DNA from: Bacteriovorax sp. MedPE-SWde
GTDB lineage: Bacteria > Bdellovibrionota > Bacteriovoracia > Bacteriovoracales > Bacteriovoracaceae
DNA: 64,000 nucleotides
Direction: 5' to 3'
NCBI GenBank assembly: GCA_001874305.1
Contig: MPCU01000003.1
Location: 124,001-188,000, forward strand
Part shown: in pieces, positions 1 to 64,000 of the stretch
How the letters are laid out: each line of letters begins with the position of its first letter
Numbering within the stretch: position 1 is the first letter of the stretch
The notes under the pieces: model-generated
Database searches by the model: none
Told to the model about the DNA's origin: nothing
Seen by the model: the letters and a program-made list of their open reading frames with translations, nothing else
Translations under genes and position numbers: made by a program

Positions 1-1625
1 AACAAGGTGCAATCAATATTCGTGCTTATCACGAAGGTGGGCAAGTTACGATAGAAATTGCTGATGATGGAAATGGAATAGACCCTGAGAAGATTCTTGC
101 AAAAGCAATATCAAAAGAAATTATCTCCGCGGAACGTGGAGCTTCTCTTAGTAAGAAACAAGTTCTAAACCTGGTATTTACACCAGGGTTTTCAACTGCT
201 GAGCAAGTTACAAATATATCCGGCCGTGGGGTTGGAATGGATGTTGTAAAATCTAATATTGAAAAAATTGGTGGATCAGTTGATGTAAGCTCTAAAGTTG
301 GGGAAGGAACAGTTTTCAAACTAAAGATCCCATTAACTTTAGCAATTGTACCTGCATTAGTTGTACAGAGCTGTAATGAAACTTATGCTATTCCTCAAAC
401 CAACCTTGTAGAGCTTGTAAGAATTGAAGAAAATGATGATAAAAAAATAGAGAATATTCAAAATTCAGAGTTCTTTAGATTGAGAGGTGATCTCATTCCT
501 ATCTTTAGATTAGACTCTAGTCTTGCGTTGGAGAATTGTGCCGAAGGTGAAGAAATATCTGAAGATGTAAACATCGCGATACTTAATGCTGAAGGTGCAA
601 TATATGGTTTGGTCGTTGATCAAGTCTTAGATACTGAAGAGATTGTTGTTAAACCACTTAGTCGAGAACTTAAAGAGATCTCAATCTATGGTGGTGCTAC
701 AATCATGGGTGATGGATCTGTTGCATTAATTATTGATGCTCTTGGGTATTACAATCATATGGGAAGAGTTCAAGCAACGAAGAAATCTGAAGTTGATCTT
801 TCTCAGAGACACTCAGAAAAAGAAGTCGCTTATAATGATGAAGTTCTACTTTGTTTACTTGAAGATGGAAGAGAATATGGAATTCCATTGGCAATCGTAC
901 ATAGATTAGAAGAATTTAAGAAAAGTGATATTGAATGGAGTGGTGAAATGCCTCTTGTCAGATATAGAGGCAAAGCAATGCCACTTATTCAATTAGAAAA
1001 AACAATTGGTGTCTCTAAAGATTCAGCACTTAATTCAAAAGAAGAAGATATCGCGGTTATTGTTATTAATGCAAGGGGTGTACAACTTGGTTTCGTAGTA
1101 ACTGAAATACGAGATATCGCCATTAACCATTCAAAAATTTCTACTGAAACATCTGACAGAGATGGTTTTGTTGGAACAGCATTTATAAATGAAAAAACAA
1201 TTACGATATTAGATATTTATAAAATCGTAGACTCGCTTCCATACGGATCAGAATCAAATACTTCTTCACATAAGGGGAAGGTATTAGTTGTGGAAGACTC
1301 TGAACTGTTTCTTAGGATTCAAAGAGAAATGTTTACTGAGTCTGGTTATGATGTGGACACCGCTATCGATGGTGTAGACGCAATGACAAAGATTAATTCA
1401 AAGTATGTTGCAGTTGTAACTGATGTAGATATGCCTAATATGAATGGTGTCCAACTTCTTAAAAAGATAAGAGAGAGTGAAGAGCTTAAAGAACTTCCTG
1501 TTCTTGCTGTCTCTTCTGTTGTTGAGAGAAAATACGATGAATTGATGAATGAAGGATTTGATTTTTGTTTCGACAAACAAAATAATTATAAAGCAATTGA
1601 AGTTATAGATAAGTTAATAGGTTAA
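1..1625 (+). CDS. cheA: Chemotaxis histidine kinase CheA, C-terminal part, with fused receiver (5' truncated by window)
   Basis: CheA autophosphorylates and passes phosphate to CheY and CheB under receptor control. The reading frame is already open at base 3, so the Hpt and dimerisation regions lie before the window. Visible in order: the end of the HATPase domain, with a DDGNGI G1 box (bases 63-80) and a GRGVGMD G2 box; a CheW-like domain ending in MGDGSVALIID; a second CheW-like domain starting near LLCLLEDGREYG; and a C-terminal receiver (from about base 1278) with ED acidic residues and the phosphoacceptor Asp in VVTDVDMP. Two CheW domains plus a receiver is longer than enteric CheA. The second, complete CheA at 9959-12514 also has two CheW-like domains but carries its receiver at the other end. 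cheW starts 5 bases downstream. Confidence 0.93.
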   Translation, partial: QGAINIRAYHEGGQVTIEIADDGNGIDPEKILAKAISKEIISAERGASLSKKQVLNLVFTPGFSTAEQVTNISGRGVGMDVVKSNIEKIGGSVDVSSKVGEGTVFKLKIPLTLAIVPALVVQSCNETYAIPQTNLVELVRIEENDDKKIENIQNSEFFRLRGDLIPIFRLDSSLALENCAEGEEISEDVNIAILNAEGAIYGLVVDQVLDTEEIVVKPLSRELKEISIYGGATIMGDGSVALIIDALGYYNHMGRVQATKKSEVDLSQRHSEKEVAYNDEVLLCLLEDGREYGIPLAIVHRLEEFKKSDIEWSGEMPLVRYRGKAMPLIQLEKTIGVSKDSALNSKEEDIAVIVINARGVQLGFVVTEIRDIAINHSKISTETSDRDGFVGTAFINEKTITILDIYKIVDSLPYGSESNTSSHKGKVLVVEDSELFLRIQREMFTESGYDVDTAIDGVDAMTKINSKYVAVVTDVDMPNMNGVQLLKKIRESEELKELPVLAVSSVVERKYDELMNEGFDFCFDKQNNYKAIEVIDKLIG

Positions 1626-1630
1626 TAATT

Positions 1631-2095
1631 ATGGAAATAGTAGAAAACAACGAAGAAATAAAAGGAAAGCAAATCTCAAAGCAGCTATGTGGCTTTAAGA
1701 TAAAAGGGGATTACTATGCGGTTTCAGTTCTTGACGTTCAAGAAGTGATTAAGCCTCATTCGTTAACACCTGTGCCTCTTTCTCCTGATTATGTAAAAGG
1801 TTTGATAAACCTTAGAGGACAAATAGTTACCTCTATTAGTCTAAGAAGATTATTCAAAATGGATGATGCTACTGAAGCTGATCATATGAATATAATTGTT
1901 AGAAGCGGAGATTCTCTATACGCATTGATGGTAGATGAGATTCTTGATGTTATTGATGTCGAAGAACAAACATACGAGAACATACCCGATACGATAAATG
2001 AAGAGATCAAAAAGTATATAAATGGCGTACATAAATTAGAAAATCACTTACTTATATTATTAGATTTAGAAAAAGTTTTAACTGTAGATATTTAA
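1631..2095 (+). CDS. cheW: Chemotaxis coupling protein CheW
   Basis: This 154-residue single-domain CheW scaffold links CheA to receptors in the cytoplasmic array. The family pattern is clear: CGFKIKGDYYAVSVLDVQEV near the N-terminus, VPLSPDYVKGLINLRGQIV, then ALMVDEILDVIDV and a final LLILLDLEKVL strand. Length is normal for CheW. It starts 5 bases after the cheA stop. No good Shine-Dalgarno sequence is visible, so translation is probably coupled to cheA. It is followed 12 bases later by the receptor gene that it presumably couples. Confidence 0.93.
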   Translation: MEIVENNEEIKGKQISKQLCGFKIKGDYYAVSVLDVQEVIKPHSLTPVPLSPDYVKGLINLRGQIVTSISLRRLFKMDDATEADHMNIIVRSGDSLYALMVDEILDVIDVEEQTYENIPDTINEEIKKYINGVHKLENHLLILLDLEKVLTVDI

Positions 2096-2107
2096 AAGGA
2101 ATTAATT

Positions 2108-4006
2108 ATGGCAGGATTAGAAGTCACAGGAAATGGAAGTGTAAACTTCGAACAAATGGTTGAGAAATCACCTATTAACACTCTCTTTGCAACACCAGAA
2201 GGTATTCTTACATACATGAATATGGCATCTTCTGAGCAATTAAAAGGTTTAGAACAGTATCTTCCAGATAAAGTTGATAATCTTGTTGGAAAGAGTATTG
2301 ACTGGTTCCATAAGAACCCTGAAGTACAAAGGAAGATAATTGGTAGCCCTGCAAACTTACCTTACAGTGGTATCATTGAAGTTGGACCAGAAAAATTAGA
2401 TCTACTTGTTACTCCAATTGTTGCTAATGATGGAACTTATCTAGGGCCAATGGTAACTTGGGAAGTCGTAACAGAAAAGCTGAAAGGCGAAGTTGAGATG
2501 GCCAGAATCAAGCAGATGGTTGATAAGTCACCAATTAATACAATGATGGCAACACCTGAAGGTGAGATGATTTATATGAATGATATCTCTCTTCAAACAT
2601 TAAAAGGATTAGAGCAATATCTACCTGATAAGGCTGCAAATCTTGTTGGAAATAGTATTGACTGGTTTCATAAGAATCCTGAAATTCAAAGAAAGATCAT
2701 TGGTAGTGCAAGTAACTTACCTCATAAAGCAATCATTGAAGTTGGACCAGAAAAGCTAGATCTTCTTGTTTCACCGATTATGTCACTTGATGGTTCTTAT
2801 CTAGGGCCAATGGTAACTTGGGAAGTCGTAACAGAAAAGCTGAAAGGCGAAGTTGAGATGGCGAGAATTAGACAGATGGTTGATAAGTCACCAATTAATA
2901 CAATGATGGCAACACCTGAAGGTGAGATGCTTTATATGAACGAGGCCTCACTATCAACACTAAAAGGATTAGAGCAATACTTACCTGATAGAGCAGATAA
3001 CCTTGTTGGAAATAGTATTGACTGGTTTCATAAAAATCCTGAAACTCAGAGAAAGATTATTGGTAATGCAAATAATCTTCCACATAAAGCAATCATATCT
3101 GTTGGACCAGAAAAGCTAGACCTATTAGTATCTCCAATTTTTGATACTGGTGGATCTTACCTAGGGCCAATGGTTACATGGGAAGTTATTTCAGATAAGT
3201 ATGCACTTGTTGAAGATCTATCAAAAAGTGCTGAAGGACTATCTGATTCTGCAGAGAATCTATTAGGTCTTTCAAACTCTCTATCTGCTGGAGCAGAGGA
3301 AACATCAGCTCAAGCAAATACTGCGAGTACGGCTTCAGAAGAGATCAATGCAGGTGTACAGACCGTTGCTTCAAATATGGAAGAGATGGTTGCTGCTATT
3401 AAAGAAATTACAAAGACAACAAATGAAGCATCTTCGATGTCTAATGAAGCTATGAAGATGGCAAAATCAACTAACCAAATTATTGGACAGCTTGGTGATT
3501 CAAGTATGGACATTGGAAACGTTATTAAAGTTATTTCTTCTATTGCACAACAGACAAATCTCCTTGCTCTAAACGCAACAATCGAGGCAGCAAGAGCTGG
3601 AGAAGCCGGAAAAGGGTTCGCAGTTGTTGCCAACGAAGTTAAAGAACTTGCAAAACAAACAGCTAAAGCAACAAATGATATTACTAAGAAGATTGAAACA
3701 ATTCAGAGTGATTCAAAGAATGCGGTTAATGCAATTGGTGAAATATCTGATGCGATTGAAAAAGTTAATGGTTACGCCGGAAATATTGCAGCATCTGTTG
3801 AAGAACAGGCAGCAACAACAAATGAGGTAACAAGAATTGTTACTGAAGCTGCAGAAGGTGTTAAACAAATTAACGAAAACATCGGTCAGGTATCTGAAGC
3901 GGCCTCATCAACAGGTAAGGATGCAGCAAATACTCAAGATGCAGCGAAAATGCTAAAAGAGATGGCGGCGACTCTAGGACAACACGTAGAGAAGATCCAG
4001 ATCTAA
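2108..4006 (+). CDS. Soluble methyl-accepting chemotaxis protein with three tandem sensory repeats
   Basis: This is a 632-residue receptor with no hydrophobic membrane segment, so it should signal from the cytoplasm. Residues 17-376 are three 120-residue PAS-like units, each containing MV(E/D)[25 protein letters not shown] and GPEKLDLLV. The C-terminal third is a standard MCP signalling domain, with a hairpin tip around [19 protein letters not shown] and [18 protein letters not shown]. The start has an AGGA ribosome site 8 bases upstream. Units 2 and 3 are almost identical at DNA level over long stretches. Being next to cheW and cheB, it is probably the main client of this array. The ligand cannot be read from the sequence; a heme or small-molecule PAS function is only a guess. 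Confidence 0.92.
2156..3200 (+). repeat. Three in-frame 360-bp tandem repeats inside the receptor gene
   Basis: Units begin at about 2156, 2516 and 2876, each 360 bp (120 codons). The junctions encoding [20 protein letters not shown] are nearly identical at about 2447-2510 and 2807-2870. This indicates recent duplication or gene conversion of the sensory domain. Confidence 0.9.
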
Positions 4007-4017
4007 TAAGGAATTAA

Positions 4018-5070
4018 ATGAAAATAATGGTAGTAGATGACTCTATAGTTTATCGAACAGCAATTAGCCAGGCCCTCTCTGAGGTTCCTGGCTACAATGT
4101 TTTTAAAACATGTAGCAATGGGAAGATCGCCGTTGATTTTTTAAAACAAAATCCTGATACCGATCTTATCACTCTTGATATGGAAATGCCGGTAATGGAT
4201 GGTATGGAAACTATTAAGGAGATTAGGAAATTTAATAACAAAGTTGTTATAATTGTTTTCTCTTCCTTTACAACTCGTGGTGCAGAAAGAACAATTGATG
4301 CTCTAGCGTTAGGTGCAGATGACTTTGTAACTAAGATTGAAGGAGAAGGAACTATTGAAAGCTCAATCGGAATGATAAGAGATGAATTAGTTCCAAAAAT
4401 CGAAGCTCTCAGGTTTAAACGATCGCCAAAAAGTCATGAGGAGAAAGCTCCTAAGGTTGAATCTATAAAGGACGTTCAGGGTCTTGTAGATGAAATGTCA
4501 GTGAAGCCAAAACTTGTTTGCATTGGCTGTTCAACAGGGGGTCCGGAAGCCTTAACTACTATTTTTAAAAACATTACGGAAAAACCAACATTTCCGATGC
4601 TGATCGTTCAGCATATGCCTCCTATGTTTACAAGAAAACTAGCAGAGATGCTTGATAAGGTATCTCCTGTAACTGTTAAAGAAGCGCAGGGTGGAGAAAA
4701 ACTTGAAAATGGCGTTTGTTACATTGCTCCAGGTGATTATCACATGACTCTTGAACGTGACTTATCCCTGGCCTTGAATCAAGATGAAAAGGTCTGCTTT
4801 GTTCGTCCATCAGTAGATGTTTTATTTGACTCAATCGCAAAAAACTTTCGATCACAAATACTATCTGTTGTTCTAACTGGAATGGGAGAAGATGGAGCTA
4901 ACGGCTGCGTTAACCTTGCAGAAAGAAAGGCATATCAATTTATTCAAGACGAAGAGTCTTCAATTGTATGGGGGATGCCTGGAGCTGTAAATAAGAGGGA
5001 AGTGGGAGCAAAGATTTTAACTTTAGTTGAATTTGGCCCATTAATAACATCTCTGGCTAAGAGAATTTAG
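4018..5070 (+). CDS. cheB: Chemotaxis response regulator protein-glutamate methylesterase CheB
   Basis: CheB removes methyl groups from receptor glutamates when phosphorylated by CheA. The 350-residue protein has an N-terminal receiver with acidic D7/D8 and phosphoacceptor D54 (LDMEMPVMDG). A linker follows, then the CheB esterase domain with the catalytic triad visible as S172 (IGCSTGGPEAL), H199 (VQHMPP) and D292 (TGMGEDGANG). Length is normal. AGGA lies 7 bases before the ATG. It sits between the receptor gene and a repeat/Hpt protein; CheR, its opponent, is encoded three genes downstream. Confidence 0.95.
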   Translation: MKIMVVDDSIVYRTAISQALSEVPGYNVFKTCSNGKIAVDFLKQNPDTDLITLDMEMPVMDGMETIKEIRKFNNKVVIIVFSSFTTRGAERTIDALALGADDFVTKIEGEGTIESSIGMIRDELVPKIEALRFKRSPKSHEEKAPKVESIKDVQGLVDEMSVKPKLVCIGCSTGGPEALTTIFKNITEKPTFPMLIVQHMPPMFTRKLAEMLDKVSPVTVKEAQGGEKLENGVCYIAPGDYHMTLERDLSLALNQDEKVCFVRPSVDVLFDSIAKNFRSQILSVVLTGMGEDGANGCVNLAERKAYQFIQDEESSIVWGMPGAVNKREVGAKILTLVEFGPLITSLAKRI

Positions 5071-5077
5071 GAATAAA

Positions 5078-6322
5078 ATGAATTTTGGTAAATACCTTAT
5101 TGATAATAATGTCATAGAGAAAGAAGTCTTTATACAAGCTGCTGTTAAGCAGTCTCAATTTCAACCATCAGTTTTGGTAAGTCTTGTTGAACTCGGCATT
5201 TGTGATTCTGATAAAGTACTTGAAGTTATATTTTTAAGTTTAGATTCTGGTAATGATATTTTGTCATGTATGAAAGAGCTTGCTATCTCTGAAGCTGATT
5301 TAGCAAAAGTAGTACAGTTTCAAAAAGATAAGAGTCTTAATCTAATTGATAGTCTGGTAAATGATGGATTAGCTGATAAAGATAAAGTAATTGAACTGTA
5401 TAAAAGCTTTCAAGAAGAAGGTAATAAAGAGAATGTATCTGAGCTTACACAGCCTGAGAGTACAAATGACAGCAGTTCGAAAACAGAAATAAGTGCAGCA
5501 GCTCTTGAATCTTTAAAAGAGCTTCAAGGTGGTGACATTGATATGTCTCAATTTGATGTTGTTGAGGAAACTCCGATCGTTGAAGAAGTCTCTGCTGTTG
5601 AGAAACCTACACAGAAAACAAAAATAAGTGCAGCTGCCCTTGAATCTTTGAAGGAGTTACAAGGTGGCGAAATAGATATGTCCGAATTTGAAATTGAGGA
5701 CGAGCAAGAAGTTGAAGTCAAAGTAGAAACTAAAACTGATGAGAGTGAAGAATCTGAAGTTGCAGGTGCTGAACCTGAAATAAGTGCGGCAGCACTAGAG
5801 TCATTAAGAGAGATGGGCGGCGTTCCTGACTCGGATTTAGAGGCCTTAAGTAAGGTCACACAGGGGCCGACTAGCGATGAGAAAGAATTAGACCCTTCCT
5901 CTGCGGATTACATCTCAATTTACAATGAGCAAAAAAATAAGAAAATGAAGAAAATATTACAGATGATAAAATCTGCTGCTGAAAGTGATAGTGATATTGC
6001 TAACTACTTTAATTCTTTATTTAGAGAGCTACATGTAGTTAAAGGGGCAGCTGTTCTTGTCGAAGCGAAGTATTCAAAGAAGTTAATTGAGATATGGGAG
6101 CTGATTATAGACAAGATTTTTACAATGAGTAATCCAGAGTTAAAGGCCTGGTTCTATTCTTATGAGCAATGCCTACATGATACAATTGGGTTACTTTGGG
6201 AAATTAGAGAGTCGGTTGCAAAAAGTACCTCTGAAGAAGAGTATATGCAAGTTGAAGAGTCTAGAAATAAGTATCTAACAACAATAGGTACATTAAAGAA
6301 AATAATTGCAGAAATATCTTAA
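5078..6322 (+). CDS. Acidic repeat protein with C-terminal Hpt-like domain, chemotaxis-associated
   Basis: I do not recognise this 414-residue protein as a named family. Residues 1-115 are helical and resemble the start of MshEN-type modules (weak). Residues 138-160, 183-205 and from 235 carry three copies of ISAAALESL(K/R)E, the first two followed by LQGG(D/E)IDMS. They are separated by very acidic spacers rich in E, D, T and S. The C-terminal 130 residues look like a histidine phosphotransfer helix bundle, with H319 in RELHVVKGAA matching the Hpt HxxKG signature. It starts 7 bases after cheB and ends 10 bases before cheY, so it belongs to the che operon. It could pass phosphate, or use the repeats as short docking motifs for a Che protein; both are inference. 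Confidence 0.75.
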   Translation: MNFGKYLIDNNVIEKEVFIQAAVKQSQFQPSVLVSLVELGICDSDKVLEVIFLSLDSGNDILSCMKELAISEADLAKVVQFQKDKSLNLIDSLVNDGLADKDKVIELYKSFQEEGNKENVSELTQPESTNDSSSKTEISAAALESLKELQGGDIDMSQFDVVEETPIVEEVSAVEKPTQKTKISAAALESLKELQGGEIDMSEFEIEDEQEVEVKVETKTDESEESEVAGAEPEISAAALESLREMGGVPDSDLEALSKVTQGPTSDEKELDPSSADYISIYNEQKNKKMKKILQMIKSAAESDSDIANYFNSLFRELHVVKGAAVLVEAKYSKKLIEIWELIIDKIFTMSNPELKAWFYSYEQCLHDTIGLLWEIRESVAKSTSEEEYMQVEESRNKYLTTIGTLKKIIAEIS

Positions 6323-6332
6323 TGGAGAATAT

Positions 6333-6695
6333 ATGAAAGTAATGGTTGTTGATGACTCAAAAGCTATATTTATGATGGTGTCACAAATGCTTGATGAGCA
6401 AGGTCATGAGGCGATTTGGGCCGAAGATGGTGTTGTAGCATGTACAAAGCTAGGAGAAAGTGATGTTGACTTAATATTACTCGATTGGAATATGCCTAAT
6501 ATGTCTGGTCCAGAGTTCTTAGAGAAGAATAAGGCCGAGGGAGTTTCAAAGGCTCCAATTGTAATGATGACAACAGAGAATAAGCCCGAATATATTAAAA
6601 AGGCTCTACAGTTAGGTGCTGTCGAATATATAATGAAGCCATTTACAAGTGATATACTTGAAGACAAGCTAGAGTTGGTCTTCGATCTTGACTAG
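6333..6695 (+). CDS. cheY: CheY-like single-domain response regulator
   Basis: This 120-residue stand-alone receiver shows acidic D7/D8 (VVDDSK), the phosphoacceptor Asp in LLLDWNMPNMSG, a Thr in MMTTE and Lys in MKPF. The chosen ATG has GGAG 5 bases upstream. An earlier in-frame ATG at 6306 would overlap the previous gene and adds a tail not typical of CheY. Its end overlaps the cheR start by 8 bases. It probably carries the CheA signal to the motility machinery. Confidence 0.93.
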   Translation: MKVMVVDDSKAIFMMVSQMLDEQGHEAIWAEDGVVACTKLGESDVDLILLDWNMPNMSGPEFLEKNKAEGVSKAPIVMMTTENKPEYIKKALQLGAVEYIMKPFTSDILEDKLELVFDLD

Positions 6696-7479
6696 TAAAA
6701 GCGAAGACCAGAAAACTCTTTTTCTGATTGAAAAACTAACCGGTATTGATTTCTCAGAGTCGGAAAAATTTCAGATTGAGAAGCGAATAAAAGAGTTTGA
6801 AATGCTATTGAGAGCGAGTGATTTAACTCTCTCTCAATATCTAGATACCTACGAAATTCATAAAGAACTTACAGAAGCGCTAATTAATTTAGCGACAAAT
6901 AATGAAACTGCATTTTTTAGAGATAAAAAACCATTTGAGCTCATTGGGCACCTCTTAGAAAATAAGCTTAGTGGCTGTAAGAATATTAGATTCCTTTCAT
7001 TGCCTGCTAGTACTGGTCAAGAAGCCTATAGCTTACTCTTTACACTATTGAACAGTAAAGTTGATTCGAAATACTTTCAGATAGATGCTAAAGATATCGA
7101 TACTAACGCACTTGAAAAAGCAAAACGAGGTAACTATAACCGTTTTGAAATGATGAGAGGAATAAGTGATAAAGATAAAGAAAGGTATTTCTCCACTGAG
7201 GGAAGCGGTAGTGTCGTAAAAGAAGATCTTCGTAAATTGATAAACTTTTCTCAATATAATCTCTTAGAAGATAAGCTTATTAAAGATCAGTATGATGTTA
7301 TTTTTTTAAGAAATGTTCTTTTTTATTTCAAAGAGGACCTTAGAAAAGAAATATTGAGTCAGGTCGCAGGCTCCCTTAAAAGAGGAGGAGTTATTATTCT
7401 AGGAAATGGTGAGAAAGTTATGACACCCAACCTGAAGGAAGAGTATTATAATGGACTCATCTATTACTCTAGGCCTTAA
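6688..7479 (+). CDS. cheR: Chemotaxis protein methyltransferase CheR
   Basis: CheR methylates receptor glutamates using S-adenosylmethionine. The 263-residue protein has the small helical N-terminal domain, NNETAFFRD (residues 71-79), a SAM-binding loop LPASTGQEAYSL (about 105-116) and the FLRNVLFYF segment. It starts at a TTG (6688) that overlaps the end of cheY by 8 bases; no ATG or GTG is available before the conserved N-terminal helices, and the overlap suggests translational coupling. Its 3' end overlaps the convergent kinase gene by 11 bases. Confidence 0.94.
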   Translation: MTSKSEDQKTLFLIEKLTGIDFSESEKFQIEKRIKEFEMLLRASDLTLSQYLDTYEIHKELTEALINLATNNETAFFRDKKPFELIGHLLENKLSGCKNIRFLSLPASTGQEAYSLLFTLLNSKVDSKYFQIDAKDIDTNALEKAKRGNYNRFEMMRGISDKDKERYFSTEGSGSVVKEDLRKLINFSQYNLLEDKLIKDQYDVIFLRNVLFYFKEDLRKEILSQVAGSLKRGGVIILGNGEKVMTPNLKEEYYNGLIYYSRP

Positions 7480-8926
7480 TAATTCTCACTTCAAATGAAC
7501 TATCCTCTTCTTCAAGTTTGAAAACATATTCGCTGTCATTCATAACTGCCTTCTCTACAAGAGATTTTATATCAAGATTTCGAGCGAGTAGCTTATTTTT
7601 AATTTCGCTTGATATAAGTGAATCAATTTCATAAATGGTCTCGTATGGAAGCTTTAGGTTAACTTTTTCAGAATCCTTTCTTTTAACAACGATATTTAAA
7701 AACTTATCAGTGTCTTGATTGTCGAGATCTGGAGTTGCTTGAAATTGTATCATTTCCTTTTCGTAGTAATTGAGTATCTTATCTGAAACCTTAGTTGTAC
7801 TTATTGGGCAATTGAGTTGTCCTGAAATTTTCAAAAATCCTGCAAGAGATCTTGTGATTGCAAAATAGTGCATAGGTGCGGCGGCACGTATATTCCACTT
7901 CGAATCATGCGCTATAGAATCGATCTTCTTAGAAGGGTTCCAATCTGCAAAATTGTAGTCAGCCATCTTGTTCAATAATGGTGCTAATAAAATATCTGTG
8001 ATGGATGAAAGAAGACTCTTTATTGGTATAAGTAGTTCTGTATTGAAGCCAATTTGTTTATATAAACCTAAGAGCGAGATAGGTAGATTATCCTTTCTTG
8101 TTTGAATTAGCTTAACTAGAGCTAATCTGCTGCTATAGGGAATAAAGGTAAACTTTCCAAAATCTATAACATAAACCGATGAGCCAGTGATTAAAAAATT
8201 AGAAATATTTGAATCTTCTTGGAGTAAACCATGAATCAATGGAAATGAATAAAAGAAATCCATTAGTTCTTCTTGTAGCTTCTTTCTCATATCAAGAGAA
8301 AGACTTTTAAGGTCATCAAAATTTAAGTCGGATTCAACCCACTCTAGAATAAGGATATCTTTATTAGAATATTCGTTATATATCTTCGGTATTTTCAAAA
8401 CTTCATAGTCTTTAAAATACCCACTTATTTTCTCGTATGTGGCCATCTCATTTGTAAAATCACATTCACTCTCTAGGGATTGAATAAATTTACTTGTAAA
8501 CCCTTCAAGGTTCATAAATTTGTTGGTGTCAACAAAGTGAGATGCGGTATCTATTAATCTCGATGAATTTATGAGATCACTTTGTATCTGCTCTCTTATG
8601 TTACTTCTCAGAGTCTTTATAGCTATTCTCTTTCCATCTCTAAGATAGGCAGAGTGTACATTTCCTATAGAACCCTGATAGTAATTGTCGGATATAGATA
8701 TAATATTTTTATACAGACTAGGGCTGCTTAAATATATTAATTCTAATACCTTCTCTGTCTTCTTCTTATCTTCTATAAGTGTTCTATTCTCTGTAGCATC
8801 AAATAGCTGAGAAAGCTTCTGTAGCGTCGCTCCCTTGCCTTGAGTGATACTATTCGCAATTTTTTGTTTAACCGTTTTTGTTGGTTTATTTTGATTAATT
8901 AAGATTCTTTCAATAGTCATGTGCAA
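7469..8926 (-). CDS. ABC1/UbiB-family atypical protein kinase
   Basis: This 485-residue soluble protein has the landmarks of ABC1/ADCK/UbiB kinases: KGATLQKLSQ (31-40) in place of the KxGQ motif, a nucleotide loop GSIGNVHSA (85-93), lysine K104 in IAIKTL, ESECDFTNE, and VIDFGKF as the metal-binding DFG. The usual HGDxHPGN is changed to QEDSNISN. About 130 extra C-terminal residues are not recognised. A TTG at 8926 has GGTGG 7 bases upstream; an ATG two codons later (8920) is the alternative. No ubiquinone genes are nearby. It lies reversed between two chemotaxis segments, so a role other than quinone synthesis is possible, but its substrate is unknown. Confidence 0.75.
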   Translation of the reverse strand: MHMTIERILINQNKPTKTVKQKIANSITQGKGATLQKLSQLFDATENRTLIEDKKKTEKVLELIYLSSPSLYKNIISISDNYYQGSIGNVHSAYLRDGKRIAIKTLRSNIREQIQSDLINSSRLIDTASHFVDTNKFMNLEGFTSKFIQSLESECDFTNEMATYEKISGYFKDYEVLKIPKIYNEYSNKDILILEWVESDLNFDDLKSLSLDMRKKLQEELMDFFYSFPLIHGLLQEDSNISNFLITGSSVYVIDFGKFTFIPYSSRLALVKLIQTRKDNLPISLLGLYKQIGFNTELLIPIKSLLSSITDILLAPLLNKMADYNFADWNPSKKIDSIAHDSKWNIRAAAPMHYFAITRSLAGFLKISGQLNCPISTTKVSDKILNYYEKEMIQFQATPDLDNQDTDKFLNIVVKRKDSEKVNLKLPYETIYEIDSLISSEIKNKLLARNLDIKSLVEKAVMNDSEYVFKLEEEDSSFEVRIIKA

Positions 8927-8980
8927 AATATTACCACCAATAAAATCTAATTAATAATGTTTTAGTGAGACTAATTTTTG

Positions 8981-8988
8981 GACGATAA
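8981..8988 (+). promoter_or_regulatory. Possible sigma-28 (FliA)-like -10 element
   Basis: GACGATAA matches the FliA -10 consensus GCCGATAA at 7 of 8 positions and lies 26 bases before the GTG of the Hpt-receiver gene. The -35 side (TAAA) is poor, so this is only suggestive. It would fit flagellar-class control of the second chemotaxis segment. Confidence 0.3.
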
Positions 8989-9014
8989 GATATTGAGTTC
9001 TTAAAGGAGATATT

Positions 9015-9950
9015 GTGGAGCTTGATGATTTAAAAGATAGTTTTATGCTAGAGGCCACTGAGTTATTAGATGAAGCTGAGGATGCATTACTTGAGTATGA
9101 TAACGAGGGTAATTTTCTAGATTCTTATAATAAGGTTTTTAGAGCTTTTCATAGTTTGAAAGGGGCTAGTGGTATGTTTGGACTAGATGTTCTTCAGGAA
9201 CATATGCATAAACTAGAGACTCTCTTAGATGGAGTTGAAGAGGAGTTTCCTCAGGGAGCTGTTGACTACTTCCTTGGAGGTGTGGATCAAGCTAGACATT
9301 ATTTTAGTGATGGAGAAATTGTATTTAGTCACGTGACATCTTTTTCCAAGGATGAACAGGTCCAAAATAGTCAAGAAAGTAAGAATCATGTCGAACGAAG
9401 AGAAGAAAGAGAAGTCATAAAAAATGAAAGTGGTAAAGGTTACGTCTATGTTGTTGATGATGAACAACTGATTGTTGATCTTGTTTCTGATTGTCTTGAA
9501 GAAGTTGGTTATAAAGTAAGAGCATTTCTGGATGGATCACTAGTTATTAAGGAAATTGAAAATGATATGCCGGATATGATCGTCTCGGATATCAATATGC
9601 CAGAGCTTGATGGGCTTTCAATGATTTCTAAATTGAAAGAGATGAATATAGAATTACCGATAGTGTTTGTTTCGGCCTATGTGACTAAAGAAGCTGTTTT
9701 AAATGGACTAGAGAATGGTGCGCATTATTTTATAGAGAAACCATTTGATGAAAAATATCTAATTAGTTTAGTTTCTAATATTAGCCACATATTGAATACT
9801 AAGAATATTTTGAATAAGAGTATTGATTATATATTGTACCAATTTGCCAATCATGAAGACCTTTTAAGGCAGAATGGGAAAACGAAAGAAATAGACTTAA
9901 TGAAGAATGAAATTTCTAATTTAATAAACCTTAGAAAACAAGTTGCTTAG
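9015..9950 (+). CDS. Hpt-receiver phosphorelay protein
   Basis: This 311-residue protein starts with a histidine phosphotransfer domain resembling the CheA P1 domain (H46 in AFHSLKGASGMFG). A charged linker follows, then a receiver with acidic DD in VYVVDDEQ, phosphoacceptor D192 (VSDINMPELDG) and the lysine of EKPF. About 60 helical residues close the protein. GTG start with a near-perfect AAAGGAGA ribosome site. It ends 8 bases before the second cheA. Having both Hpt and receiver but no kinase domain, it likely relays or sinks phosphate for that CheA. Confidence 0.88.
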   Translation: MELDDLKDSFMLEATELLDEAEDALLEYDNEGNFLDSYNKVFRAFHSLKGASGMFGLDVLQEHMHKLETLLDGVEEEFPQGAVDYFLGGVDQARHYFSDGEIVFSHVTSFSKDEQVQNSQESKNHVERREEREVIKNESGKGYVYVVDDEQLIVDLVSDCLEEVGYKVRAFLDGSLVIKEIENDMPDMIVSDINMPELDGLSMISKLKEMNIELPIVFVSAYVTKEAVLNGLENGAHYFIEKPFDEKYLISLVSNISHILNTKNILNKSIDYILYQFANHEDLLRQNGKTKEIDLMKNEISNLINLRKQVA

Positions 9951-9958
9951 GATAGTAT

Positions 9959-12514
9959 ATGCAAAAGTATCAAATAGTTTGTGTTGATGATGAAGTAGAG
10001 TTATTAGACTTATACGAAATTGAACTTGAAGCGTTGGGGTATGATATTTTAACATTTTCTGATCCATTTAAAGCACTATCTTATATAAAAGATAATCATA
10101 CACAGGTTGCCTTTTGTATAAGTGATTATAAAATGCCTGGACTAAATGGCTTGGAGTTAAGACGCCAGATGGTTGAAGCTGATGTTGCGGTTCCTTTTGC
10201 AATGGTAACAGGATTCTATAGTAAGGAGATGGCGGTTGAAGGGATGGAGCTAAGAGTTCTGCGCTTTATTCAAAAACCATTTAATTCTACTGAGCTCTTA
10301 GATACTGTTCGTGATGAGGCCGGTAAATACGTTGAAGCACTTGAAGAAGAATATGAAATGATTCGATCTTTCGTCGAAGAATCTTCACCAATGCTTGAAG
10401 AAATTGAAGAACTAATTCTTATCCTAGAAGAAGAACCTTCTAATATAAATGCATTAAATACATATTTTAGATTACTACACACTATTAAGGGAACCGCTTC
10501 CTGTGTAGGTTTAAAAACTCTTCCAGATTTTACACATAAGTATGAAGACTTAGTGACTTTATTAAAGGATGGAAGTCTTACCGTAAATAATTCAATTATC
10601 GATGCTTTCTTAAAAGGCCTTGATGTTCTAAAAGAGATGTACTCTGAAATTCAAGAAGGAATTCGTTATGAATTTGATATTGAAGAGAAAGTTAAGATCT
10701 TTGATTTAGATAAAATTAAAGCAGCTGAAAAGAATGTTGTAAAAGAAGAGAAAGAAGTTGTCGAAACGGAAGCCGTAGCTAAAAAGACGGCCGATGATGA
10801 GAAAATTGCGGTACAAGTTACTCTTCTTGATGAGTTCATGGAACTCAGTGGTGAGATTACAGTTCTAAGAAATATGATCTTAAAAAGTGTTTCAAAGATT
10901 GAACAGCGTTATCAAGGTGATCGCGATATAGATGTTTTATCTGATACTTTAGATGAGATGCATAAGGTTAGTGCCAAGCTACAAGGTGAGATCTCTGAAA
11001 TGAGAAAGGTTTCAGTTGAAACTGTTTATAGACCACTTAAAAGAGTTGTTCGTGATGCCAGCAAAAAGTTAGGTAAAGAAATTGATGTAAGCTTTTCTGG
11101 TGAAAAATATAGAGTTGATACTTCAATTGGTAAGGTACTGAATAATGTACTTGTCCACCTTATAAGAAACGGTGTTGATCATGGTTTAGAGACTCCAGAT
11201 GTTAGAACTGCAATGGGCAAAGACTCAACTGGTAATTTGAGTGTTAGTACTGAAATTGATGCCGAAAATATAATTATTGAAATTTCTGATGACGGAAATG
11301 GAATGGATCGCTCTAAGCTAATAGAGAAGGCCATAGAGAAGGATCTTTATACAAAAGATGAACTCGCTAATATGTCAGATCATCGTATTTTTAGTCTTAT
11401 ATTTGATTCTGGTTTTAGTACTGCTGCAGAAGTTACAGATATCTCCGGCCGTGGAGTCGGTATGGACATGGTTAGAAGTTCTGTCGAAAGTGTTGGTGGA
11501 AAAATTCTTATCGACTCTAAGCTTGGTGAAGGAACAAAGTTTGTACTTGTTCTTCCAATACCAAGATCAGTCTTAATTATAAAATCATTAATGGTTGATG
11601 CTGGAAATCAGCAGATTGCTATTCCTCTTCATGATATTGGAGAAGTTATTAACCTTGATGGAGAACGAGTAAAAGAAAATATTCGTACTCTAAACGACTC
11701 TCTTATTTTAAGTCATCATAACGAACTCATTCCATTGATAGATTTAACAGATGTGTTTAGAAGACACTCTGACATAGACTTGAATATGAAGAATGTGGTT
11801 GTCATTAGAGGAGACGGTTTTTGCTACGGTCTTCTCGTAGATGCTGTTCATGATATTGAAGAAGTCGTTGTAAAGAAAATGGCAAAACAGCTTCAGCATA
11901 CAGAATCAATCTTTCAAGGTGCGACCTTGATTGGAGATGGCGAGATGGCCCTCATTCTTGATCTCGAGAATCTTGCTAATTCATGTAATATTGAAATCGC
12001 AGATAGTGTTGAAGAGAACTTATTTAATGCTTCTGAGAAAATAGGTGATGATGGAATTCACGAATATCTACAATTCTCTCTGTTGTCACGAGACGGTCTT
12101 GCTATAAAATTATCTGCTATTGATCGACTCGAAGAGTTTAGTACCAAAGATGTGAGCTTCACAGGCTCTGTGCCAGTGATAAGGTATCGAGATGAATTTC
12201 TACCTTTAGTTGATGTTGAACATGCTTTAAAACTTGGACCAATTAGAGACTTCACTGGAGATGATGAATTTAAGGTTCTGGTAGTTTCTAATGAAAATAG
12301 TCAAGCAGGTTTTATAGTTAAAGAGATTAATGATATCTCAATTGCTGATGAGCCTATTGATACTATGATCAGGGACCGTGATGGAATCCTTGGTACGACA
12401 TTTATAAATGGTAAAACAATTAATGTTGTAGGGGAGAAATACCTACTCGAGAATTATAAGAACTTTTATATAGAAGAGGAAGCTCCACAGGAAGAGCTTC
12501 CTATGGCCGCATAA
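9959..12514 (+). CDS. cheA: Second chemotaxis histidine kinase CheA with N-terminal receiver
   Basis: This is an 851-residue multidomain kinase. Order: receiver (D10/D11, D56 in CISDYKMPG); Hpt/P1 with H174 (LLHTIKGTASC); acidic linker; P3 dimerisation (LDEFMELSGEITVLRN); HATPase with N-box HLIRNGVDHG, DDGNGM and GRGVGMDMV; then two CheW-like domains. The receiver precedes the phosphorylated histidine, the reverse of the CheA at the window start. It is probably co-transcribed with the Hpt-receiver gene 8 bases upstream, and an intrinsic terminator begins exactly at its stop codon. It is likely the kinase of a second chemosensory module, or a partner in the same array. Confidence 0.95.
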   Translation: MQKYQIVCVDDEVELLDLYEIELEALGYDILTFSDPFKALSYIKDNHTQVAFCISDYKMPGLNGLELRRQMVEADVAVPFAMVTGFYSKEMAVEGMELRVLRFIQKPFNSTELLDTVRDEAGKYVEALEEEYEMIRSFVEESSPMLEEIEELILILEEEPSNINALNTYFRLLHTIKGTASCVGLKTLPDFTHKYEDLVTLLKDGSLTVNNSIIDAFLKGLDVLKEMYSEIQEGIRYEFDIEEKVKIFDLDKIKAAEKNVVKEEKEVVETEAVAKKTADDEKIAVQVTLLDEFMELSGEITVLRNMILKSVSKIEQRYQGDRDIDVLSDTLDEMHKVSAKLQGEISEMRKVSVETVYRPLKRVVRDASKKLGKEIDVSFSGEKYRVDTSIGKVLNNVLVHLIRNGVDHGLETPDVRTAMGKDSTGNLSVSTEIDAENIIIEISDDGNGMDRSKLIEKAIEKDLYTKDELANMSDHRIFSLIFDSGFSTAAEVTDISGRGVGMDMVRSSVESVGGKILIDSKLGEGTKFVLVLPIPRSVLIIKSLMVDAGNQQIAIPLHDIGEVINLDGERVKENIRTLNDSLILSHHNELIPLIDLTDVFRRHSDIDLNMKNVVVIRGDGFCYGLLVDAVHDIEEVVVKKMAKQLQHTESIFQGATLIGDGEMALILDLENLANSCNIEIADSVEENLFNASEKIGDDGIHEYLQFSLLSRDGLAIKLSAIDRLEEFSTKDVSFTGSVPVIRYRDEFLPLVDVEHALKLGPIRDFTGDDEFKVLVVSNENSQAGFIVKEINDISIADEPIDTMIRDRDGILGTTFINGKTINVVGEKYLLENYKNFYIEEEAPQEELPMAA

Positions 12515-12543
12515 AAAAAGCTTCCTTTAGGAAGCTTTTTTTT
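12514..12543 (+). terminator. Intrinsic terminator after the second cheA (bidirectional)
   Basis: Stem AAGCTTCC / GGAAGCTT with TTTA loop, preceded by an A run and followed by eight T. Because the flanks are A-rich and T-rich it can also serve the converging HD-GYP gene ending at 12569. Confidence 0.92.
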
Positions 12544-12568
12544 ATCTAATTTAATTTATCGTTTTATT

Positions 12569-13312
12569 CTAAGCCGCGTTCTTTTCAAATTTTCCGTCTA
12601 CAATTGAAAGTTCAAATGTTTTCTCATTCTTAGCGACTTCTCTTTTCATCGCCGTAACGAAAGCTTTTGCAAGTTCTGGGTCAAATTGACTACCTGAAAA
12701 CTCTTCTAATTCAGCATAGGCAACTTCATAATCTAATCCCTTTCTATAAGGTCTTGAAGATGTCATTGCATCAAATGTATCACCAATTAGAATTATTCTA
12801 GAGAAAAGAGGGATATCTTCGCCCTTTAGGCCATCAGGATAACCTCTTCCATCCCATCTTTCATGGTGATGTTTTGCATATTTTGCAACTTCTTCAAAGT
12901 GCGTAAAACCAGTAAGAATTTCAGCTGATTGAGAAGGATGATCCTTCATCGCAAGAAACTCTTCTTCTGTCAGTCTTGAAGGCTTTAAGAGTACGCTGTC
13001 TGGAACCCCGATTTTTCCAATATCATGAAATAGCGCAGCTAGTTCAAGGTCATAGAGTTCTTCTTCTGAAAGTCCGATTTCACGACCTAGTGAGAGGCTA
13101 AAATAAGCAACTCTCATACTATGTCCGTATGTATAGTGATCTTTACAATCTAAAGCATGTAGAATTGTTCTGGCCGCCATTTCACAGATCTTCTTCTGCT
13201 CCATTTTCAGCCTACTATTTTCCTCAGACAAATTCAGCAACGCTACATTGGTTACTAAGTTTGGGAGGGAATAGATCTTCGCTCCAGTTTCATTTTTATT
13301 CTTCTTACTCAT
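12569..13312 (-). CDS. HD-GYP domain cyclic-di-GMP phosphodiesterase
   Basis: This is a 247-residue stand-alone HD-GYP protein. All key residues are present: the HxxR-type GHSMRV, HD at 96-97 (LFHDIGKIG), the HHERWDGRGYP signature at 149-159, and GDTFDAMTSSRPYR. The family hydrolyses cyclic di-GMP with a metal centre. There is no receiver or membrane segment; the first 40 residues are a short helical lead. ATG has GGGAAAG upstream. Next to the chemotaxis genes it may link cyclic di-GMP to motility. It is the only HD-GYP-type protein of three in this window with an intact signature. Confidence 0.93.
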   Translation of the reverse strand: MSKKNKNETGAKIYSLPNLVTNVALLNLSEENSRLKMEQKKICEMAARTILHALDCKDHYTYGHSMRVAYFSLSLGREIGLSEEELYDLELAALFHDIGKIGVPDSVLLKPSRLTEEEFLAMKDHPSQSAEILTGFTHFEEVAKYAKHHHERWDGRGYPDGLKGEDIPLFSRIILIGDTFDAMTSSRPYRKGLDYEVAYAELEEFSGSQFDPELAKAFVTAMKREVAKNEKTFELSIVDGKFEKNAA

Positions 13313-13491
13313 AGCTTTCCCGTTAGAGCCACATTAGCTTCTATTTTATTAACAGATCGGCTAGATCGCTTGATTTCTTTAATCTGAGGCGGGAATTATG
13401 TGATTTTGATCAGTTATTATGTTAAAATTCAGATGTAAAATGCCACATAAAATTGTATGTCAAATATATTTTCAATGACTTAGGGAAGAGT

Positions 13492-14589
13492 ATGGAAATC
13501 GAAATATTACAGCAGGATGCTGATCAGACTAGTCTATCTTATCTAGATAAACTATTTTTTAACCTTCATGGTAATGAAGTTGAGTTCAAACAAGTCGATA
13601 CATTTACATCAGATGCATATAAAATTTTAACTTTTGATAGTTTTAAAGAGAAAGGTTCTTCTCGCTTGAGTCAGTTCTTTATCATTTATGATGGTGCTAA
13701 AGTAGATAAGTCTATTGTTAGTGAAATGGCCTCAATGGGGAAGTCTACACCAGAGTGTCTAGGAATTATAGACACATCTCTAGACTTTGGTCTTCATGCG
13801 CCGGCCATTGATTCTTTCTTAGTTTCACAGTCTGTTATGGATTCGCAAAAAGTACTATTAAAGAAGTTAAATGGAGTTATGCAGTCCGTTTTAGGACAAC
13901 TACAAAGAGTGAAAGGACTACACGAAAAAGTAGTACCTGTTAGAAATGAATCAGTAAGAGGACTACAGATTAATTCTCGTTTTTGTGCTGGAACTTCATC
14001 AGGAGGAGAATTTTTTGACTTCTTTAAGCTTGGTTCTAGTCTCTGGTTATTTTCTATAAATGCATCCTCTTATATTACTATTGGATCGTTCTTAAGTCTT
14101 ATTGATAATTGGAAGACTAATACTGGTCTTACTAAGGAACATGTTCTTCAGGTTCTAGAGTCACAGAAGAAAGACTTCAGTGGACTTGGTGATATGTCAT
14201 TCTTTGTCGCCAAGATAGATCTGTCATCTTTTGATATGGATGTTATTAATATTGGCTCTCATGAGTTGATTGGAAAAGAGAAAATAATAATTTCTCGTAA
14301 TGATCAGTCATACCCAGATAATATGGTTGAAATAAAAGAGTCTCATTATAAGTTGGATAGAGGAGAGCAGTTAGTACTTCTTTCTCCTGGTTTCTTTAAG
14401 AACTCAAGTGAGATGATAGGTACTTCAAACTACTATCAGTTTATTAAGACTAATTGGAGCGCGGGATCAGATATAATTCAAGAGTTAACATTTCAATCAA
14501 AAAAGAAGTATAATGATCTTGATTTTATGCCTTTTGACCAAACAATATTGACTATAGGAGTTGATAAGAATGCGATTGCTAAAATATAG
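13492..14589 (+). CDS. Degenerate SpoIIE/RsbU-type phosphatase-like protein
   Basis: This 365-residue cytoplasmic protein has an unrecognised N-terminal half. From about residue 155 it follows the SpoIIE/PP2C pattern: INSRFCAGTSSGGEFFDFF (GGEFFD at 171-176 for the family's GGDxYD), a hydrophobic strand, then FFVAKIDL, NIGSHEL and LDRGEQLVLLSPGFF for the last strands. The next metal-binding aspartate, expected in a D-x-SGHG loop, is replaced by INASSY, so catalysis is doubtful. The ATG at 13492 has GGGAAG upstream; an earlier TTG at 13453 is less likely. It overlaps the next gene by 20 bases. It may be a pseudo-phosphatase that binds a regulatory partner. Confidence 0.6.
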   Translation: MEIEILQQDADQTSLSYLDKLFFNLHGNEVEFKQVDTFTSDAYKILTFDSFKEKGSSRLSQFFIIYDGAKVDKSIVSEMASMGKSTPECLGIIDTSLDFGLHAPAIDSFLVSQSVMDSQKVLLKKLNGVMQSVLGQLQRVKGLHEKVVPVRNESVRGLQINSRFCAGTSSGGEFFDFFKLGSSLWLFSINASSYITIGSFLSLIDNWKTNTGLTKEHVLQVLESQKKDFSGLGDMSFFVAKIDLSSFDMDVINIGSHELIGKEKIIISRNDQSYPDNMVEIKESHYKLDRGEQLVLLSPGFFKNSSEMIGTSNYYQFIKTNWSAGSDIIQELTFQSKKKYNDLDFMPFDQTILTIGVDKNAIAKI

Positions 14590-15136
14590 TTTAATTCTTC
14601 TATCTCTGAATACTTTTTCATTTTCAGGAACAGACTGCTTTGATTCTTCATTTGAAGTAGGTGTTTCTCATAAGAGTTTCCCTTTTGGACTTCTCGAAAA
14701 GAGTCTTACAGTTACAAAGAAAGGTTGTGAGTTAACTTTTGCCCATAACCAATGGAAGTACCTTAATAAGAAATGGGTTGTCGATATTTGTAGGGACCCT
14801 ATTCATATCAAAGCGGCCGAAGGTAGTGTTGATGTCTTTAGAAAGATAGCATCATGTAACACAGTTAAGAATTCATTTTGTAAGCAGTATACGAAACTTA
14901 AAAGAGTTATCGAAGATGATGGGCTAATTTTTGCTTCTGGAGTAAAGAGTGAAATAGAGTCAGATCATGGAAAAGTATATTGTTCATATGTGCTTATTGA
15001 AGAGTACTTAAAAAAGAGTGTCGTTTTTAACAAAGGTCAAAACTATGACCATATTTTAAAAAATAATAGAAATGAAACGGCTTCTGAAGATAGTGGTTTC
15101 TCAGTTGATCCAACGTCTGGTAAAGCTAATTTCTAA
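14570..15136 (+). CDS. Secreted or periplasmic protein of unknown function
   Basis: This is a 188-residue protein with a clear Sec signal peptide (MRLLKYSLILLSLNTFSFS). The mature part has several cysteines (including CDPIH-like CRDP, SCN, FCKQ and YCSY), consistent with disulfides outside the cytoplasm, and a low-complexity polar C-terminus. No family recognised. The ATG at 14570 has GGAG 9 bases upstream and lies inside the end of the preceding phosphatase-like gene, so the two are translationally linked. It stops 4 bases before the convergent transsulfuration gene. Confidence 0.7.
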   Translation: MRLLKYSLILLSLNTFSFSGTDCFDSSFEVGVSHKSFPFGLLEKSLTVTKKGCELTFAHNQWKYLNKKWVVDICRDPIHIKAAEGSVDVFRKIASCNTVKNSFCKQYTKLKRVIEDDGLIFASGVKSEIESDHGKVYCSYVLIEEYLKKSVVFNKGQNYDHILKNNRNETASEDSGFSVDPTSGKANF

Positions 15137-15140
15137 TTGT

Positions 15141-16307
15141 CTAAACTTTCTTAAATGCTAATTCAAGGTCGGCGATTAGGTCGTCGACATTTTCAATCCC
15201 AACGGAAAGCCTAATCAAGTTATCCGTAAGCCCAATACTTTCTCTTACTTCTTTTGGAACCGAAGCGTGTGTCATTATTGCTGGGTGCTCAATTAAGCTC
15301 TCAACGCCACCCAAGCTTTCAGCAAGTGAAAATATTTGAACCGTAGAAAGGAACTTCTTAGATTTTTTGATATCACCCTTGAGAAAGAATGTAATCATTC
15401 CACCAAAGCCGCTCATTTGCTTCTTCGCTATATTGTGTTGTGGATGTGATTTTAGTCCTGGATATACAACACTTTCAACTTTAGCGTGCCCTTCAAGGTA
15501 CTTTGCAACCTTCATCGCATTCTTTGCATGAGCATCCATTCTTAGTCCAAGAGTTTTAATACCTCTTAGAACTAGCCATGAATCAAATGGAGATTGACAT
15601 GGACCAGTCGAGTTCTGAAGCTTCCAAAACTTGTCATACATTTTCTTATTGTTGAGCATAAGGCATCCTCCAACGACATCTGAATGACCATTTATATATT
15701 TGGTCATCGAGTGGAGAACTATATCTGCACCTAGGTCTAGTGGATTTTGAAAGTATGGACTCATGAAAGTGTTATCAACAACTGTTAAAGTTTTATTGGC
15801 CTTAGCAATTTTTGAAGTTTTAGAAATATCTGTAATTTTAAGTAGTGGATTAGTAGGGGTCTCTAGCCAAAGAAGTTTTGGTTTGTGTTCTTTAATTGCA
15901 GCTTCGACAACCTTTGGATCAGTCGTATCAACAAAGATAAAATTATGATGATCGTTAAAAACAGTCGTAAATAATCTATAAGTACCGCCATATACATCGT
16001 CACTACAGAGAACCGTACTCTTGGCCGGTAGAGAGTGCATAACTAGCGTTGCTGCTGATATACCACTTGCAGTTACCACTGAGTATTTTGCATTCTCAAG
16101 GGCGGCAAGACACTCTTCCAGTCTACTTCTTGTTGGGTTATGAGATCTCGAATACTCATAACCCTTATGAACACCAGGGCTCTCTTGGGCATAGGTAGAC
16201 GTCTGATAAATAGGTGGCATAATTGCGCCAGTTTCTTTATCAGGATGTCCACCAACATGGATAACCTTAGAGGCCTTGTGTAATTTATTGAGTAGTGCCT
16301 TTTTAAT
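15141..16307 (-). CDS. Cystathionine gamma-lyase/gamma-synthase (Cys/Met PLP enzyme), probable ATT start
   Basis: This PLP enzyme handles cystathionine in transsulfuration. Visible: MPPIYQTSTYAQ, the YSRSHNPTR loop, SSDDVYGGTYR-like CSDDVYGGTYR, the LETPTNPLL segment, and the PLP lysine in HSMTKYINGHSDVVGG. The first ATG (16220) would delete the conserved N-terminal strand (IHVGGHPDKETGAI), which is encoded in frame upstream. The open frame begins just after a TAA and contains no ATG, GTG or TTG. An ATT at 16307-16305 overlaps the upstream stop as TAATT (like the common TAATG) behind GGTGG, giving 388 residues, the family's usual size. The cystathionine beta-synthase gene directly upstream argues for gamma-lyase (cysteine from homocysteine). 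Confidence 0.88.
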   Translation of the reverse strand: MKKALLNKLHKASKVIHVGGHPDKETGAIMPPIYQTSTYAQESPGVHKGYEYSRSHNPTRSRLEECLAALENAKYSVVTASGISAATLVMHSLPAKSTVLCSDDVYGGTYRLFTTVFNDHHNFIFVDTTDPKVVEAAIKEHKPKLLWLETPTNPLLKITDISKTSKIAKANKTLTVVDNTFMSPYFQNPLDLGADIVLHSMTKYINGHSDVVGGCLMLNNKKMYDKFWKLQNSTGPCQSPFDSWLVLRGIKTLGLRMDAHAKNAMKVAKYLEGHAKVESVVYPGLKSHPQHNIAKKQMSGFGGMITFFLKGDIKKSKKFLSTVQIFSLAESLGGVESLIEHPAIMTHASVPKEVRESIGLTDNLIRLSVGIENVDDLIADLELAFKKV

Positions 16308-17689
16308 TAGATTCCACCTTTAGAAGACATATACTGAAGAACATCAATTTCAGTAAGGATATCTACAAGTTTTCCATTATCTGTAACTAGAGCAACTTCT
16401 TTCTTTAAAAGTGCATTCGCTACATTTTCAAGAAGCTCGTTTTTATCAACTGTTCTAAAGTTACTTGTGTAAGCTAGAGAGATACTATCGTCTCGCTTAA
16501 ATTCTCCCATTAGAACTGGCTTAACTAAGTTCTTTTCAGAACAAAGTCCCACAACATCAGAGTTGGCATTAAGTACTGGAAGTTGAGACATTCCCTTTTC
16601 TTCCATAATACTAATTGCTTCACCAATCGTTGCATTATCTCTAATCGTTGTAATATTTCCGTTCTTCTTAAGATCAGAAAGTACTTCACTAATTTGAACA
16701 TTGAATGAAGAGTCTAGGTATCCGTTGTCACTCATCCAATCATCATTGTAGATTTTAGAAGCATATCTATTACCAGAATCGTGTAGAAGGATAAGAATTT
16801 TCTTCGGCTCTTTTAAAGTCTTAGCATATCTAATTGCTCCAACGATTGCTGCACCAGCAGAACCACCAGCGTAGATACCTTCTTCCTTAAGAAGCTTTCT
16901 TGTCATTAGGAATGATTCTTTATCACCAACAACAACCCAGTCATCAATATTGTCAAAGTCATAGTTTTCTGGAATGAAGTCTTCTCCAACACCTTCTAGT
17001 ACGTAAGACTTTGCTTCACAGTATTCACCTGTTTTAGCGTAGTGAGCAACAATTGAACCTTCACAGTCAACACCAACAATTTTTACATTTGGCATTTTCT
17101 CTTTAAAGTATTTACCACAACCTGAGATTGTCCCACCTGTACCAACACCGGCCATGAAAACATCAAAGTCACCTTGAGTTTGCTCAAACATTTCTGGAGC
17201 AGTCCAAGTATAGTGAGTCATTCTATTGTGAAGATTATCATACTGATTAACGTAGAAAGAATTAGGAATTGTATCAGCTAGTCTCTTTGAAACAGAGTAG
17301 TATGATCTTGGATCTTCAGGCTCTACGTTCGTTGGACATACAACAACCTTAGCTCCGAAAGCTCTTAGGTTATCAATCTTTTCCTGTGACTGTTTGTCAG
17401 CAAGAACGAAGATACATTTGTACTTATGAACAGCGGCCCACATCGCAAGACCAACACCTGTATTACCAGAAGTTCCCTCGATGATTGTTCCACCTGGCTT
17501 TAAGTCTCCATCGATTACCGCTTGATCAAGCATATAGGCACCGATTCTATCTTTAGTTGAACCACCTGGGTTCATATATTCTAGCTTTACATAAATTTCA
17601 GATTCAATTTCATTTGCAATGTGATTAAGCTTTACGATTGGCGTTCCACCAATTGCTTTTAGTACATTATCTTGTGCACCCTTCATCAT
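16307..17689 (-). CDS. Cystathionine beta-synthase with C-terminal CBS pair
   Basis: This 460-residue fold-type II PLP enzyme condenses homocysteine with serine. PLP lysine is in GGSTKDRIG; the substrate loop EGTSGNTG and the glycine-rich GVGTGGTISG phosphate loop are present. The last 130 residues form two CBS motifs (NGNITTIRDNATIGEAISIM and the SLAYTSNFRTVDKNELL region), as in SAM-regulated homologues. Start ATG-ATG has AAGGAG upstream. Its stop overlaps the presumed ATT start of the gamma-lyase, so the two form a reverse transsulfuration operon. Cysteine synthase is the alternative, but the CBS pair and partner gene favour this call. Confidence 0.9.
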   Translation of the reverse strand: MMKGAQDNVLKAIGGTPIVKLNHIANEIESEIYVKLEYMNPGGSTKDRIGAYMLDQAVIDGDLKPGGTIIEGTSGNTGVGLAMWAAVHKYKCIFVLADKQSQEKIDNLRAFGAKVVVCPTNVEPEDPRSYYSVSKRLADTIPNSFYVNQYDNLHNRMTHYTWTAPEMFEQTQGDFDVFMAGVGTGGTISGCGKYFKEKMPNVKIVGVDCEGSIVAHYAKTGEYCEAKSYVLEGVGEDFIPENYDFDNIDDWVVVGDKESFLMTRKLLKEEGIYAGGSAGAAIVGAIRYAKTLKEPKKILILLHDSGNRYASKIYNDDWMSDNGYLDSSFNVQISEVLSDLKKNGNITTIRDNATIGEAISIMEEKGMSQLPVLNANSDVVGLCSEKNLVKPVLMGEFKRDDSISLAYTSNFRTVDKNELLENVANALLKKEVALVTDNGKLVDILTEIDVLQYMSSKGGI

Positions 17690-17754
17690 ATATTACTCCT
17701 TATAGAGGTTGCGCAAAGCGCTGTTTTAAGTTCAAAATATCACTAATTTCTACC

Positions 17755-17791
17755 ATTAATGTGTCCATTTGTAACACTTGTAGACATTAAT
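17755..17791 (-). promoter_or_regulatory. Inverted repeat upstream of the transsulfuration operon
   Basis: ATTAATGT and ACATTAAT flank a 21-base spacer about 65-100 bases before the cystathionine beta-synthase start. A second small palindrome, GCGCAAAGCGC (17711-17721), lies just upstream of its ribosome site. Either could be an operator or leader hairpin. No known SAM riboswitch motif is visible here. Confidence 0.3.
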
Positions 17792-17821
17792 TCATGATTT
17801 ATTACTGTAAAAAATAGGGGA

Positions 17822-18832
17822 TTAGAGACTTTTCCAGTGTGAGATGAGCTCCTTAACTTGCTTGGCCGGAGAGTTCTCGAATATTTCAGGAAATTCAATC
17901 TGTTGAATAGAGTATTGAGAAGTACTTTCCTTGATGACATTCTCTTGTTCAAGTAGCTTATCTCTTAGTTGAACAAGGCTTTGTTTGTCAGTTGTCCATT
18001 CTTCAAGGAACTTATGCCAGCTCTTATTAATAAGGAGATAGTTATCCTTATGCATGAATCTATTTGATGCTTCAATTAGCTCTTTGGCGTCACTACCTTT
18101 TAACTGATCAGCTGAAGTAACTAGAAACCAGTTGGAGAAGTCGACATTCATGAGGTCTTTTTCTAGATGAAGACCATTAATGAATACATCTCTATGGTCA
18201 TAGAGAATATGAATTGCTTCAAGAAAGTCGTTAACGAAACCTTTACCAGTTACTTTTTCAAGATAAGTGAGAAGCTTATCAATTCCACTCGAAACAAGTT
18301 TCGTTAGAATTCTTCCCGGCTTATTTCGTTTACCGATAAAATTAAATACTTCAGAAAAATTCTTATCAAAGAAACTTTGAATTTTCTTAGATGACTCAAG
18401 GAAGTCTATGAAGTGCTTTCCTGGAGGAGTATCAAGAACAATAGTATCATATTCGTTCTTATTAAGTTGGTGCTGGACTTCAAGCACCGCCATAATCTCA
18501 TTCATTCCACCATAGGGCTTAGAGAGAGTTGAGATTATATTATTTTCAGTTTTTCCACCAAGAATTCTATTTAGTGTTTTCTCTGGTGAAAGAAGTAGCG
18601 CATGTAACTCACCAGAGTCTGATAGATTAAAATTACTGGTTTCTATCTTTGTAATCTCACCAGTGGCACTATCTTCAAGGCCTAGAACTTGCTTGAGTCT
18701 CTTTGCTGGATCAATTGTAATGAGAAGTACTTTACGCTTTTGTGAGCTAAGATAAAGAGCGCGTGAAGCCGATATTGTTGTCTTTCCAACACCACCAGTT
18801 CCACAAAATACTTCTATTTTCTTATTCTTCAT
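17822..18832 (-). CDS. ArsA/GET3-like P-loop ATPase (second of pair)
   Basis: This 336-residue soluble ATPase has the deviant Walker A GTGGVGKTT (residues 11-19), ITIDPAKRLKQVLGL as switch I/DPA motif, and VLDTPPGKHFIDFLE as the Walker B/switch II region. These are typical of the ArsA/GET3 group. It lacks the duplicated halves of arsenite-pump ArsA, but the gene directly upstream encodes a second half-size ATPase overlapping by 4 bases, so a heterodimer is likely. No arsenic genes are nearby. The partner outer-membrane protein gene suggests an envelope or membrane-protein role rather than metal export, which is inference. Confidence 0.85.
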   Translation of the reverse strand: MKNKKIEVFCGTGGVGKTTISASRALYLSSQKRKVLLITIDPAKRLKQVLGLEDSATGEITKIETSNFNLSDSGELHALLLSPEKTLNRILGGKTENNIISTLSKPYGGMNEIMAVLEVQHQLNKNEYDTIVLDTPPGKHFIDFLESSKKIQSFFDKNFSEVFNFIGKRNKPGRILTKLVSSGIDKLLTYLEKVTGKGFVNDFLEAIHILYDHRDVFINGLHLEKDLMNVDFSNWFLVTSADQLKGSDAKELIEASNRFMHKDNYLLINKSWHKFLEEWTTDKQSLVQLRDKLLEQENVIKESTSQYSIQQIEFPEIFENSPAKQVKELISHWKSL

Positions 18833-19632
18833 TTCTTAAGCTCTGTGAGAATTTTCTTCTCTATTCTTTTAACAAGTTGAATAGGGGATTTATCTATATA
18901 CATAGGGAAAACTAAATCAAAGTTACTATCCAATGACTTAATAACTTCCTTTTCAATAGTTACTTTTCTATCGAGAAACTCGGGTAGCTCTTCATTTGCA
19001 ATTAACTCATTCTTGAAGAGGGCGTTATTGAGAACATCTTTAATATTAGAAATTCCAGATTTTCCTAGTTTTTCAATAAGCTCTCGACCTTCTGTTACTG
19101 CAAGCTCAGTTGGAATATTTAAAACCCAGGTTTCAACTAAGTCATCACTTTGCATAAAGTCAGTCATACGATGAATATCTTTAACCAATGCACCAGTTCG
19201 AAAAATTTGATTAAAATTCTTTGGAGATTCTAAAACAGTAAGGATGTGACCAGAAGAAGGAGCATCAATTACAATGATATCGTCATCTTCATTTTGAAGG
19301 GTATCTATCATATGACCAAGAGTAATCATATTACCAAGACTTGGAACTATATTAAATAGGGCCTTAAAGAAAGGGGCCTTCATAACCCACTTGGCTATAT
19401 TCTTACTTCCAAGTTTTCTACCAATATATTCAGTTGTTGATTCCTGAATAGGAAACTCTATTGTTTTAATATCAAGCTTCTTACAAAGCTCCTTATCTGG
19501 AGTTGTATCGAAGCAATTATAATATACATTTTTTGAAGTTTGGGATTGGAGAGCTTTTACTAGAGCAAGAGCGGTCATCGTTTTTCCGACACCACCCTTA
19601 CCTGTTACGATATAAAGCTTTTTGGGGCTCAT
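18829..19632 (-). CDS. ArsA-like P-loop ATPase (first of pair)
   Basis: This 267-residue ATPase has Walker A GKGGVGKT (11-18), the signature lysine of the MinD/ArsA class, and VIDAPSSGHILTVLE as Walker B/switch II. It is shorter than its neighbour and lacks the DPA segment, having DTTPDKEL instead, so the two subunits are probably specialised. Its ATG overlaps the upstream stop (TAATG), and its own stop overlaps the next start (ATGA), so the three genes 20288-17822 are tightly coupled. Confidence 0.85.
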   Translation of the reverse strand: MSPKKLYIVTGKGGVGKTMTALALVKALQSQTSKNVYYNCFDTTPDKELCKKLDIKTIEFPIQESTTEYIGRKLGSKNIAKWVMKAPFFKALFNIVPSLGNMITLGHMIDTLQNEDDDIIVIDAPSSGHILTVLESPKNFNQIFRTGALVKDIHRMTDFMQSDDLVETWVLNIPTELAVTEGRELIEKLGKSGISNIKDVLNNALFKNELIANEELPEFLDRKVTIEKEVIKSLDSNFDLVFPMYIDKSPIQLVKRIEKKILTELKK

Positions 19633-20288
19633 TAGAACTTATAGTAAACCGTAAGTAGGAGCTTGTAGTATGCACCTTCAACTTCAGCTTGATCATCTTG
19701 TTTTACATCAAATGGATTGTGAACCATTCCGATTGCACCAACAGTTACTCTTTGATTTAAATCAAGATCAACTCCAGCTCCAAAGTGGTAACCAAAAGTT
19801 ATTTTAGATTTAGAGTCTTCAAAAGTACCGTTAATATCTCTTCTCATCTTTGGAGCGTAAAACCCAAGACCACCAAGAGCAAATGGAGCAAAAGCATCAA
19901 AGTTAAACATTTTTGCTTTTATTCCTAGAGCAAGACCTGTCGCAAGTACTTCCTTCTTTCTATACTCATGTTTCGAGTAGTGAAAGTTGGCAAGAAAGTC
20001 AAAAGAATGACTAGCTGAGTAATTGTAGAATAGATCTGCTGTGATTTTGTCTTCACCGTGATCAGCAAAGTCTCCAGACATAAATGTTTGACCAATACCG
20101 ATACCAATTGCGTGAACTTTAAGTCCAGTGTTGGCCATATTAGCTACTTCTTTAACTTCCTTTTCGACCTTCTTACTGGCCTTCTTTGAAGTAAGAGCTT
20201 TTATAGATTTAGCAGGAGTAGAAAAAGAAAAACCTGCAGTTAAGATAACTGCAGGTAATATATATGCTTTGCAAATTTTTTTAAACAT
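19632..20288 (-). CDS. Outer-membrane beta-barrel protein
   Basis: This 218-residue protein has a signal peptide (MFKKICKAYILPAVILTAGFSFS). A short Lys-rich coiled segment follows, then alternating strands (GLKVHAIGIGIGQTF, HSFDFLANFHYS, ITFGYHFGAGVDLDL) ending in a C-terminal aromatic, YYKF, the usual barrel-assembly signal. It resembles small OmpW/OmpA-like porin-type barrels but I cannot name a family. Its stop overlaps the start of the first ArsA-like ATPase. The genetic coupling of a barrel to soluble ATPases is unusual. Confidence 0.75.
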   Translation of the reverse strand: MFKKICKAYILPAVILTAGFSFSTPAKSIKALTSKKASKKVEKEVKEVANMANTGLKVHAIGIGIGQTFMSGDFADHGEDKITADLFYNYSASHSFDFLANFHYSKHEYRKKEVLATGLALGIKAKMFNFDAFAPFALGGLGFYAPKMRRDINGTFEDSKSKITFGYHFGAGVDLDLNQRVTVGAIGMVHNPFDVKQDDQAEVEGAYYKLLLTVYYKF

Positions 20289-20326
20289 TCAAAAACCTTT
20301 GAACTAATTAATAGACAGTGTCTATA

Positions 20327-20713
20327 TTAGTTTAAAGTATTTGTAGTTTCAACAGTTGTATTCATTTCAGTTGCATTAAATGCATTGAAAGTATTAACTG
20401 GAGCTTCTTCAGTAGTTGTTGATTCAACACCTTCAAGAGATCTGATGTAACCTGTGAAAGTTCCTTCTTCAGATCTGATAACTCTCTTAAGTAGTTCAAC
20501 ATCACCAGCTCTAGTTGATTTCTTTTCTTGATCAAAAAGAAGTTGGATTTGAGTCATATAAGTAATATCGTTTTTTGTTTTATTATCAATTACTTGAATC
20601 TCGTGACCTTCTCTAATGATTTGAGCGATCTCTTCAAGAGTTACATAACAGCTTTGGTGAGTGTCATAAAGCTTTCTGTTTTGGTATCTTTTGATAATTC
20701 TAACATCGTTCAT
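20327..20713 (-). CDS. phaR: Polyhydroxyalkanoate synthesis regulator-type DNA-binding protein (PhaR family)
   Basis: This is a 128-residue protein. Its first 55 residues match the PHB/PHA accumulation regulator DNA-binding domain, with IIKRYQNRKLYDTHQSCYVT, LEEIAQIIREG and VIDNKTKNDIT. The C-terminal tail is Thr/Asn-rich and unstructured. ATG 20713 has GGGGAAG 7 bases upstream and begins right at the conserved domain; an earlier in-frame ATG at 20758 adds residues that do not fit. No PHA synthase or phasin gene is in this window, so the regulated genes are elsewhere, or the family has another role here. It lies 38 bases upstream of the barrel/ArsA genes. Confidence 0.88.
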   Translation of the reverse strand: MNDVRIIKRYQNRKLYDTHQSCYVTLEEIAQIIREGHEIQVIDNKTKNDITYMTQIQLLFDQEKKSTRAGDVELLKRVIRSEEGTFTGYIRSLEGVESTTTEEAPVNTFNAFNATEMNTTVETTNTLN

Positions 20714-21209
20714 ATTAACTTCCCCTATTCGGTTTTTATGGTTGAGAGTTACTCTCAAGTTTGTATCAATTTTTTTACTCTTTTTATTAACTTCTGAAGT
20801 GTTTCTAACACAGGGTGTTGTATTACTTAAGACCTAATGTAGAATTTTCATTTAAGTCTATAGTTTTACTTGTATATAACGTAATTTCAAAGTGTTACAT
20901 ACATAAACCTGTGGCGGTTCAACTTTTAGTGCTCAGCGTTTTCCTAGTGCACAAATGAATTAGCAGTTTATGACTTTGACTGTCAAGTTGAAAACTTTCA
21001 AAAAAGGTCGCACCGCCAAAATAATCTCCCAAAAGAACATAAATTCAATAACTTATATTTTGAGGTGCGCGTAAGGCCCTTTTCAGAGCTGGTTCTGTAG
21101 TAGAATAGGAAAAGAAGTCGACTGGGTCGAATCTTCGTAAAGTCTAAGGAAATAAGGACGATTAGGTAAAGTGAAGAGCTGGATGCTTTAAGTCTCAGAA
21201 GGAAAATTG
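20714..21209. other. Long intergenic region with alternative RNA pairing
   Basis: No gene is seen in these 496 bases. On the plus strand GGCGGT (20914-20919) can pair with ACCGCC (21012-21017), and the adjoining TTCAACT with AGTTGAA. Overlapping CGCACC (21010-21015) can instead pair with GGTGCG (21064-21069). TCGAC-TGG-GTCGA (21118-21130) is a further hairpin. The arrangement could be a regulatory leader of the TPR lipoprotein gene or a small RNA; it matches no RNA family I recognise. Confidence 0.35.
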
Positions 21210-23078
21210 ATGAATAAATCCACACTTACTTTCGTTTTAGCTGCCTTAGTCATGACGGGATGCGCCCATAAAGACAAAGGAAATGCTCAGTTGGCCAAGA
21301 TGCCAACCGAAAGAGTTCAAGAAATAGACAGTTACAAGTCAGCTTTAAAGGCCAAGGCCAGAGTTGAAAGTGAGCTAGAAAAAGCAACGGCACAAGCATT
21401 TGAGGCCGGACCTGACGCGGTAAAATTCCTTGCCAGTGACTTATTCTTAAAGGCAAACGACGCTTCTCTTAAGGGAGACTCTTTCACTGCCGCGATTATT
21501 TTTAAGTACATAGTAAAACTTCAAAACACTGATATTTATTTAAGAAAGAAATATGCTGTTGAGCTAATTAAGTCCAACCAACTAGAGCTAGCAAAAGATG
21601 AATTAATCTATCTTGTTTCTCGCTCAGACGAGGATTTAAAACAAAAAGCAAAACTATTATTGGCAGGAGTTTACTCGGCCTTAAACAAAAAAAGTAAATC
21701 AAATAAGCTGTATAAAGAAATTGTAGATACAACAAAAGGTAGTGTTCCTGAAGCTTGTATCTTTCTATCTAAGTCTTATGTTGCGGACAAGAAATATAAG
21801 AGGGCCTTCTCAGTTTTAAACTTCTGTGGAAAGAAGTCTAAAGTTAATAGAGCGTCATTTTCATACTTCAAAGGAAAAGTTCAATTCGATAGAAATAGAA
21901 TGAGATCTGCAAAAACTCATTTATTAAAATCATTAAAAGAAGATAAGAATTACTATCAAAGTGTATTACTTCTAGGTCATATCTATGAAGTAAACTCAAA
22001 AAACAAAGAGGCACTTTCTCTTTATAAAAACTTTATAAGTCGCAAGCCAAATAGTTATGCGGTTTTAAGTAAATATGTGAATCTCTTATTCTCTGAAGGA
22101 AAGTATAGGGGAGTAATACCTCACCTAGAAAGGCTTTTGGCGATTGATGAAGACAACTTAAATCTTAAAGTAAGGTTAGGGGTTCTCTATACAGAAATAG
22201 GAAAAGTAGATGAGGCAAAGGGAGTTTTTAAAGAAATTCTAAAAGTTGTGCCAGATTCAGATAAGGTACTTTACTACCTTGCAAGTCTTTATCAACAATC
22301 ATCTGATAGTGAAGAAGCAATACAGTATTTTTCTAAAATAGATGAATCAAGCGCTCTCTATCACGAGAGTAATATTCAAATAGCACAGATTTTAAATGTT
22401 CTCGCAATGGAAGATCGTTTTGAAAGAAATAAGAATAATGAGAATCGTTTAATTAGTTTTATTTCCAAAAAATCTCAAAAGAGTGATGTCCTTAATGTTG
22501 AATTAAGTGTGATTCTTGCAGGCTATCTTGAGGCCAATAAAGATTTTGGACAAGCAATTGCGACAATGGAAAATGTGAGAAAAATTGAAGGTTTCTCTGA
22601 AGGGCATGATTACTATCTTGCAGCACTTTATGAAAGAGTAAAAGATTATAAGAAAGCTGAAGCCATAATAAGAGCGATGCTTAAAAAGAATCCAGAAAAT
22701 CCTCATGCATTAAACTTCATTGGGTACTCATTACTTGAAAGAGGTGATGATATGGATCAGGCCCTTGTCTATATTAAGAAAGCCGTGAAGCTAAAGCCGA
22801 ACGATGGTTATATTAGAGACTCTCTGGGTTGGTACTATTACAAGAAAGGTGATTATAAGAGCGCATTTAAGGAAACTTATAAAGCATGGAACCTAGTAAA
22901 AGATGATGTTGTCATATCTAAGCATTTAGCCTTGATTTATAAGGCGATGAACAATTATGATAAGGCGAAAGAATTCTATGTCGAGGCGTTAAAAAATTGC
23001 AAAGCTGTATCAGAGAGAGAAGAAGTATTAAGGGAATTAGAGGATCTAGAGTCTGTAAGGCTGCCGGCCTCGCGTTAA
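21210..23078 (+). CDS. TPR-repeat lipoprotein
   Basis: This is a 622-residue protein with a lipoprotein signal peptide (LAALVMTGC, cysteine at about residue 19). The rest is built from helical tetratricopeptide-like repeats; typical units are NYYQSVLLLGHIYEVNSKN, KVLYYLASLYQQSSDSEEA and DGYIRDSLGWYYYKKGDY. It should be anchored in the envelope and act as a protein-binding scaffold. The ATG has AAGGA 6 bases upstream. The next lipoprotein gene starts within its last 82 bases, so the two are probably one envelope unit. The length and repeat number resemble PilW/NlpI-like assembly factors, but no specific homologue is recognised. Confidence 0.85.
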   Translation: MNKSTLTFVLAALVMTGCAHKDKGNAQLAKMPTERVQEIDSYKSALKAKARVESELEKATAQAFEAGPDAVKFLASDLFLKANDASLKGDSFTAAIIFKYIVKLQNTDIYLRKKYAVELIKSNQLELAKDELIYLVSRSDEDLKQKAKLLLAGVYSALNKKSKSNKLYKEIVDTTKGSVPEACIFLSKSYVADKKYKRAFSVLNFCGKKSKVNRASFSYFKGKVQFDRNRMRSAKTHLLKSLKEDKNYYQSVLLLGHIYEVNSKNKEALSLYKNFISRKPNSYAVLSKYVNLLFSEGKYRGVIPHLERLLAIDEDNLNLKVRLGVLYTEIGKVDEAKGVFKEILKVVPDSDKVLYYLASLYQQSSDSEEAIQYFSKIDESSALYHESNIQIAQILNVLAMEDRFERNKNNENRLISFISKKSQKSDVLNVELSVILAGYLEANKDFGQAIATMENVRKIEGFSEGHDYYLAALYERVKDYKKAEAIIRAMLKKNPENPHALNFIGYSLLERGDDMDQALVYIKKAVKLKPNDGYIRDSLGWYYYKKGDYKSAFKETYKAWNLVKDDVVISKHLALIYKAMNNYDKAKEFYVEALKNCKAVSEREEVLRELEDLESVRLPASR

Positions 23079-23653
23079 TTCTCAGTTCTTGTGCGTCAAC
23101 TCAAGTAAGTACTCCTAACTCAAAAGAAGCTAGCTTCGCATCAAAGGTCTGTCTAAATTCTACTGGTCGAGGAAGAATCACGATAGGAAAGGAAGTAAAG
23201 CGCTTTACCTACCAGGCCCAAATCAAAGAAGAATCATTTATCTTAGGAATTGATATCCCTTTTAAAGGTCAGGAGAGTCTTGTTCTCCCTCTTAAGGGCA
23301 GAGATCTTAAGGGTTCTCTTTATAAGAAAGTCTCAGCGAAGCTTTTAAAAAGTAGAAAGCTCAATACCAGTAAGGTCTTTGATGAGTTTTTATTGAGAAG
23401 CGCGGCACTATTCTCTAGTATAAAAAATATCAAAGAGGGAAGCTGTAAGCAGGGTAAATGTTTGTCCGGTGCGTTGTCTGAGTCGTCTGACCGTGTCATT
23501 TATAGTGAGCCTTGGTCTAAGAACTATAAGCTTCTCGTAAATTTTGAAAGGTTCTCCAAAGGTCATTACCGACATATGAAGGTTAAGGCCTACTCAATCT
23601 CTAAAAAGAAATCACCTCTGTCTCTCGACCTTGTTGTTGATGAGTGTCAATAA
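22997..23653 (+). CDS. Small lipoprotein of unknown function, unusual start
   Basis: About 200-218 residues. A hydrophobic segment with lipobox (LALILSSC) marks it as a lipoprotein. The mature part is basic and beta-rich with an internal pair C-KQGKC, and I recognise no family. There is no ATG or GTG before the lipobox. Options are TTG at 22997 (GAGG 10 bases upstream, giving a long basic lead) or ATT at 23027, which gives a compact lead MKGIRGSRVCKAAG. Either way it overlaps the end of the TPR lipoprotein gene and is likely translationally coupled to it. Confidence 0.65.
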   Translation: MQSCIRERRSIKGIRGSRVCKAAGLALILSSCASTQVSTPNSKEASFASKVCLNSTGRGRITIGKEVKRFTYQAQIKEESFILGIDIPFKGQESLVLPLKGRDLKGSLYKKVSAKLLKSRKLNTSKVFDEFLLRSAALFSSIKNIKEGSCKQGKCLSGALSESSDRVIYSEPWSKNYKLLVNFERFSKGHYRHMKVKAYSISKKKSPLSLDLVVDECQ

Positions 23654-23726
23654 CGCGTCATGGCGTTCTATCTCTACCTTTAATACTGGAAATACCTTAC
23701 TGATTTAGGTATAAATTCTTACTGAA

Positions 23727-23743
23727 CGTTTTAAATTTAAACG
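23727..23743. promoter_or_regulatory. Near-palindromic operator candidate before the ABC importer operon
   Basis: CGTTTTAAATTTAAACG is a 17-base near-perfect palindrome, 22 bases before the binding-protein ATG. It lies just downstream of a TATAAA (-10-like) at 23710. The position would suit a repressor. No repressor gene is adjacent. Confidence 0.35.
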
Positions 23744-23764
23744 AACACAATAAAGGAAGGAACG

Positions 23765-25534
23765 ATGAAAATGAGAAAGATTTCGATCTGTGCTCTTCTT
23801 TCAGGCCTGATGTTATTTACATCATGTACTAAGAAAGTCGACACATCTGAAAAAGTTCTTAACCTTGCAGTTACTGCAGAGGTTAAAGGGATGGATCCTA
23901 TTTACGCAAACGACAAGTATTCAAGCAACGAGATTGCTAGAATCTATGAAGGACTTTTAGAGTATCACTACCTAAAAAGACCTTACACACTTGTTCCAAA
24001 CTTAGCTGAAAGCCTACCGGTTGTTTCTGCTGACGGACTAACTTATACATTTAAAATTAGAAAAGGTGTTAAGTTCCAAGACGATGCTGCTTTTGATGGT
24101 GGTAAAGGTAGAGAACTTGTTGCTGAAGATTTTGTTTATTCTATTAAGAGACTTGCTGATCCAAAACTACAAGGTTTAGGTTGGTGGCTTCTTGAAGGAA
24201 AAATCAAAGGACTTAATGAGTGGAGAGAAAAGAACTCTGAAAAAGATGTTGTTGATTACTCTGAAGTTATTGAAGGTCTAAAAGCTACAGATTCTCATAC
24301 TCTAGTTTTCAAGCTGAATAAGCCATTTCCACAATTCCTATACTCTTTAGCAATGCCATTTACATTTGTTGTATCTAAAGAAGTAGTTACAAAGTATGGA
24401 GATAATTTCCTAAACCACCCAGTTGGTACAGGGCCATTCATGCTAAAAGGTGGAGAGTTTAAGCAAACTTCTAAAAGACTTACTTATGTAAAGAACCCAA
24501 CTTTTAGAAAGAAAGCATTCCCAGTGGAAGCTTCTGAAGAATTTAAGCCAATGCTTTCTGATGCTGGAAAAGATCTTCCACTTCTAGATAAAGTTGTTGT
24601 AAATATTATTAGAGAGTCTCAACCAAGAATGCTTCAGTTTAAGAAGGGTAAGGTTGATTACAACTCTGTTGATAAAGATAACTTTGATTCAATGATTGTT
24701 GCTGGTAAATCTCTAAGTAAAGAACTTTTAGATAAAGGAATTAACCTTGAGGTTTCTCCTTCTCTAGACGTTACTTATACAGCTTACAACCATGACATGA
24801 AGCTATTTCAAAATACAAACCTAAGAAGAGCTCTTGCTCTAGCTTACGATGTAGAAGAAATGAATAAGCTTTTTAATAATGGTACAGCTCTTCCTGCACA
24901 ATCAGTTATTCCACCGGGAATCGCTGGTTACATGAAGAACTACAAGTCTCCATACAGAAGTAAGAACCTTAGGCTAGCTAAAGAACTTTTAGCAAAAGCT
25001 GGATATAAAGATGGTAAGGGACTTCCTGAAATCACTTATGACTGTCCAAGTGCTTCTACTTCAAGACAAATCGGTGAGCTAATTAAAAAGCAACTTGCTG
25101 AGATTGGAGTAAATATCAAAGTTCAGCAAAATACATGGCCAGAACTTCAAAAGAAAATCACTAAGAGACAAGTTATGCTTTACGGTATTGCTTGGGGTGC
25201 AGACTACCCAGATGCAGAAAACTTTCTTCAACTTCTTTATGGACCAAATAAAGCTCCAGGAGCAAATGGTTCAGGTTATGATAATCCAGAGTTCAACACG
25301 CTATTCAAGAAAGCTGCTGTAATGCAAGATTCTCCAGAGAGAACTGCTCTTTACGAAAAGCTAAACAGAATTGCTGCTGAAGAAGTTCCATGGATTTATG
25401 GAGTACATAGACAAGGTTACACTCTTAAGCACTCTTGGCTTAAGAACTACATGTCTACTGACTTTGAAGCAGGACAAGCTCAATATATTAATATTGATCT
25501 AAATAAAAAGAAAGAGATGCTTAACAAGCTTTAA
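23765..25534 (+). CDS. Peptide/solute ABC transporter substrate-binding lipoprotein (SBP_bac_5 family)
   Basis: This is a 589-residue lipoprotein (signal with LMLFTSC lipobox). It follows the family-5 pattern: LNLAVTAEVKGMDPIY, IYEGLLEY, LAESLPVVSADGLTYTFKIRKGVKFQDD, PVGTGPFML, and the C-terminal GYDNPEFN. These proteins bind oligopeptides, dipeptides or related solutes for import. Strong AAGGAAGG ribosome site. Codons are strongly biased toward a small set compared with neighbours, suggesting high expression. It is followed by two permease genes but no ATPase genes, so the energising subunits must be encoded elsewhere. Confidence 0.93.
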   Translation: MKMRKISICALLSGLMLFTSCTKKVDTSEKVLNLAVTAEVKGMDPIYANDKYSSNEIARIYEGLLEYHYLKRPYTLVPNLAESLPVVSADGLTYTFKIRKGVKFQDDAAFDGGKGRELVAEDFVYSIKRLADPKLQGLGWWLLEGKIKGLNEWREKNSEKDVVDYSEVIEGLKATDSHTLVFKLNKPFPQFLYSLAMPFTFVVSKEVVTKYGDNFLNHPVGTGPFMLKGGEFKQTSKRLTYVKNPTFRKKAFPVEASEEFKPMLSDAGKDLPLLDKVVVNIIRESQPRMLQFKKGKVDYNSVDKDNFDSMIVAGKSLSKELLDKGINLEVSPSLDVTYTAYNHDMKLFQNTNLRRALALAYDVEEMNKLFNNGTALPAQSVIPPGIAGYMKNYKSPYRSKNLRLAKELLAKAGYKDGKGLPEITYDCPSASTSRQIGELIKKQLAEIGVNIKVQQNTWPELQKKITKRQVMLYGIAWGADYPDAENFLQLLYGPNKAPGANGSGYDNPEFNTLFKKAAVMQDSPERTALYEKLNRIAAEEVPWIYGVHRQGYTLKHSWLKNYMSTDFEAGQAQYINIDLNKKKEMLNKL

Positions 25535-25538
25535 GCAT
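25517..25538 (+). promoter_or_regulatory. Intercistronic hairpin at the end of the binding-protein gene
   Basis: ATGCTTA and TAAGCAT form a 7-bp stem with an 8-base loop spanning the stop codon, with no T run. Such hairpins often protect the binding-protein mRNA and let it accumulate above the permease mRNA; that role is inferred. Confidence 0.5.
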
Positions 25539-25555
25539 CATAAGGAGTAGGCCAC

Positions 25556-26497
25556 GTGAATCTTTGGTCATATGTCATTAGAAGACTTTTATATACGATC
25601 CCTATTATTTTAGGGGTCTGTCTTATTATTTTTGCGATCTTTAACCTATCTGGTTATGATCCAGCTCAAACTTTGCTTGGTAAGCATGCAACTGCTAAGC
25701 AAATCATGGAAGTTAGAAAGGAGCTCGGTTTAGAGAAGCCTCTCGTTCAACAATACTTTGATATTGTGAAGTCTGCTTTCACTCTCGATTTTGGGAGATC
25801 TTGGGCCACAAAACAAAATATTCTAGACATGATTAAAGAGGGTGCTGTTCCTTCTTTGACGGTAACTATACCGGCATTCTTAATATCTACTATTACCGCG
25901 ATCTTAATTTCAATCTTGGTTGCTTTTAACCGCGGTAAATTTATAGATAAGTACTTGGTCGTAAAGTTTGTTGGTATGATGAGTATACCTTCTCTTGCTT
26001 ACATTCTTTTCTTCCAGTGGTTCTTTGCGTATAAGCTTGGATGGTTTGAAATATCTGGTTATGAACATGGATTCCCGGACTTTATTCCATATACAATCTT
26101 ACCTGTTATTATCATGGTTGTTCTTAGTATTGGACCAGACGTTAGATACTTTAGAACGGTTATCCTTGATGATATCTACCAAGACTATGTAAGAACTGCG
26201 AGAGCGAAAGGTCTTAGTGAAACAGTTGTTCTACTAAAGCACGTTCTTAAAAACTCATTAATTCCTATTATCACTTACGTGGTAATTCAGATTCCTTTCT
26301 TGATTCTTGGGGCCCTCCTTATCGAGAGTTTCTTTTCAATTCCTGGTTTAGGTGGAATTACAGTGAAGGCCGTTTTCGATAACGACTTCCCAGTTATTAA
26401 AGCTATGACAGTATTATTTGCTATCTCGTACATCGTGTTCACACTGATTACAGATATTCTTTATACAGTTGTTGATCCAAGAGTAAGGTTAAAATAG
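25556..26497 (+). CDS. ABC transporter permease, DppB/OppB type
   Basis: This 313-residue integral membrane protein has about six hydrophobic segments, opening with the typical IRRLLYTIPIILGVCLIIF. It contains NLSGYDPA, the ELGLEKPLVQQY segment, and the coupling loop YVRTARAKGLSETVVLLKHVLKNSLIPI that docks to the ATPase. GTG start with AAGGAG 8 bases upstream. The second permease starts 8 bases downstream. Confidence 0.94.
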   Translation: MNLWSYVIRRLLYTIPIILGVCLIIFAIFNLSGYDPAQTLLGKHATAKQIMEVRKELGLEKPLVQQYFDIVKSAFTLDFGRSWATKQNILDMIKEGAVPSLTVTIPAFLISTITAILISILVAFNRGKFIDKYLVVKFVGMMSIPSLAYILFFQWFFAYKLGWFEISGYEHGFPDFIPYTILPVIIMVVLSIGPDVRYFRTVILDDIYQDYVRTARAKGLSETVVLLKHVLKNSLIPIITYVVIQIPFLILGALLIESFFSIPGLGGITVKAVFDNDFPVIKAMTVLFAISYIVFTLITDILYTVVDPRVRLK

Positions 26498-26505
26498 GAA
26501 TCGAT

Positions 26506-27366
26506 ATGGAAAACGAATCAAAATCACTATGGGCACATGCTTGGGATTCTTTAAAGAAAGATAAAACAGCAGTGTTCTCAATGACGATAATTGGAATATA
26601 TGTACTTCTCGCTATACTGACAGTTACAGGTGTAATCGCTAGTGACTGGAGTAAAGAAGTTGGTGCATCATATCTTCCTCCAAGTTTAGAAAACCCATTT
26701 GGGACAGATATCTTTGGTAGAAGTGTTCTACTAAAGACACTTAAAGGTGTTGAAATGGCAATTGCCATTGGTTGTGTTACAGCAATCATCTCAACAGTTA
26801 TTGGAGTCCTTTTTGGACTAACTGCAGGTTACTTTGGTGGAAAAGTAGATGAAGTGATTGTATGGTTCTATACATCTCAAGCATCTATTCCAGGGATCAT
26901 GCTTCTCTTTGCTATTATGTTTGTACTAGGAAAGGGAACTTCTACTCTCTTTATTGCTCTAGGTATTACAAGTTGGATACCACTTTGTCGTCTTGTTAGA
27001 GGTGAAGTTATGAGACATAAAGAAAGAGAGTATGTGCAGGCCGCGGCAGCTCTTGGAGCTGGAAACCGTAGAAGAATGCTCAAACATATTCTTCCTAATA
27101 TCTTTCACATCGTAATTATTCAGTTCTCACTGAGATTTCAGATGGCGATTAAGTCTGAAGTTATTCTATCTTACCTAGGCTTAGGTGTTCAGGGTGCTCC
27201 TTCATGGGGGACTATGATTGATGATTCTAAACTTGAGCTTTCTCGTGGGGTATGGTGGCAACTTGGTGCTGCGACATTCGCAATGTTCTTTCTTGTGCTT
27301 GCATTGAACCTTCTAGGTGATGCTCTAAGAGACGCACTTGATCCAAAACTAAAGGGTAAAGCCTAG
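26506..27366 (+). CDS. ABC transporter permease, DppC/OppC type
   Basis: This 286-residue membrane protein is the second permease of the importer. Landmarks are PFGTDIFGRSVLLKTLKG, the EAA-like coupling loop EYVQAAAALGAGNRRRMLKHILPN, and the C-terminal ALNLLGDALRDALDP. It ends the transporter block; the next gene begins 93 bases later behind a hairpin and is unrelated. Absence of DppD/DppF-type ATPases here is notable because they normally follow. Confidence 0.94.
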   Translation: MENESKSLWAHAWDSLKKDKTAVFSMTIIGIYVLLAILTVTGVIASDWSKEVGASYLPPSLENPFGTDIFGRSVLLKTLKGVEMAIAIGCVTAIISTVIGVLFGLTAGYFGGKVDEVIVWFYTSQASIPGIMLLFAIMFVLGKGTSTLFIALGITSWIPLCRLVRGEVMRHKEREYVQAAAALGAGNRRRMLKHILPNIFHIVIIQFSLRFQMAIKSEVILSYLGLGVQGAPSWGTMIDDSKLELSRGVWWQLGAATFAMFFLVLALNLLGDALRDALDPKLKGKA

Positions 27367-27404
27367 TACTTTACTCTGTCTTAAAAGTCTAAGTTATCAA
27401 TAAA

Positions 27405-27457
27405 TAACACCGAAAAGATATAAGACGAGGCCATAGGGCCTTGTCTTTAAGGTGTTA
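27405..27457 (+). promoter_or_regulatory. Nested hairpin that masks the ribosome site of the next gene
   Basis: An 11-bp inner stem (27422-27432 with 27437-27447, loop ATAG, one G-U) sits inside an outer 7-bp stem, TAACACC (27405-27411) with GGTGTTA (27451-27457). The outer stem covers the AAGGTG ribosome site of the gene starting at 27460. No T run follows, so translational control is more likely than termination. Confidence 0.55.
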
Positions 27458-27459
27458 TA

Positions 27460-28392
27460 ATGACTGAAAGAAGTGTCAATTTAGAAGAATTGCTTGAACA
27501 CAAATTATTGTGGGGCGATCTCCTATGGGAAAAGAAAAATGGCAAGACTACCTGTATAGGTAGCTGTGGCGACTTTGCTGACATTGAGTTTATTGAAAAG
27601 CTAGTTAAGAAAGAAGCAAATTTAAAAATAAATTCATACACAGATTGGAAACTTGTAAAAGACATCTGTGAAACTTTCAAAAGTTTAGAAAGTTGTGAGA
27701 ATGAAAAAGAACGTGTGGCCGTGAGAGAAAGTTTTGTCGGACCATTCTTAGAAACATTTCTTTCTCAAGAAAAAGGAAGCTATATTGATTGGTTCACAAT
27801 CTGCTTTAGAACTTTCTACAAACTACCTGAAGACATTGAAGAAATCTATTATATGAAAAACTCAGAGGCCTTAAAGAGGTCTATGGCCGTTGCTTCAATG
27901 ACGACTCTGATTGCCTTTACACTTGGTCATTTAAATTTTGATTTCTTACAGAAAATTTATAATTGCACATTAATAATGGATCTCGACTTCGTCATTCAAG
28001 GAATGTCTGAATATCATATGAGAGATCTAGAAAAGCAAAGGGTTAGTGATGACCCAAGTCTCGATGGTCGCTTACTATCTCTTTTTAAGCACCATGGAGC
28101 TAATGTAAATGAATATATAAATAGAATCGCAAATGGAGAGCAGTCTCTTATAAATATGGTGAAGTTTCACCATGAGCAATTTAATTGTGGTGCTGGACCA
28201 GAGGGAATATTTGATAGTGAGGTCGGTGACCTTCCACAGATTATTTCTTTTGTAGAAAGGCTCATTCCATATAAGAGCTTTAATCTCTCAGATGGTGATG
28301 CCACTGGAAGCTTAACAACTCATATGGAGAAAATTGATGGGTACCATCGAATCAAATCAATACTTAGAACAGAATTAAAAGGAGCAGCTTGA
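27460..28392 (+). CDS. HD-GYP-like (degenerate) protein of unknown function
   Basis: This 310-residue soluble protein is not firmly assigned. The segment FHHEQFNCGAGPEGI (HHE at 237-239) resembles the HHExxDGxGYP loop of HD-GYP domains, but with Asp-Gly changed to Asn-Cys and no tyrosine. Upstream, AFTLGHLNFDFL may be the remnant of the HD motif (aspartate lost). Catalysis is therefore doubtful, and it may instead sense or bind. Its ribosome site is buried in a stable RNA structure. The coiled-coil gene follows after 3 bases, so the two are likely partners. Confidence 0.55.
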   Translation: MTERSVNLEELLEHKLLWGDLLWEKKNGKTTCIGSCGDFADIEFIEKLVKKEANLKINSYTDWKLVKDICETFKSLESCENEKERVAVRESFVGPFLETFLSQEKGSYIDWFTICFRTFYKLPEDIEEIYYMKNSEALKRSMAVASMTTLIAFTLGHLNFDFLQKIYNCTLIMDLDFVIQGMSEYHMRDLEKQRVSDDPSLDGRLLSLFKHHGANVNEYINRIANGEQSLINMVKFHHEQFNCGAGPEGIFDSEVGDLPQIISFVERLIPYKSFNLSDGDATGSLTTHMEKIDGYHRIKSILRTELKGAA

Positions 28393-28395
28393 TCA

Positions 28396-30972
28396 GTGGA
28401 TGACGTGAAAAAGAAACATATTCTTTTATCACTTGAAAGTGAACTATCGACGAAAGTCGAAGCAATCTTAAATGATTGCGATGTAGAACTATACACTGAT
28501 GAACTGGCCAAAGATAAGTATGACTTTGTTTTTGATAGTAATCCAAGTTATGAAGTAGAGAATGAAGAGACTGTTCTTATTATAAGTAATGATGCCTCTA
28601 ATTGTTTACACTCTGTTCTTAGTCCGGAGCTTTTAGATAATGACGTCGTACAAGTCGCCTTGAAAAGATTTGTTGGAGAAGATTCAACAATTCATCTCGA
28701 GAGTGAAGCGGCCAGTGAAGCCTATAAGACTTTTAAAATTACTGATCCATTTAGTATTGGGCATTATCTCGATATTGTATCTTCTACGACTTATAAGGAA
28801 AGTGGAGAGTTTAAAGATATCTCTAATAGCTTTGTAAATATAGCGAATTATTATATTCAAGATGTAAAGGCCCTTCCTATCGATGTAGATATGATTGTGT
28901 CTAAAGAAATGAGTGTTCTTCAATTTCACTCGGCGATTACTGATTCAATGGACTGCCAAGTTCCAGAAAGTATTTTAAGAGGTATTTCTGCAAACCTTGT
29001 TGATGTGTACTTCATCGAGAAGACAAGAGAACTGGTCATCTCATTAACTTGGATTAACGGAAGTACATCAAAAGCATTTTTAAAGCATCATCTAAATGGT
29101 TTTAGAAAATCAACAGCAAATAATAAAATATATGAGAACTTTGAAAAGCTCTTAGCTATGAGTAAAGAGAATGTCGAATATACTCCATCTAAAGAAAAAG
29201 GAGAGAGTAAGTCGTCGTTCGCATCAATCAAAAAGATAATCGACTTCATAAAAGGTCAAAAAGATTCTAATCCAGACTTCTATGAATTTAGTGAAGCACT
29301 TTCACAATATCCAAATAAAGAAGTTGTATCTGGACTAGCTCAAGAGGATATCGACTTTATTCAAAAAGTTGTGGGGACCCCTGAGGTATACAACTCTGTT
29401 AACTCTACTGTTAAAGGTAAGAGAGAGGATCTTGCTGCTGGTGATGATATCGCACAAAGAATTGCTGGAGCACTCGAAGAAATGGAGTCTTTTGAAGCAA
29501 TAGGGTTATTCTCTGATGAAGATGAAGCATATAAAAAGATTTCTGGGGTTACAGATAATCAAAGCGAAGACTCGCACCTTGTAAAAGAGTTTGCAAGTGA
29601 CTTTGAAGCGCTAACGAAAGTCTCTGGTGGAGAGAAGCAAGAGGATGAAAATCAACTTGTTAAAGGATCTAAAGAGGACCTAAAAGAAGAGACTACTGTC
29701 ATTAGTGGCTCTCGTGAAGAAGTTGATGACAAGTGGAAAGTAAAGCGCTCTGAAATAGCAGAAAAAGTTAGAGAGGAAGTTCAAAAGCTTGTGTCTATAG
29801 GAGATAGTGATCAAGAAGAAATTGAACAGAGAGTGAAGTCTATAGTTAAAGACGAGTTGAGCCTAGATGATAAGACCGCTGAAGTTTTCAACGAAAGTAT
29901 CTTAAACTCGGCATCTTCGACTAGTCTTGGAGAAAACCTTGGTAGTGCAAGTGGAGAGGAAATATTCTTAAAGCTAGAAAATGATCGTTTAAAGGGACAA
30001 GTCTCTAAGAAGATGGATCAAATACTAAGAATGAAAAGAATTATTGATTCTATGAAGGCTGATTTTATTGCAAAGAAAGAAGCTGAAATGGCACTCAAAG
30101 AAAAAATAAAAGAGAGCGGTGATGCTTCTATTGAAGGGCGCTATAAAGCTGCAGAGATACAAATCGCAGCTTTATTGAAAGAAGTAAGTATTAATGAAAC
30201 AAGAATAGAGCAGCTCGTAAAAGGTCATGAGCACACTTTAAAAAATAAAGAACATAGAATGCAGCTTCTTGAAGAGAAGATTTCAGACCTTAAAGAAAAA
30301 TCTCTTGAAGCTAGTGAATCACCAGAATCTAAAGCTAAACTAGCAGAGCTTGAGACTGAAAATAAGAACCTCTCTAATCAGCTTAAAATTACGAATGAGA
30401 GATTTGAAACGATTTCAAAAAAGTACGACAAAGAAGTAACAAATGCTCCTACTCAATTCCAAGGGAACGACTCTGGACTACAAACATTATTAGATAAAGA
30501 GAAAGACAAAAATATCGCATTACAGCAGCAAATAAATGAAATGAAGAAAACTATCTTAACTACTGAAAAAGCAGAGGAGGCGAATCAGGAGGTAAGCCCA
30601 TCTGAGCATGAAAGTAATCTCAAAGTTAAAGAACTTGAAATTCAATTAAAAGCATCTGGGCTTGAAACAAAGAAGTACGAGCAGAAGATTAAGTTTATGA
30701 CCTCTCAAATGAATGAGCTGGAGAAGAAGCTGAAAAAAGTAGCAGCTAAGGCCGGTAAATCAAATGGTGGGGGTAAAGCTGGAGCAGACCTTAAGACTAA
30801 GCGTCTAGAGAAGAACCTTGAGAAGATAAATCAGCTCAATGATAAAGTTCAAGCAGACCTCACAGAGAGAAAGAAGGATCTTCATAAAGCTAAACAAGAA
30901 AATACTATAATGAGTAACAAAGTAGCTGATTTAGAAAGAAAATTAGCAAAATATGAGAAAAAAGCAGCATAG
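28396..30972 (+). CDS. Large coiled-coil protein with receiver-like N-terminus
   Basis: This is an 858-residue cytoplasmic protein. The first 110 residues have receiver-like strands (KKHILLSLES, KYDFVFD, ETVLIIS) but lack the acidic pocket, so it could be a pseudo-receiver. The middle is acidic and variable, and residues from about 520 to the end are heptad-rich coiled coil with a Gly/Lys-rich break (KAGKSNGGGKAGA). This layout recalls AglZ/FrzS-type polarity proteins of gliding bacteria, which is inference from architecture only. GTG start 3 bases after the previous stop, with AGGAG 12 bases upstream; a second GTG at 28405 is possible. Confidence 0.6.
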   Translation: MDDVKKKHILLSLESELSTKVEAILNDCDVELYTDELAKDKYDFVFDSNPSYEVENEETVLIISNDASNCLHSVLSPELLDNDVVQVALKRFVGEDSTIHLESEAASEAYKTFKITDPFSIGHYLDIVSSTTYKESGEFKDISNSFVNIANYYIQDVKALPIDVDMIVSKEMSVLQFHSAITDSMDCQVPESILRGISANLVDVYFIEKTRELVISLTWINGSTSKAFLKHHLNGFRKSTANNKIYENFEKLLAMSKENVEYTPSKEKGESKSSFASIKKIIDFIKGQKDSNPDFYEFSEALSQYPNKEVVSGLAQEDIDFIQKVVGTPEVYNSVNSTVKGKREDLAAGDDIAQRIAGALEEMESFEAIGLFSDEDEAYKKISGVTDNQSEDSHLVKEFASDFEALTKVSGGEKQEDENQLVKGSKEDLKEETTVISGSREEVDDKWKVKRSEIAEKVREEVQKLVSIGDSDQEEIEQRVKSIVKDELSLDDKTAEVFNESILNSASSTSLGENLGSASGEEIFLKLENDRLKGQVSKKMDQILRMKRIIDSMKADFIAKKEAEMALKEKIKESGDASIEGRYKAAEIQIAALLKEVSINETRIEQLVKGHEHTLKNKEHRMQLLEEKISDLKEKSLEASESPESKAKLAELETENKNLSNQLKITNERFETISKKYDKEVTNAPTQFQGNDSGLQTLLDKEKDKNIALQQQINEMKKTILTTEKAEEANQEVSPSEHESNLKVKELEIQLKASGLETKKYEQKIKFMTSQMNELEKKLKKVAAKAGKSNGGGKAGADLKTKRLEKNLEKINQLNDKVQADLTERKKDLHKAKQENTIMSNKVADLERKLAKYEKKAA

Positions 30973-30975
30973 TAC

Positions 30976-31004
30976 TTGTCAAAGTCAAAAAAAGTCCGTA
31001 TATA
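30976..31004 (+). promoter_or_regulatory. Sigma-70 promoter for tRNA-Leu(UAG)
   Basis: TTGTCA (30976-30981), a 17-base spacer and TATATA (30999-31004), placed about 45 bases before the mature tRNA. It begins just after the stop of the coiled-coil gene. Confidence 0.65.
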
Positions 31005-31048
31005 TATTCTCACGCTAATCATTTCACAAAAACAATTTTTAAATTTGT

Positions 31049-31132
31049 GCCCAGGTGGTGAAATTGGTAGACACGCTAGACTTAGGATCTAGTGCCTTTG
31101 GCGTGGAGGTTCAAGTCCTCTCCTGGGCACCA
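31049..31132 (+). tRNA. tRNA-Leu (anticodon UAG)
   Basis: Acceptor GCCCAGG pairs with CCTGGGC. The D arm contains AAATTGGTAGAC, the anticodon stem CTAGA/TCTAG encloses the loop CTTAGGA (anticodon TAG), a long class II variable arm follows, the T arm is GGTTCAAGTCC-like, and an encoded CCA ends it. The long variable arm and anticodon both give leucine. Confidence 0.96.
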
Positions 31133-31154
31133 TCTTTTTTTTTGGTACCTTTCA

Positions 31155-31178
31155 GATCGCTCAGCGGTCTTTTTTTTT
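31155..31178 (+). terminator. Intrinsic terminator after tRNA-Leu(UAG)
   Basis: GATCGC-TCA-GCGGTC stem-loop (one G-U) followed by nine T. Lies 22 bases after the tRNA 3' end. Confidence 0.85.
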
Positions 31179-31236
31179 GCCTAATTTCTTCATTATCTCT
31201 ATCATTAAATTCTCAACAATTTTAAAAGGATTTAAA

Positions 31237-31788
31237 ATGAAGAAGCTATTTATAACTCTAATGATTCCAACGTATATTCTTGCTCTAGGTTTTCAATCTG
31301 GAGACACCTATAAAAGTACTAAGCTTACAGGAGCTGTGGGTATTATTTGTAATAATGGAATGAATATTGTTTCTAAAATGTATCGCTGTAACAAAGAACA
31401 GCTATTGCCTGTTATGAATGAGTATATTGTTGGGAACAATCTTGATGCAGATAAAGTGTCAGTTGAGTTTAGTTATAAGAATAAACAGCAGATAAAGAAG
31501 CGCAAGTTTGATATGGAGTCACAGAGAACTAAAAAGACTCTTAACTTATGGAAGAAGAACTTGTGGAATAAGCCTATTCTTAAAGAGGGCGAGAATACTG
31601 TTAGATTTAAGGCTTATAAATCAGGTGTAACTGTAGAAGAAGAAACACGAATCATTAATGTCGAAAATATTGGTGAGTCATATTGTGGATCAGCGACGCT
31701 AAAGTCTAAGGACTTAGGTGATTGCTATTCAATGGCAAATGCTTGCGAACTATTTTATAAGGCCACTAATTACTGTCAAAAGTATTAA
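31237..31788 (+). CDS. Secreted cysteine-containing protein of unknown function
   Basis: This is a 183-residue protein with a Sec signal (MKKLFITLMIPTYILALG). The mature region holds cysteines near the N-terminus (GIICNNG, MYRCNKE) and a cluster near the C-terminus (YCGSA, GDCYSMANACEL, NYCQKY), so disulfide bonds are likely. A basic centre lies between them. No family recognised. ATG has AAAAGGA upstream. Its stop overlaps the convergent gene. Confidence 0.7.
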   Translation: MKKLFITLMIPTYILALGFQSGDTYKSTKLTGAVGIICNNGMNIVSKMYRCNKEQLLPVMNEYIVGNNLDADKVSVEFSYKNKQQIKKRKFDMESQRTKKTLNLWKKNLWNKPILKEGENTVRFKAYKSGVTVEEETRIINVENIGESYCGSATLKSKDLGDCYSMANACELFYKATNYCQKY

Positions 31789-32390
31789 ATCTTAATAGCG
31801 TCTTTGTAGTCTACATATGGAAAGCACTTGAGTGACGATATTGGGCTACAATTATAGACATTAATACCTTTTGCTTTTAGCTCTGGTGCAATCTTTTCAA
31901 AACTATTTCTCATCTTCGGAAATTCCGTTGTGTCATGATTGGCCGAATTAAAGTCGTGTCCAAAAAAGTGTGTTTCACTAGGAGTATTTACTAAGTCTAG
32001 GCCTAGAAAGTAAATCTCCTTGAAGCCCATATAAACCGCAAGTTGAAGTGCAAAATAGCTTATCGTGTATCCACTATAGATTCCATTCATCAAGTCCCAG
32101 CTAAAACCTTCTGATCCTATTAAATGGATTGGAATTCCAAAAGGCCTATCTTCTAAAGTAAATAAGAAGCGAGACCTATGAAGTTCCTCTGGATAGAGAT
32201 CATAAAGTCTATGATCAAAAACACAGTGATAATACGAATTAGGGAATCCTAAGAAGGATCGATTTACCCCAATAGTTAACCTTCTATTTAAAGGCTCTAG
32301 ATCTAGCTCTTTTAAGCTAGTACCACTAGAAATAATAAAGCAATGTTTAGAAGGGTGAAGATCTTTAAAATCTTCAAGTTTTTCAAGCAT
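31785..32390 (-). CDS. Sialyltransferase-like/MptE-like (GT42 or DUF115 fold) protein
   Basis: This 201-residue cytoplasmic protein has a pattern shared by GT42 sialyltransferases and MptE-like proteins: SSGTSLKELDLEPL at the nucleotide-binding end, TIGVNRSF, and GYTISYFALQLAVYMGFKEIYFLGLDL near the middle, with a conserved HFFGHDF after it. It is shorter than Campylobacter Cst enzymes. The start overlaps the upstream sialidase-like gene by 8 bases, so the two are co-translated. A role in sialic acid or another nonulosonic sugar is plausible; the substrate cannot be read from the sequence. Confidence 0.6.
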   Translation of the reverse strand: MLEKLEDFKDLHPSKHCFIISSGTSLKELDLEPLNRRLTIGVNRSFLGFPNSYYHCVFDHRLYDLYPEELHRSRFLFTLEDRPFGIPIHLIGSEGFSWDLMNGIYSGYTISYFALQLAVYMGFKEIYFLGLDLVNTPSETHFFGHDFNSANHDTTEFPKMRNSFEKIAPELKAKGINVYNCSPISSLKCFPYVDYKDAIKI

Positions 32391-33486
32391 TCTCAGCCTT
32401 ACATCTTTCTGTTAGCTCTTCTACGGAGATTAATATGTGCTTAATCATCTTCCTATTATAGGTATAAGAGATATGAATATTTCCATCACTATCTTGTAGG
32501 AGTGAGGGATATGATAGTTCGATAGGAGATTTATCAATATGATAAGGACCTAGTTCAAACGAGACACCCTTACTACTTGATAAGCTAAGTGAAAGTGGGT
32601 TTCTCTTATGTTGTTCTGTATGATTATTACAAACTAAGATTTGATCATTACTTAATTTAATAGCGGCAATACCTGAGAGAGGGCAAAGTAGAGGAGTGTC
32701 TCTAGCTATTTCCCAAGTAGCACCACCGTTAGCTGAGAGGGCCTTCATTACATGTGTATTATCACCGGCGGCCCTAAGATACATTTGCCATTCTTTAGGG
32801 CTGAATTGTAGGATATCCCCTTGGATATATTCACCTGAGAACTCTGAGAACTTCGTCCAAGATTTTAGATTACTCGAAAACTTGTAAAGAATAGTACTCA
32901 TTGTCTTTTCATCGTAAGCACAAATTGTTGCTTGATCTTGATTAATGATTGGACGATGTCTCACCATTATTCCCGCTTCAGTATTAACTCTTTCTGGATT
33001 GGTCCAAGACTCGTCATCATTCATCGTTGAAGTATAAATTTGAGCTTTATCCCAGTAGCCGCCTCTAAGTACCACAAAGAAAATATGTAGCTTACCAGCA
33101 AAACTAAAAATAACAGGGTTTCCACAGGAAGCCTTATCATAGTCAGGGAAAATAAACTTTCCCTTAGTCCAGTCGCCTATTTCTTTGCTAAATTTTGAGA
33201 TTACTATTTGGCCATGAGTATGCTCTTTTTCTTCATATGCATACCAACTAAGATAGATTTGCCCATTATGTTCTTCTATTGATGAAGCGTGGGAGTGACC
33301 AGAAAAACCTTGAGGATTGTGTATAAATTCATTATTCATAAATTGATTGTAGCGTATTTTAAAATTTATAGAATAAGAATTTCTTAATTTTGATTGAGCA
33401 AAAAAGTACGGCATTTTGTATATATGATATAGGTCAGGGTATTTTAAACAATGCTCTTCTAAAATGTTTTTTAAGGGAGAGTTCAT
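32383..33486 (-). CDS. Sialidase-like six-bladed propeller protein (BNR/Asp-box family)
   Basis: About 320-367 residues, without a signal peptide. Asp-box-like strands are visible (SANGGATWE, SSSKGVSFE), together with GFSGHSHASSIEE, MVRHRPII and repeated W-rich strands, as in BNR_2/exo-sialidase propellers. The canonical FRIP is not clear. ATG 33486 overlaps the divergent gene's start codon and has no ribosome site; M25 (33414) and M50 (33339) are alternatives, also without good sites. The following gene is a sialyltransferase-like protein, which supports a joint role in sialic-acid-type sugars. Confidence 0.65.
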   Translation of the reverse strand: MNSPLKNILEEHCLKYPDLYHIYKMPYFFAQSKLRNSYSINFKIRYNQFMNNEFIHNPQGFSGHSHASSIEEHNGQIYLSWYAYEEKEHTHGQIVISKFSKEIGDWTKGKFIFPDYDKASCGNPVIFSFAGKLHIFFVVLRGGYWDKAQIYTSTMNDDESWTNPERVNTEAGIMVRHRPIINQDQATICAYDEKTMSTILYKFSSNLKSWTKFSEFSGEYIQGDILQFSPKEWQMYLRAAGDNTHVMKALSANGGATWEIARDTPLLCPLSGIAAIKLSNDQILVCNNHTEQHKRNPLSLSLSSSKGVSFELGPYHIDKSPIELSYPSLLQDSDGNIHISYTYNRKMIKHILISVEELTERCKAENA

Positions 33487-34627
33487 GAGAAAGATTACTT
33501 TAATTTTGGCAGTGTTTATTAGTTTAACTAGTCAGGCAACAACGAAAGATTATATGCACGTTGCTTTCGATTCTCTAATGAGTCTGAATCCTTACCTAGC
33601 TCAAGAGAAGAAGTTCTTAGATCCTAAAGAAGAAGAAATTATTTATACACATATTGATAATCTTTCAAAAGCATTCTCGGGAGTACATGGAGAGAACCTT
33701 TTAAAGGGGTTAAATTATGCGCCATCTCTAAAAGTTATTAGAACTCATATAGATGAGACAAAAATAGCATTTAATGCAAAACAAAAGTATTTCGCGAGAA
33801 ATCGTTTAAGAGCAACTCAGATGTTATGCATGAATTGTCACTCGCAAATGAAAAATAAAGCGTCGACAACTATTATTTCTGAAATGAGAGCACACTCTAA
33901 GAAATTTACAAATGACTTTGACAAGGCCGAGACTCTCTATCTTTTAAGAGACTATCCAACAAGTGTTCGCTATTACAAAAAGTACATTGATCTCGAATTA
34001 GAGAAGTCACAAAAAATTAAGGATCGTGCTAATATTGAGTTCCTTCCTGAGAGAAATATACTTCTCGCCTTTAAGAGGATTGTTCACCTATATACAAAAA
34101 CATTTTTTAAACCAGAAAAGGCACTAACTATTCTTGAACTTTATAACTCTAGAAAAGATCTTCCTGAGACAGTTAGAGAAAGTTTAAGAAAGTGGAAAAA
34201 AGAATTAATAGTATGGAAGAAAGATAAGAAGATTTCATCAATGACTTCTGTTGCTCAAATTGAAAAGGCATATCTATCCAAGATGAATGATAGTATCGAA
34301 TCAGACAGAAGTGACATAACTTTACTCGTAGCCTCGGGTCGTATCCTTCAATTATTGAATATCAATAAAAACAATGGTGAAGCTCCACTTGCTCTTTATT
34401 GGCTAGGTTTCTCTGATAGGCAGCTAAACTTTAGCTACTACTATTCAATGGCTGAGATCTACCTTGTGGACTGTATGGAGAGGTTTCCTAAGCACCCTGT
34501 GGCAAAGCGCTGCCTCGCTGAGTACAGAAGCTCAATCGAGATGGGTTATACTGGTTCTTCAGGTCAACATATCCCAAAAGACCTTAGAGATAAGATTAGA
34601 AAATATGAACAACTCATTGGAAAATAA
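33485..34627 (+). CDS. Periplasmic CxxCH (heme c) protein with helical repeats
   Basis: This is a 380-residue protein with a signal peptide (MRKITLILAVFISLTSQA). One heme-binding motif, CMNCH (C115, C118, H119), suggests a covalently bound c-type heme. After it come helical, TPR-like segments (AETLYLLRDYPTSVRYYKKYI, PLALYWLGFSDRQL), so it may be a scaffold or sensor rather than a small electron carrier. ATG 33485 follows GGGAGA; an earlier TTG at 33464 is less likely. Divergent from the sialidase-like gene, leaving almost no promoter space outside that coding region. Confidence 0.7.
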   Translation: MRKITLILAVFISLTSQATTKDYMHVAFDSLMSLNPYLAQEKKFLDPKEEEIIYTHIDNLSKAFSGVHGENLLKGLNYAPSLKVIRTHIDETKIAFNAKQKYFARNRLRATQMLCMNCHSQMKNKASTTIISEMRAHSKKFTNDFDKAETLYLLRDYPTSVRYYKKYIDLELEKSQKIKDRANIEFLPERNILLAFKRIVHLYTKTFFKPEKALTILELYNSRKDLPETVRESLRKWKKELIVWKKDKKISSMTSVAQIEKAYLSKMNDSIESDRSDITLLVASGRILQLLNINKNNGEAPLALYWLGFSDRQLNFSYYYSMAEIYLVDCMERFPKHPVAKRCLAEYRSSIEMGYTGSSGQHIPKDLRDKIRKYEQLIGK

Positions 34628-34852
34628 TAAGGTATTTTTACAGAGTACATACTTTTAACTGGTCACAGGCCTCAATATTTGTTACATAGTGTTAAAAATA
34701 TTGTTCAGTAAATTGTGCCATCGTTTCTAGTTTAGATCACGTCAATCCTAAGTATTTGATTAATCGTGCTTTAATTTCGCCTCGGACGTCAATCTATTGA
34801 GCATTGATTATTAAGAGATCCCAGTAGGGACATAGCGAATTAAGGAGATTAA
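34628..34852 (+). promoter_or_regulatory. Leader region of the DEAD-box helicase gene
   Basis: 225 bases with no gene. Near the 3' end, TCCC-AGTA-GGGA forms a small hairpin about 20 bases before the ATG, followed by AAGGAG. Long leaders are common for cold-induced RNA helicases; here that is only an analogy. Confidence 0.3.
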
Positions 34853-36763
34853 ATGAAGTTTAATGACTTTCCATTGAAAGCCACGCTTTTACGTGCAATT
34901 GAAGAACGTGGATATGTAGAACCAACAGACATTCAAGCGGAAGCAATTCCATACTTATGTACTGAAAAAGGTGACTTCGTAGGACAAGCTCAAACAGGAA
35001 CTGGTAAAACAGCTGCTTTTGGACTACCACTACTAAACAATATCGAAGCATCTGAAAGAACAATCCAAGCTATCGTACTTTCACCAACTAGAGAACTTGC
35101 TAACCAAATCTGTGAAGAACTTAAGAAGTTCTCTACACATGAAGACGTTAGAACTATGTCTGTATATGGTGGAACACCAATCGATGGACAAATAAGAAAC
35201 CTAAAGAAAATACGTCCACAAATTATCGTTGGTACTCCAGGTCGTGTACTTGACCTTATTAGAAGAGGGGCACTTAAGCTTGAAAATGCTCAGTACTCTG
35301 TTCTTGATGAGGCAGATGAGATGCTTGATATGGGATTCCTTGACGACGTTAAGGATATTCTAAGTAAAGTAGTTAGAGAAGATAAGCAAACTTGGATGTT
35401 CTCGGCAACTATGCCAAGACCAATTCTTAATCTTATTCAAGACTATTTAAATGAGCCAAAGATTGTAAGAGTTCAAAAGAAAACACTAAGTAACGAAAAC
35501 ATAACTCAAAAGTACTATGTAGTTAGAGACCGTCAAATGAAAGAAGCTGTTTGTCGTCTTCTTGACTCTGTTGAAGAGTATTACGGAATCATCTTTACGA
35601 AGACTAAGATCGACGCAAAGGGATTAACTGACGAACTTAATATGAGAGGATATCTTGCAGATTCACTTCACGGTGATATGGATCAAAAGCATAGAGACCT
35701 TACTATGAAGAAGTTCAAAGAGAAGAGAGTTAAGCTTCTTGTTTGTACTGACGTTGCTGCTAGAGGGATCGATGTTGATCACCTTACACACGTATTCAAC
35801 TATGGTCTTCCACAAGACCTTGAATCATATGTTCACAGAATTGGTAGAACAGGTCGTGCCGGTCAAAAAGGTATGGCACTAAGTATTGTTGCTCCATCTG
35901 AAACTAGAAAGCTTGGTCAACTAGAAAGACTTACAAAAGCTAAAATTGCTAAAGAGACTCTTCCAACAGTAGACGTTCTAAAGGATGCTATGGTTAGAAG
36001 ATCTGTAAATCAATATGATTTCATCTTTGAAGAAATGGAAAAAGAAGACAAAATGGATTCTTCTTTTGCTCTTTTCGCAGAAGCTTTCGAGCATTTAGAA
36101 AAAGAACAAATCTTAAAGGTAATGTTCAAGTCACAATTTGCTGATGCAATAAGAAGACTAGATCGTGAGCCAGTAATTGATGCTCAGGAAAGAACAAGAT
36201 CTGAAAGAACTGATAGAAACGGTAAGGGTGTTCCAGATCGTAACGGAAATATCAGATTCTTCGTAAGTGCTGGTCGTGATGACGGAGTTGAGCTTAATAC
36301 TCTTCTTGGTGATATCGCTAAAGAACTTAAGATTGATCAAAATAAAATCAGAAATGTTCAACTGAAAGAAAAATTCTCTTTCCTAGATGTTCCTGCTGAA
36401 TTCCAAGATCAGTTAATTGCTGGTTGTGAAATCTACGCTGGTAAGAGAAAGGTAAGATTCGAGCCAACTCGCGAAAGCAGAGGTGGTGGCGGTCGCGGTG
36501 GACGTGGCGGAGGAAGAAACTTTGGTGGTAACCGAGGTGGAGGAAGAAGCTTTGGTGGAAGCCGTGATGGTGGAAGAAGTGGCGGAAGAAGCTTCGGTGG
36601 AAGTCGTGACGGTGGTCGTGGTGGAAGAAGTGGCGGAAGAAGCTTTAGTGGAAGCCGTGATGGAAACACTGCTGGAGGAAACCGTAGATCTTCTGGAAAT
36701 GCGAATGGTAACTCTGTAGCAGGTTCACACAGTGGTTCATCTGAGAGAAACTTTAACTCTTAG
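34853..36763 (+). CDS. deaD: ATP-dependent DEAD-box RNA helicase with RGG-type tail
   Basis: This is a 636-residue helicase acting on structured RNA, ribosome assembly or cold adaptation. All helicase motifs are intact: Q motif (PTDIQAEAIP), AQTGTGKT, PTRELA, TPGRVLD, DEAD (LDEADEMLD), SAT, CTDVAARGIDV and HRIGRTGRAG. A DbpA-type RNA-binding domain follows (about 460-540). The last 90 residues are repeats of GG(R)SFGGSRDGG, a low-complexity RNA-binding tail. Codon use is strongly biased, as in highly expressed genes. The AAGGAG site is 6 bases from the ATG. The flavoprotein gene starts 6 bases after its stop. Confidence 0.95.
   Translation: MKFNDFPLKATLLRAIEERGYVEPTDIQAEAIPYLCTEKGDFVGQAQTGTGKTAAFGLPLLNNIEASERTIQAIVLSPTRELANQICEELKKFSTHEDVRTMSVYGGTPIDGQIRNLKKIRPQIIVGTPGRVLDLIRRGALKLENAQYSVLDEADEMLDMGFLDDVKDILSKVVREDKQTWMFSATMPRPILNLIQDYLNEPKIVRVQKKTLSNENITQKYYVVRDRQMKEAVCRLLDSVEEYYGIIFTKTKIDAKGLTDELNMRGYLADSLHGDMDQKHRDLTMKKFKEKRVKLLVCTDVAARGIDVDHLTHVFNYGLPQDLESYVHRIGRTGRAGQKGMALSIVAPSETRKLGQLERLTKAKIAKETLPTVDVLKDAMVRRSVNQYDFIFEEMEKEDKMDSSFALFAEAFEHLEKEQILKVMFKSQFADAIRRLDREPVIDAQERTRSERTDRNGKGVPDRNGNIRFFVSAGRDDGVELNTLLGDIAKELKIDQNKIRNVQLKEKFSFLDVPAEFQDQLIAGCEIYAGKRKVRFEPTRESRGGGGRGGRGGGRNFGGNRGGGRSFGGSRDGGRSGGRSFGGSRDGGRGGRSGGRSFSGSRDGNTAGGNRRSSGNANGNSVAGSHSGSSERNFNS
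36475..36700 (+). repeat. Short tandem repeats encoding the RGG tail of the helicase
   Basis: Imperfect repeats of GGTGGAAGAAGCTT-like units encode Gly-Arg-Ser-Phe motifs. Copy number in such DNA changes easily and may vary between strains. Confidence 0.75.
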
Positions 36764-36769
36764 TAAAAT

Positions 36770-37939
36770 ATGAATAAATTTGATGTCATAATAATTGGTG
36801 CTGGTGCCGCAGGTTTAATGTCTGCGGCCCATGCCACTAAAAGAGGAAAATCTGTTCTTCTAATTGAGTCAAATAAAAGTCCTGGTCGAAAGATCATTAT
36901 ATCTGGTGGAGGACGTTGTAACTTCACCAATCTTGAAGTCGACTCGACTTTCTACGTTTCAAAGAATAAGCACTTTTCTAAATCTGCACTTAAGCAGTAT
37001 ACCAACTGGGATTTTATAGACCTTGTTTGTCAGTACGACCTCAAGTATCACGAAAAGTCTCTTGGGCAGCTTTTTTGTAATGGTACTTCAAAAGAAATAT
37101 TAAATATTCTCTTAAAAGAAATTGGTAAATCTGCAACGATGAACTGTGATGAAAGAGTAAGTGAAGTCATGAAAAATGATGAGCTCTATGAAGTTAAAAC
37201 GAATAGAGGCCTATATTCAGCTCCATCTCTCATTGTTGCATCTGGTGGGCTTTCAATGCCTAAGATGGGCGCTAGTGATATTGCATATAAAATCGCGAGA
37301 CAGTTTGGTCATAAGATTATTGAGACAGAGCCTGCGCTTGTTCCATTTACTGCCAATGAAGATTTAAAGAAAGAGTTTAGTACTATTTCTGGAGTTTCTC
37401 TATTAGCAACTGTTAGCTGTGGAGGACAATCCTTTTCGGAAAACATTCTCTTTACTCATAGGGGATTAAGTGGACCGGCAATCTTGAAGGTTTCGCTATA
37501 CTGGGGAAATAGAGAGAAAGTTAGAACCAATTTTATGCCAATGGCCGATATTGAAACTATTCTTAAATCTAATACAAAGAAAACACTTCAAAATGCTTTA
37601 AAAGAGTCACTACCAACGAGATTTATCGAAATGTGGGTAGGACAAATTCCAAGAATTTTATCTAAGAAATGCTCGGAGATCTCTAACAAAGAGATTGCAG
37701 AGTTAAGAGAAATTCTTCATGAGTACGACTTTTGCCCTGCTGGAACGGAAGGCTATAGAAAGGCGGAGGTTACTCGTGGTGGAATATCTACTGATAATGT
37801 CAGTTCCAAGACTATGGAGAGTAAATTATCTCCAGGGCTCTTCTTTATAGGGGAGACTCTAGACGTTACTGGCCTTCTTGGCGGATATAATTTTCAGTGG
37901 GCATGGTCTTCTGGATATGTTGCGGCCCAGAATGTATAA
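36770..37939 (+). CDS. HI0933/BaiN-family FAD-dependent oxidoreductase
   Basis: This is a 389-residue flavoprotein. FAD-binding GxGxxG near the N-terminus (IIIGAGAAGLMSAAHA), the family signature GRKIIISGGGRCNFTN, and the C-terminal GLFFIGETLDVTGLLGGYNFQWAWSSG all match the HI0933-like group. The biochemical role of these cytoplasmic enzymes is poorly defined in most bacteria. It has no clear ribosome site and probably depends on the helicase gene 6 bases upstream. murG follows after 8 bases. Confidence 0.93.
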   Translation: MNKFDVIIIGAGAAGLMSAAHATKRGKSVLLIESNKSPGRKIIISGGGRCNFTNLEVDSTFYVSKNKHFSKSALKQYTNWDFIDLVCQYDLKYHEKSLGQLFCNGTSKEILNILLKEIGKSATMNCDERVSEVMKNDELYEVKTNRGLYSAPSLIVASGGLSMPKMGASDIAYKIARQFGHKIIETEPALVPFTANEDLKKEFSTISGVSLLATVSCGGQSFSENILFTHRGLSGPAILKVSLYWGNREKVRTNFMPMADIETILKSNTKKTLQNALKESLPTRFIEMWVGQIPRILSKKCSEISNKEIAELREILHEYDFCPAGTEGYRKAEVTRGGISTDNVSSKTMESKLSPGLFFIGETLDVTGLLGGYNFQWAWSSGYVAAQNV

Positions 37940-37947
37940 TAATCCTC

Positions 37948-39024
37948 ATGGATAAGAAAACAATCATATTTACAGGTGGTGGAAGTGGCGGACATGTTGT
38001 TCCGGCGCTAACTCTAATATCAAAACTCAAAGAAGATAACTTTAATATTGTATACTTTGGTTCATACAGTGGAATTGAATCTAAGCTTACAAGTGGAAAG
38101 GTTGATAGCTATATTGGAATTTCTACAGGAAAGATTAGAAGGTATTTATCTTTTGAAAATGTAGTCGATATTTTTAAAGTCGTTATAGGACTTATTCAGA
38201 GTTTGTGGAAAATATTTTTCATTAAGAAAGGTCCAGTTGTTATATTCTCTATGGGAGGCTTTGTTTCTGTTCCGGTTGTTATTGCTGGAAAAATCTGTGG
38301 AGCAAAAATATTTATTCATGAGCAAACGACAAGGGTGGGGCTTGCAAATAAAGTAGCATCTAAGTTTGCGGATAAAGTCTTCGTTAGCTTTGAGGATTCT
38401 CTTAAGTTCTTCCCTAAATCTAAAGTTGAGCTATCTGGATATCCTGTTCGAGATGTCTTTTTAACAAATGAACTTGAATATAAAACCTACCTAGGCATTA
38501 ATCTTAAAGAGCAAGAAAAGCCTATCTTATTTGTAACGGGTGGAGGTAATGGCTCAAAGCTTTTAAATGACAAAATAAAGAGCTCATTAGATTTCTTAAC
38601 AAGAGAATTTAATATAATACATCAAGTTGGTGCAGCTTATATTGATGAATATAGGGCCCTTCAAACAAGTGAGTATAAAGTTACTGACTTTGTTGGTGAT
38701 GAAATGCCTGATCTCTTTAAGGCCGCTGATATTATTATATCAAGATCTGGAGCTGGAACAGTTGCTGAATTAATGGCGCTAAAAAAACCAAGTATCTTTA
38801 TTCCTCTAAAGATTGCTCAAAAGAATGAGCAGTACCATAATGCCATGGTCGCTAAGGCGTCTCTTTCTTCAAAGGTAATTGAGGAAAATGAATTTATGGA
38901 AATGAAGCTTGAGGATATTATTCGATCTTTTAAAGTATCTAAGAAAACTACAAGTAATGTTCAAAGTATTAATTCAGCAAGTAATTTTCTAGTATCGAAA
39001 ATAAAAGCAAACTACTCTATGTAG
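37948..39024 (+). CDS. murG: UDP-GlcNAc:lipid II precursor glycosyltransferase MurG
   Basis: This 358-residue GT28 enzyme adds GlcNAc to lipid I to make lipid II at the inner face of the membrane. N-terminal GGGSGGHVVPALTLI (for GGTGGHxxP), GIESKL, SMGGFVSVPVVIAG, IHEQTTRVGLANK and the C-terminal SRSGAGTVAELMALKKPSIFIPL are clear. No dcw neighbours are present, so this may be a second copy or a relocated one. ATG 37948 was chosen because it begins at the conserved strand; an upstream ATG at 37897 lies inside the previous gene. No ribosome site is obvious. Confidence 0.88.
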   Translation: MDKKTIIFTGGGSGGHVVPALTLISKLKEDNFNIVYFGSYSGIESKLTSGKVDSYIGISTGKIRRYLSFENVVDIFKVVIGLIQSLWKIFFIKKGPVVIFSMGGFVSVPVVIAGKICGAKIFIHEQTTRVGLANKVASKFADKVFVSFEDSLKFFPKSKVELSGYPVRDVFLTNELEYKTYLGINLKEQEKPILFVTGGGNGSKLLNDKIKSSLDFLTREFNIIHQVGAAYIDEYRALQTSEYKVTDFVGDEMPDLFKAADIIISRSGAGTVAELMALKKPSIFIPLKIAQKNEQYHNAMVAKASLSSKVIEENEFMEMKLEDIIRSFKVSKKTTSNVQSINSASNFLVSKIKANYSM

Positions 39025-39031
39025 TTTGCTT
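39005..39031. terminator. Bidirectional terminator within overlapping gene ends
   Basis: AAGCAAACTAC-TCTAT-GTAGTTTGCTT, a perfect 11-bp stem. It includes the murG stop codon and the last codon of the converging desaturase. The T tract is short on both sides. Confidence 0.75.
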
Positions 39032-40042
39032 CTTTATTGAGGAAAGACCTCTTACTCGTTTAGTTCTACTTTTTAAGTGAGCAATGATTTCGTCTTTAGA
39101 GAGTTGCGATGATTCATCTTCACGTTGTACATAGTACTTCGCTAAAACATCATATCTTTTAAACATTAGAAGAAACCATACTTTTTGCCAATCAAGCTTT
39201 CTAAAGACAACTGCCTTTCTCGAAATATACTCATCTTTATTTTCTTCAAAGTCTAATGGCATTTCAGTCCAGTGCATTCTTGGATGAATGTGGTGAGTAA
39301 TATGAAAACCATCGTTAAAGCAAATCTTGTTATAGTCATTTTCAATACATGAGTGGCTCATTGTATAAGGTGATTCAGTATCTGCATTGTCTATAAATGC
39401 ATGCTGTGCCCAGTTTCCACTTATCATAGCAAACCAACAAACAATTGTTGGGATAACAAAAACAATCATTGCTGCATTAAAGTTAATTAAAGCAAGCAGA
39501 GCAATCATTGCAAAAAAGAATAGGTGCCCACCAAGAGCATATCTCATTAGCTTATATTGTTTCTTCTTATAGAAGTAGACTGAGAGATCAATAAAGTTAA
39601 AAAAGAGAAACTTAGAAAAATAAATATTCCAATGAAGGAAATTATCAGCATCATACTTTAATGTAGAGCTTAGATCATCAGGCCCATTCTCTTCTCTATG
39701 GTGCATTCCAATGTGGTGAACAAAGTAACCTTTTGGAGGTAGCCCGTAGAGAACACCAAAGAAAGTCATGAAGAAGTTTCCAAGCTTTCTATAATCCTTA
39801 CTCCAAAATGACTTGTGACTAAAGTAGTGAAGGATTGCTAAATATGGACCTAGTAGAAATAAGAACACTGGTAAATATAGAAGAAGCCACCAGTATGATG
39901 GTTCATGAGTTAAGAATAATGCAATAATAATAGGGATTAGAATAAAGAGCGTCTGAAAACAAACAATCAAGAATGGCAGGTCTCTTTTATCATTAATTAG
40001 AAATGAAAATTTATTCTGAATAAGCTGTGATAATTGACTCAT
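39017..40042 (-). CDS. Membrane fatty acid desaturase
   Basis: This is a 341-residue integral membrane di-iron desaturase. The three histidine boxes are HYFSH, HHIGMHH and THHIHPRMHW, separated by hydrophobic pairs (for example FLIVCFQTLFILIPIIIALFL and MIVFVIPTIVCWFAMI). It introduces double bonds in membrane lipids, or modifies a related acyl or carotenoid substrate; the regiospecificity is not readable. ATG preceded by AGAGAA-type purines. Its end overlaps murG by 8 bases. Confidence 0.88.
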   Translation of the reverse strand: MSQLSQLIQNKFSFLINDKRDLPFLIVCFQTLFILIPIIIALFLTHEPSYWWLLLYLPVFLFLLGPYLAILHYFSHKSFWSKDYRKLGNFFMTFFGVLYGLPPKGYFVHHIGMHHREENGPDDLSSTLKYDADNFLHWNIYFSKFLFFNFIDLSVYFYKKKQYKLMRYALGGHLFFFAMIALLALINFNAAMIVFVIPTIVCWFAMISGNWAQHAFIDNADTESPYTMSHSCIENDYNKICFNDGFHITHHIHPRMHWTEMPLDFEENKDEYISRKAVVFRKLDWQKVWFLLMFKRYDVLAKYYVQREDESSQLSKDEIIAHLKSRTKRVRGLSSIKKQTT

Positions 40043-40111
40043 ACTCTTCTCTTTATAGGGCTTTTAGGCGTTTATTATTTGTATCAACCTCTCATAAAGT
40101 CACTATAAAGT

Positions 40112-40136
40112 AAAAAAAAAGCCCTCATAAGAGGGC
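40112..40136 (-). terminator. Intrinsic terminator of the OmpR-type regulator gene
   Basis: On the minus strand GCCCTC-TTAT-GAGGGC followed by nine T, 10 bases after the stop codon. Confidence 0.92.
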
Positions 40137-40145
40137 CGATATAAA

Positions 40146-40844
40146 TCATATTCTCAGTAGTATTCCACGAGATTTAATTGTTTTGATATATGAAGAGAAG
40201 GGCTTAAGTTTCTTTCTTAGGTTTGATAGGTGTGTATCAATATTTTGAGATGAAGTATTTGTATTGGCCCAAATGATTTCAGCTAGATAGTCTCTAGAGA
40301 AGATCTTGTTTGGGTTACTTACTAGTAGATGAATAATTTTGTACTCAATAGGTGTGAGTGTAATATTACTTCCCTCAACAACTGCTGACTGTAGATCAGA
40401 ATTAAGTGCAAAGTTATATCCATCAACCTTTATAAGATTCGCATCTTTCTTTCTTCTGTGTTTCGCTTTCTTTGCTTCTATCTTGTTTTTGAATCTCGCA
40501 ATAAGCTCATTGATTGAAACAGGTTTAACAATGAAGTCTTGAGCACCAAGTCCAAGTCCTCTTGTAAGAGCATCTTCAGATGGGTCACCTGTAAGGAACA
40601 CTACAGGAAGATGTGGATGTGTTTGTCTCATTTTCTCATATAGCTCAAAACCATTTATGTTTGGCATATGGAGGTCTAGTACAACCAAGTCTGTCTTATT
40701 AGTATTTAAGAATCCAAGTAACTCAATAGGGTTTTGTATTAGTTCTAAATGAAAGTCTGTCCCTAGAAGATCTTTGTAGTTAGTAAGATTGTCTTTTACA
40801 TCATCTACAAGTGTGACATGCATTTTTTCATTAGTTTTTGACAC
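40146..40844 (-). CDS. OmpR/PhoB-family response regulator (orphan)
   Basis: This 232-residue transcription regulator has an N-terminal receiver with acidic DD (TLVDDVKDN), phosphoacceptor Asp in VVLDLHMPNING, and KPVS lysine. The C-terminal winged helix contains LTPIEYKIIHLLVSNPNKIFSRDYLAEIIW and DTHLSNLRKKL. GTG start with GAGG 5 bases upstream. No histidine kinase gene is adjacent, and a terminator follows, so its partner is encoded elsewhere. Confidence 0.93.
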   Translation of the reverse strand: MSKTNEKMHVTLVDDVKDNLTNYKDLLGTDFHLELIQNPIELLGFLNTNKTDLVVLDLHMPNINGFELYEKMRQTHPHLPVVFLTGDPSEDALTRGLGLGAQDFIVKPVSINELIARFKNKIEAKKAKHRRKKDANLIKVDGYNFALNSDLQSAVVEGSNITLTPIEYKIIHLLVSNPNKIFSRDYLAEIIWANTNTSSQNIDTHLSNLRKKLKPFSSYIKTIKSRGILLRI

Positions 40845-40978
40845 GATAACCTCTCGTTCTTTTTCATCTTTAGAAATGGTCTGTAACTAGAGATATTTTA
40901 AGGCTTCTTGAGGATTTTCGTCAAAAAAAAGGTGGGCTAAATGGTATTTTTTGTATAAATCTTGAGGTTCGATATATA

Positions 40979-41000
40979 AGCCCCTGTTTTAACAGGGGCT
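40979..41000 (-). terminator. Hairpin terminator after bipA
   Basis: AGCCCCTGTT-TT... perfect 10-bp self-complement (AGCCCCTGTT / AACAGGGGCT), 8 bases after the bipA stop. Followed on the minus strand by only a mixed TTATATAT tract, so it is weaker than the others here. Confidence 0.65.
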
Positions 41001-41007
41001 ATGTAAA

Positions 41008-42846
41008 CTATGACTTCTTTTCTTTTCTTCTTACTGATCTTAAGTTTGCAGCTAGCTCTTTCTTTCTAATGCGGATATTTTCTGGCGTTACTTCAACCCA
41101 TTCGTCATTATCAATCCAATCTAGTGCCCACTCAAGTGTTCTTGGACGTACAGGTGGAAGGATGATGTTCTCATCTTTACCTGCAGTTCTAACACTTGTA
41201 AGTTGCTTTCCTCTACAAACATTTAAGTTTGCATCGTTCTCTTTCTTAGACTCACCAATTACCATACCTTCATAAACAGTATCACCTGGCTCAATGAAGA
41301 ACTCACCGTTGTTTAATAGGTTGAATAATGCGTAAGCAGTTACTTTACCAGCTCTATCTGAGATGATTGCACCGTTTTGACGAGCAAGCATTTCACCAGC
41401 ATAACTTCTGTATCCTAAGAATTCTGTTGAAAGAAGACCTTCACCACGAGTATCAGTTAGGAATGCTGATCTATACCCAATAAGTCCTCTTGAAGGAATT
41501 TCGAATTCTATACGAGTTCTACCTTCGCCAACTGGCATCATTGAAGACATGATCCCTTTTCTAATTGAAAGCTTTTCAGTTACTGCACCAGTAAATTCAT
41601 CTGGTACATCAATAACAGCTTTCTCATATGGTTCTTGTTTTTCACCGTCAATATCTTGGAAAAGAACTTCTGGTCTTGAAACCATAAGCTCGAAACCTTT
41701 TCTTCTAAGCTCTTCGAAAACGATAGCGATTTGTAGTTCACCTCTACCTTTAAGTTTGAAGATCTTTGGATCTGGAGTTCCTTCATATTGAAGAGCAACG
41801 TTCAGACGACAAGAGTCTTGAAGGAATTCTTCAAGCTTTCTACTTGTAAGGTATTCACCTTCTTGACCACTAAGTGGAGAAGTTGAAACTGAAACGTTTA
41901 CAGCAACAGTAGGTGGCTCAACTGAAATTCTTGGAAGAGCATTTTGTGCAGATGTAGTAGTAATTGTATCACCAATAGCTACTTCGTTAAGTCCTGAAAC
42001 AATAACGATCTCTCCAGCTACAGCAGTATCAACTTCTTGAGAAGTTAGACCACTATAGATTTGAATATTTGAAACTTTAAAGTTCTTTGTTTTTTCAGCA
42101 CCAACACAAGAGAATTGTTGGTTCTTAATAATTGTTCCTTGCTTGATTCTACCTACGAACTGCTGTCCTAGGAACTTAGAGTAAGTAAGGTTTGTTACAA
42201 GAATTTGAAGGTCTGACTTCTCATCTCTTTCTGGCTCTGGGTAATAGTCAGAAGTCATGAAATCAAGAATTGGTAACATATCTTCTCTAGTCTCTGCAGG
42301 ATCAAGTGTTGCCCAACCATTTTTTGCAGAAGCATAGATAAATGGAATATCAATATCAAAGTCTTCTAGGTCAAGTTCAGAAGCAATCTCTAAAAGAAGA
42401 TCTTCTACTTCACCTTTAACTTCGCTAATTCTCTCATCTGGTCTATCGATCTTGTTAATAACAACACCAACTTTTAAACCACCAAGAAGTGCTTTAGTAA
42501 GTACAAAACGTGTTTGAGGTAATGGACCTTCTGAAGCATCTACTAGTAGTAGAACCCCATCAACCATCATAAGTGATCTTTCTACTTCTCCACCAAAGTC
42601 AGCATGGCCTGGAGTATCTAGTAGGTTAATTTTTGTATCATTCCAAATGAAAGAACAGTTCTTAGCGGTAATTGTAATACCTCTTTCTTTTTCAATCTCA
42701 CCAGAGTCCATTACTCTTTCTACAACTTCAGCTCTCGCTTCAAAAGTGTTTGATTGTTTTAGAAGCTCATCAACCATTGTAGTTTTACCATGGTCAACGT
42801 GGGCTACAACAGCGATATTCTTTAGTTTCGCAAATGATGTGTTCAT
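41008..42846 (-). CDS. typA: Ribosome-binding translational GTPase BipA/TypA
   Basis: This is a 612-residue EF-G-like GTPase that acts in ribosome assembly and stress or cold growth. G motifs: AHVDHGKTTMVDELL, the GITI switch, DTPGHADFGGEVER and NKIDRPDER. The C-terminal BipA-specific half includes SRGLIGYRSAFLTDTRGEG and a basic tail. Length is normal. Codon use is biased toward a small set, as in other highly expressed genes in this window. Confidence 0.96.
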   Translation of the reverse strand: MNTSFAKLKNIAVVAHVDHGKTTMVDELLKQSNTFEARAEVVERVMDSGEIEKERGITITAKNCSFIWNDTKINLLDTPGHADFGGEVERSLMMVDGVLLLVDASEGPLPQTRFVLTKALLGGLKVGVVINKIDRPDERISEVKGEVEDLLLEIASELDLEDFDIDIPFIYASAKNGWATLDPAETREDMLPILDFMTSDYYPEPERDEKSDLQILVTNLTYSKFLGQQFVGRIKQGTIIKNQQFSCVGAEKTKNFKVSNIQIYSGLTSQEVDTAVAGEIVIVSGLNEVAIGDTITTTSAQNALPRISVEPPTVAVNVSVSTSPLSGQEGEYLTSRKLEEFLQDSCRLNVALQYEGTPDPKIFKLKGRGELQIAIVFEELRRKGFELMVSRPEVLFQDIDGEKQEPYEKAVIDVPDEFTGAVTEKLSIRKGIMSSMMPVGEGRTRIEFEIPSRGLIGYRSAFLTDTRGEGLLSTEFLGYRSYAGEMLARQNGAIISDRAGKVTAYALFNLLNNGEFFIEPGDTVYEGMVIGESKKENDANLNVCRGKQLTSVRTAGKDENIILPPVRPRTLEWALDWIDNDEWVEVTPENIRIRKKELAANLRSVRRKEKKS

Positions 42847-42978
42847 GAATTACCTCATAAATGTTATACTCATTTTGCTGAAGTCTTCACCATGTGAAAA
42901 CGGCAGATAAGTGTAAACTGGTTAATTGTAAGTTTTGGCGAGTATAGTCAAAATATCAGGAATTGTATAGGAATAAGG

Positions 42979-44721
42979 ATGATTCAGGCAGTAGGAATAT
43001 CAAAGAATTTTGGCGCGAGAACGATATTTGAAGATGTGACTTTCTCAGTGAATAAGGGAGAAAGAGTCGGACTTGTTGGCCGAAATGGAACTGGTAAATC
43101 TACTTTATTTAAAGTCGTCCTCGGATCTGAGAGCTATGATAGTGGCGACCTAATAATTCCAAAGAGTTATAAGCTTGGAAACCTAGAGCAGCATATACAT
43201 TTCACACATCCAACGGTGATTTCAGAGTGTATGTCAGTACTTGGTAAAGAGTTCGAGTACGAAACTTACCGTGCTGAAAAGTTTTTGTTTGGCCTTGGAT
43301 TCACCAAAGATGACATGGAAAAAGACCCAATGTCATTTTCCGGCGGCTATCAAATCAGAATAAACCTTGTAAAAACTTTACTATCCGACCCAAATTGCCT
43401 GCTTTTAGATGAGCCAACAAACTATTTAGACATTGTTTCTCTGAGATGGCTGAGGATGTTTCTAAAATCATTTGATGGTGAGGTTGTCCTAATTACCCAC
43501 GATAAGGAATTTATGAACTCTGTTGTGACACATACAATGGGAATCTGGCGAAGAAGATTAAAAAAGATTAAGGGTGGAACGGATAAGTATTACGAACAAC
43601 TCTTAGAAGAAGATAAAATTTACGAGCAAACCAAAGTTAATCAAGAAAAGAAAATTCAGCAAATGCAGGATTACGTTGATAAGTTTAGAGCTAAGGCTAG
43701 AGGCGCATCTCAGGCCCAGTCAAAGTTAAAAGCGATTGAGAGACTTGGGACAATCGATGAGCTTGAATCAGTTAGTGATTTAAAATTTTCGTTTAACCAT
43801 ATTCCGTGTCCAGCTAAAATAGTTTTAGACGTAAGAGAAGTTAGTTTTGGTTTTGATCACCCTCTATTTGAGAAAGTTAAGTTTGCTCTTGAGAGAAATG
43901 ATAGGATCGGAATTATTGGTAAAAATGGAAAAGGGAAGTCAACCTTCCTCAATACTGTTGCTGGAATACATAAGCCTACTGAAGGAGAGGTCAGCTCCCA
44001 TTCTTCTTTGAGCTTTGGACACTTTGGTCAGACTAATGTTAGCCGTCTACATCCAGATAATAATATTATTCAAGAAGTACAAGAAGAAAATACAGACCTC
44101 TCAATATCAGCAGTAAGAGGTATTTGTGGAACGATGCTATTTACTGGAGATGACGCTGAAAAGAAAATAAGTGTTCTATCTGGTGGTGAGAAGGCTAGGG
44201 TTCTCCTTGGAAAAATCTTAGCTAAGAAAACAAATGTATTGCTTTTAGATGAGCCCACAAACCACTTAGATATGGAATCTATTGAAGCATTGACTGATGC
44301 AATTGATAAATACCAAGGTGCATGTCTTATTGTTACTCACTCCGAAGATATCTTAAGAAAGTGTGTAAATAAATTGGTTATTTTTAGAAAAGATCACGCT
44401 GAATTCTTTGATGGAAACTACGAGGAATTCTTAGAAAAAGTTGGCTGGGATTCAGAAGAAGAAGGCAAAGAAAGAAAGACTAAAGTCGAAGTAGAGAAAA
44501 CTAAAAAGAGTGGTAATGCTCAGGCCATGGAAATAAAAGAAAAAGAAATAATGGCACAAATAGAGACATTAGAAAATTATCATAATCTCCTAGAGAAAAA
44601 TGTTGAGAGATACTCAATTGAAGGGAATGTTGAAGGTCTTCAGAGTTCAACAGATGATCTTATGCAAGTACAGCAGAAGATTGAAGACCTATTTCTTGAA
44701 TTGGAAAAAATTAGTTCTTAA
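42979..44721 (+). CDS. ABC-F family ATPase (ribosome-associated)
   Basis: This 580-residue cytoplasmic protein has two ABC domains and no membrane segments. Domain 1: GRNGTGKST, SGGYQIR (a modified signature) and LLLDEPTNYLDI. Domain 2: GKNGKGKST, LSGGEKARV and LLLDEPTNHLDM. The inter-domain linker (DKFRAKARGASQAQSKLKAIERL) and a C-terminal coiled coil match the Uup/YheS branch. Family members act on ribosomes at the E site. Start ATG has AATAAGG 4 bases upstream. Its end overlaps a convergent small secreted protein gene. Confidence 0.92.
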   Translation: MIQAVGISKNFGARTIFEDVTFSVNKGERVGLVGRNGTGKSTLFKVVLGSESYDSGDLIIPKSYKLGNLEQHIHFTHPTVISECMSVLGKEFEYETYRAEKFLFGLGFTKDDMEKDPMSFSGGYQIRINLVKTLLSDPNCLLLDEPTNYLDIVSLRWLRMFLKSFDGEVVLITHDKEFMNSVVTHTMGIWRRRLKKIKGGTDKYYEQLLEEDKIYEQTKVNQEKKIQQMQDYVDKFRAKARGASQAQSKLKAIERLGTIDELESVSDLKFSFNHIPCPAKIVLDVREVSFGFDHPLFEKVKFALERNDRIGIIGKNGKGKSTFLNTVAGIHKPTEGEVSSHSSLSFGHFGQTNVSRLHPDNNIIQEVQEENTDLSISAVRGICGTMLFTGDDAEKKISVLSGGEKARVLLGKILAKKTNVLLLDEPTNHLDMESIEALTDAIDKYQGACLIVTHSEDILRKCVNKLVIFRKDHAEFFDGNYEEFLEKVGWDSEEEGKERKTKVEVEKTKKSGNAQAMEIKEKEIMAQIETLENYHNLLEKNVERYSIEGNVEGLQSSTDDLMQVQQKIEDLFLELEKISS

Positions 44722-45031
44722 AAAAGACTTTATAGTTTTTTACTGAACTCGTATCTTTCTTTATTCTAGTTCTAATTACGAGCTTAATCTTTCTTTTAGA
44801 ATTCTTACATTTATATTTTAAAAAATGATCACCGACAGAAGTGGTTATAGATTTTAAACCACACTTCACGCTGTGAATTCTTTCTGTCTGTTCTACGATA
44901 TCCCTAACAACTGAACTCTCTTTTGCAATTTTAACATTATCTGCCGATGTCACGGTTTTGAGTCCGGCCATGTTATTAGCAAAGGATGAACTTGCTAGGA
45001 CTAAAAGAGTGATTGTAATGAACTTTTTCAA
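44711..45031 (-). CDS. Small secreted protein of unknown function
   Basis: This is a 106-residue protein with a signal peptide (KKFITITLLVLASSSFA). The mature part is basic, with cysteines in VKCGLKS and YKCKNSKRK that could pair. No family recognised. The start is taken as TTG at 45031, because GGAG lies 6 bases upstream and it gives a typical MKK lead; the ATG two codons further upstream (45037) directly abuts the GGAG and is unlikely to be used. Confidence 0.6.
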   Translation of the reverse strand: MKKFITITLLVLASSSFANNMAGLKTVTSADNVKIAKESSVVRDIVEQTERIHSVKCGLKSITTSVGDHFLKYKCKNSKRKIKLVIRTRIKKDTSSVKNYKVFFKN

Positions 45032-45188
45032 GGGCATCTCCAAATATACAGTATTAGTTTTTTTCTAGTTTATCACTTCTCGGCAGGAAGATTTTCGAAA
45101 TTGAAGATAATATATGGCCTGTATAATCCTTAGTCATATTAATAATTTCAATATGATATGGAAAGAATTAAAGACAATTACCTTTTTG

Positions 45189-45207
45189 TCCGATTAGATA
45201 AGTCGGA
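45189..45207 (+). promoter_or_regulatory. Hairpin before the ADP-ribosyltransferase-like lipoprotein gene
   Basis: TCCGATT-AGATA-AAGTCGGA-type 7-bp stem (one G-T) immediately before the TAAGGAG ribosome site. Could be an operator or a leader hairpin. The rest of the 193-base intergenic stretch shows nothing recognisable. Confidence 0.3.
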
Positions 45208-45224
45208 TAATAAGGAGTTCCTAA

Positions 45225-46898
45225 ATGAAGAGATTTTTAGTCTTATCAACATTACTATTTCTCGTTTCATGTTCAATTGAAACGAATCGTGGACCAGCTT
45301 CGAATGATGCTATTTTTGAGCCACACAGTGGTCAAGTAACAGTTGAGTTTGCAGATGATATTGCCGAGAACTCTCAGAATCTCGAAGAAGGCTTTAGTGA
45401 AGAACTCAGAGCTGAAGTAGACAAAATGAATAAAGGCTTTGCCTCTAAGACTGATGGTTACACAGTGGATCTTAGAAGTATGAAAGTTGAAGTAGAGTAT
45501 GTTGATGACCTCCCTGGGAAATCAGCTTATGTACTTGATACGAAGGTTGATGAGTTTGGAAACCATATTATTCAGGTCTTTGCCTCAAAGAAGGCCACGC
45601 ATGATATGACGGCTCAAGATGAAATAAAAGGTCTACTAAGGAAGATTGTTGATAATGAAATCTATCCAAATCCTTTTGGATTTTTCGAAACAATGATGAA
45701 TGCAAGAGCTGGACACAAACCAGCGCAAGCACATCTATTACAAATACATCATGATGTCTTAACGGATGTTCAAGAAGACATTGATGGTGAGCCATTACAA
45801 AAGAAAGTCGCAGATGTAGAAGAAAGAATCTTAGAAATCGAAAAGGACCTTAAGGTATTAAAGAAAGAAGCGAAGAAACTTGAGACTTCAAGAAAAGATA
45901 TAATGAAGACCCTTGATAAGGTCGCAGCAGATGGACAGCTTAAAAGTCTCATGCAAAGTAATGATAGAGAAGGCGTAGCGGCGCTCTTAGAGAAGTATAT
46001 TCCACGTGAGCAAATGACTCCAATGGAGCATAAATTTTGGGACTTCACTTTAAATAAAATAAGAACACCGGTTGATTATAAAAACCGTGTCATTATGTAC
46101 CGTGGTACAGATGGTGATAGGCTCTATCCGATGATAAAAGATGGTGTTGAGCTATCTAAAGAAGATGCTATCAAGCAAGGTAAGATGGCGGCCATGTCGA
46201 CAATACTTACACGTAATCAAGGTACTTGGAATAGACGATTAAGATCTATTCAAACAATGTATGGTAAAGACTTTTCTAAGAATCCATATAATGAAAAATC
46301 AAAATTTGTAGAATCTGCTAGATTAACAACATGGATGAAGCAACATGCCGATCAACCTCAAGGGAGTATATTCTTATCTTTCTCATCTAAGTATGAGGTA
46401 GCTCACAGATTTGGTAAAGAGTCTTTAGGTGCATTCCTAGTAGACCCTGAGGTTATTGTATTCAATCAGATGACTGACTATAAAGGAGAGATGGAGTTTC
46501 TTCATACACTTATCTCTTTCCCTGATGAAATGGTAAGTTACTTTGATCATGAAGTTCATGGAAAGTTAAATCGAGAGCAAATTGAAGATAAGATCCATAA
46601 AGATCTTAAGAACTTTCTTAAAGAAAAATATGCTGATGACTCGGAGAAAATTTACAAATCTATAATTACTGAATCTGATGCATATGTTGATTCTAAGAGG
46701 GCCTTTCTAGTACCAGAGAATCAGCAAAAGAAGGGGATAACTCAAACAAATAAAAAAGTCTCTATTTGGAGACGACTTTGGAATTGGGTTCGTAGAAAGG
46801 ATGAACCTCTCTACGAGTTAAAAGAAGAGACATATACAGTAAAAGGAAATCCAAATAAACTGACTTGCTCATATGCATTGATGTCTTTTCTTAAGTAA
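45225..46898 (+). CDS. Lipoprotein with ADP-ribosyltransferase R-S-E signature
   Basis: This 557-residue lipoprotein (lipobox LLFLVSC, cysteine at 16) should lie in the outer membrane or periplasm. Residues about 190-232 form a coiled coil (KKVADVEERILEIEKDLKVL). The C-terminal half contains the three elements of arginine/asparagine-type mono-ADP-ribosyltransferases in the correct order: R293 in VIMYRGTDG, S-F-S at 385-387 in IFLSFSSKYEVAHRF, and E422-M-E424 in KGEMEFLHTL. The ExE glutamates are the catalytic residues in that family. No immunity gene is evident. It could be a toxin toward prey or an envelope modifier; the function is inferred, the motif is seen. Confidence 0.7.
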   Translation: MKRFLVLSTLLFLVSCSIETNRGPASNDAIFEPHSGQVTVEFADDIAENSQNLEEGFSEELRAEVDKMNKGFASKTDGYTVDLRSMKVEVEYVDDLPGKSAYVLDTKVDEFGNHIIQVFASKKATHDMTAQDEIKGLLRKIVDNEIYPNPFGFFETMMNARAGHKPAQAHLLQIHHDVLTDVQEDIDGEPLQKKVADVEERILEIEKDLKVLKKEAKKLETSRKDIMKTLDKVAADGQLKSLMQSNDREGVAALLEKYIPREQMTPMEHKFWDFTLNKIRTPVDYKNRVIMYRGTDGDRLYPMIKDGVELSKEDAIKQGKMAAMSTILTRNQGTWNRRLRSIQTMYGKDFSKNPYNEKSKFVESARLTTWMKQHADQPQGSIFLSFSSKYEVAHRFGKESLGAFLVDPEVIVFNQMTDYKGEMEFLHTLISFPDEMVSYFDHEVHGKLNREQIEDKIHKDLKNFLKEKYADDSEKIYKSIITESDAYVDSKRAFLVPENQQKKGITQTNKKVSIWRRLWNWVRRKDEPLYELKEETYTVKGNPNKLTCSYALMSFLK

Positions 46899-49040
46899 TT
46901 AGTTTCGTTGCCAGGAGTGAAACTTCTTAACCCAGTTAAGAAGCATTTCTGGCTTTCTTTCCTTTTTCCATTCTCCGGCCAAGTACTTATTTGCTTCTCC
47001 CATCGTTGGATAGGTGTGAATCGTTCCAAGTATTTTATTAAGTCCAAATCCATGCTTCATAGCGGATATAAATTCTAGTAATAAATCAGAGGCATGGTTA
47101 CCAACTATCGTTGCACCAATAATTTTATCAGTCCCAGGCTTTGTTAGAACTTTAACGAATCCATGGTCTTCACTATCTGCAATAGCCCTGTCTAGGTCAT
47201 CGATACCATACTTTGTAACTTCATAAGCGATACCTTCAAGCTTACAGGCCTCCTCGTTTTTACCAACTGTAGCTACTTCTGGATCAGTATAAGTTGCCCA
47301 AGGAATAACGCTATAGTCGACTCTAAACTTCTTAAACTTTCCAAATAGCCCATTAACTGCACAATACCAGGCCTGGTGGGCCGCAGTGTGTGTGAGTTGA
47401 AAAGGACCGGTTACATCACCACTTGCAAAAATATTTGGGAATTTCGTTTGTAAGAACTCATTTGTTTCAATAGTTCCATTCTTTCTTAGCTCTACTCCTA
47501 GCTCTTCAAGTCCGAAGCCTTTTGTATTAGGGCGCCTTCCAACAGCGACAAGAACCTTGTCATATTCAAGTTCAATATCTTTTCCATCTACTTCACATAT
47601 TAGTATTTTCTTATCATCAATATTTTTAAATTCTTTAGCTCTATGAGAAGTCAGAACATTAACCCCTTCTTCAGTTAACTTCTTATCTATAAATTCTGAT
47701 ACATCAGCATCTTCCTTTATCATAATTCTTGATGCCATCTCTACGACAGTGACTTTCGATCCTAGTCTTGAGAAACTTTGTGCCATCTCTAGTCCAATAG
47801 GCCCGCCTCCTAGAACAATAAATCTCTCTGGGAGAGTCCTTATATCCCATAAATTATCACTGACTAGAATATCAGCATCCTGGATTCCTGGAATTGGTGG
47901 AACAAAGGGACCTGCCCCTGTTGCTATAGTGATATTCTTTGTTGTTAAAACCTTTCCATTAACTTCAACTTCCCACGGAGATATTATTTTCGCTGAACCT
48001 GTAATACAGTCGACACCTAAGTCAGTATATCTTTCAATAGAATCATGGGGCTCAACCTTTTTGATTACATTTTGAACTCTATCCATAACTTTTGCGAAAT
48101 CAAACTTGATATCAATTTTATCTATTCCATATTGTTCAGATTTCTTTGCATAGTGTACAACTTTTGCCGATTTTATTATTGCTTTAGAAGGTACACAGCC
48201 TGTGTTTAAGCAATCTCCACCCATCTTATGTTTCTCTATTAGAGCTACTTTCGCATTAACGGCAGCGCCAATATAAGATGTAACTAATCCGGCAGCACCC
48301 CCGCCAATAGAAATCATATTGTAGTCATAAGAAGAAGGTTTCTTATAACCTTTATAAACTCTTTGTGATTTTAGAAAATTGACTATTTTCTTCCCTAGTA
48401 GAGGCACAAGACCTAAGAGAGTAAATGATATTAGTAATGAAGGAGATAAAATTCCTGAAAGGCCATCAATCTTACTTAGTTCAACTCCTGCATTAACATA
48501 TACAGCTGTTCCTAATAACATTCCTAATTGGGAAACAATATAAAAGGTAAGAACTCTTATTGGAGTTAAACCCATAACGAGATTTATTAAAAAGAATGGA
48601 AAAATTGGTAGTAATCTTAAAGTGAATAGATAGAAGGCGCCTTCTTTTTCAATTCCATCATTTATGACTTTAATTTTTTCACTAAACTTATTTTGAACCC
48701 AGTCTTTTAAAAAGAATCTTGAAACGAGAAAAGCTAGTGTTGCACCAATAGTGCTCGCAAAAGAAACAATAATTAATCCAATCTTCAGACCAAATAGAGC
48801 ACCTCCGGCAAGAGTCAATATTGTGGCCCCTGGAAGAGAGAGTGCTGTCGTTAAAACATATATAGAAGTATATATAGCTAGTGTTTGAATAACATTGGCG
48901 TTGTAGTAGTTTTGGAATGTTTTCTGATTTTCTTTAAGGTAGTCCAATGTGAGGTATTCACTTAGGCCATATTTGTTAAAAATGATAACTAAAGCGACTA
49001 TCGCTATTAGGAGAATTATTTTTGTCAGCTTCTTCGCCAT
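46899..49040 (-). CDS. DedA/TVP38-like membrane domain fused to a disulfide oxidoreductase
   Basis: This is a 713-residue fusion. Residues 1-230 are a VTT/SNARE-associated membrane domain with about six hydrophobic segments (PGATILTLAGGALFG, LRLLPIFPFFLINLVMG). From about 240 it is a class I pyridine-nucleotide-disulfide oxidoreductase: FAD motif ISIGGGAAGLV, redox pair GGDCLNTGCVPSK, NAD motif VLGGGPIGLE, FASGDVTG, and the C-terminal dimer domain ending AGEWKKERKPEM, with the usual HTYPTMGE. The fusion puts a flavin reductase at the membrane, perhaps feeding reducing power across it. MsrB is encoded 10 bases upstream, which suggests repair of oxidised proteins. Confidence 0.92.
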   Translation of the reverse strand: MAKKLTKIILLIAIVALVIIFNKYGLSEYLTLDYLKENQKTFQNYYNANVIQTLAIYTSIYVLTTALSLPGATILTLAGGALFGLKIGLIIVSFASTIGATLAFLVSRFFLKDWVQNKFSEKIKVINDGIEKEGAFYLFTLRLLPIFPFFLINLVMGLTPIRVLTFYIVSQLGMLLGTAVYVNAGVELSKIDGLSGILSPSLLISFTLLGLVPLLGKKIVNFLKSQRVYKGYKKPSSYDYNMISIGGGAAGLVTSYIGAAVNAKVALIEKHKMGGDCLNTGCVPSKAIIKSAKVVHYAKKSEQYGIDKIDIKFDFAKVMDRVQNVIKKVEPHDSIERYTDLGVDCITGSAKIISPWEVEVNGKVLTTKNITIATGAGPFVPPIPGIQDADILVSDNLWDIRTLPERFIVLGGGPIGLEMAQSFSRLGSKVTVVEMASRIMIKEDADVSEFIDKKLTEEGVNVLTSHRAKEFKNIDDKKILICEVDGKDIELEYDKVLVAVGRRPNTKGFGLEELGVELRKNGTIETNEFLQTKFPNIFASGDVTGPFQLTHTAAHQAWYCAVNGLFGKFKKFRVDYSVIPWATYTDPEVATVGKNEEACKLEGIAYEVTKYGIDDLDRAIADSEDHGFVKVLTKPGTDKIIGATIVGNHASDLLLEFISAMKHGFGLNKILGTIHTYPTMGEANKYLAGEWKKERKPEMLLNWVKKFHSWQRN

Positions 49041-49050
49041 TTAAACTTCC

Positions 49051-49587
49051 TTATTTTAAATCTTTACTATGAATTAATGAAACTGAGTTTATACAATATC
49101 TCAGTCCTGTAGGATTTGGGCCGTCATTAAATATATGGCCTAAGTGAGAGTCACATCTCGAGCATGAGACTTCAGTTCTTGTCATACCAAAGCTTGTGTC
49201 CTCTGTTACCTTGAAGCCGGCCTTATCTATGACATCAAAGAAACTTGGCCAACCAGTACCAGATTTAAACTTAGTATTACTTGCAAATAGTTTAAGTCCA
49301 CAGGCCGAGCAGTGATAAGTACCTTCTCTTTTTTCATCCCAATATTTCCCTGTAAACGCTCTCTCCGTTCCATGTTTTCTCGTAACTTTATATTGGAGAG
49401 GGGTCATGGTTTTCTGCCAGTGAGAATCTGGAACACTCTTCCAGTCTTTATTTGGCCTAATATCTTTAACACTAAGATGAGAACCAATTGAGTTTTGAAT
49501 ATCTAAGGACTCGCTTCTATTTAGAAAGTTAAAAGCAAAAATGCCTATCGATGTAATTAATGTAACTAGTATCGTTATTTTCTTCAT
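49051..49587 (-). CDS. msrB: Exported peptide-methionine (R)-S-oxide reductase MsrB
   Basis: This is a 178-residue enzyme reducing methionine-R-sulfoxide. It has a signal sequence or membrane anchor (MKKITILVTLITSIGIFAFNF). The MsrB core includes the zinc cysteines C93/C96 (YHCSACG) and C142/C145 (SCSRCD), GTGWPSFF, HLGHIFNDG and catalytic C165 (RYCINSVSL). The extracytoplasmic location and the membrane reductase gene downstream (10 bases) suggest one envelope repair unit. Confidence 0.95.
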   Translation of the reverse strand: MKKITILVTLITSIGIFAFNFLNRSESLDIQNSIGSHLSVKDIRPNKDWKSVPDSHWQKTMTPLQYKVTRKHGTERAFTGKYWDEKREGTYHCSACGLKLFASNTKFKSGTGWPSFFDVIDKAGFKVTEDTSFGMTRTEVSCSRCDSHLGHIFNDGPNPTGLRYCINSVSLIHSKDLK

Positions 49588-49620
49588 ATCGTTAAGTGTA
49601 GATTTTACGACTATTGTTAC

Positions 49621-49644
49621 AAAAAAGCCCCTTTAAAAAGGGGC
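49621..49644 (-). terminator. Intrinsic terminator after the thioesterase gene
   Basis: GCCCCTTT / AAAGGGGC stem and six T on the minus strand, 8 bases after the stop codon. Confidence 0.88.
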
Positions 49645-49651
49645 CAATATC

Positions 49652-50050
49652 TTATGAAGGTAAATGATTCTCAATACTTATTGGCTTTTTGTCGTCACCA
49701 ATTGCGACAAAGGTGAAGTCTCCATGAACCGCAAGCTGTCTATCATCTGAATACATATCTTCGAGGTATATTTCGACTCCTACGACAATGCTACTTTTGC
49801 CTACCATCTTAACTTTTCCTACTAGTTCGGCGATTGTTCCTGCTGGGATAGATTTTTTAAAGTCTACTCTTGAGCTAGAAACAGTAACTACTTTTTGACG
49901 AGTAAAGCGTGTTGCTGTGATAAATGAAACTTCGTCCATCCACTTCAGTGCAGTACCACCAAAAAGTGTGTCGTAATGGTTTGTCGTGTTCGGGAAAATT
50001 GCTTTTGATACTTTTGTTGTTGAATTTTCAATCCTTCTTGATAAATCCAT
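49652..50050 (-). CDS. Hotdog-fold acyl-CoA thioesterase (YciA/BACH type), under a cobalamin riboswitch
   Basis: This is a 132-residue hotdog thioesterase. Family features are TNHYDTLFGGTALKWMDEV (the catalytic Asp-bearing helix), RVDFKKSIPAGTIAELVGKV and the GDFTFVAIGDD strand. Such enzymes hydrolyse acyl-CoA esters in the cytoplasm. The ATG follows GAGGAGG, which lies just after a clear cobalamin riboswitch on the same strand (50060-50160). This implies control by B12 level, unusual for this family. A link to propionyl-CoA or methylmalonyl-CoA, whose metabolism uses B12, is inference. A terminator follows, so the gene is a single-gene unit. Confidence 0.92.
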   Translation of the reverse strand: MDLSRRIENSTTKVSKAIFPNTTNHYDTLFGGTALKWMDEVSFITATRFTRQKVVTVSSSRVDFKKSIPAGTIAELVGKVKMVGKSSIVVGVEIYLEDMYSDDRQLAVHGDFTFVAIGDDKKPISIENHLPS

Positions 50051-50059
50051 AAAAAACCT

Positions 50060-50160
50060 CCTCGGGTAATAATGTATTAAAGGATCTGGCTATACAGTTG
50101 CGGGACAGCCTCGGATTTTCACCGAGTTCACTTTGAATACACTTTAGTTATTTTTGAGCC
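50060..50160 (-). ncRNA. Cobalamin (B12) riboswitch
   Basis: Minus-strand positions 50130-50090 contain the conserved core: GTGAACTCGGTGAAAATCC, then GAGGCTGTCCCGCAACTGTA, followed by GCCAGATCC. This matches the cobalamin aptamer core (GGGAA, GGTGnAAnTCC, GCnGnCCCGCnACTGT, GYCAG). The peripheral stems after the core are very short, so it looks like a compact form. CTCGG (50122-50126) pairs with CCGAG in the aptamer (50110-50114), but an identical CCGAG (50061-50065) overlaps the GAGGAGG ribosome site of the thioesterase gene, offering a competing pair. The 5' side runs into the end of the hemJ coding region. Confidence 0.88.
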
Positions 50161-50683
50161 TAATGCTCTTGTATACTCTTATTGCAAACATAAGAATCAT
50201 TGTAAATATGACAAGACCAATTAGTCCATATCCCATATGAACAATGTCTTTTAAAACAACGAGAAAGATTATCGCGACAAGGAAAATTGTTGCGACCTCA
50301 TTCCAAAGTCTTAATTTTGTTGGGGAATATTTGAAGTCATTATTTTTAAGCTTCTTATATATATGATGACAACTTAGGTGGTAGAGAAATAGTCCACCGA
50401 CAAAGAATAGTTTTGTTATTAACCAAGCATGATCCTTCAGTGGTAGAAAGGCATGAATAAGACTTGGTCCTAAAATTAAAGTAATTATAGCTGATGGCCA
50501 GGTAATACCAAACCAAAGTCTACGTTGCATTATTTTAAACTGTTCGGATAATATTCTTCTCTCTGTATCTTCTTTTTCTTGCGCCTCTGTATGATAGATA
50601 AATAATCTAACTATATAGAATAGGCCAGCAAACCAAGTAGTAACAAATACAATATGAAGAGCTTTTAAGTAAAAGAAACTCAT
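50144..50683 (-). CDS. hemJ: Protoporphyrinogen IX oxidase HemJ (UPF0093)
   Basis: This 179-residue membrane protein is of the HemJ family, which oxidises protoporphyrinogen IX late in heme synthesis. The signature ALHIVFVTTWFAGLFYIVRLF (the conserved His in the first segment) is followed by EQFKIMQRRLWFGITWPSAI and a further three hydrophobic segments, with the second conserved Lys in ITKLFFVG. The start codon overlaps the upstream stop (TAATG). Its 3' end overlaps the 5' side of the cobalamin riboswitch. Confidence 0.92.
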   Translation of the reverse strand: MSFFYLKALHIVFVTTWFAGLFYIVRLFIYHTEAQEKEDTERRILSEQFKIMQRRLWFGITWPSAIITLILGPSLIHAFLPLKDHAWLITKLFFVGGLFLYHLSCHHIYKKLKNNDFKYSPTKLRLWNEVATIFLVAIIFLVVLKDIVHMGYGLIGLVIFTMILMFAIRVYKSIRLKNN

Positions 50684-51789
50684 TATAGAGAACCTTCGAT
50701 TTCAAATATTAGAAATTGAGTTCTTTGGTATTTTGAAAAATTATTATCACTTACAAGGATCAGTGTTTGATTTCCATTTTTAAGTTTTGGACCTAAGCAC
50801 ATTCCTTCAATATTATCGAGGGCCTTATAGTCCTTAGATAGCTTTGGAAGAAATTCATCGAGATTAACGAGAAGTTCTTTCTTCATCATCTTAAACTTTT
50901 GATTCTTTAATGCTGGCATAGCTTGAACATTTGTAGTTTCTTTAGCAATCTTAGCTCGGTATAGAAGAACTGTTGTTTTATCTTTTACTGGAAAGTATGA
51001 CCTCTCCATTACTATTAAATTGTTCTTATCTTGTGCAAGGAATGCTGGTACACCTGTCTGTGCTGCTAGACCTTGTATTGCCATGTCGATATTTATGATT
51101 GGCCCTAGAGGATATACAAACTCTTCCGATGGAATATATCCATTTGGAGTATCACTATAACGAATGAACCTTACACGTGAAAAGTCCTTTAGTGATGCAG
51201 TATCATCATCTTGTACTAATGCGTCTTCTGTACCAGTAAATAGGTAGTCTTTTGAAGGAGTAAAAGATAATGGCTCAAATGAGAGGTTATTTCTAATCCC
51301 TGAAACAAAGTGTCCATTGTCTCTAACTGGCTTGAACTTGTTGTCTACAAGTAAGTCTTTAACGTATGAACCATCTTTGTTAAAGACTACGACTCTAGGA
51401 GGTTGAATATAACGACTCATAAGGTTTCCCTCACTTGTAATTATAATTCTATTGGAATCTAGAATTTCAAGGTCTTCAAAATCGATACTACCTTTTCTAT
51501 AGTCAGTACCCTTAGCTGTTTTGAGGATGGTTGAGCTTTCAAGTGAAAGGTTGAGGATACCCTTGGTTTCATTAACGCTAAAAGAGTAAAACCTCGCAGG
51601 TGACTTCCTCGCTCTATCATCACTGATAGCATATATTTTCTTAGTCTTTTGATCATAACGAATACCGGAGAGACCACCAAAAACTGTATCATCTATTTTT
51701 GTTCCATGGTCATACGTAATTTGCTTATGAAACTTTAACGTATGGGCCAAAGAAGAAATTGTTAGAAGTGATAGAATGATGAATTTCAT
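50683..51789 (-). CDS. Exported esterase-like activity of phytase family protein
   Basis: This is a 368-residue protein with a signal peptide (MKFIILSLLTISSLAHT). It shows the phytase-like propeller pattern: VFGGLSGIRYDQKTKKIYAISDDR, DFEDLEILDSNRIIITSEG, and near the end NIEGMCLGPKLKNGNQTLILVSDNNF. The family is annotated for phosphatase or esterase activity outside the cytoplasm; the substrate is not known. It is translationally coupled to hemJ (1-base overlap), though no functional link is obvious. Confidence 0.85.
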   Translation of the reverse strand: MKFIILSLLTISSLAHTLKFHKQITYDHGTKIDDTVFGGLSGIRYDQKTKKIYAISDDRARKSPARFYSFSVNETKGILNLSLESSTILKTAKGTDYRKGSIDFEDLEILDSNRIIITSEGNLMSRYIQPPRVVVFNKDGSYVKDLLVDNKFKPVRDNGHFVSGIRNNLSFEPLSFTPSKDYLFTGTEDALVQDDDTASLKDFSRVRFIRYSDTPNGYIPSEEFVYPLGPIINIDMAIQGLAAQTGVPAFLAQDKNNLIVMERSYFPVKDKTTVLLYRAKIAKETTNVQAMPALKNQKFKMMKKELLVNLDEFLPKLSKDYKALDNIEGMCLGPKLKNGNQTLILVSDNNFSKYQRTQFLIFEIEGSL

Positions 51790-51811
51790 ATTGTTCTCGC
51801 TATTTTAAATC

Positions 51812-51836
51812 AAAAAAAAAGGCCACCGAAGTGGCC
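51812..51836 (-). terminator. Intrinsic terminator of pckA
   Basis: GGCCAC-TTCG-GTGGCC on the minus strand with nine T following, directly after the pckA stop. It separates pckA from the phytase-like gene. Confidence 0.94.
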
Positions 51837-51842
51837 CTCATA

Positions 51843-53426
51843 TTATGCTTGGTGTGTTGGAGCACCATCAATATTAGTTTGGTAGAAATCTCCAAATTCC
51901 TTCATTTGAGTGTGAAATGAAGCTGCAAGCTCTTTTGCTTTTACAGTGTATGCGGCTTCATCTTCCCAAGACTTCTGTGGGTTTAAGATTGTTGAAGCAA
52001 CACCTTCAAGTTCACAAGGAACGTTAAGTCCAAAAATAGGATCTTTTTCAGTTGCTGTAGCAGTAACTTTATTCGCTTGGATATTTCTAATAATTTTTCT
52101 AGTGATATGAAGAGGGAATCTCTGACCTGTTCCATATGCTCCACCAGTCCAACCAGTGTTAATTAACCATACATTAAAGTCTAGTTCATCAATATACTTA
52201 CCAAGTAGTTTTGCATATTCACTTGGGTGTCTTAGCATGAATGGAGCTCCAAAACATGATGAGAAAGTAGCTTGTGGCTCTTTAACTCCAATTTCAGTTC
52301 CAGCTAGTTTTGCAGTATATCCTAGTACGAAGTAGAACATTGCCTGTTCTTTAGTAAGTTTAGATACTGGAGGAAGTACACCAAATGCATCTGCACATAG
52401 AAAGAAAACATGCTTAGGAGTATCTCCCCTTGATGATTCTTCTAGCTCGTCAATAAAGCTAAGTGGGTAACTTGATCTACCGTTTTCAGCTAGTGTCTTA
52501 TCAAAGTAATCAACAGTTCCAGTAGACTCGTCTAGAACAACGTTCTCTAAAAGAGCGCCAAACTTATTAGATGCTGTATAAATCTCTGGCTCAGTTTCTG
52601 CAGATAACTTATATGTTTTTGCGTAACAACCACCTTCAAAATTGAAAGTCCCTGCTTCACTTAATCCGTGCTCATCATCTCCAATTAGAAAACAACCTTC
52701 GTCTGTTGAGAGAGTTGTTTTCCCTGTCCCTGAAAGACCAAAGAAGATTGAAACTTCACCATTCTCTAATCTTGAAGCACCTGAGTGCATTGGAAGAATT
52801 TCCTTTGATGGAAGTTCATAGTTCATTGCTGCGAACATACTCTTTTTAATTTCACCAGCGTATAAAGTTCCACAAATTATAGTTGTCTTTGAATCGATAC
52901 AAGTAACAACTGCTGTCTCTGAGCGAGTTTCAAATTCACTTGGGTCAAGTTGAAGCTCTGGTGCATGAAGGATTGTATAATCGTCAGAATTAAACTCTCT
53001 CATCTTATCTCTAAATAGGTGAGTAGAGAAAAGAGCATGGTTAGGGTTTGTAGTTATTAATCTCGCACCCATGTTGTGAACTTCATCAGCTCCAACAGAT
53101 CTTTCAGTGATAAAAAGATCTCTATCTTCATTTAAGTATCCGATAACTTTAGTTTTTAGTTTTGCGAAGTTCTCTGGGCTCATTGGGTGAAGGTTATTTT
53201 CCCACCAGATTGAGTCCTCAGTGCTGGCAGCTTTTACAATGTAGCGATCATTAGCTGAACGACCAGTGTGCTTTCCTGTTTTTACAACAAGAGCCCCGTC
53301 TTTCGTAAGTTTTCCAATTCCTCTTCTTACAGTTTCTTGGATAAGAAAACTACGAGATGAATCTTTGTGGATCGCGTTAGATCCTCTGTCCATTTTGATA
53401 CCTAGATCTGAATAAAAATCAGTCAT
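51843..53426 (-). CDS. pckA: ATP-dependent phosphoenolpyruvate carboxykinase
   Basis: This is a 527-residue enzyme converting oxaloacetate and ATP to phosphoenolpyruvate. Motifs: GKHTGRSANDRYIVK, the P-loop GLSGTGKTTLS, the DDEHGLSEAGTFNFEGGCYAK metal/PEP segment, and NTGWTGGAYGTGQR. Length is typical of the ATP-dependent form. Start ATG preceded by GGGGA. Gluconeogenic growth on amino acids fits a predatory or peptide-using life, which is inference. Confidence 0.97.
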   Translation of the reverse strand: MTDFYSDLGIKMDRGSNAIHKDSSRSFLIQETVRRGIGKLTKDGALVVKTGKHTGRSANDRYIVKAASTEDSIWWENNLHPMSPENFAKLKTKVIGYLNEDRDLFITERSVGADEVHNMGARLITTNPNHALFSTHLFRDKMREFNSDDYTILHAPELQLDPSEFETRSETAVVTCIDSKTTIICGTLYAGEIKKSMFAAMNYELPSKEILPMHSGASRLENGEVSIFFGLSGTGKTTLSTDEGCFLIGDDEHGLSEAGTFNFEGGCYAKTYKLSAETEPEIYTASNKFGALLENVVLDESTGTVDYFDKTLAENGRSSYPLSFIDELEESSRGDTPKHVFFLCADAFGVLPPVSKLTKEQAMFYFVLGYTAKLAGTEIGVKEPQATFSSCFGAPFMLRHPSEYAKLLGKYIDELDFNVWLINTGWTGGAYGTGQRFPLHITRKIIRNIQANKVTATATEKDPIFGLNVPCELEGVASTILNPQKSWEDEAAYTVKAKELAASFHTQMKEFGDFYQTNIDGAPTHQA

Positions 53427-53646
53427 TATAAAATCCCCTGTGACTTGGTATAGTATTGAATCTTGATCATAATAACTCTCATGAATACGCTTTGATAACC
53501 GCTTTTTTTACTAATTTTAATCAAATTTAAGTGAAAAAGATGCCATGACTAATAGCGTGTTGAAAATTATGGAATCTCAGGCAAATTTAAGGTATAAAAT
53601 GCCCTAAATATAAGTGAAATGATGCAATACAAAAAGGTAAGCAGTT

Positions 53647-56277
53647 ATGAAAAAGATGAACTCTTTAGAGATACGTCAAAAGTTTTTAGAATACTTTGAG
53701 AAGAACGACCATTTAAAAATTTCAGCGTCGTCAGTTGTTCCACAGAATGACCCAACTCTATTATTTATAAATTCGGGAATGGCCCCTTTGAAGAATTACT
53801 TTTTAGGACGTGAGACACCTCCAAGTCCAAGACTAGTTAACTTTCAACCTTGTATTAGAACAAAAGATATTGATGATGTTGGTGACAGACATCACTTAAC
53901 AATTTTTGAAATGATGGGCTCTTGGTCTATTGGTGATTACTATAAAGAAAAGGCGTGCTCTCTTGCATATAACTTACTTGTTGACGGTCTAGGCTTTGAT
54001 CCTAAGAGATTATTTTTTACTGTCTATGGCGGAAATGAGTCGTTAGGGATAGCTCCTGATACAGAGTCTATTGAGGCCTGGAAAAAGTGTGGAGTTCCTG
54101 CTGATCATATAGTTGTACTAGGGGATGATAATTTTTGGGGTCCTGCTGGTGAACATGGTCCTTGTGGGCCTTGTACTGAAGTATTCTTTGATACTGGTGC
54201 TGAGTATGGACCTGAATATAAACCAGGTGGACACTTTGATGATGTAAGTAGATATATTGAAATTTGGAATGCTGGTGTTTTCATGGAGCTGAATAAGCTT
54301 AAGGATGGAACATTTGAGTCTCTTCCTCTTAAATCTGTTGATACTGGATCTGGGCTAGAAAGACTTGCAATGGTTATGAATGGTCATGATTCTGTATATG
54401 ATACTGACCTAATTTTGCCACTAATTGAATTATCTAAAGAGTTAATTAACTCTGATGATGTTCAAACAACTCGTATGATTTCTGATCATATGAGAGCTTC
54501 TGTTATGATTCTTGCTGAAGGTGTGATGCCTGGAAATGAAGGACAGGGTTATATACCAAGACGTCTAATTAGAAAATGTGTAGCGGCATGCATCTCAAGA
54601 GGTGTAGAGAAGCCAGACTTTACTAAACATATTAATAAAACAATTGAGATTCTAGGGGATCACTATCCTCAACTTAAATCTGCTAAAGAAGCGGTACTTT
54701 ACAATATTCAACAAGAAGTAAATGAGTTCGTACCTACTGTTAGAAATGGACTTAATATGATTAAGGAAGAGCTTAATACTAACTCTTCTTCGAAGAAACT
54801 ATTTCCAGGTAAAATGGCCTTTGATCTGGTTACGACTCATGGTTTACCTTTAGAGGTTATTCGTGCGGAACTAAAATCTCAAGATATTACACTTGATGAA
54901 GAAGGTTACGAAAAGTGTTATGAAGAACATAGAAAAGCTTCTCGAGTAATTTCTCGAAAAGGTGCTTTGAATGCAGACCAAGAAAAAGTAGAAGAAGCAT
55001 TCATGTCTGACACTGATACTGAATTTGTTGGATATGAAAACTCAGAAGGTACTTCAGTTGTATCTAAAATCTATGGTGAAAGTGGAGTAATAGACAAAGT
55101 AGCTACAGGTGAAAATATATACTTTACTACAGACGCTACTCCTTTTTATGGAGAGTCTGGTGGCCAGGCCGGTGATATCGGACTTGCTAATACAAATACT
55201 TCAAAAATTCAGATCATTGATACAATGAAGATAAAAGGAAAGCACGTTCATGTTGCTGAAGTCCTTGAAGGTGAGTTAACTACTGGGGCTGAAATAAGCC
55301 TTGCTGTGGATAAACAAAATAGAATGGCTTCAATGAGAAACCACTCTGCAACTCACTTATTACATTCAGCCCTTCATGAAGTTGTTGGAAAACATGCAAT
55401 CCAAAAGGGTTCAATGGTTTCTAGCGAAAGATTACGTTTTGACTTTCAAAACCCTGGAGCTGTATCGAAAACTGATCTTGATAAAGTAGAGTCACTTGTT
55501 AATTCTTGGATTATGAACAATCAGGGTCGAGAAACACAATTGTGTGGATATGAGCAAGCGCTTGAAGCAGGTGCGATGGCCCTTTTTGGAGAGAAGTATG
55601 ACTCTAAAGTTAGAGTTGTTTCTTTTGGAAAGGAATCAGTGGAGCTATGTGGGGGAACTCACGTAAATAGTACTGGAGATATCGGACTCTTCCTCATTAC
55701 AAGTGAGACGAGTGTCGCCAAAGGAATTAGAAGAATTGAAGCCGTTACAGGTGTAGCCGCTGTCAAAATGATGCAAGAAAGAAATCAAATCCTAAGATCT
55801 GCTTCGGATGAGCTGAAAGTTAAGCCTTCTGAAATTACGAATAGAATTAAAGATCTTCGTAAAGAAATGAAATTAAAAATTAAAGAAGCACAAAAGAATA
55901 CTCAAAGCTCAACAAGCTTTCTATCTGAAATAAAGATGGATGTTAATGGGGTGAGTTTCTTTGCTGGAGTTATGGAAGCTGATGCTAAGGCCATTAAGGC
56001 AATAGGTGATGACCTCTTAAACAAAGGTGAAGCGAAACTTATCTGTCTTGTAGGTAAAGAAGAAAAGTCTCTAAAAACTTTTGTTTGGTCCCATGAGGAA
56101 GTTAACAAGAAAGTTAAGGCAGGGGATCTTTTAAAAAAGATACTAGAGCCTGTATCAGGAAGAGGTGGAGGTAAGCCCCACTTCGCACAAGGTGGCTCAC
56201 CGGAAGTTGAAAATCTTGATAAATTAACATCTGGCTTAGATTCAGAAGTTAAAGAATGGCTCTCTACAAACCTGTAG
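53647..56277 (+). CDS. alaS: Alanyl-tRNA synthetase
   Basis: This is an 876-residue class II synthetase with editing. Class II motif 1 region (LFINSGMAPLKNYFLG), motif 2 (HHLTIFEMMGSWSIGDYYK), motif 3 (GSGLERLAM), the editing zinc site NHSATHLLHSAL and CGGTHVNSTGD, then the C-Ala region with GRGGGKPHFAQGG. The ATG follows AAAAAGG. The gene is complete and of usual length. The intergenic 53427-53646 holds promoters for both divergent genes, but I could not place them with confidence. Confidence 0.97.
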   Translation: MKKMNSLEIRQKFLEYFEKNDHLKISASSVVPQNDPTLLFINSGMAPLKNYFLGRETPPSPRLVNFQPCIRTKDIDDVGDRHHLTIFEMMGSWSIGDYYKEKACSLAYNLLVDGLGFDPKRLFFTVYGGNESLGIAPDTESIEAWKKCGVPADHIVVLGDDNFWGPAGEHGPCGPCTEVFFDTGAEYGPEYKPGGHFDDVSRYIEIWNAGVFMELNKLKDGTFESLPLKSVDTGSGLERLAMVMNGHDSVYDTDLILPLIELSKELINSDDVQTTRMISDHMRASVMILAEGVMPGNEGQGYIPRRLIRKCVAACISRGVEKPDFTKHINKTIEILGDHYPQLKSAKEAVLYNIQQEVNEFVPTVRNGLNMIKEELNTNSSSKKLFPGKMAFDLVTTHGLPLEVIRAELKSQDITLDEEGYEKCYEEHRKASRVISRKGALNADQEKVEEAFMSDTDTEFVGYENSEGTSVVSKIYGESGVIDKVATGENIYFTTDATPFYGESGGQAGDIGLANTNTSKIQIIDTMKIKGKHVHVAEVLEGELTTGAEISLAVDKQNRMASMRNHSATHLLHSALHEVVGKHAIQKGSMVSSERLRFDFQNPGAVSKTDLDKVESLVNSWIMNNQGRETQLCGYEQALEAGAMALFGEKYDSKVRVVSFGKESVELCGGTHVNSTGDIGLFLITSETSVAKGIRRIEAVTGVAAVKMMQERNQILRSASDELKVKPSEITNRIKDLRKEMKLKIKEAQKNTQSSTSFLSEIKMDVNGVSFFAGVMEADAKAIKAIGDDLLNKGEAKLICLVGKEEKSLKTFVWSHEEVNKKVKAGDLLKKILEPVSGRGGGKPHFAQGGSPEVENLDKLTSGLDSEVKEWLSTNL

Positions 56278-56310
56278 AAGAGCTATTTATTAAAAGACAA
56301 GGAAGTCTGA

Positions 56311-57582
56311 ATGAAGAAAATTCTCCTCGTAGATGATCAAGATGAGATTCTAGAAATACTACAAATTTATATCGAGGGTCATTTCCATGATGTTGAGACT
56401 ATTCTTGCTCATGGTGGATTTGAAGCGATTGAAATAATTGAAGAAGAAGATATCGATTCAATTATTTGTGATTATCGTATGCCCGATGGTGACGGAAAAG
56501 TTGTCTTTGACTTTAATGAAAAGAAGTCGCACTTACCATTTGCTTGGCATTCCGCAACCTTTAGCGATGATTCACATAATCTAGTTGGCTTTAGTATAGA
56601 CCAGCCTAATTATTATATTTTACCAAAACCTGTTTCCGAAAATAAACTAATTGATACGATAGAGACAATGATCTCAACAGAAGAAGATCAGAATGTAGAA
56701 TATCGAAGAGTCAGATCGTCAATATTGAGAAAGTTTGGAGGGATGAAATTAGAAGTTTCCATATCTCTAAGTGAGAAGATGATCTTGATTAACAAGAAGA
56801 GTGATAAACTTGATCTTAAGAGAATTGAGTTATATGAGACCAAGGGAGTTGAGTTCTTCTATATTTCCAATGAAGACTATGAAGCGCTTCTTTCTAGCCT
56901 TGTTGATGAACTTGAGAAGAAGATTAAGAGGTGCGGAACACTTGAGGATGTTTACTTTGTTGCTAGTGAAATTGTCGATAGTTTCAATAAACATCTACAA
57001 GATAAGGGTGTAACTCAAGATCAAATTAAGCTTGTCGATGCATGTGCCACAAGGTGTTTGAGAGAACTCAATAAACACGAATCAATAAAAAAACTCTTAG
57101 CAGGAGTAATTGATAGTACAAATTATATAAGCTCCCATTCTTTGATGTTAATTCATATTGCTAATTTAATCATTTCAGATAGAGACACGTTAAAGGATTA
57201 TGCTAAAATTGCTGTCCTTCATGATCTCTCTTTAAAAAATGAAAGGCTCGCTAAGATACATAGCTTCTCATCAACTGAGTTTGATAAGCTATCGACGAAG
57301 GAAAAGGAAGTTATTCTAGATCACGGTAAAAATATTTTAGAACATACTACTGAGGTCTCCTTACCTGAGTGGGCCACAGATATAATTAAAAATCATCATC
57401 GTGAATATTCAGAGTGTCACACCTATGAAGAGAGAGTTTTTTGCATCTCTCATAGTGTTTCTCATTTTATATGTAATGAAGGTATGGATAAAGCACGTAA
57501 ATGGCTTTCAGAGATACCTGAACTAGAGAATGATCGCGAAACTAAGGAAATAGTGAAGAAGTTATTAGATATCTTTAGCTAG
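56311..57582 (+). CDS. Response regulator with degenerate HD-GYP-like output domain
   Basis: This 423-residue protein has an N-terminal receiver (D8/D9, D54 in IICDYRMPDGDG, KPVS). The middle is unrecognised. The C-terminal 160 residues resemble HD-domain phosphodiesterases, with ISSHSLMLIHI, an HD pair at 304-305 (VLHDLSLKN) and HH at 362-363 (KNHHREYSECHTYEERV). The HHExxDGxGYP signature is not kept: the Gly-Tyr-Pro is absent, so cyclic-di-GMP hydrolysis is doubtful. Its end overlaps the convergent histidine kinase gene by 8 bases; that kinase is a possible partner. Confidence 0.75.
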   Translation: MKKILLVDDQDEILEILQIYIEGHFHDVETILAHGGFEAIEIIEEEDIDSIICDYRMPDGDGKVVFDFNEKKSHLPFAWHSATFSDDSHNLVGFSIDQPNYYILPKPVSENKLIDTIETMISTEEDQNVEYRRVRSSILRKFGGMKLEVSISLSEKMILINKKSDKLDLKRIELYETKGVEFFYISNEDYEALLSSLVDELEKKIKRCGTLEDVYFVASEIVDSFNKHLQDKGVTQDQIKLVDACATRCLRELNKHESIKKLLAGVIDSTNYISSHSLMLIHIANLIISDRDTLKDYAKIAVLHDLSLKNERLAKIHSFSSTEFDKLSTKEKEVILDHGKNILEHTTEVSLPEWATDIIKNHHREYSECHTYEERVFCISHSVSHFICNEGMDKARKWLSEIPELENDRETKEIVKKLLDIFS

Positions 57583-59122
57583 CTGGAAGAGTAATGAGTA
57601 TTTCAGTGTACTCATTTTCTTTTGACTTAATTTGTAACTCACCCTTATGAGAAATTATAATATCATTTACCATCGACATTCCTAGTCCCGTTCCTTGACC
57701 TGTGGGTTTAGTCGTATAAAAGGGTTCAAATATTTTATCTATCGATTCTTGAGGAATTCCTGTTCCATTGTCTGTGATGCAAATTGTAATAAGATCTTTT
57801 GTATTTTTTAAATTCACATCTAGCTGCGCTTTAAAGTTTTCACCTTCTTGAGATTTTCTATCCTTCATCGCATAGAACGCATTATCAAATATATTTACAA
57901 AAGCACGTTCAAGGTCCTGTGGATAACATATGATTTCAGAGGTTTCATCTATTTCCTTATTAATATTAACATCGATTGACTCTGGTTTTGCTCTCATCGC
58001 ATGAAAACTCAGGTTAAGTGCTTGATCAAGATGATGTGAGTAGCTAGCTTCGACAGCAGTAGCTTTTTGCGAGCGAGATAAAAGAAGCATACTTTTAATT
58101 ATTCCATCGGCCCTTTTACCGCTTGTTGAAATAATTCGACTAGCCGTAATAATATCATTTAAGTCACTAATTAGTGAGGTTGACTCTTCTACAGTAAGTG
58201 AATTGTTTTCTATTTTTTTCTGATAAGATTTAATGTTTTCAGCACTAAATGACTCTATTATCATCGCAGAGTTATTTATTAGGTTAATAGGGTTTTTTAT
58301 CTCATGAGCGATTCCAGCAGCAAGAGACCCTAACGAAGCAAGCTTCTCTTGAGTAATTATCTGCCCTTGGTATTTTTTTAAATCCTCAATTGCTAATTGT
58401 AGCTCTTCTGTTTTTTCATTAACTTTAACTTCTAGGTTTTGATTTAAGTCAGATAAACTATTGTTTTTTTCTTCAAGACTATCTAATAGACTATTAAAAG
58501 AATCTTTAAGTTCTTTTGTTTCAATGTTTTTTCCATGAATAGGAATTCTTACACTAAGATCATTGTTTTTAATCATTCCTTTTACAAAATCACTAAGTCT
58601 TTTAATCGGTGTTGTAAGCTGAGTATCAACTACTTTAAGAACTACAAAGAAAATAATAATTGCAAAGAAATATCCAATTAGAAGATATACAAACTGTGAT
58701 TGAACTAGCGTTTGCATCCTTTCGGTAGAGTACTTTATGTAAAGTGTTCCAAGAAACTCTTCACCTGTCTCAATTTTACTTTTTATTACTAAATAATCTC
58801 CATCCCAGGTGGTATCTCCGGCGTACTTGTTAATGTCAAAGATTTCTCCTTTTCCTGCAAAGAGAAGATTCTGAGAATTGTAAAGAAGTATACCTTGTTC
58901 GGTACTATTTTGAGTAAGGTCATCAAAGTCTTTCTTACTCTCAAAGAGTAATGTCGCCTGAAGGTTGTTGGCCATGACTTGAGATTTTTGAATTGCATCT
59001 TCTGTAAAGTGTGACAAATAAGACTTGTATTGAAACCACTCAATGATTGATGCAATTACAAGAATTGTAAAAAGGAGCAAGACAAAATATTTAATTAAAA
59101 GACTTTTTAGACTTCTCATCAA
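57575..59122 (-). CDS. Membrane sensor histidine kinase with CHASE8-like periplasmic domain
   Basis: This is a 515-residue kinase. TM1 (about 8-26, LLIKYFVLLLFTILVIASII), a periplasmic domain with NLQATLLFESKKDFDDL and FLGTLYIKYS that resembles CHASE8 of YfiN-type proteins, TM2 (about 143-163), HAMP, a coiled coil, then HisKA with the phosphorylated His in IAHEIKNPINL. The HATPase follows (FDNAFYAM, DNGTGIPQESIDKIFEPFYTTK, GTGLGMSMV). Its start overlaps the YfiR-like gene stop by 4 bases (ATGA), so it is likely controlled by YfiR in the periplasm. No dedicated response regulator is in the operon; the receiver-HD protein converging from the other side is a candidate. Confidence 0.9.
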   Translation of the reverse strand: MMRSLKSLLIKYFVLLLFTILVIASIIEWFQYKSYLSHFTEDAIQKSQVMANNLQATLLFESKKDFDDLTQNSTEQGILLYNSQNLLFAGKGEIFDINKYAGDTTWDGDYLVIKSKIETGEEFLGTLYIKYSTERMQTLVQSQFVYLLIGYFFAIIIFFVVLKVVDTQLTTPIKRLSDFVKGMIKNNDLSVRIPIHGKNIETKELKDSFNSLLDSLEEKNNSLSDLNQNLEVKVNEKTEELQLAIEDLKKYQGQIITQEKLASLGSLAAGIAHEIKNPINLINNSAMIIESFSAENIKSYQKKIENNSLTVEESTSLISDLNDIITASRIISTSGKRADGIIKSMLLLSRSQKATAVEASYSHHLDQALNLSFHAMRAKPESIDVNINKEIDETSEIICYPQDLERAFVNIFDNAFYAMKDRKSQEGENFKAQLDVNLKNTKDLITICITDNGTGIPQESIDKIFEPFYTTKPTGQGTGLGMSMVNDIIISHKGELQIKSKENEYTEILITLPAS

Positions 59123-59607
59123 TACACCTCATCAGCAAGGCGTAAGATCTTTGAACTGATGTTAATGTCGAGCTCATTCATTAATGTTTTATTTGCATCA
59201 AAGCTTAGTTTTCTTTCTTTTACTTTTAGACGTATCATCGAAACTTTTGGATTTAACTTGTCACGTGATACGACGAAAATCTTATTATCTTTGATACTTT
59301 TAAATGATTCTTTCTGACTTTTTTGATGGATGGCCTTACCAAGAAAGAGCATTTGGCATTTATTTAAAGGCTCTGAAGAAACATCTAAAATCGATATTTC
59401 TAACCCTTTTACTGTCTTTCCTTGAGTTCTATCTTTTAAAGAATTATAGACATCTTTGTCTTTGTAGATACATATATTAAAGTTCTTATTTTCGCTATTC
59501 CAGTCAATGAAGTGTGTAAAGCGATAGATAAACGCTCCTTCAATTAGACGAATGGATGGTTGAGCCAATAATGAAAAGTTCATCATTAACAAAATCAATA
59601 ACTTAAT
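59119..59607 (-). CDS. YfiR-family periplasmic regulator, possible ATT start
   Basis: This is about 162 residues, matching the YfiR/DUF4154 family: an exported protein with FIYRFTHFIDWNSENKNFNICIY, a conserved Cys in LNKCQMLFLGKA and the C-terminal FDANKTLMNELDINISSKIL. Known YfiR binds and represses the diguanylate cyclase YfiN; here the coupled gene is a histidine kinase. No ATG precedes the signal peptide fully. An ATT at 59607 with GAGGA 7 bases upstream would give MKLLILLMMNFSLLA, an ideal signal peptide; TTG at 59598 is the alternative, but its spacing of about 16 from the GAGGA is poor. Confidence 0.82.
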   Translation of the reverse strand: MKLLILLMMNFSLLAQPSIRLIEGAFIYRFTHFIDWNSENKNFNICIYKDKDVYNSLKDRTQGKTVKGLEISILDVSSEPLNKCQMLFLGKAIHQKSQKESFKSIKDNKIFVVSRDKLNPKVSMIRLKVKERKLSFDANKTLMNELDINISSKILRLADEVY

Positions 59608-59719
59608 AATTAATTCCTCAGTATGTTAATAATATAAGTTTACATGGAAACTGAATTTGAGTCACTAGACAAAAATGACATTCCGGGCATTAACTATACG
59701 AAATTACATAACTCTTTAG

Positions 59720-59737
59720 AGACAAGATATCTTGTCT
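59720..59737. promoter_or_regulatory. Perfect 18-bp palindrome between divergent genes
   Basis: AGACAAGATATCTTGTCT is fully self-complementary. It lies almost exactly midway between the divergent starts at 59607 and 59848. Such a site would suit a dimeric repressor acting on both genes. A weaker GTTAC-TTTA-GTAAC inverted repeat follows at about 59791. Confidence 0.6.
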
Positions 59738-59847
59738 TTACTTGATATGGTGAAATTCTGCAAGTAACTCCTTAGACTCTATTATCATTGGTTACTTTAG
59801 TAACTTGTAGAATAGTTGTGTAAGATATGAAGATTAGTGGAGAAAAA

Positions 59848-60417
59848 ATGATTAAAAATAGACCTCTTTTAATTCTAGTTTCAGGACTTCCTTGCACAGG
59901 AAAGACTACAGTCTCAAACGAACTATCTGTTCATTATGATTTACCTCTTTTTGGAAGAGACGCTATTAAGGAATCACTATTTGATAACTTAGGTTGGAAA
60001 GATAGAGAGTGGTCGAAGAAACTTGGGCAAGCAAGCTATTCACTATTGTATAAAATAATTGAATCGCAGTTGAAATCTAAAAAATCTTGTATTGTTGAAA
60101 GTAACTTCAACCCAAAATTTGATACTCAAATCTTTTTAGACTTTCAAAAAAAATATGATTTCTCTGTTCTTATCATTCATTGTGAGGCAGATGGAGAAGT
60201 ATTATTTAATAGATTCAAGCTTCGTTCTGAATCTGGAGAGAGACATCAGGGGCACCGTGATCATACAAATTATGATGAATTTAGGGAAACACTACTAAAG
60301 GGACATCTTGATATACTGGATATCTCTGGTGAGGTTGTCAAGATAGACACTACAAACTTTTCAAAGCTTAATCTAAATGAAGTATATGAGAAATTAGATG
60401 GTAAAATATCTGAGTAA
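59848..60417 (+). CDS. Small P-loop kinase (AAA_33 / zeta-toxin-like)
   Basis: This is a 189-residue ATP-binding protein. Walker A GLPCTGKTT near the N-terminus, a following FGRDAIKESLFDNL segment, a VESNF strand, and an RHQGHRDH basic region are typical of small-molecule kinases in the AAA_33 group, such as chloramphenicol- or nucleoside-kinase-like proteins. No antitoxin is seen next to it. The ATG at 59848 has GGAG 5 bases upstream; an earlier ATG (59827) lacks one. The substrate is unknown. Confidence 0.75.
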   Translation: MIKNRPLLILVSGLPCTGKTTVSNELSVHYDLPLFGRDAIKESLFDNLGWKDREWSKKLGQASYSLLYKIIESQLKSKKSCIVESNFNPKFDTQIFLDFQKKYDFSVLIIHCEADGEVLFNRFKLRSESGERHQGHRDHTNYDEFRETLLKGHLDILDISGEVVKIDTTNFSKLNLNEVYEKLDGKISE

Positions 60418-60460
60418 TACTGGTGGCTCAAGTAGGAGGGATCTATCTTAGGTGTATCCC

Positions 60461-60805
60461 CTAAGCAGGTAATAAGGATAGAACTTTATTGATCCTTACT
60501 TGTTCTTTTTCTAATTGCTTTATAAGTTTCTTTCCTTTTGCCGTAATTGTGTAAAATTTTATTTTCTTTTTAACTCTAGGATTTGGCGAGATTCCCCAGT
60601 TGGCATCTAGTAAGTTATTCTCGCAGAGTTTATTTAGCCGTGAGAAGACAAGACTTTTACCAGAACCAAGTTGATTTTTATTTTCAATTTCCTGACTTAT
60701 TAGAGCGCTAAATGCTGTCATTCCAACGAGAGGCTTCTTTTCCACATACTTTAAAATATAAAGAGTAATGAAGCCGTTTTGTAGATTTTGGATTTCTTTT
60801 TCCAT
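60461..60805 (-). CDS. PadR-family transcriptional regulator
   Basis: This is a 114-residue winged-helix protein. The layout fits PadR: an N-terminal helix (NGFITLYILKYVEKKPLVGMT), a recognition region (SLVFSRLNKLCENNLLDA), the wing IKFYTITAKGKKLI and a short C-terminal helix. ATG has GGAG 6 bases upstream. A perfect 13+1+13 palindrome lies 31-57 bases upstream, which is a likely autoregulatory operator. It converges on the small kinase gene. Confidence 0.85.
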   Translation of the reverse strand: MEKEIQNLQNGFITLYILKYVEKKPLVGMTAFSALISQEIENKNQLGSGKSLVFSRLNKLCENNLLDANWGISPNPRVKKKIKFYTITAKGKKLIKQLEKEQVRINKVLSLLPA

Positions 60806-60835
60806 TTTTATCTCCTGATATAGTTCTTATCGACA

Positions 60836-60862
60836 TTATAAATTTAAACTTTAAATTTATAA
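60836..60862. promoter_or_regulatory. Perfect AT-rich palindrome upstream of padR-like gene
   Basis: TTATAAATTTAAA-C-TTTAAATTTATAA, two 13-base arms with a one-base spacer, placed 31 bases before the regulator ATG. It probably overlaps the promoter. Likely binding site of the regulator itself. Confidence 0.6.
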
Positions 60863-60889
60863 AGTAGATTTAGTATGCGGAGTTAGGAA

Positions 60890-61041
60890 ACTAGACATGG
60901 AAGCCCGGGCATCTACAGCGCAGCATAATCCAAAGGATTATGATGAGTTGGAGTATACTATGCATGAAGTAATTACAAGCGTTAGCGCCAGTGATTACGT
61001 AGACCATTTTCGTTCGTGAATATATATCTGTGAAATAAACA
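60890..61041. other. Intergenic stretch with two hairpins and a partial tRNA-end repeat
   Basis: CATAATCC-AAA-GGATTATG (60924-60942) and GTAATTAC...GTGATTAC (60969-60998) are hairpins with 8-bp stems. ACATGGAAGCCCGGGC (60894-60909) repeats the tRNA 3'-end segment ACATGGTGGCCCGGGC (61039-61054) at 14 of 16 bases. No gene is seen; it lies just downstream of the reverse-strand tRNA. Confidence 0.4.
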
Positions 61042-61125
61042 TGGTGGCCCGGGCGAGACTTGAACTCGCACACCCGAAGATAACAGATTTTGAATCTGTC
61101 GTGTCTACCATTCCACCACCGGGCC
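61042..61125 (-). tRNA. tRNA-Leu (anticodon CAA)
   Basis: Acceptor GGCCCGG pairs with CCGGGCC. D arm has AATGGTAGAC, anticodon stem ACAGA/TCTGT encloses TTCAAAA (anticodon CAA), a long variable arm (TATCTTCGGGTGT) follows, T arm GCGAG-TTCAAGT-CTCGC, discriminator A and encoded CCA. Reads UUG codons. Confidence 0.96.
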
Positions 61126-61134
61126 AGAGTGCTA

Positions 61135-61163
61135 AGTATAGAGAACCCTTAAAATAGTGTCAA
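61135..61163 (-). promoter_or_regulatory. Sigma-70 promoter for tRNA-Leu(CAA)
   Basis: Minus-strand TTGACA (61163-61158), 17-base spacer, TATACT (61140-61135); transcription would begin a few bases before the tRNA. It starts just beyond the stop of the SDR gene. Confidence 0.8.
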
Positions 61164-61168
61164 TGTAC

Positions 61169-62122
61169 TTATAAGTTGAGAAGCTTTAGGGCCTTGTCAG
61201 TACTAAATCTTAAGCTTGATTTTGGTATATGTTTCTTAATCTCGCTTCCGTCGATGATGCAAGAGAACTTAATGTAGTCGATCAGATAGTCAGGAAAGGT
61301 CCAGATCTTTTTAACTAGCTGTGCAACAGGAGATAGAAGAAATAGTGGAAAAGGAAATGTTGTTGTTCCTACAATTCTCTTAGCTTCGTGAAGGGATATA
61401 GTTTCCTCTGGAGCAATATTATATACACCTGTTGGAACTTTATCTTTTGAATTCATTAAAACGGTCGCCATGTCTAGCTCATGGATAAACTGAAACATTG
61501 GATTAAAATCTATTGGAGCGGGTACCATATTTGATCTGAGATATTGGCTGATTGAATTATTTATTTGAGGGCCTATTATATTACATGGACGTAAAACAAT
61601 CATGTCCATTTCATCTTTATATTTCCACATCCAGTTCGTACACATTGAGTCCATTTCCGTAACATCTCGAAGTTCTGGATATTTTATACTTGCTCGCAGG
61701 TTTGCATCCTCTTTAATAAATACTGGATTATCAGATAGGGCACCGTATACATGATGCGTACTAAGGACGACGACTCGTTTTATTTTATAACGAATAGATA
61801 ACTCGAGAATTCTATTTGTTCCCATAAGGTTAAGACTAAGTCTCTGTGCAACTTCATTGGCGGAAGTATTCTTTGAGTGACTCATTCTTCCAAGATGGTA
61901 AATGATATCAATATCATTCTCTCGAAATAATTTTTCAAAGTTTCCTCTAGTGTATCTCATTTTCTTAAATTTAAAGTTCGAATTCTCAACTTCATTTCTT
62001 AAGTCTCTGCTATCAACACCAATAATTTTACTATTTGGATGGTTTTGTCCAAGTAGACCACAGAGAATATTTGAGAGACCACCACTTGCGCCAATGATGA
62101 GAATAGTTTCTGAATTCTTCAT
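61169..62122 (-). CDS. NAD-dependent epimerase/dehydratase-type SDR protein
   Basis: This is a 317-residue extended SDR. Nucleotide motif ILIIGASGGLSNILCG, DIDIIYHLGR, VVLSTHHVYG as the Ser/Thr strand and VLRPCNIIGP. The catalytic YxxxK position reads YPELR (with the family's Glu eight residues after the Tyr), so Lys is replaced by Arg. ATG 62122 has GGAG 6 bases upstream and follows the acyltransferase stop by one base, better than the upstream GTG/ATG choices. Pairing with a PlsC-like acyltransferase suggests a lipid or lipid-linked sugar role (inference). Confidence 0.82.
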   Translation of the reverse strand: MKNSETILIIGASGGLSNILCGLLGQNHPNSKIIGVDSRDLRNEVENSNFKFKKMRYTRGNFEKLFRENDIDIIYHLGRMSHSKNTSANEVAQRLSLNLMGTNRILELSIRYKIKRVVVLSTHHVYGALSDNPVFIKEDANLRASIKYPELRDVTEMDSMCTNWMWKYKDEMDMIVLRPCNIIGPQINNSISQYLRSNMVPAPIDFNPMFQFIHELDMATVLMNSKDKVPTGVYNIAPEETISLHEAKRIVGTTTFPFPLFLLSPVAQLVKKIWTFPDYLIDYIKFSCIIDGSEIKKHIPKSSLRFSTDKALKLLNL

Positions 62123-62123
62123 T

Positions 62124-62975
62124 TTATTCTCCATGACCATGTCCTTTATTTTCTTTCATTATAGGCCAGAACTCCCTTCTATTGTCGAGCCCATCATCTA
62201 TCATGTGCTGAATTTCGGCTTCGATTTGATCTATAAGTGGATCGATTTCAGAATCAGCAGGATCATCACTAATTGCTGTCTCTGGCTTGATTGGTTTTCC
62301 AACATATATATCGATAGGAGATGGAAGAGGGAAGTAGTTAGCGCTTAAAGGTAGCGCCGGAAGTCCAAATTTCTTTGCTATTCCCTTTGCTTGATAAACA
62401 TAAGGAAAGACTTCTTCTGCACCAACAACTGCAACTGGTAGTATTTCTATTCCGGCCTTTATGGCCATTCTGTAAAAGCCTCGTGTGAACTCTTGTACTT
62501 TATAAAAATCTTTGGTGCTCTTGGCTACTCCTCTAACTCCCTCTGGGAAAATTAATAGAGATTCACCTTTTTCTAGTAGGTTCATGCAGTTATCACGATC
62601 ACCCAATACGGCACCACATTCATTTGCCCATTTGTTAATAAAAGGCAGGCTTGTAAAAAATCTTTCAACCATGGGCCTTAAAATACGAGAAGGTTTAATC
62701 TCCATTGAGAAAGCAGTTCCTATTAGGAGTCCGTCAATAGCGATCTGACCACTATGGTTAGAAACGACCATATATTGTTTGTCTTGAACATTTTCTTTTC
62801 CGAACAGTCTCACCTTGAAGTAATTCTTATAAAGCGGATAAATATATTTGATATTATTGCAGGCTTTTCTAAGGTTTAGGCCCCAGGCATCCTCACGTTC
62901 ACCATAGCGAACAACTAATTCATTAAAGACATTGTCGATTTCTTTCTTGTCTTCTTTAGTCAGAATTGGAAGCAT
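62124..62975 (-). CDS. 1-acylglycerol-3-phosphate acyltransferase-like (PlsC family)
   Basis: This is a 283-residue acyltransferase. The catalytic box is SNHSGQIAIDG (a long-spaced HxxxxxxD form), followed by FINKWANECGAVLGDRDN, LLIFPEGVRG (the EGTR-type block) and GIEILPVAVVGAEE. Such proteins transfer fatty acids to glycerol phosphates or related lipids at the inner membrane. ATG has AGGAAA upstream. It is in an operon with the SDR gene. Confidence 0.86.
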   Translation of the reverse strand: MLPILTKEDKKEIDNVFNELVVRYGEREDAWGLNLRKACNNIKYIYPLYKNYFKVRLFGKENVQDKQYMVVSNHSGQIAIDGLLIGTAFSMEIKPSRILRPMVERFFTSLPFINKWANECGAVLGDRDNCMNLLEKGESLLIFPEGVRGVAKSTKDFYKVQEFTRGFYRMAIKAGIEILPVAVVGAEEVFPYVYQAKGIAKKFGLPALPLSANYFPLPSPIDIYVGKPIKPETAISDDPADSEIDPLIDQIEAEIQHMIDDGLDNRREFWPIMKENKGHGHGE

Positions 62976-63099
62976 GTTTTTCCTTAGATATCTATTAAGT
63001 TACTGAATCTCTTCAATTTTAACAAAAGCAGACCCCTGCACAAAGCAGGCACAATGTGCTAAAATACTTAGTAGAAAAATACTATAATTTGAGGAATAT

Positions 63100-63405
63100 A
63101 TGCAAAAAGATGAATGGAAAAAGAAACTACATGGTCTAATGCGTGGTTGTCAGGATGAACTATCTAAAGCAACAAATATTGGTAAGAAAATGATTACCGC
63201 GTCTCAAACTAATTCAAACTTGCAAGATAGCTACATTGAGCTTGGTAAGCTTGCGGCGAAGCACCTTGAAGCTGGAATATTAGAATGGGAAAATCCAAGA
63301 GTAGATGAGCTTTTGGAAGAAATAGAACTTCATAAGAAAGATCTACAATCTATCGAGTCTGAAGTTCAAAAAATTAAAGCACAGTCAGACTCTGAATCTG
63401 ATTAA
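63100..63405 (+). CDS. Small helical protein of unknown function
   Basis: This is a 101-residue, charged, cytoplasmic protein predicted to be two long helices (KKKLHGLMRGCQDELSKATN, then EILEWEN...LLEEIELHKKDLQSIESEVQKI) with an acidic tail. No family is recognised. GAGGA lies 4 bases before the ATG. Its end overlaps the convergent engB gene by 4 bases. The upstream region 62976-63099 holds a CCTGC-ACAAA-GCAGG hairpin. Confidence 0.65.
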   Translation: MQKDEWKKKLHGLMRGCQDELSKATNIGKKMITASQTNSNLQDSYIELGKLAAKHLEAGILEWENPRVDELLEEIELHKKDLQSIESEVQKIKAQSDSESD

Positions 63406-64000
63406 GAAGACCTTTGCTGCGTTTGATTTAAAAGAAAATTTACAACAGAAGTTTCAAGCGTAGGGATACCTGTTTTCTTTTCGGCAGATACGAAATGTAC
63501 TTGTTCTACCCAGTCAGATTCTTTATAGATTTGCGGCTTAAGTTTATTAAGTGCTGATCTTTCTTTCTGAGTTTTTAGTTTATCTAGTTTATTAAAAACC
63601 ATAAAAGTATTAAATCCGTACGGTTCTAAATACTTCTTAAACTCTTTGTCACTATCTTGATTTGGATGTCTTGCATCTTGGAGATTCAACATAAGAACAT
63701 CGTCTCCAGCATTTTCAAAGAATGTATGCATTAGCTTTTGCCAGTGACTCTTCATTTCTTTTGAAACTTTTGCATGTCCATACCCTGGTAGGTCAAATAG
63801 CCAGTAAGTCGGTCCGTCTTCTACAGGCTTTCCATTAAGTTCTAACTTAAATTCAAAGATATTAATTTCTCTCGTTCTCCCTGGAGTCTTAGAGATATTT
63901 GCTGTCTTATTTCCAAAAAGTGAGTTTATTGAACTCGACTTTCCTACATTTGAGCGTCCAATCATACTAACACCAATAACATTTTCAGCGCGAAGCCAAT
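63402..64000 (-). CDS. engB: Ribosome-assembly GTPase EngB/YsxC (5' end beyond window)
   Basis: This GTPase acts in large ribosomal subunit assembly. G1 MIGRSNVGKSSSINSLFG, switch I TPGRTREIN, G3 FDLPGYGHAKVS, G4 FNKLDKLK and G5 VSAEKKTGI are visible. The frame continues upstream past the first visible ATG (LRAENVIGVSM...), so the true start lies beyond base 64000 and the protein here is 5'-truncated. It overlaps the convergent small helical protein gene. Confidence 0.94.
   Translation of the reverse strand, partial: WLRAENVIGVSMIGRSNVGKSSSINSLFGNKTANISKTPGRTREINIFEFKLELNGKPVEDGPTYWLFDLPGYGHAKVSKEMKSHWQKLMHTFFENAGDDVLMLNLQDARHPNQDSDKEFKKYLEPYGFNTFMVFNKLDKLKTQKERSALNKLKPQIYKESDWVEQVHFVSAEKKTGIPTLETSVVNFLLNQTQQRSS

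What the first reader, a model, noticed from the sequence alone, without database searches (positions are those of the whole stretch)
50052..50165. Cobalamin riboswitch controlling an acyl-CoA thioesterase
Minus strand 50130-50082 shows the conserved B12 aptamer core (GGTGAAAATCC, GCTGTCCCGCAACTGTA, GCCAG). It directly precedes a hotdog thioesterase gene, which is then closed by its own terminator. B12 riboswitches usually control cobalamin uptake, synthesis, or B12-independent isozymes. A thioesterase that would release CoA from propionyl-, methylmalonyl- or branched acyl-CoA when B12 is scarce would be a new regulon member. A second CCGAG overlapping the ribosome site gives a visible switching mechanism. 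The peripheral domain is very short.
Basis: partly seen in the sequence, partly recalled or inferred. Interest (0 to 1): 0.82.

Follow-up and report, generated by a model that had tools for sequence, protein, structure and literature searches.

The report
B12 switch controlling acyl-CoA thioesterase
A vitamin B12-sensing RNA switch sits directly in front of a gene for an enzyme that splits acyl-CoA molecules, and because the same pairing recurs in predatory bacteria, Thermus/Deinococcus and Proteobacteria, such enzymes appear to be a shared and previously unremarked part of how bacteria cope when vitamin B12 runs out.

Summary
Window 50142-50072 (-) matches the short cobalamin riboswitch family RF01689 (35.3 bits, E 8.2e-7, 1.2 bits under the curated cut-off), 21 nt before a 132-aa hotdog acyl-CoA thioesterase (TE) with its own terminator. 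The genome belongs to a Bacteriovorax relative; its only other hit precedes a BtuB-like B12 receptor gene.

The pairing is not local. Thirty of 33 orthologues in five families of the phylum carry the aptamer, beside changing neighbours. Further out the same TE family lies behind B12 riboswitches with B12-independent enzymes: TE-nrdBA in Thermus, nrdIEF-TE in Allomeiothermus, metE-TE in rhizobia, mesX-mesD-TE-acnD in Novosphingobium. In Paracoccus it heads prpDCB.

L5 and L13 covary (51 of 57 match; 0 of 10,000 permutations did as well).

Most likely, cobalamin binding blocks translation; when B12 is short the TE frees CoA from acyl-CoAs stalled at B12-dependent mutases. Binding, sign of control and substrate are inferred. 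I found no published report of this target, but could not read the key regulon tables.

The parts
50072..50142 (-). cobalamin riboswitch aptamer (RF01689-like, short periphery)
   Evidence: 35.3 bits, E 8.2e-7, full-length model match 1-81; RF00174 30.4 bits
50136..50143 (-). 5' strand of the closing stem (AGTGTATT), pairs with AATACATT at 50078-50071
   Evidence: sequence; stem in the covariance match and in the centroid fold
50071..50078 (-). 3' strand of the closing stem
   Evidence: as above
50110..50126 (-). first inner hairpin CTCGG-TGAAAAT-CCGAG (stem and conserved loop)
   Evidence: alignment
50101..50105 (-). L5 kissing-loop sequence TCCCG
   Evidence: matches the published L5 consensus UCCCG (PMC10653944); covaries with L13
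50086..50097 (-). minimal P6 hairpin CTG-TATAGC-CAG without peripheral extension
   Evidence: alignment
50056..50067 (-). P13/L13: ACC-[CGAGGA]-GGT; L13 at 50064-50059 pairs with L5 with one bulged base and overlaps the Shine-Dalgarno sequence GAGGAGG (50063-50057)
   Evidence: sequence; L5-L13 covariation; P13 pairing
49652..50050 (-). hotdog acyl-CoA thioesterase, 132 aa (riboswitch-controlled gene)
   Evidence: Pfam 4HBT 53.5 bits; PDB 2gvh 148 bits, 2eis 107 bits
49621..49645 (-). intrinsic terminator (GCCCC-TTTTTAAA-GGGGC-TTTTTT) closing the thioesterase transcript
   Evidence: sequence
50144..50683 (-). upstream hemJ-like gene; its stop codon abuts the aptamer; not part of the switch
   Evidence: UPF0093 127 bits, TIGR00701 106 bits

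Best explanation
A short cobalamin riboswitch (RF01689 type) controls translation of a hotdog acyl-CoA thioesterase. When cobalamin is bound, loop L5 (UCCCG) pairs with loop L13 (CGAGGA), stabilising the small hairpin P13; L13 and the 3' side of P13 are the Shine-Dalgarno sequence, so the ribosome is kept off. When B12 is short the site is free and the thioesterase is made. It then hydrolyses acyl-CoAs that pile up before the now idle adenosylcobalamin-dependent mutases (propionyl-/methylmalonyl-CoA before methylmalonyl-CoA mutase, isobutyryl-CoA before IcmF), releasing CoA. Shown here: the aptamer, the L5-L13 covariation, the conserved linkage to this thioesterase, and the B12-dependent mutases in the genome. 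Inferred: ligand binding, repression rather than activation, and the substrate.
For: Covariance match. Linkage kept in 30 of 33 orthologues in five families of the phylum with changing neighbours, while distant thioesterase paralogues in the same genomes do not lie near a hit (positions). L5-L13 covariation: 51 of 57 match their own L5, permutation mean 38.2, maximum 47, and 10 of 10 L5 variants have the compensating L13. Outside the phylum the same family is in B12-riboswitch operons with B12-independent enzymes and heads prpDCB in Paracoccus. Own genome: methylmalonyl-CoA mutase with MeaB, IcmF with PduO, a 1251-aa B12-binding protein of MetH size, and a riboswitch-controlled BtuB-like gene; no PrpD in any of the 25 thioesterase genomes of the family.
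Against: Both Rfam scores in this genome are just below the curated cut-offs. Single-sequence folding is no more stable than shuffles (z -0.08). Three orthologues (two of one genus, and L119) and all Bacteroidota homologues seen lack the riboswitch, so the enzyme can be used without B12 control. Substrate unknown; nearly all genomes of the family have the mutase but only 25 of 129 have this thioesterase.
Confidence: 0.74

Rival explanations
1. The riboswitch controls the thioesterase as described, but the enzyme serves another need of B12-starved cells: for example removing odd-chain or branched acyl-CoA to protect membrane lipids, or a link with nucleotide reduction or methionine supply rather than with the mutases.
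For: In Deinococcota and haloarchaea its constant partner is ribonucleotide reductase, and in Shinella, Ensifer and sphingomonads methionine synthase, not propionate genes.
Against: Those partners are themselves replacements for B12-dependent enzymes, which explains the company. In three Paracoccus plasmids the enzyme heads prpDCB, and in Novosphingobium it lies in an apparent operon with acnD-prpF.
Confidence: 0.18
2. One reading: the second CCGAG next to the ribosome site competes with the aptamer hairpin arm CTCGG, so that B12 binding frees the ribosome site (an ON switch).
For: CTCGG (50126-50122) and CCGAG (50065-50061) are complementary in this genome.
Against: In relatives the hairpin arm changes freely (GTTGG, GCTGG, CCCGG and others) while CCCG(N)GG stays, so the pairing is not conserved. 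The element covaries with L5 instead.
Confidence: 0.04
3. The aptamer in this genome is a decayed or non-functional copy, or belongs to the 3' end of the hemJ message.
For: Scores just under the cut-offs; the aptamer abuts the hemJ stop codon; no folding stability above shuffles.
Against: The L5, L13 and P13 pairings and the minimal P6 are intact. The aptamer stays with the thioesterase when the upstream gene is different and is kept at the 92% and 88% identical orthologues in the genus.
Confidence: 0.04

Closest known systems
RF01689 AdoCbl-II / Cbl-II riboswitches (env8HyCbl type)
   Same: short periphery, same conserved core, L5-L13 kissing loop with a bulge, translational platform
   Different: the ribosome site itself forms L13 and part of a 2-3 bp P13, a very compact platform; the target is a thioesterase
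B12 riboswitches on B12-independent isozymes (metE, nrdAB/nrdIEF, nrdDG)
   Same: logic: a gene needed when B12 is absent is repressed by B12; the thioesterase often shares their operons
   Different: a thioesterase does not replace a B12-dependent reaction; it would clear the substrate that accumulates in front of one
TTHB207 (PDB 2eis) and AGR_L_2016p (PDB 2gvh), structural-genomics hotdog proteins
   Same: best structural relatives; 2eis matches the first gene of the riboswitch-TE-nrdBA operon in Thermus thermophilus HB8
   Different: 2gvh is a two-domain version, like those of Shinella, Ensifer and Sphingomonas
YciA/YkhA/ACOT-type acyl-CoA thioesterases
   Same: hotdog fold and the FGG...MD active-site region
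   Different: only 37.7 bits to the YciA equivalog (cut-off 162); a shorter, separate clade; housekeeping paralogues at about 30% identity are not linked to riboswitches

Membership tests
Cobalamin riboswitch (RF00174/RF01482/RF01689 clan) | covariance-model score at the curated cut-off | tested here: inconclusive
   35.3 vs 36.5 bits (RF01689) and 30.4 vs 31.5 (RF00174) in this genome; orthologous leaders in the genus reach 37.5 and 43.2 bits
Cobalamin riboswitch (RF00174/RF01482/RF01689 clan) | conserved core and L5 UCCCG | tested here: met
Cobalamin riboswitch (RF00174/RF01482/RF01689 clan) | L5-L13 kissing interaction with the expression platform | tested here: met
   complementarity and covariation across 57 leaders, 0 of 10,000 permutations as good
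Cobalamin riboswitch (RF00174/RF01482/RF01689 clan) | binding of a cobalamin | not testable with these tools
   needs in-line probing or ITC
RF01689 (Cbl-II) subtype | short aptamer without large P6 periphery; better score than RF00174 | tested here: met
   71 nt, full-length match, best of its clan
B12-regulated isozyme class | gene product replaces a B12-dependent enzyme | tested here: not met
   hotdog thioesterase, no isozyme of a B12 enzyme; works alongside them
Hotdog acyl-CoA thioesterase (4HBT) | Pfam 4HBT above cut-off and homology to solved acyl-CoA hydrolases | tested here: met
   53.5 vs 20.6 bits; 26 PDB sequences
YciA equivalog (NF007970) | score at least 162 bits | tested here: not met
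   37.7 bits

The most novel reading that the evidence does not exclude
A B12-starvation thioesterase is a general further arm of the B12 riboswitch regulon beside uptake/synthesis and replacement isozymes: in several phyla bacteria answer B12 shortage by hydrolysing the acyl-CoAs that back up at adenosylcobalamin-dependent mutases to keep free CoA available.
Probability: 0.55. Interest if true: 0.78.

Novelty: new variant of a known kind. Interest (0 to 1): 0.68.

Why it matters
Known B12 riboswitch targets are summarised as B12 synthesis, B12 or cobalt transport and isozymes of B12-dependent enzymes (PMC3766115). A thioesterase fits none of these. It would mean that bacteria actively clear the metabolic block caused by missing B12, a problem known from human methylmalonic aciduria. 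It gives a concrete function hypothesis for an uncharacterised thioesterase family that already has solved structures (2eis, 2gvh), and it can be tested in genetically tractable hosts such as Thermus thermophilus or in recombinant E. coli.

Tried and rejected
(1) Competition of CCGAG with the aptamer hairpin: rejected, the pairing is not conserved while L5-L13 covaries. (2) A chance or hemJ-linked element: rejected by recurrence with different upstream genes. (3) A link with hemJ or heme: the neighbours change in relatives. (4) Correlation with the methylcitrate cycle: none of the 25 thioesterase genomes of the family has PrpD and none lacks the mutase, but with 10 PrpD and 6 mutase-free genomes of 129 this is weak and confounded by ancestry. 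(5) Stability of the single-sequence fold was uninformative. (6) Riboswitch control in Bacteroidota homologues (up to about 65% identity): none found within about 2.5 kb of those examined, and flanking genes gave no B12 link. (7) TIGR02504 (NrdJ) in the own genome scored below its cut-off, so I do not count a B12-dependent ribonucleotide reductase there. (9) Literature: four papers hold both 'cobalamin riboswitch' and 'thioesterase'; the one I opened uses thioesterase in another sense. Rodionov 2003 is not held, and supplements with regulon tables could not be read.

Full report
What is there. On the minus strand a hemJ-like gene ends at 50144, a cobalamin riboswitch aptamer occupies 50142-50072, a Shine-Dalgarno sequence lies at 50063-50057, and a 132-aa hotdog acyl-CoA thioesterase (TE) runs from 50050 to 49652, followed by an intrinsic terminator at 49645-49621. 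The aptamer escapes a default Rfam scan because it scores 1.1-1.2 bits under the curated cut-offs of RF01689 and RF00174, but the match is full-length with E = 8.2e-7 against all families. In the own genome only one other hit was found, upstream of a BtuB-like TonB receptor gene. The 92% identical orthologue from Bacteriovorax sp. DB6_IX places the genome among Bacteriovorax relatives.

It recurs. In 129 genomes of the same family, 25 have a close orthologue of the thioesterase. Twenty-one have the aptamer core just upstream, and two more have a larger cobalamin riboswitch (RF00174, about 55 bits) with a tandem-repeat insert between it and the gene. Only two genomes of one genus lack it. A search of the phylum added eight orthologues in four other families (labelled f6, f8, f11 and f19 by the tool); seven of these eight have the riboswitch. 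Thirty of 33 orthologues are therefore linked. The neighbouring genes change from genome to genome, so the thioesterase is the conserved target. Distant paralogues (about 30% identity, longer) listed in the same genomes do not lie near a riboswitch hit (positions compared by eye).

Mechanism. Published work defines L5 of cobalamin riboswitches as UCCCG, pairing with L13 of the expression platform; in env8HyCbl this pairing has a mismatch and a bulge (PMC10653944). Here L5 is TCCCG at 50105-50101, and CGAGGA at 50064-50059 can pair with it with one bulged A, within a tiny hairpin ACC-CGAGGA-GGT. These bases are the Shine-Dalgarno sequence. Across 57 leaders from the phylum, 51 carry an L13 matching their own L5, against a mean of 38.2 and a maximum of 47 in 10,000 permutations. 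All ten leaders with a variant L5 have the compensating L13: UGCCG with CGNGCA, UCGCG with CGCG or CGCAGGA, UCCAG with CUAAGGA. The permutation keeps base content but not relatedness, so the count overstates independence; the variants do come from several genera. The innermost P13 pair is kept in 33 of 37 distinct platforms, including compensatory changes. Cobalamin binding should thus block translation directly. One orthologue (L120) appears to use a terminator hairpin instead (CCCGAGACTTGGG followed by T6).

Wider context. In plasmid records the same family appears with enzymes of B12 independence. In Thermus, riboswitch then TE-nrdB-nrdA (L130, L132). In Deinococcus, TE-nrdI-nrdE-nrdF-trx with a recognisable but Rfam-missed aptamer core upstream (L131, L133). 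In Allomeiothermus, riboswitch (51.4 bits) then nrdI-nrdE-nrdF-TE. In Shinella and Ensifer, riboswitch (129 and 114 bits) then metE-TE, and a second riboswitch then the nrd operon. In Sphingomonas and Shinella sumterensis, riboswitch (121 and 131 bits) then TE, back to back with mesX-mesD; MesD needs no cobalamin (PMC7857596). In Azospira, riboswitch (115 bits) then TE-nrdA, and a divergent riboswitch then a TonB receptor gene. In Novosphingobium, riboswitch then mesX-mesD-TE-acnD-prpF. In Paracoccus, TE-prpD-prpC-prpB without a riboswitch found at that operon. In haloarchaea, TE is beside nrdBA in two of the three records opened. PDB 2eis (TTHB207) corresponds by annotation and sequence to the Thermus gene. 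The listed plasmid hits also include Staphylococcus, Listeria and Bacillus thioesterases; the one I opened (Staphylococcus) has no such context, and low-identity matches are probably the housekeeping paralogue. Records were picked by hand, so these contexts are examples and not rates.

Function. The own genome has methylmalonyl-CoA mutase with MeaB, fused isobutyryl-CoA mutase with the adenosyltransferase PduO, and a 1251-aa B12-binding protein of MetH size, and no PrpD of the methylcitrate cycle. When B12 is missing, propionyl-, methylmalonyl- and isobutyryl-CoA have no obvious outlet. A thioesterase made only then would release CoA. This is an inference from regulation and gene company; no substrate was tested, and a role in lipid quality is a live rival.

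Phylogeny. A maximum-likelihood tree places nearly all the Bdellovibrionota and the Bacteroidota proteins in one clade (100/99), with Thermus and Deinococcus next to it; the two most diverged Bdellovibrionota proteins (L125, L126) fall elsewhere with weak support. G002, of the window's own genus, has a thioesterase from another branch of that clade, also behind a riboswitch, so the pair has been exchanged or replaced. Bacteroidota members lack a detectable riboswitch and their neighbours show no B12 link, so B12 control is not obligatory for the family.

Novelty. A large comparative study sorts B12 riboswitch targets into synthesis, B12 transport, cobalt transport and isozymes, and its main text does not mention thioesterases (PMC3766115). 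My ten literature searches found no report of this pairing. Subscription papers and supplementary regulon tables were out of reach, so earlier mention in a table is possible. I file it as a new kind of target for a known riboswitch class.

Noticed in passing
L075 (816 onwards), L077 (1323 onwards), L026 (1590 onwards, reverse strand): In three relatives the ribosome site covered by L13 serves a 7-codon open frame (MNFIITS*, MNISSDL*, MNIFVTS*) ahead of the thioesterase or a metE gene, suggesting a leader peptide between riboswitch and target.
   Followed up: no
L071 1153-1402 and L072 1968-2337: Tandem arrays (86 nt x 2.9 and 89 nt x 4.2) lie between the riboswitch core and the thioesterase in genus g11, apparently as an expansion of the riboswitch periphery or leader.
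   Followed up: partly
L120 (upstream of the thioesterase, reverse strand): An orthologue in another family has an AdoCbl-type riboswitch (RF01482, 60.2 bits) followed by a terminator-like hairpin, so the platform type has changed while the target stayed.
   Followed up: partly
L131 and L133, about 210 nt before the thioesterase: Deinococcus TE-nrdIEF leaders carry a clear cobalamin aptamer core (CAGTCGCGCTACGG) that Rfam 15 does not report even at E 0.05.
   Followed up: partly
L121-L124: Bdellovibrio-like leaders have an enlarged hairpin in place of the short conserved loop after the first inner stem and score low or not at all in Rfam (33.9 and 33.0 bits against 50 for two of them).
   Followed up: no
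L115 855-4627: The riboswitch-controlled BtuB-like gene of the window genome is followed by a TonB-like protein and preceded by an ATP-pyrophosphatase-like ORF often seen near B12 genes (last point from memory).
   Followed up: no
window 46899-49040: A 713-aa protein fuses an N-terminal VTT membrane domain to a pyridine nucleotide-disulphide oxidoreductase (mercuric reductase/lipoamide dehydrogenase type).
   Followed up: no
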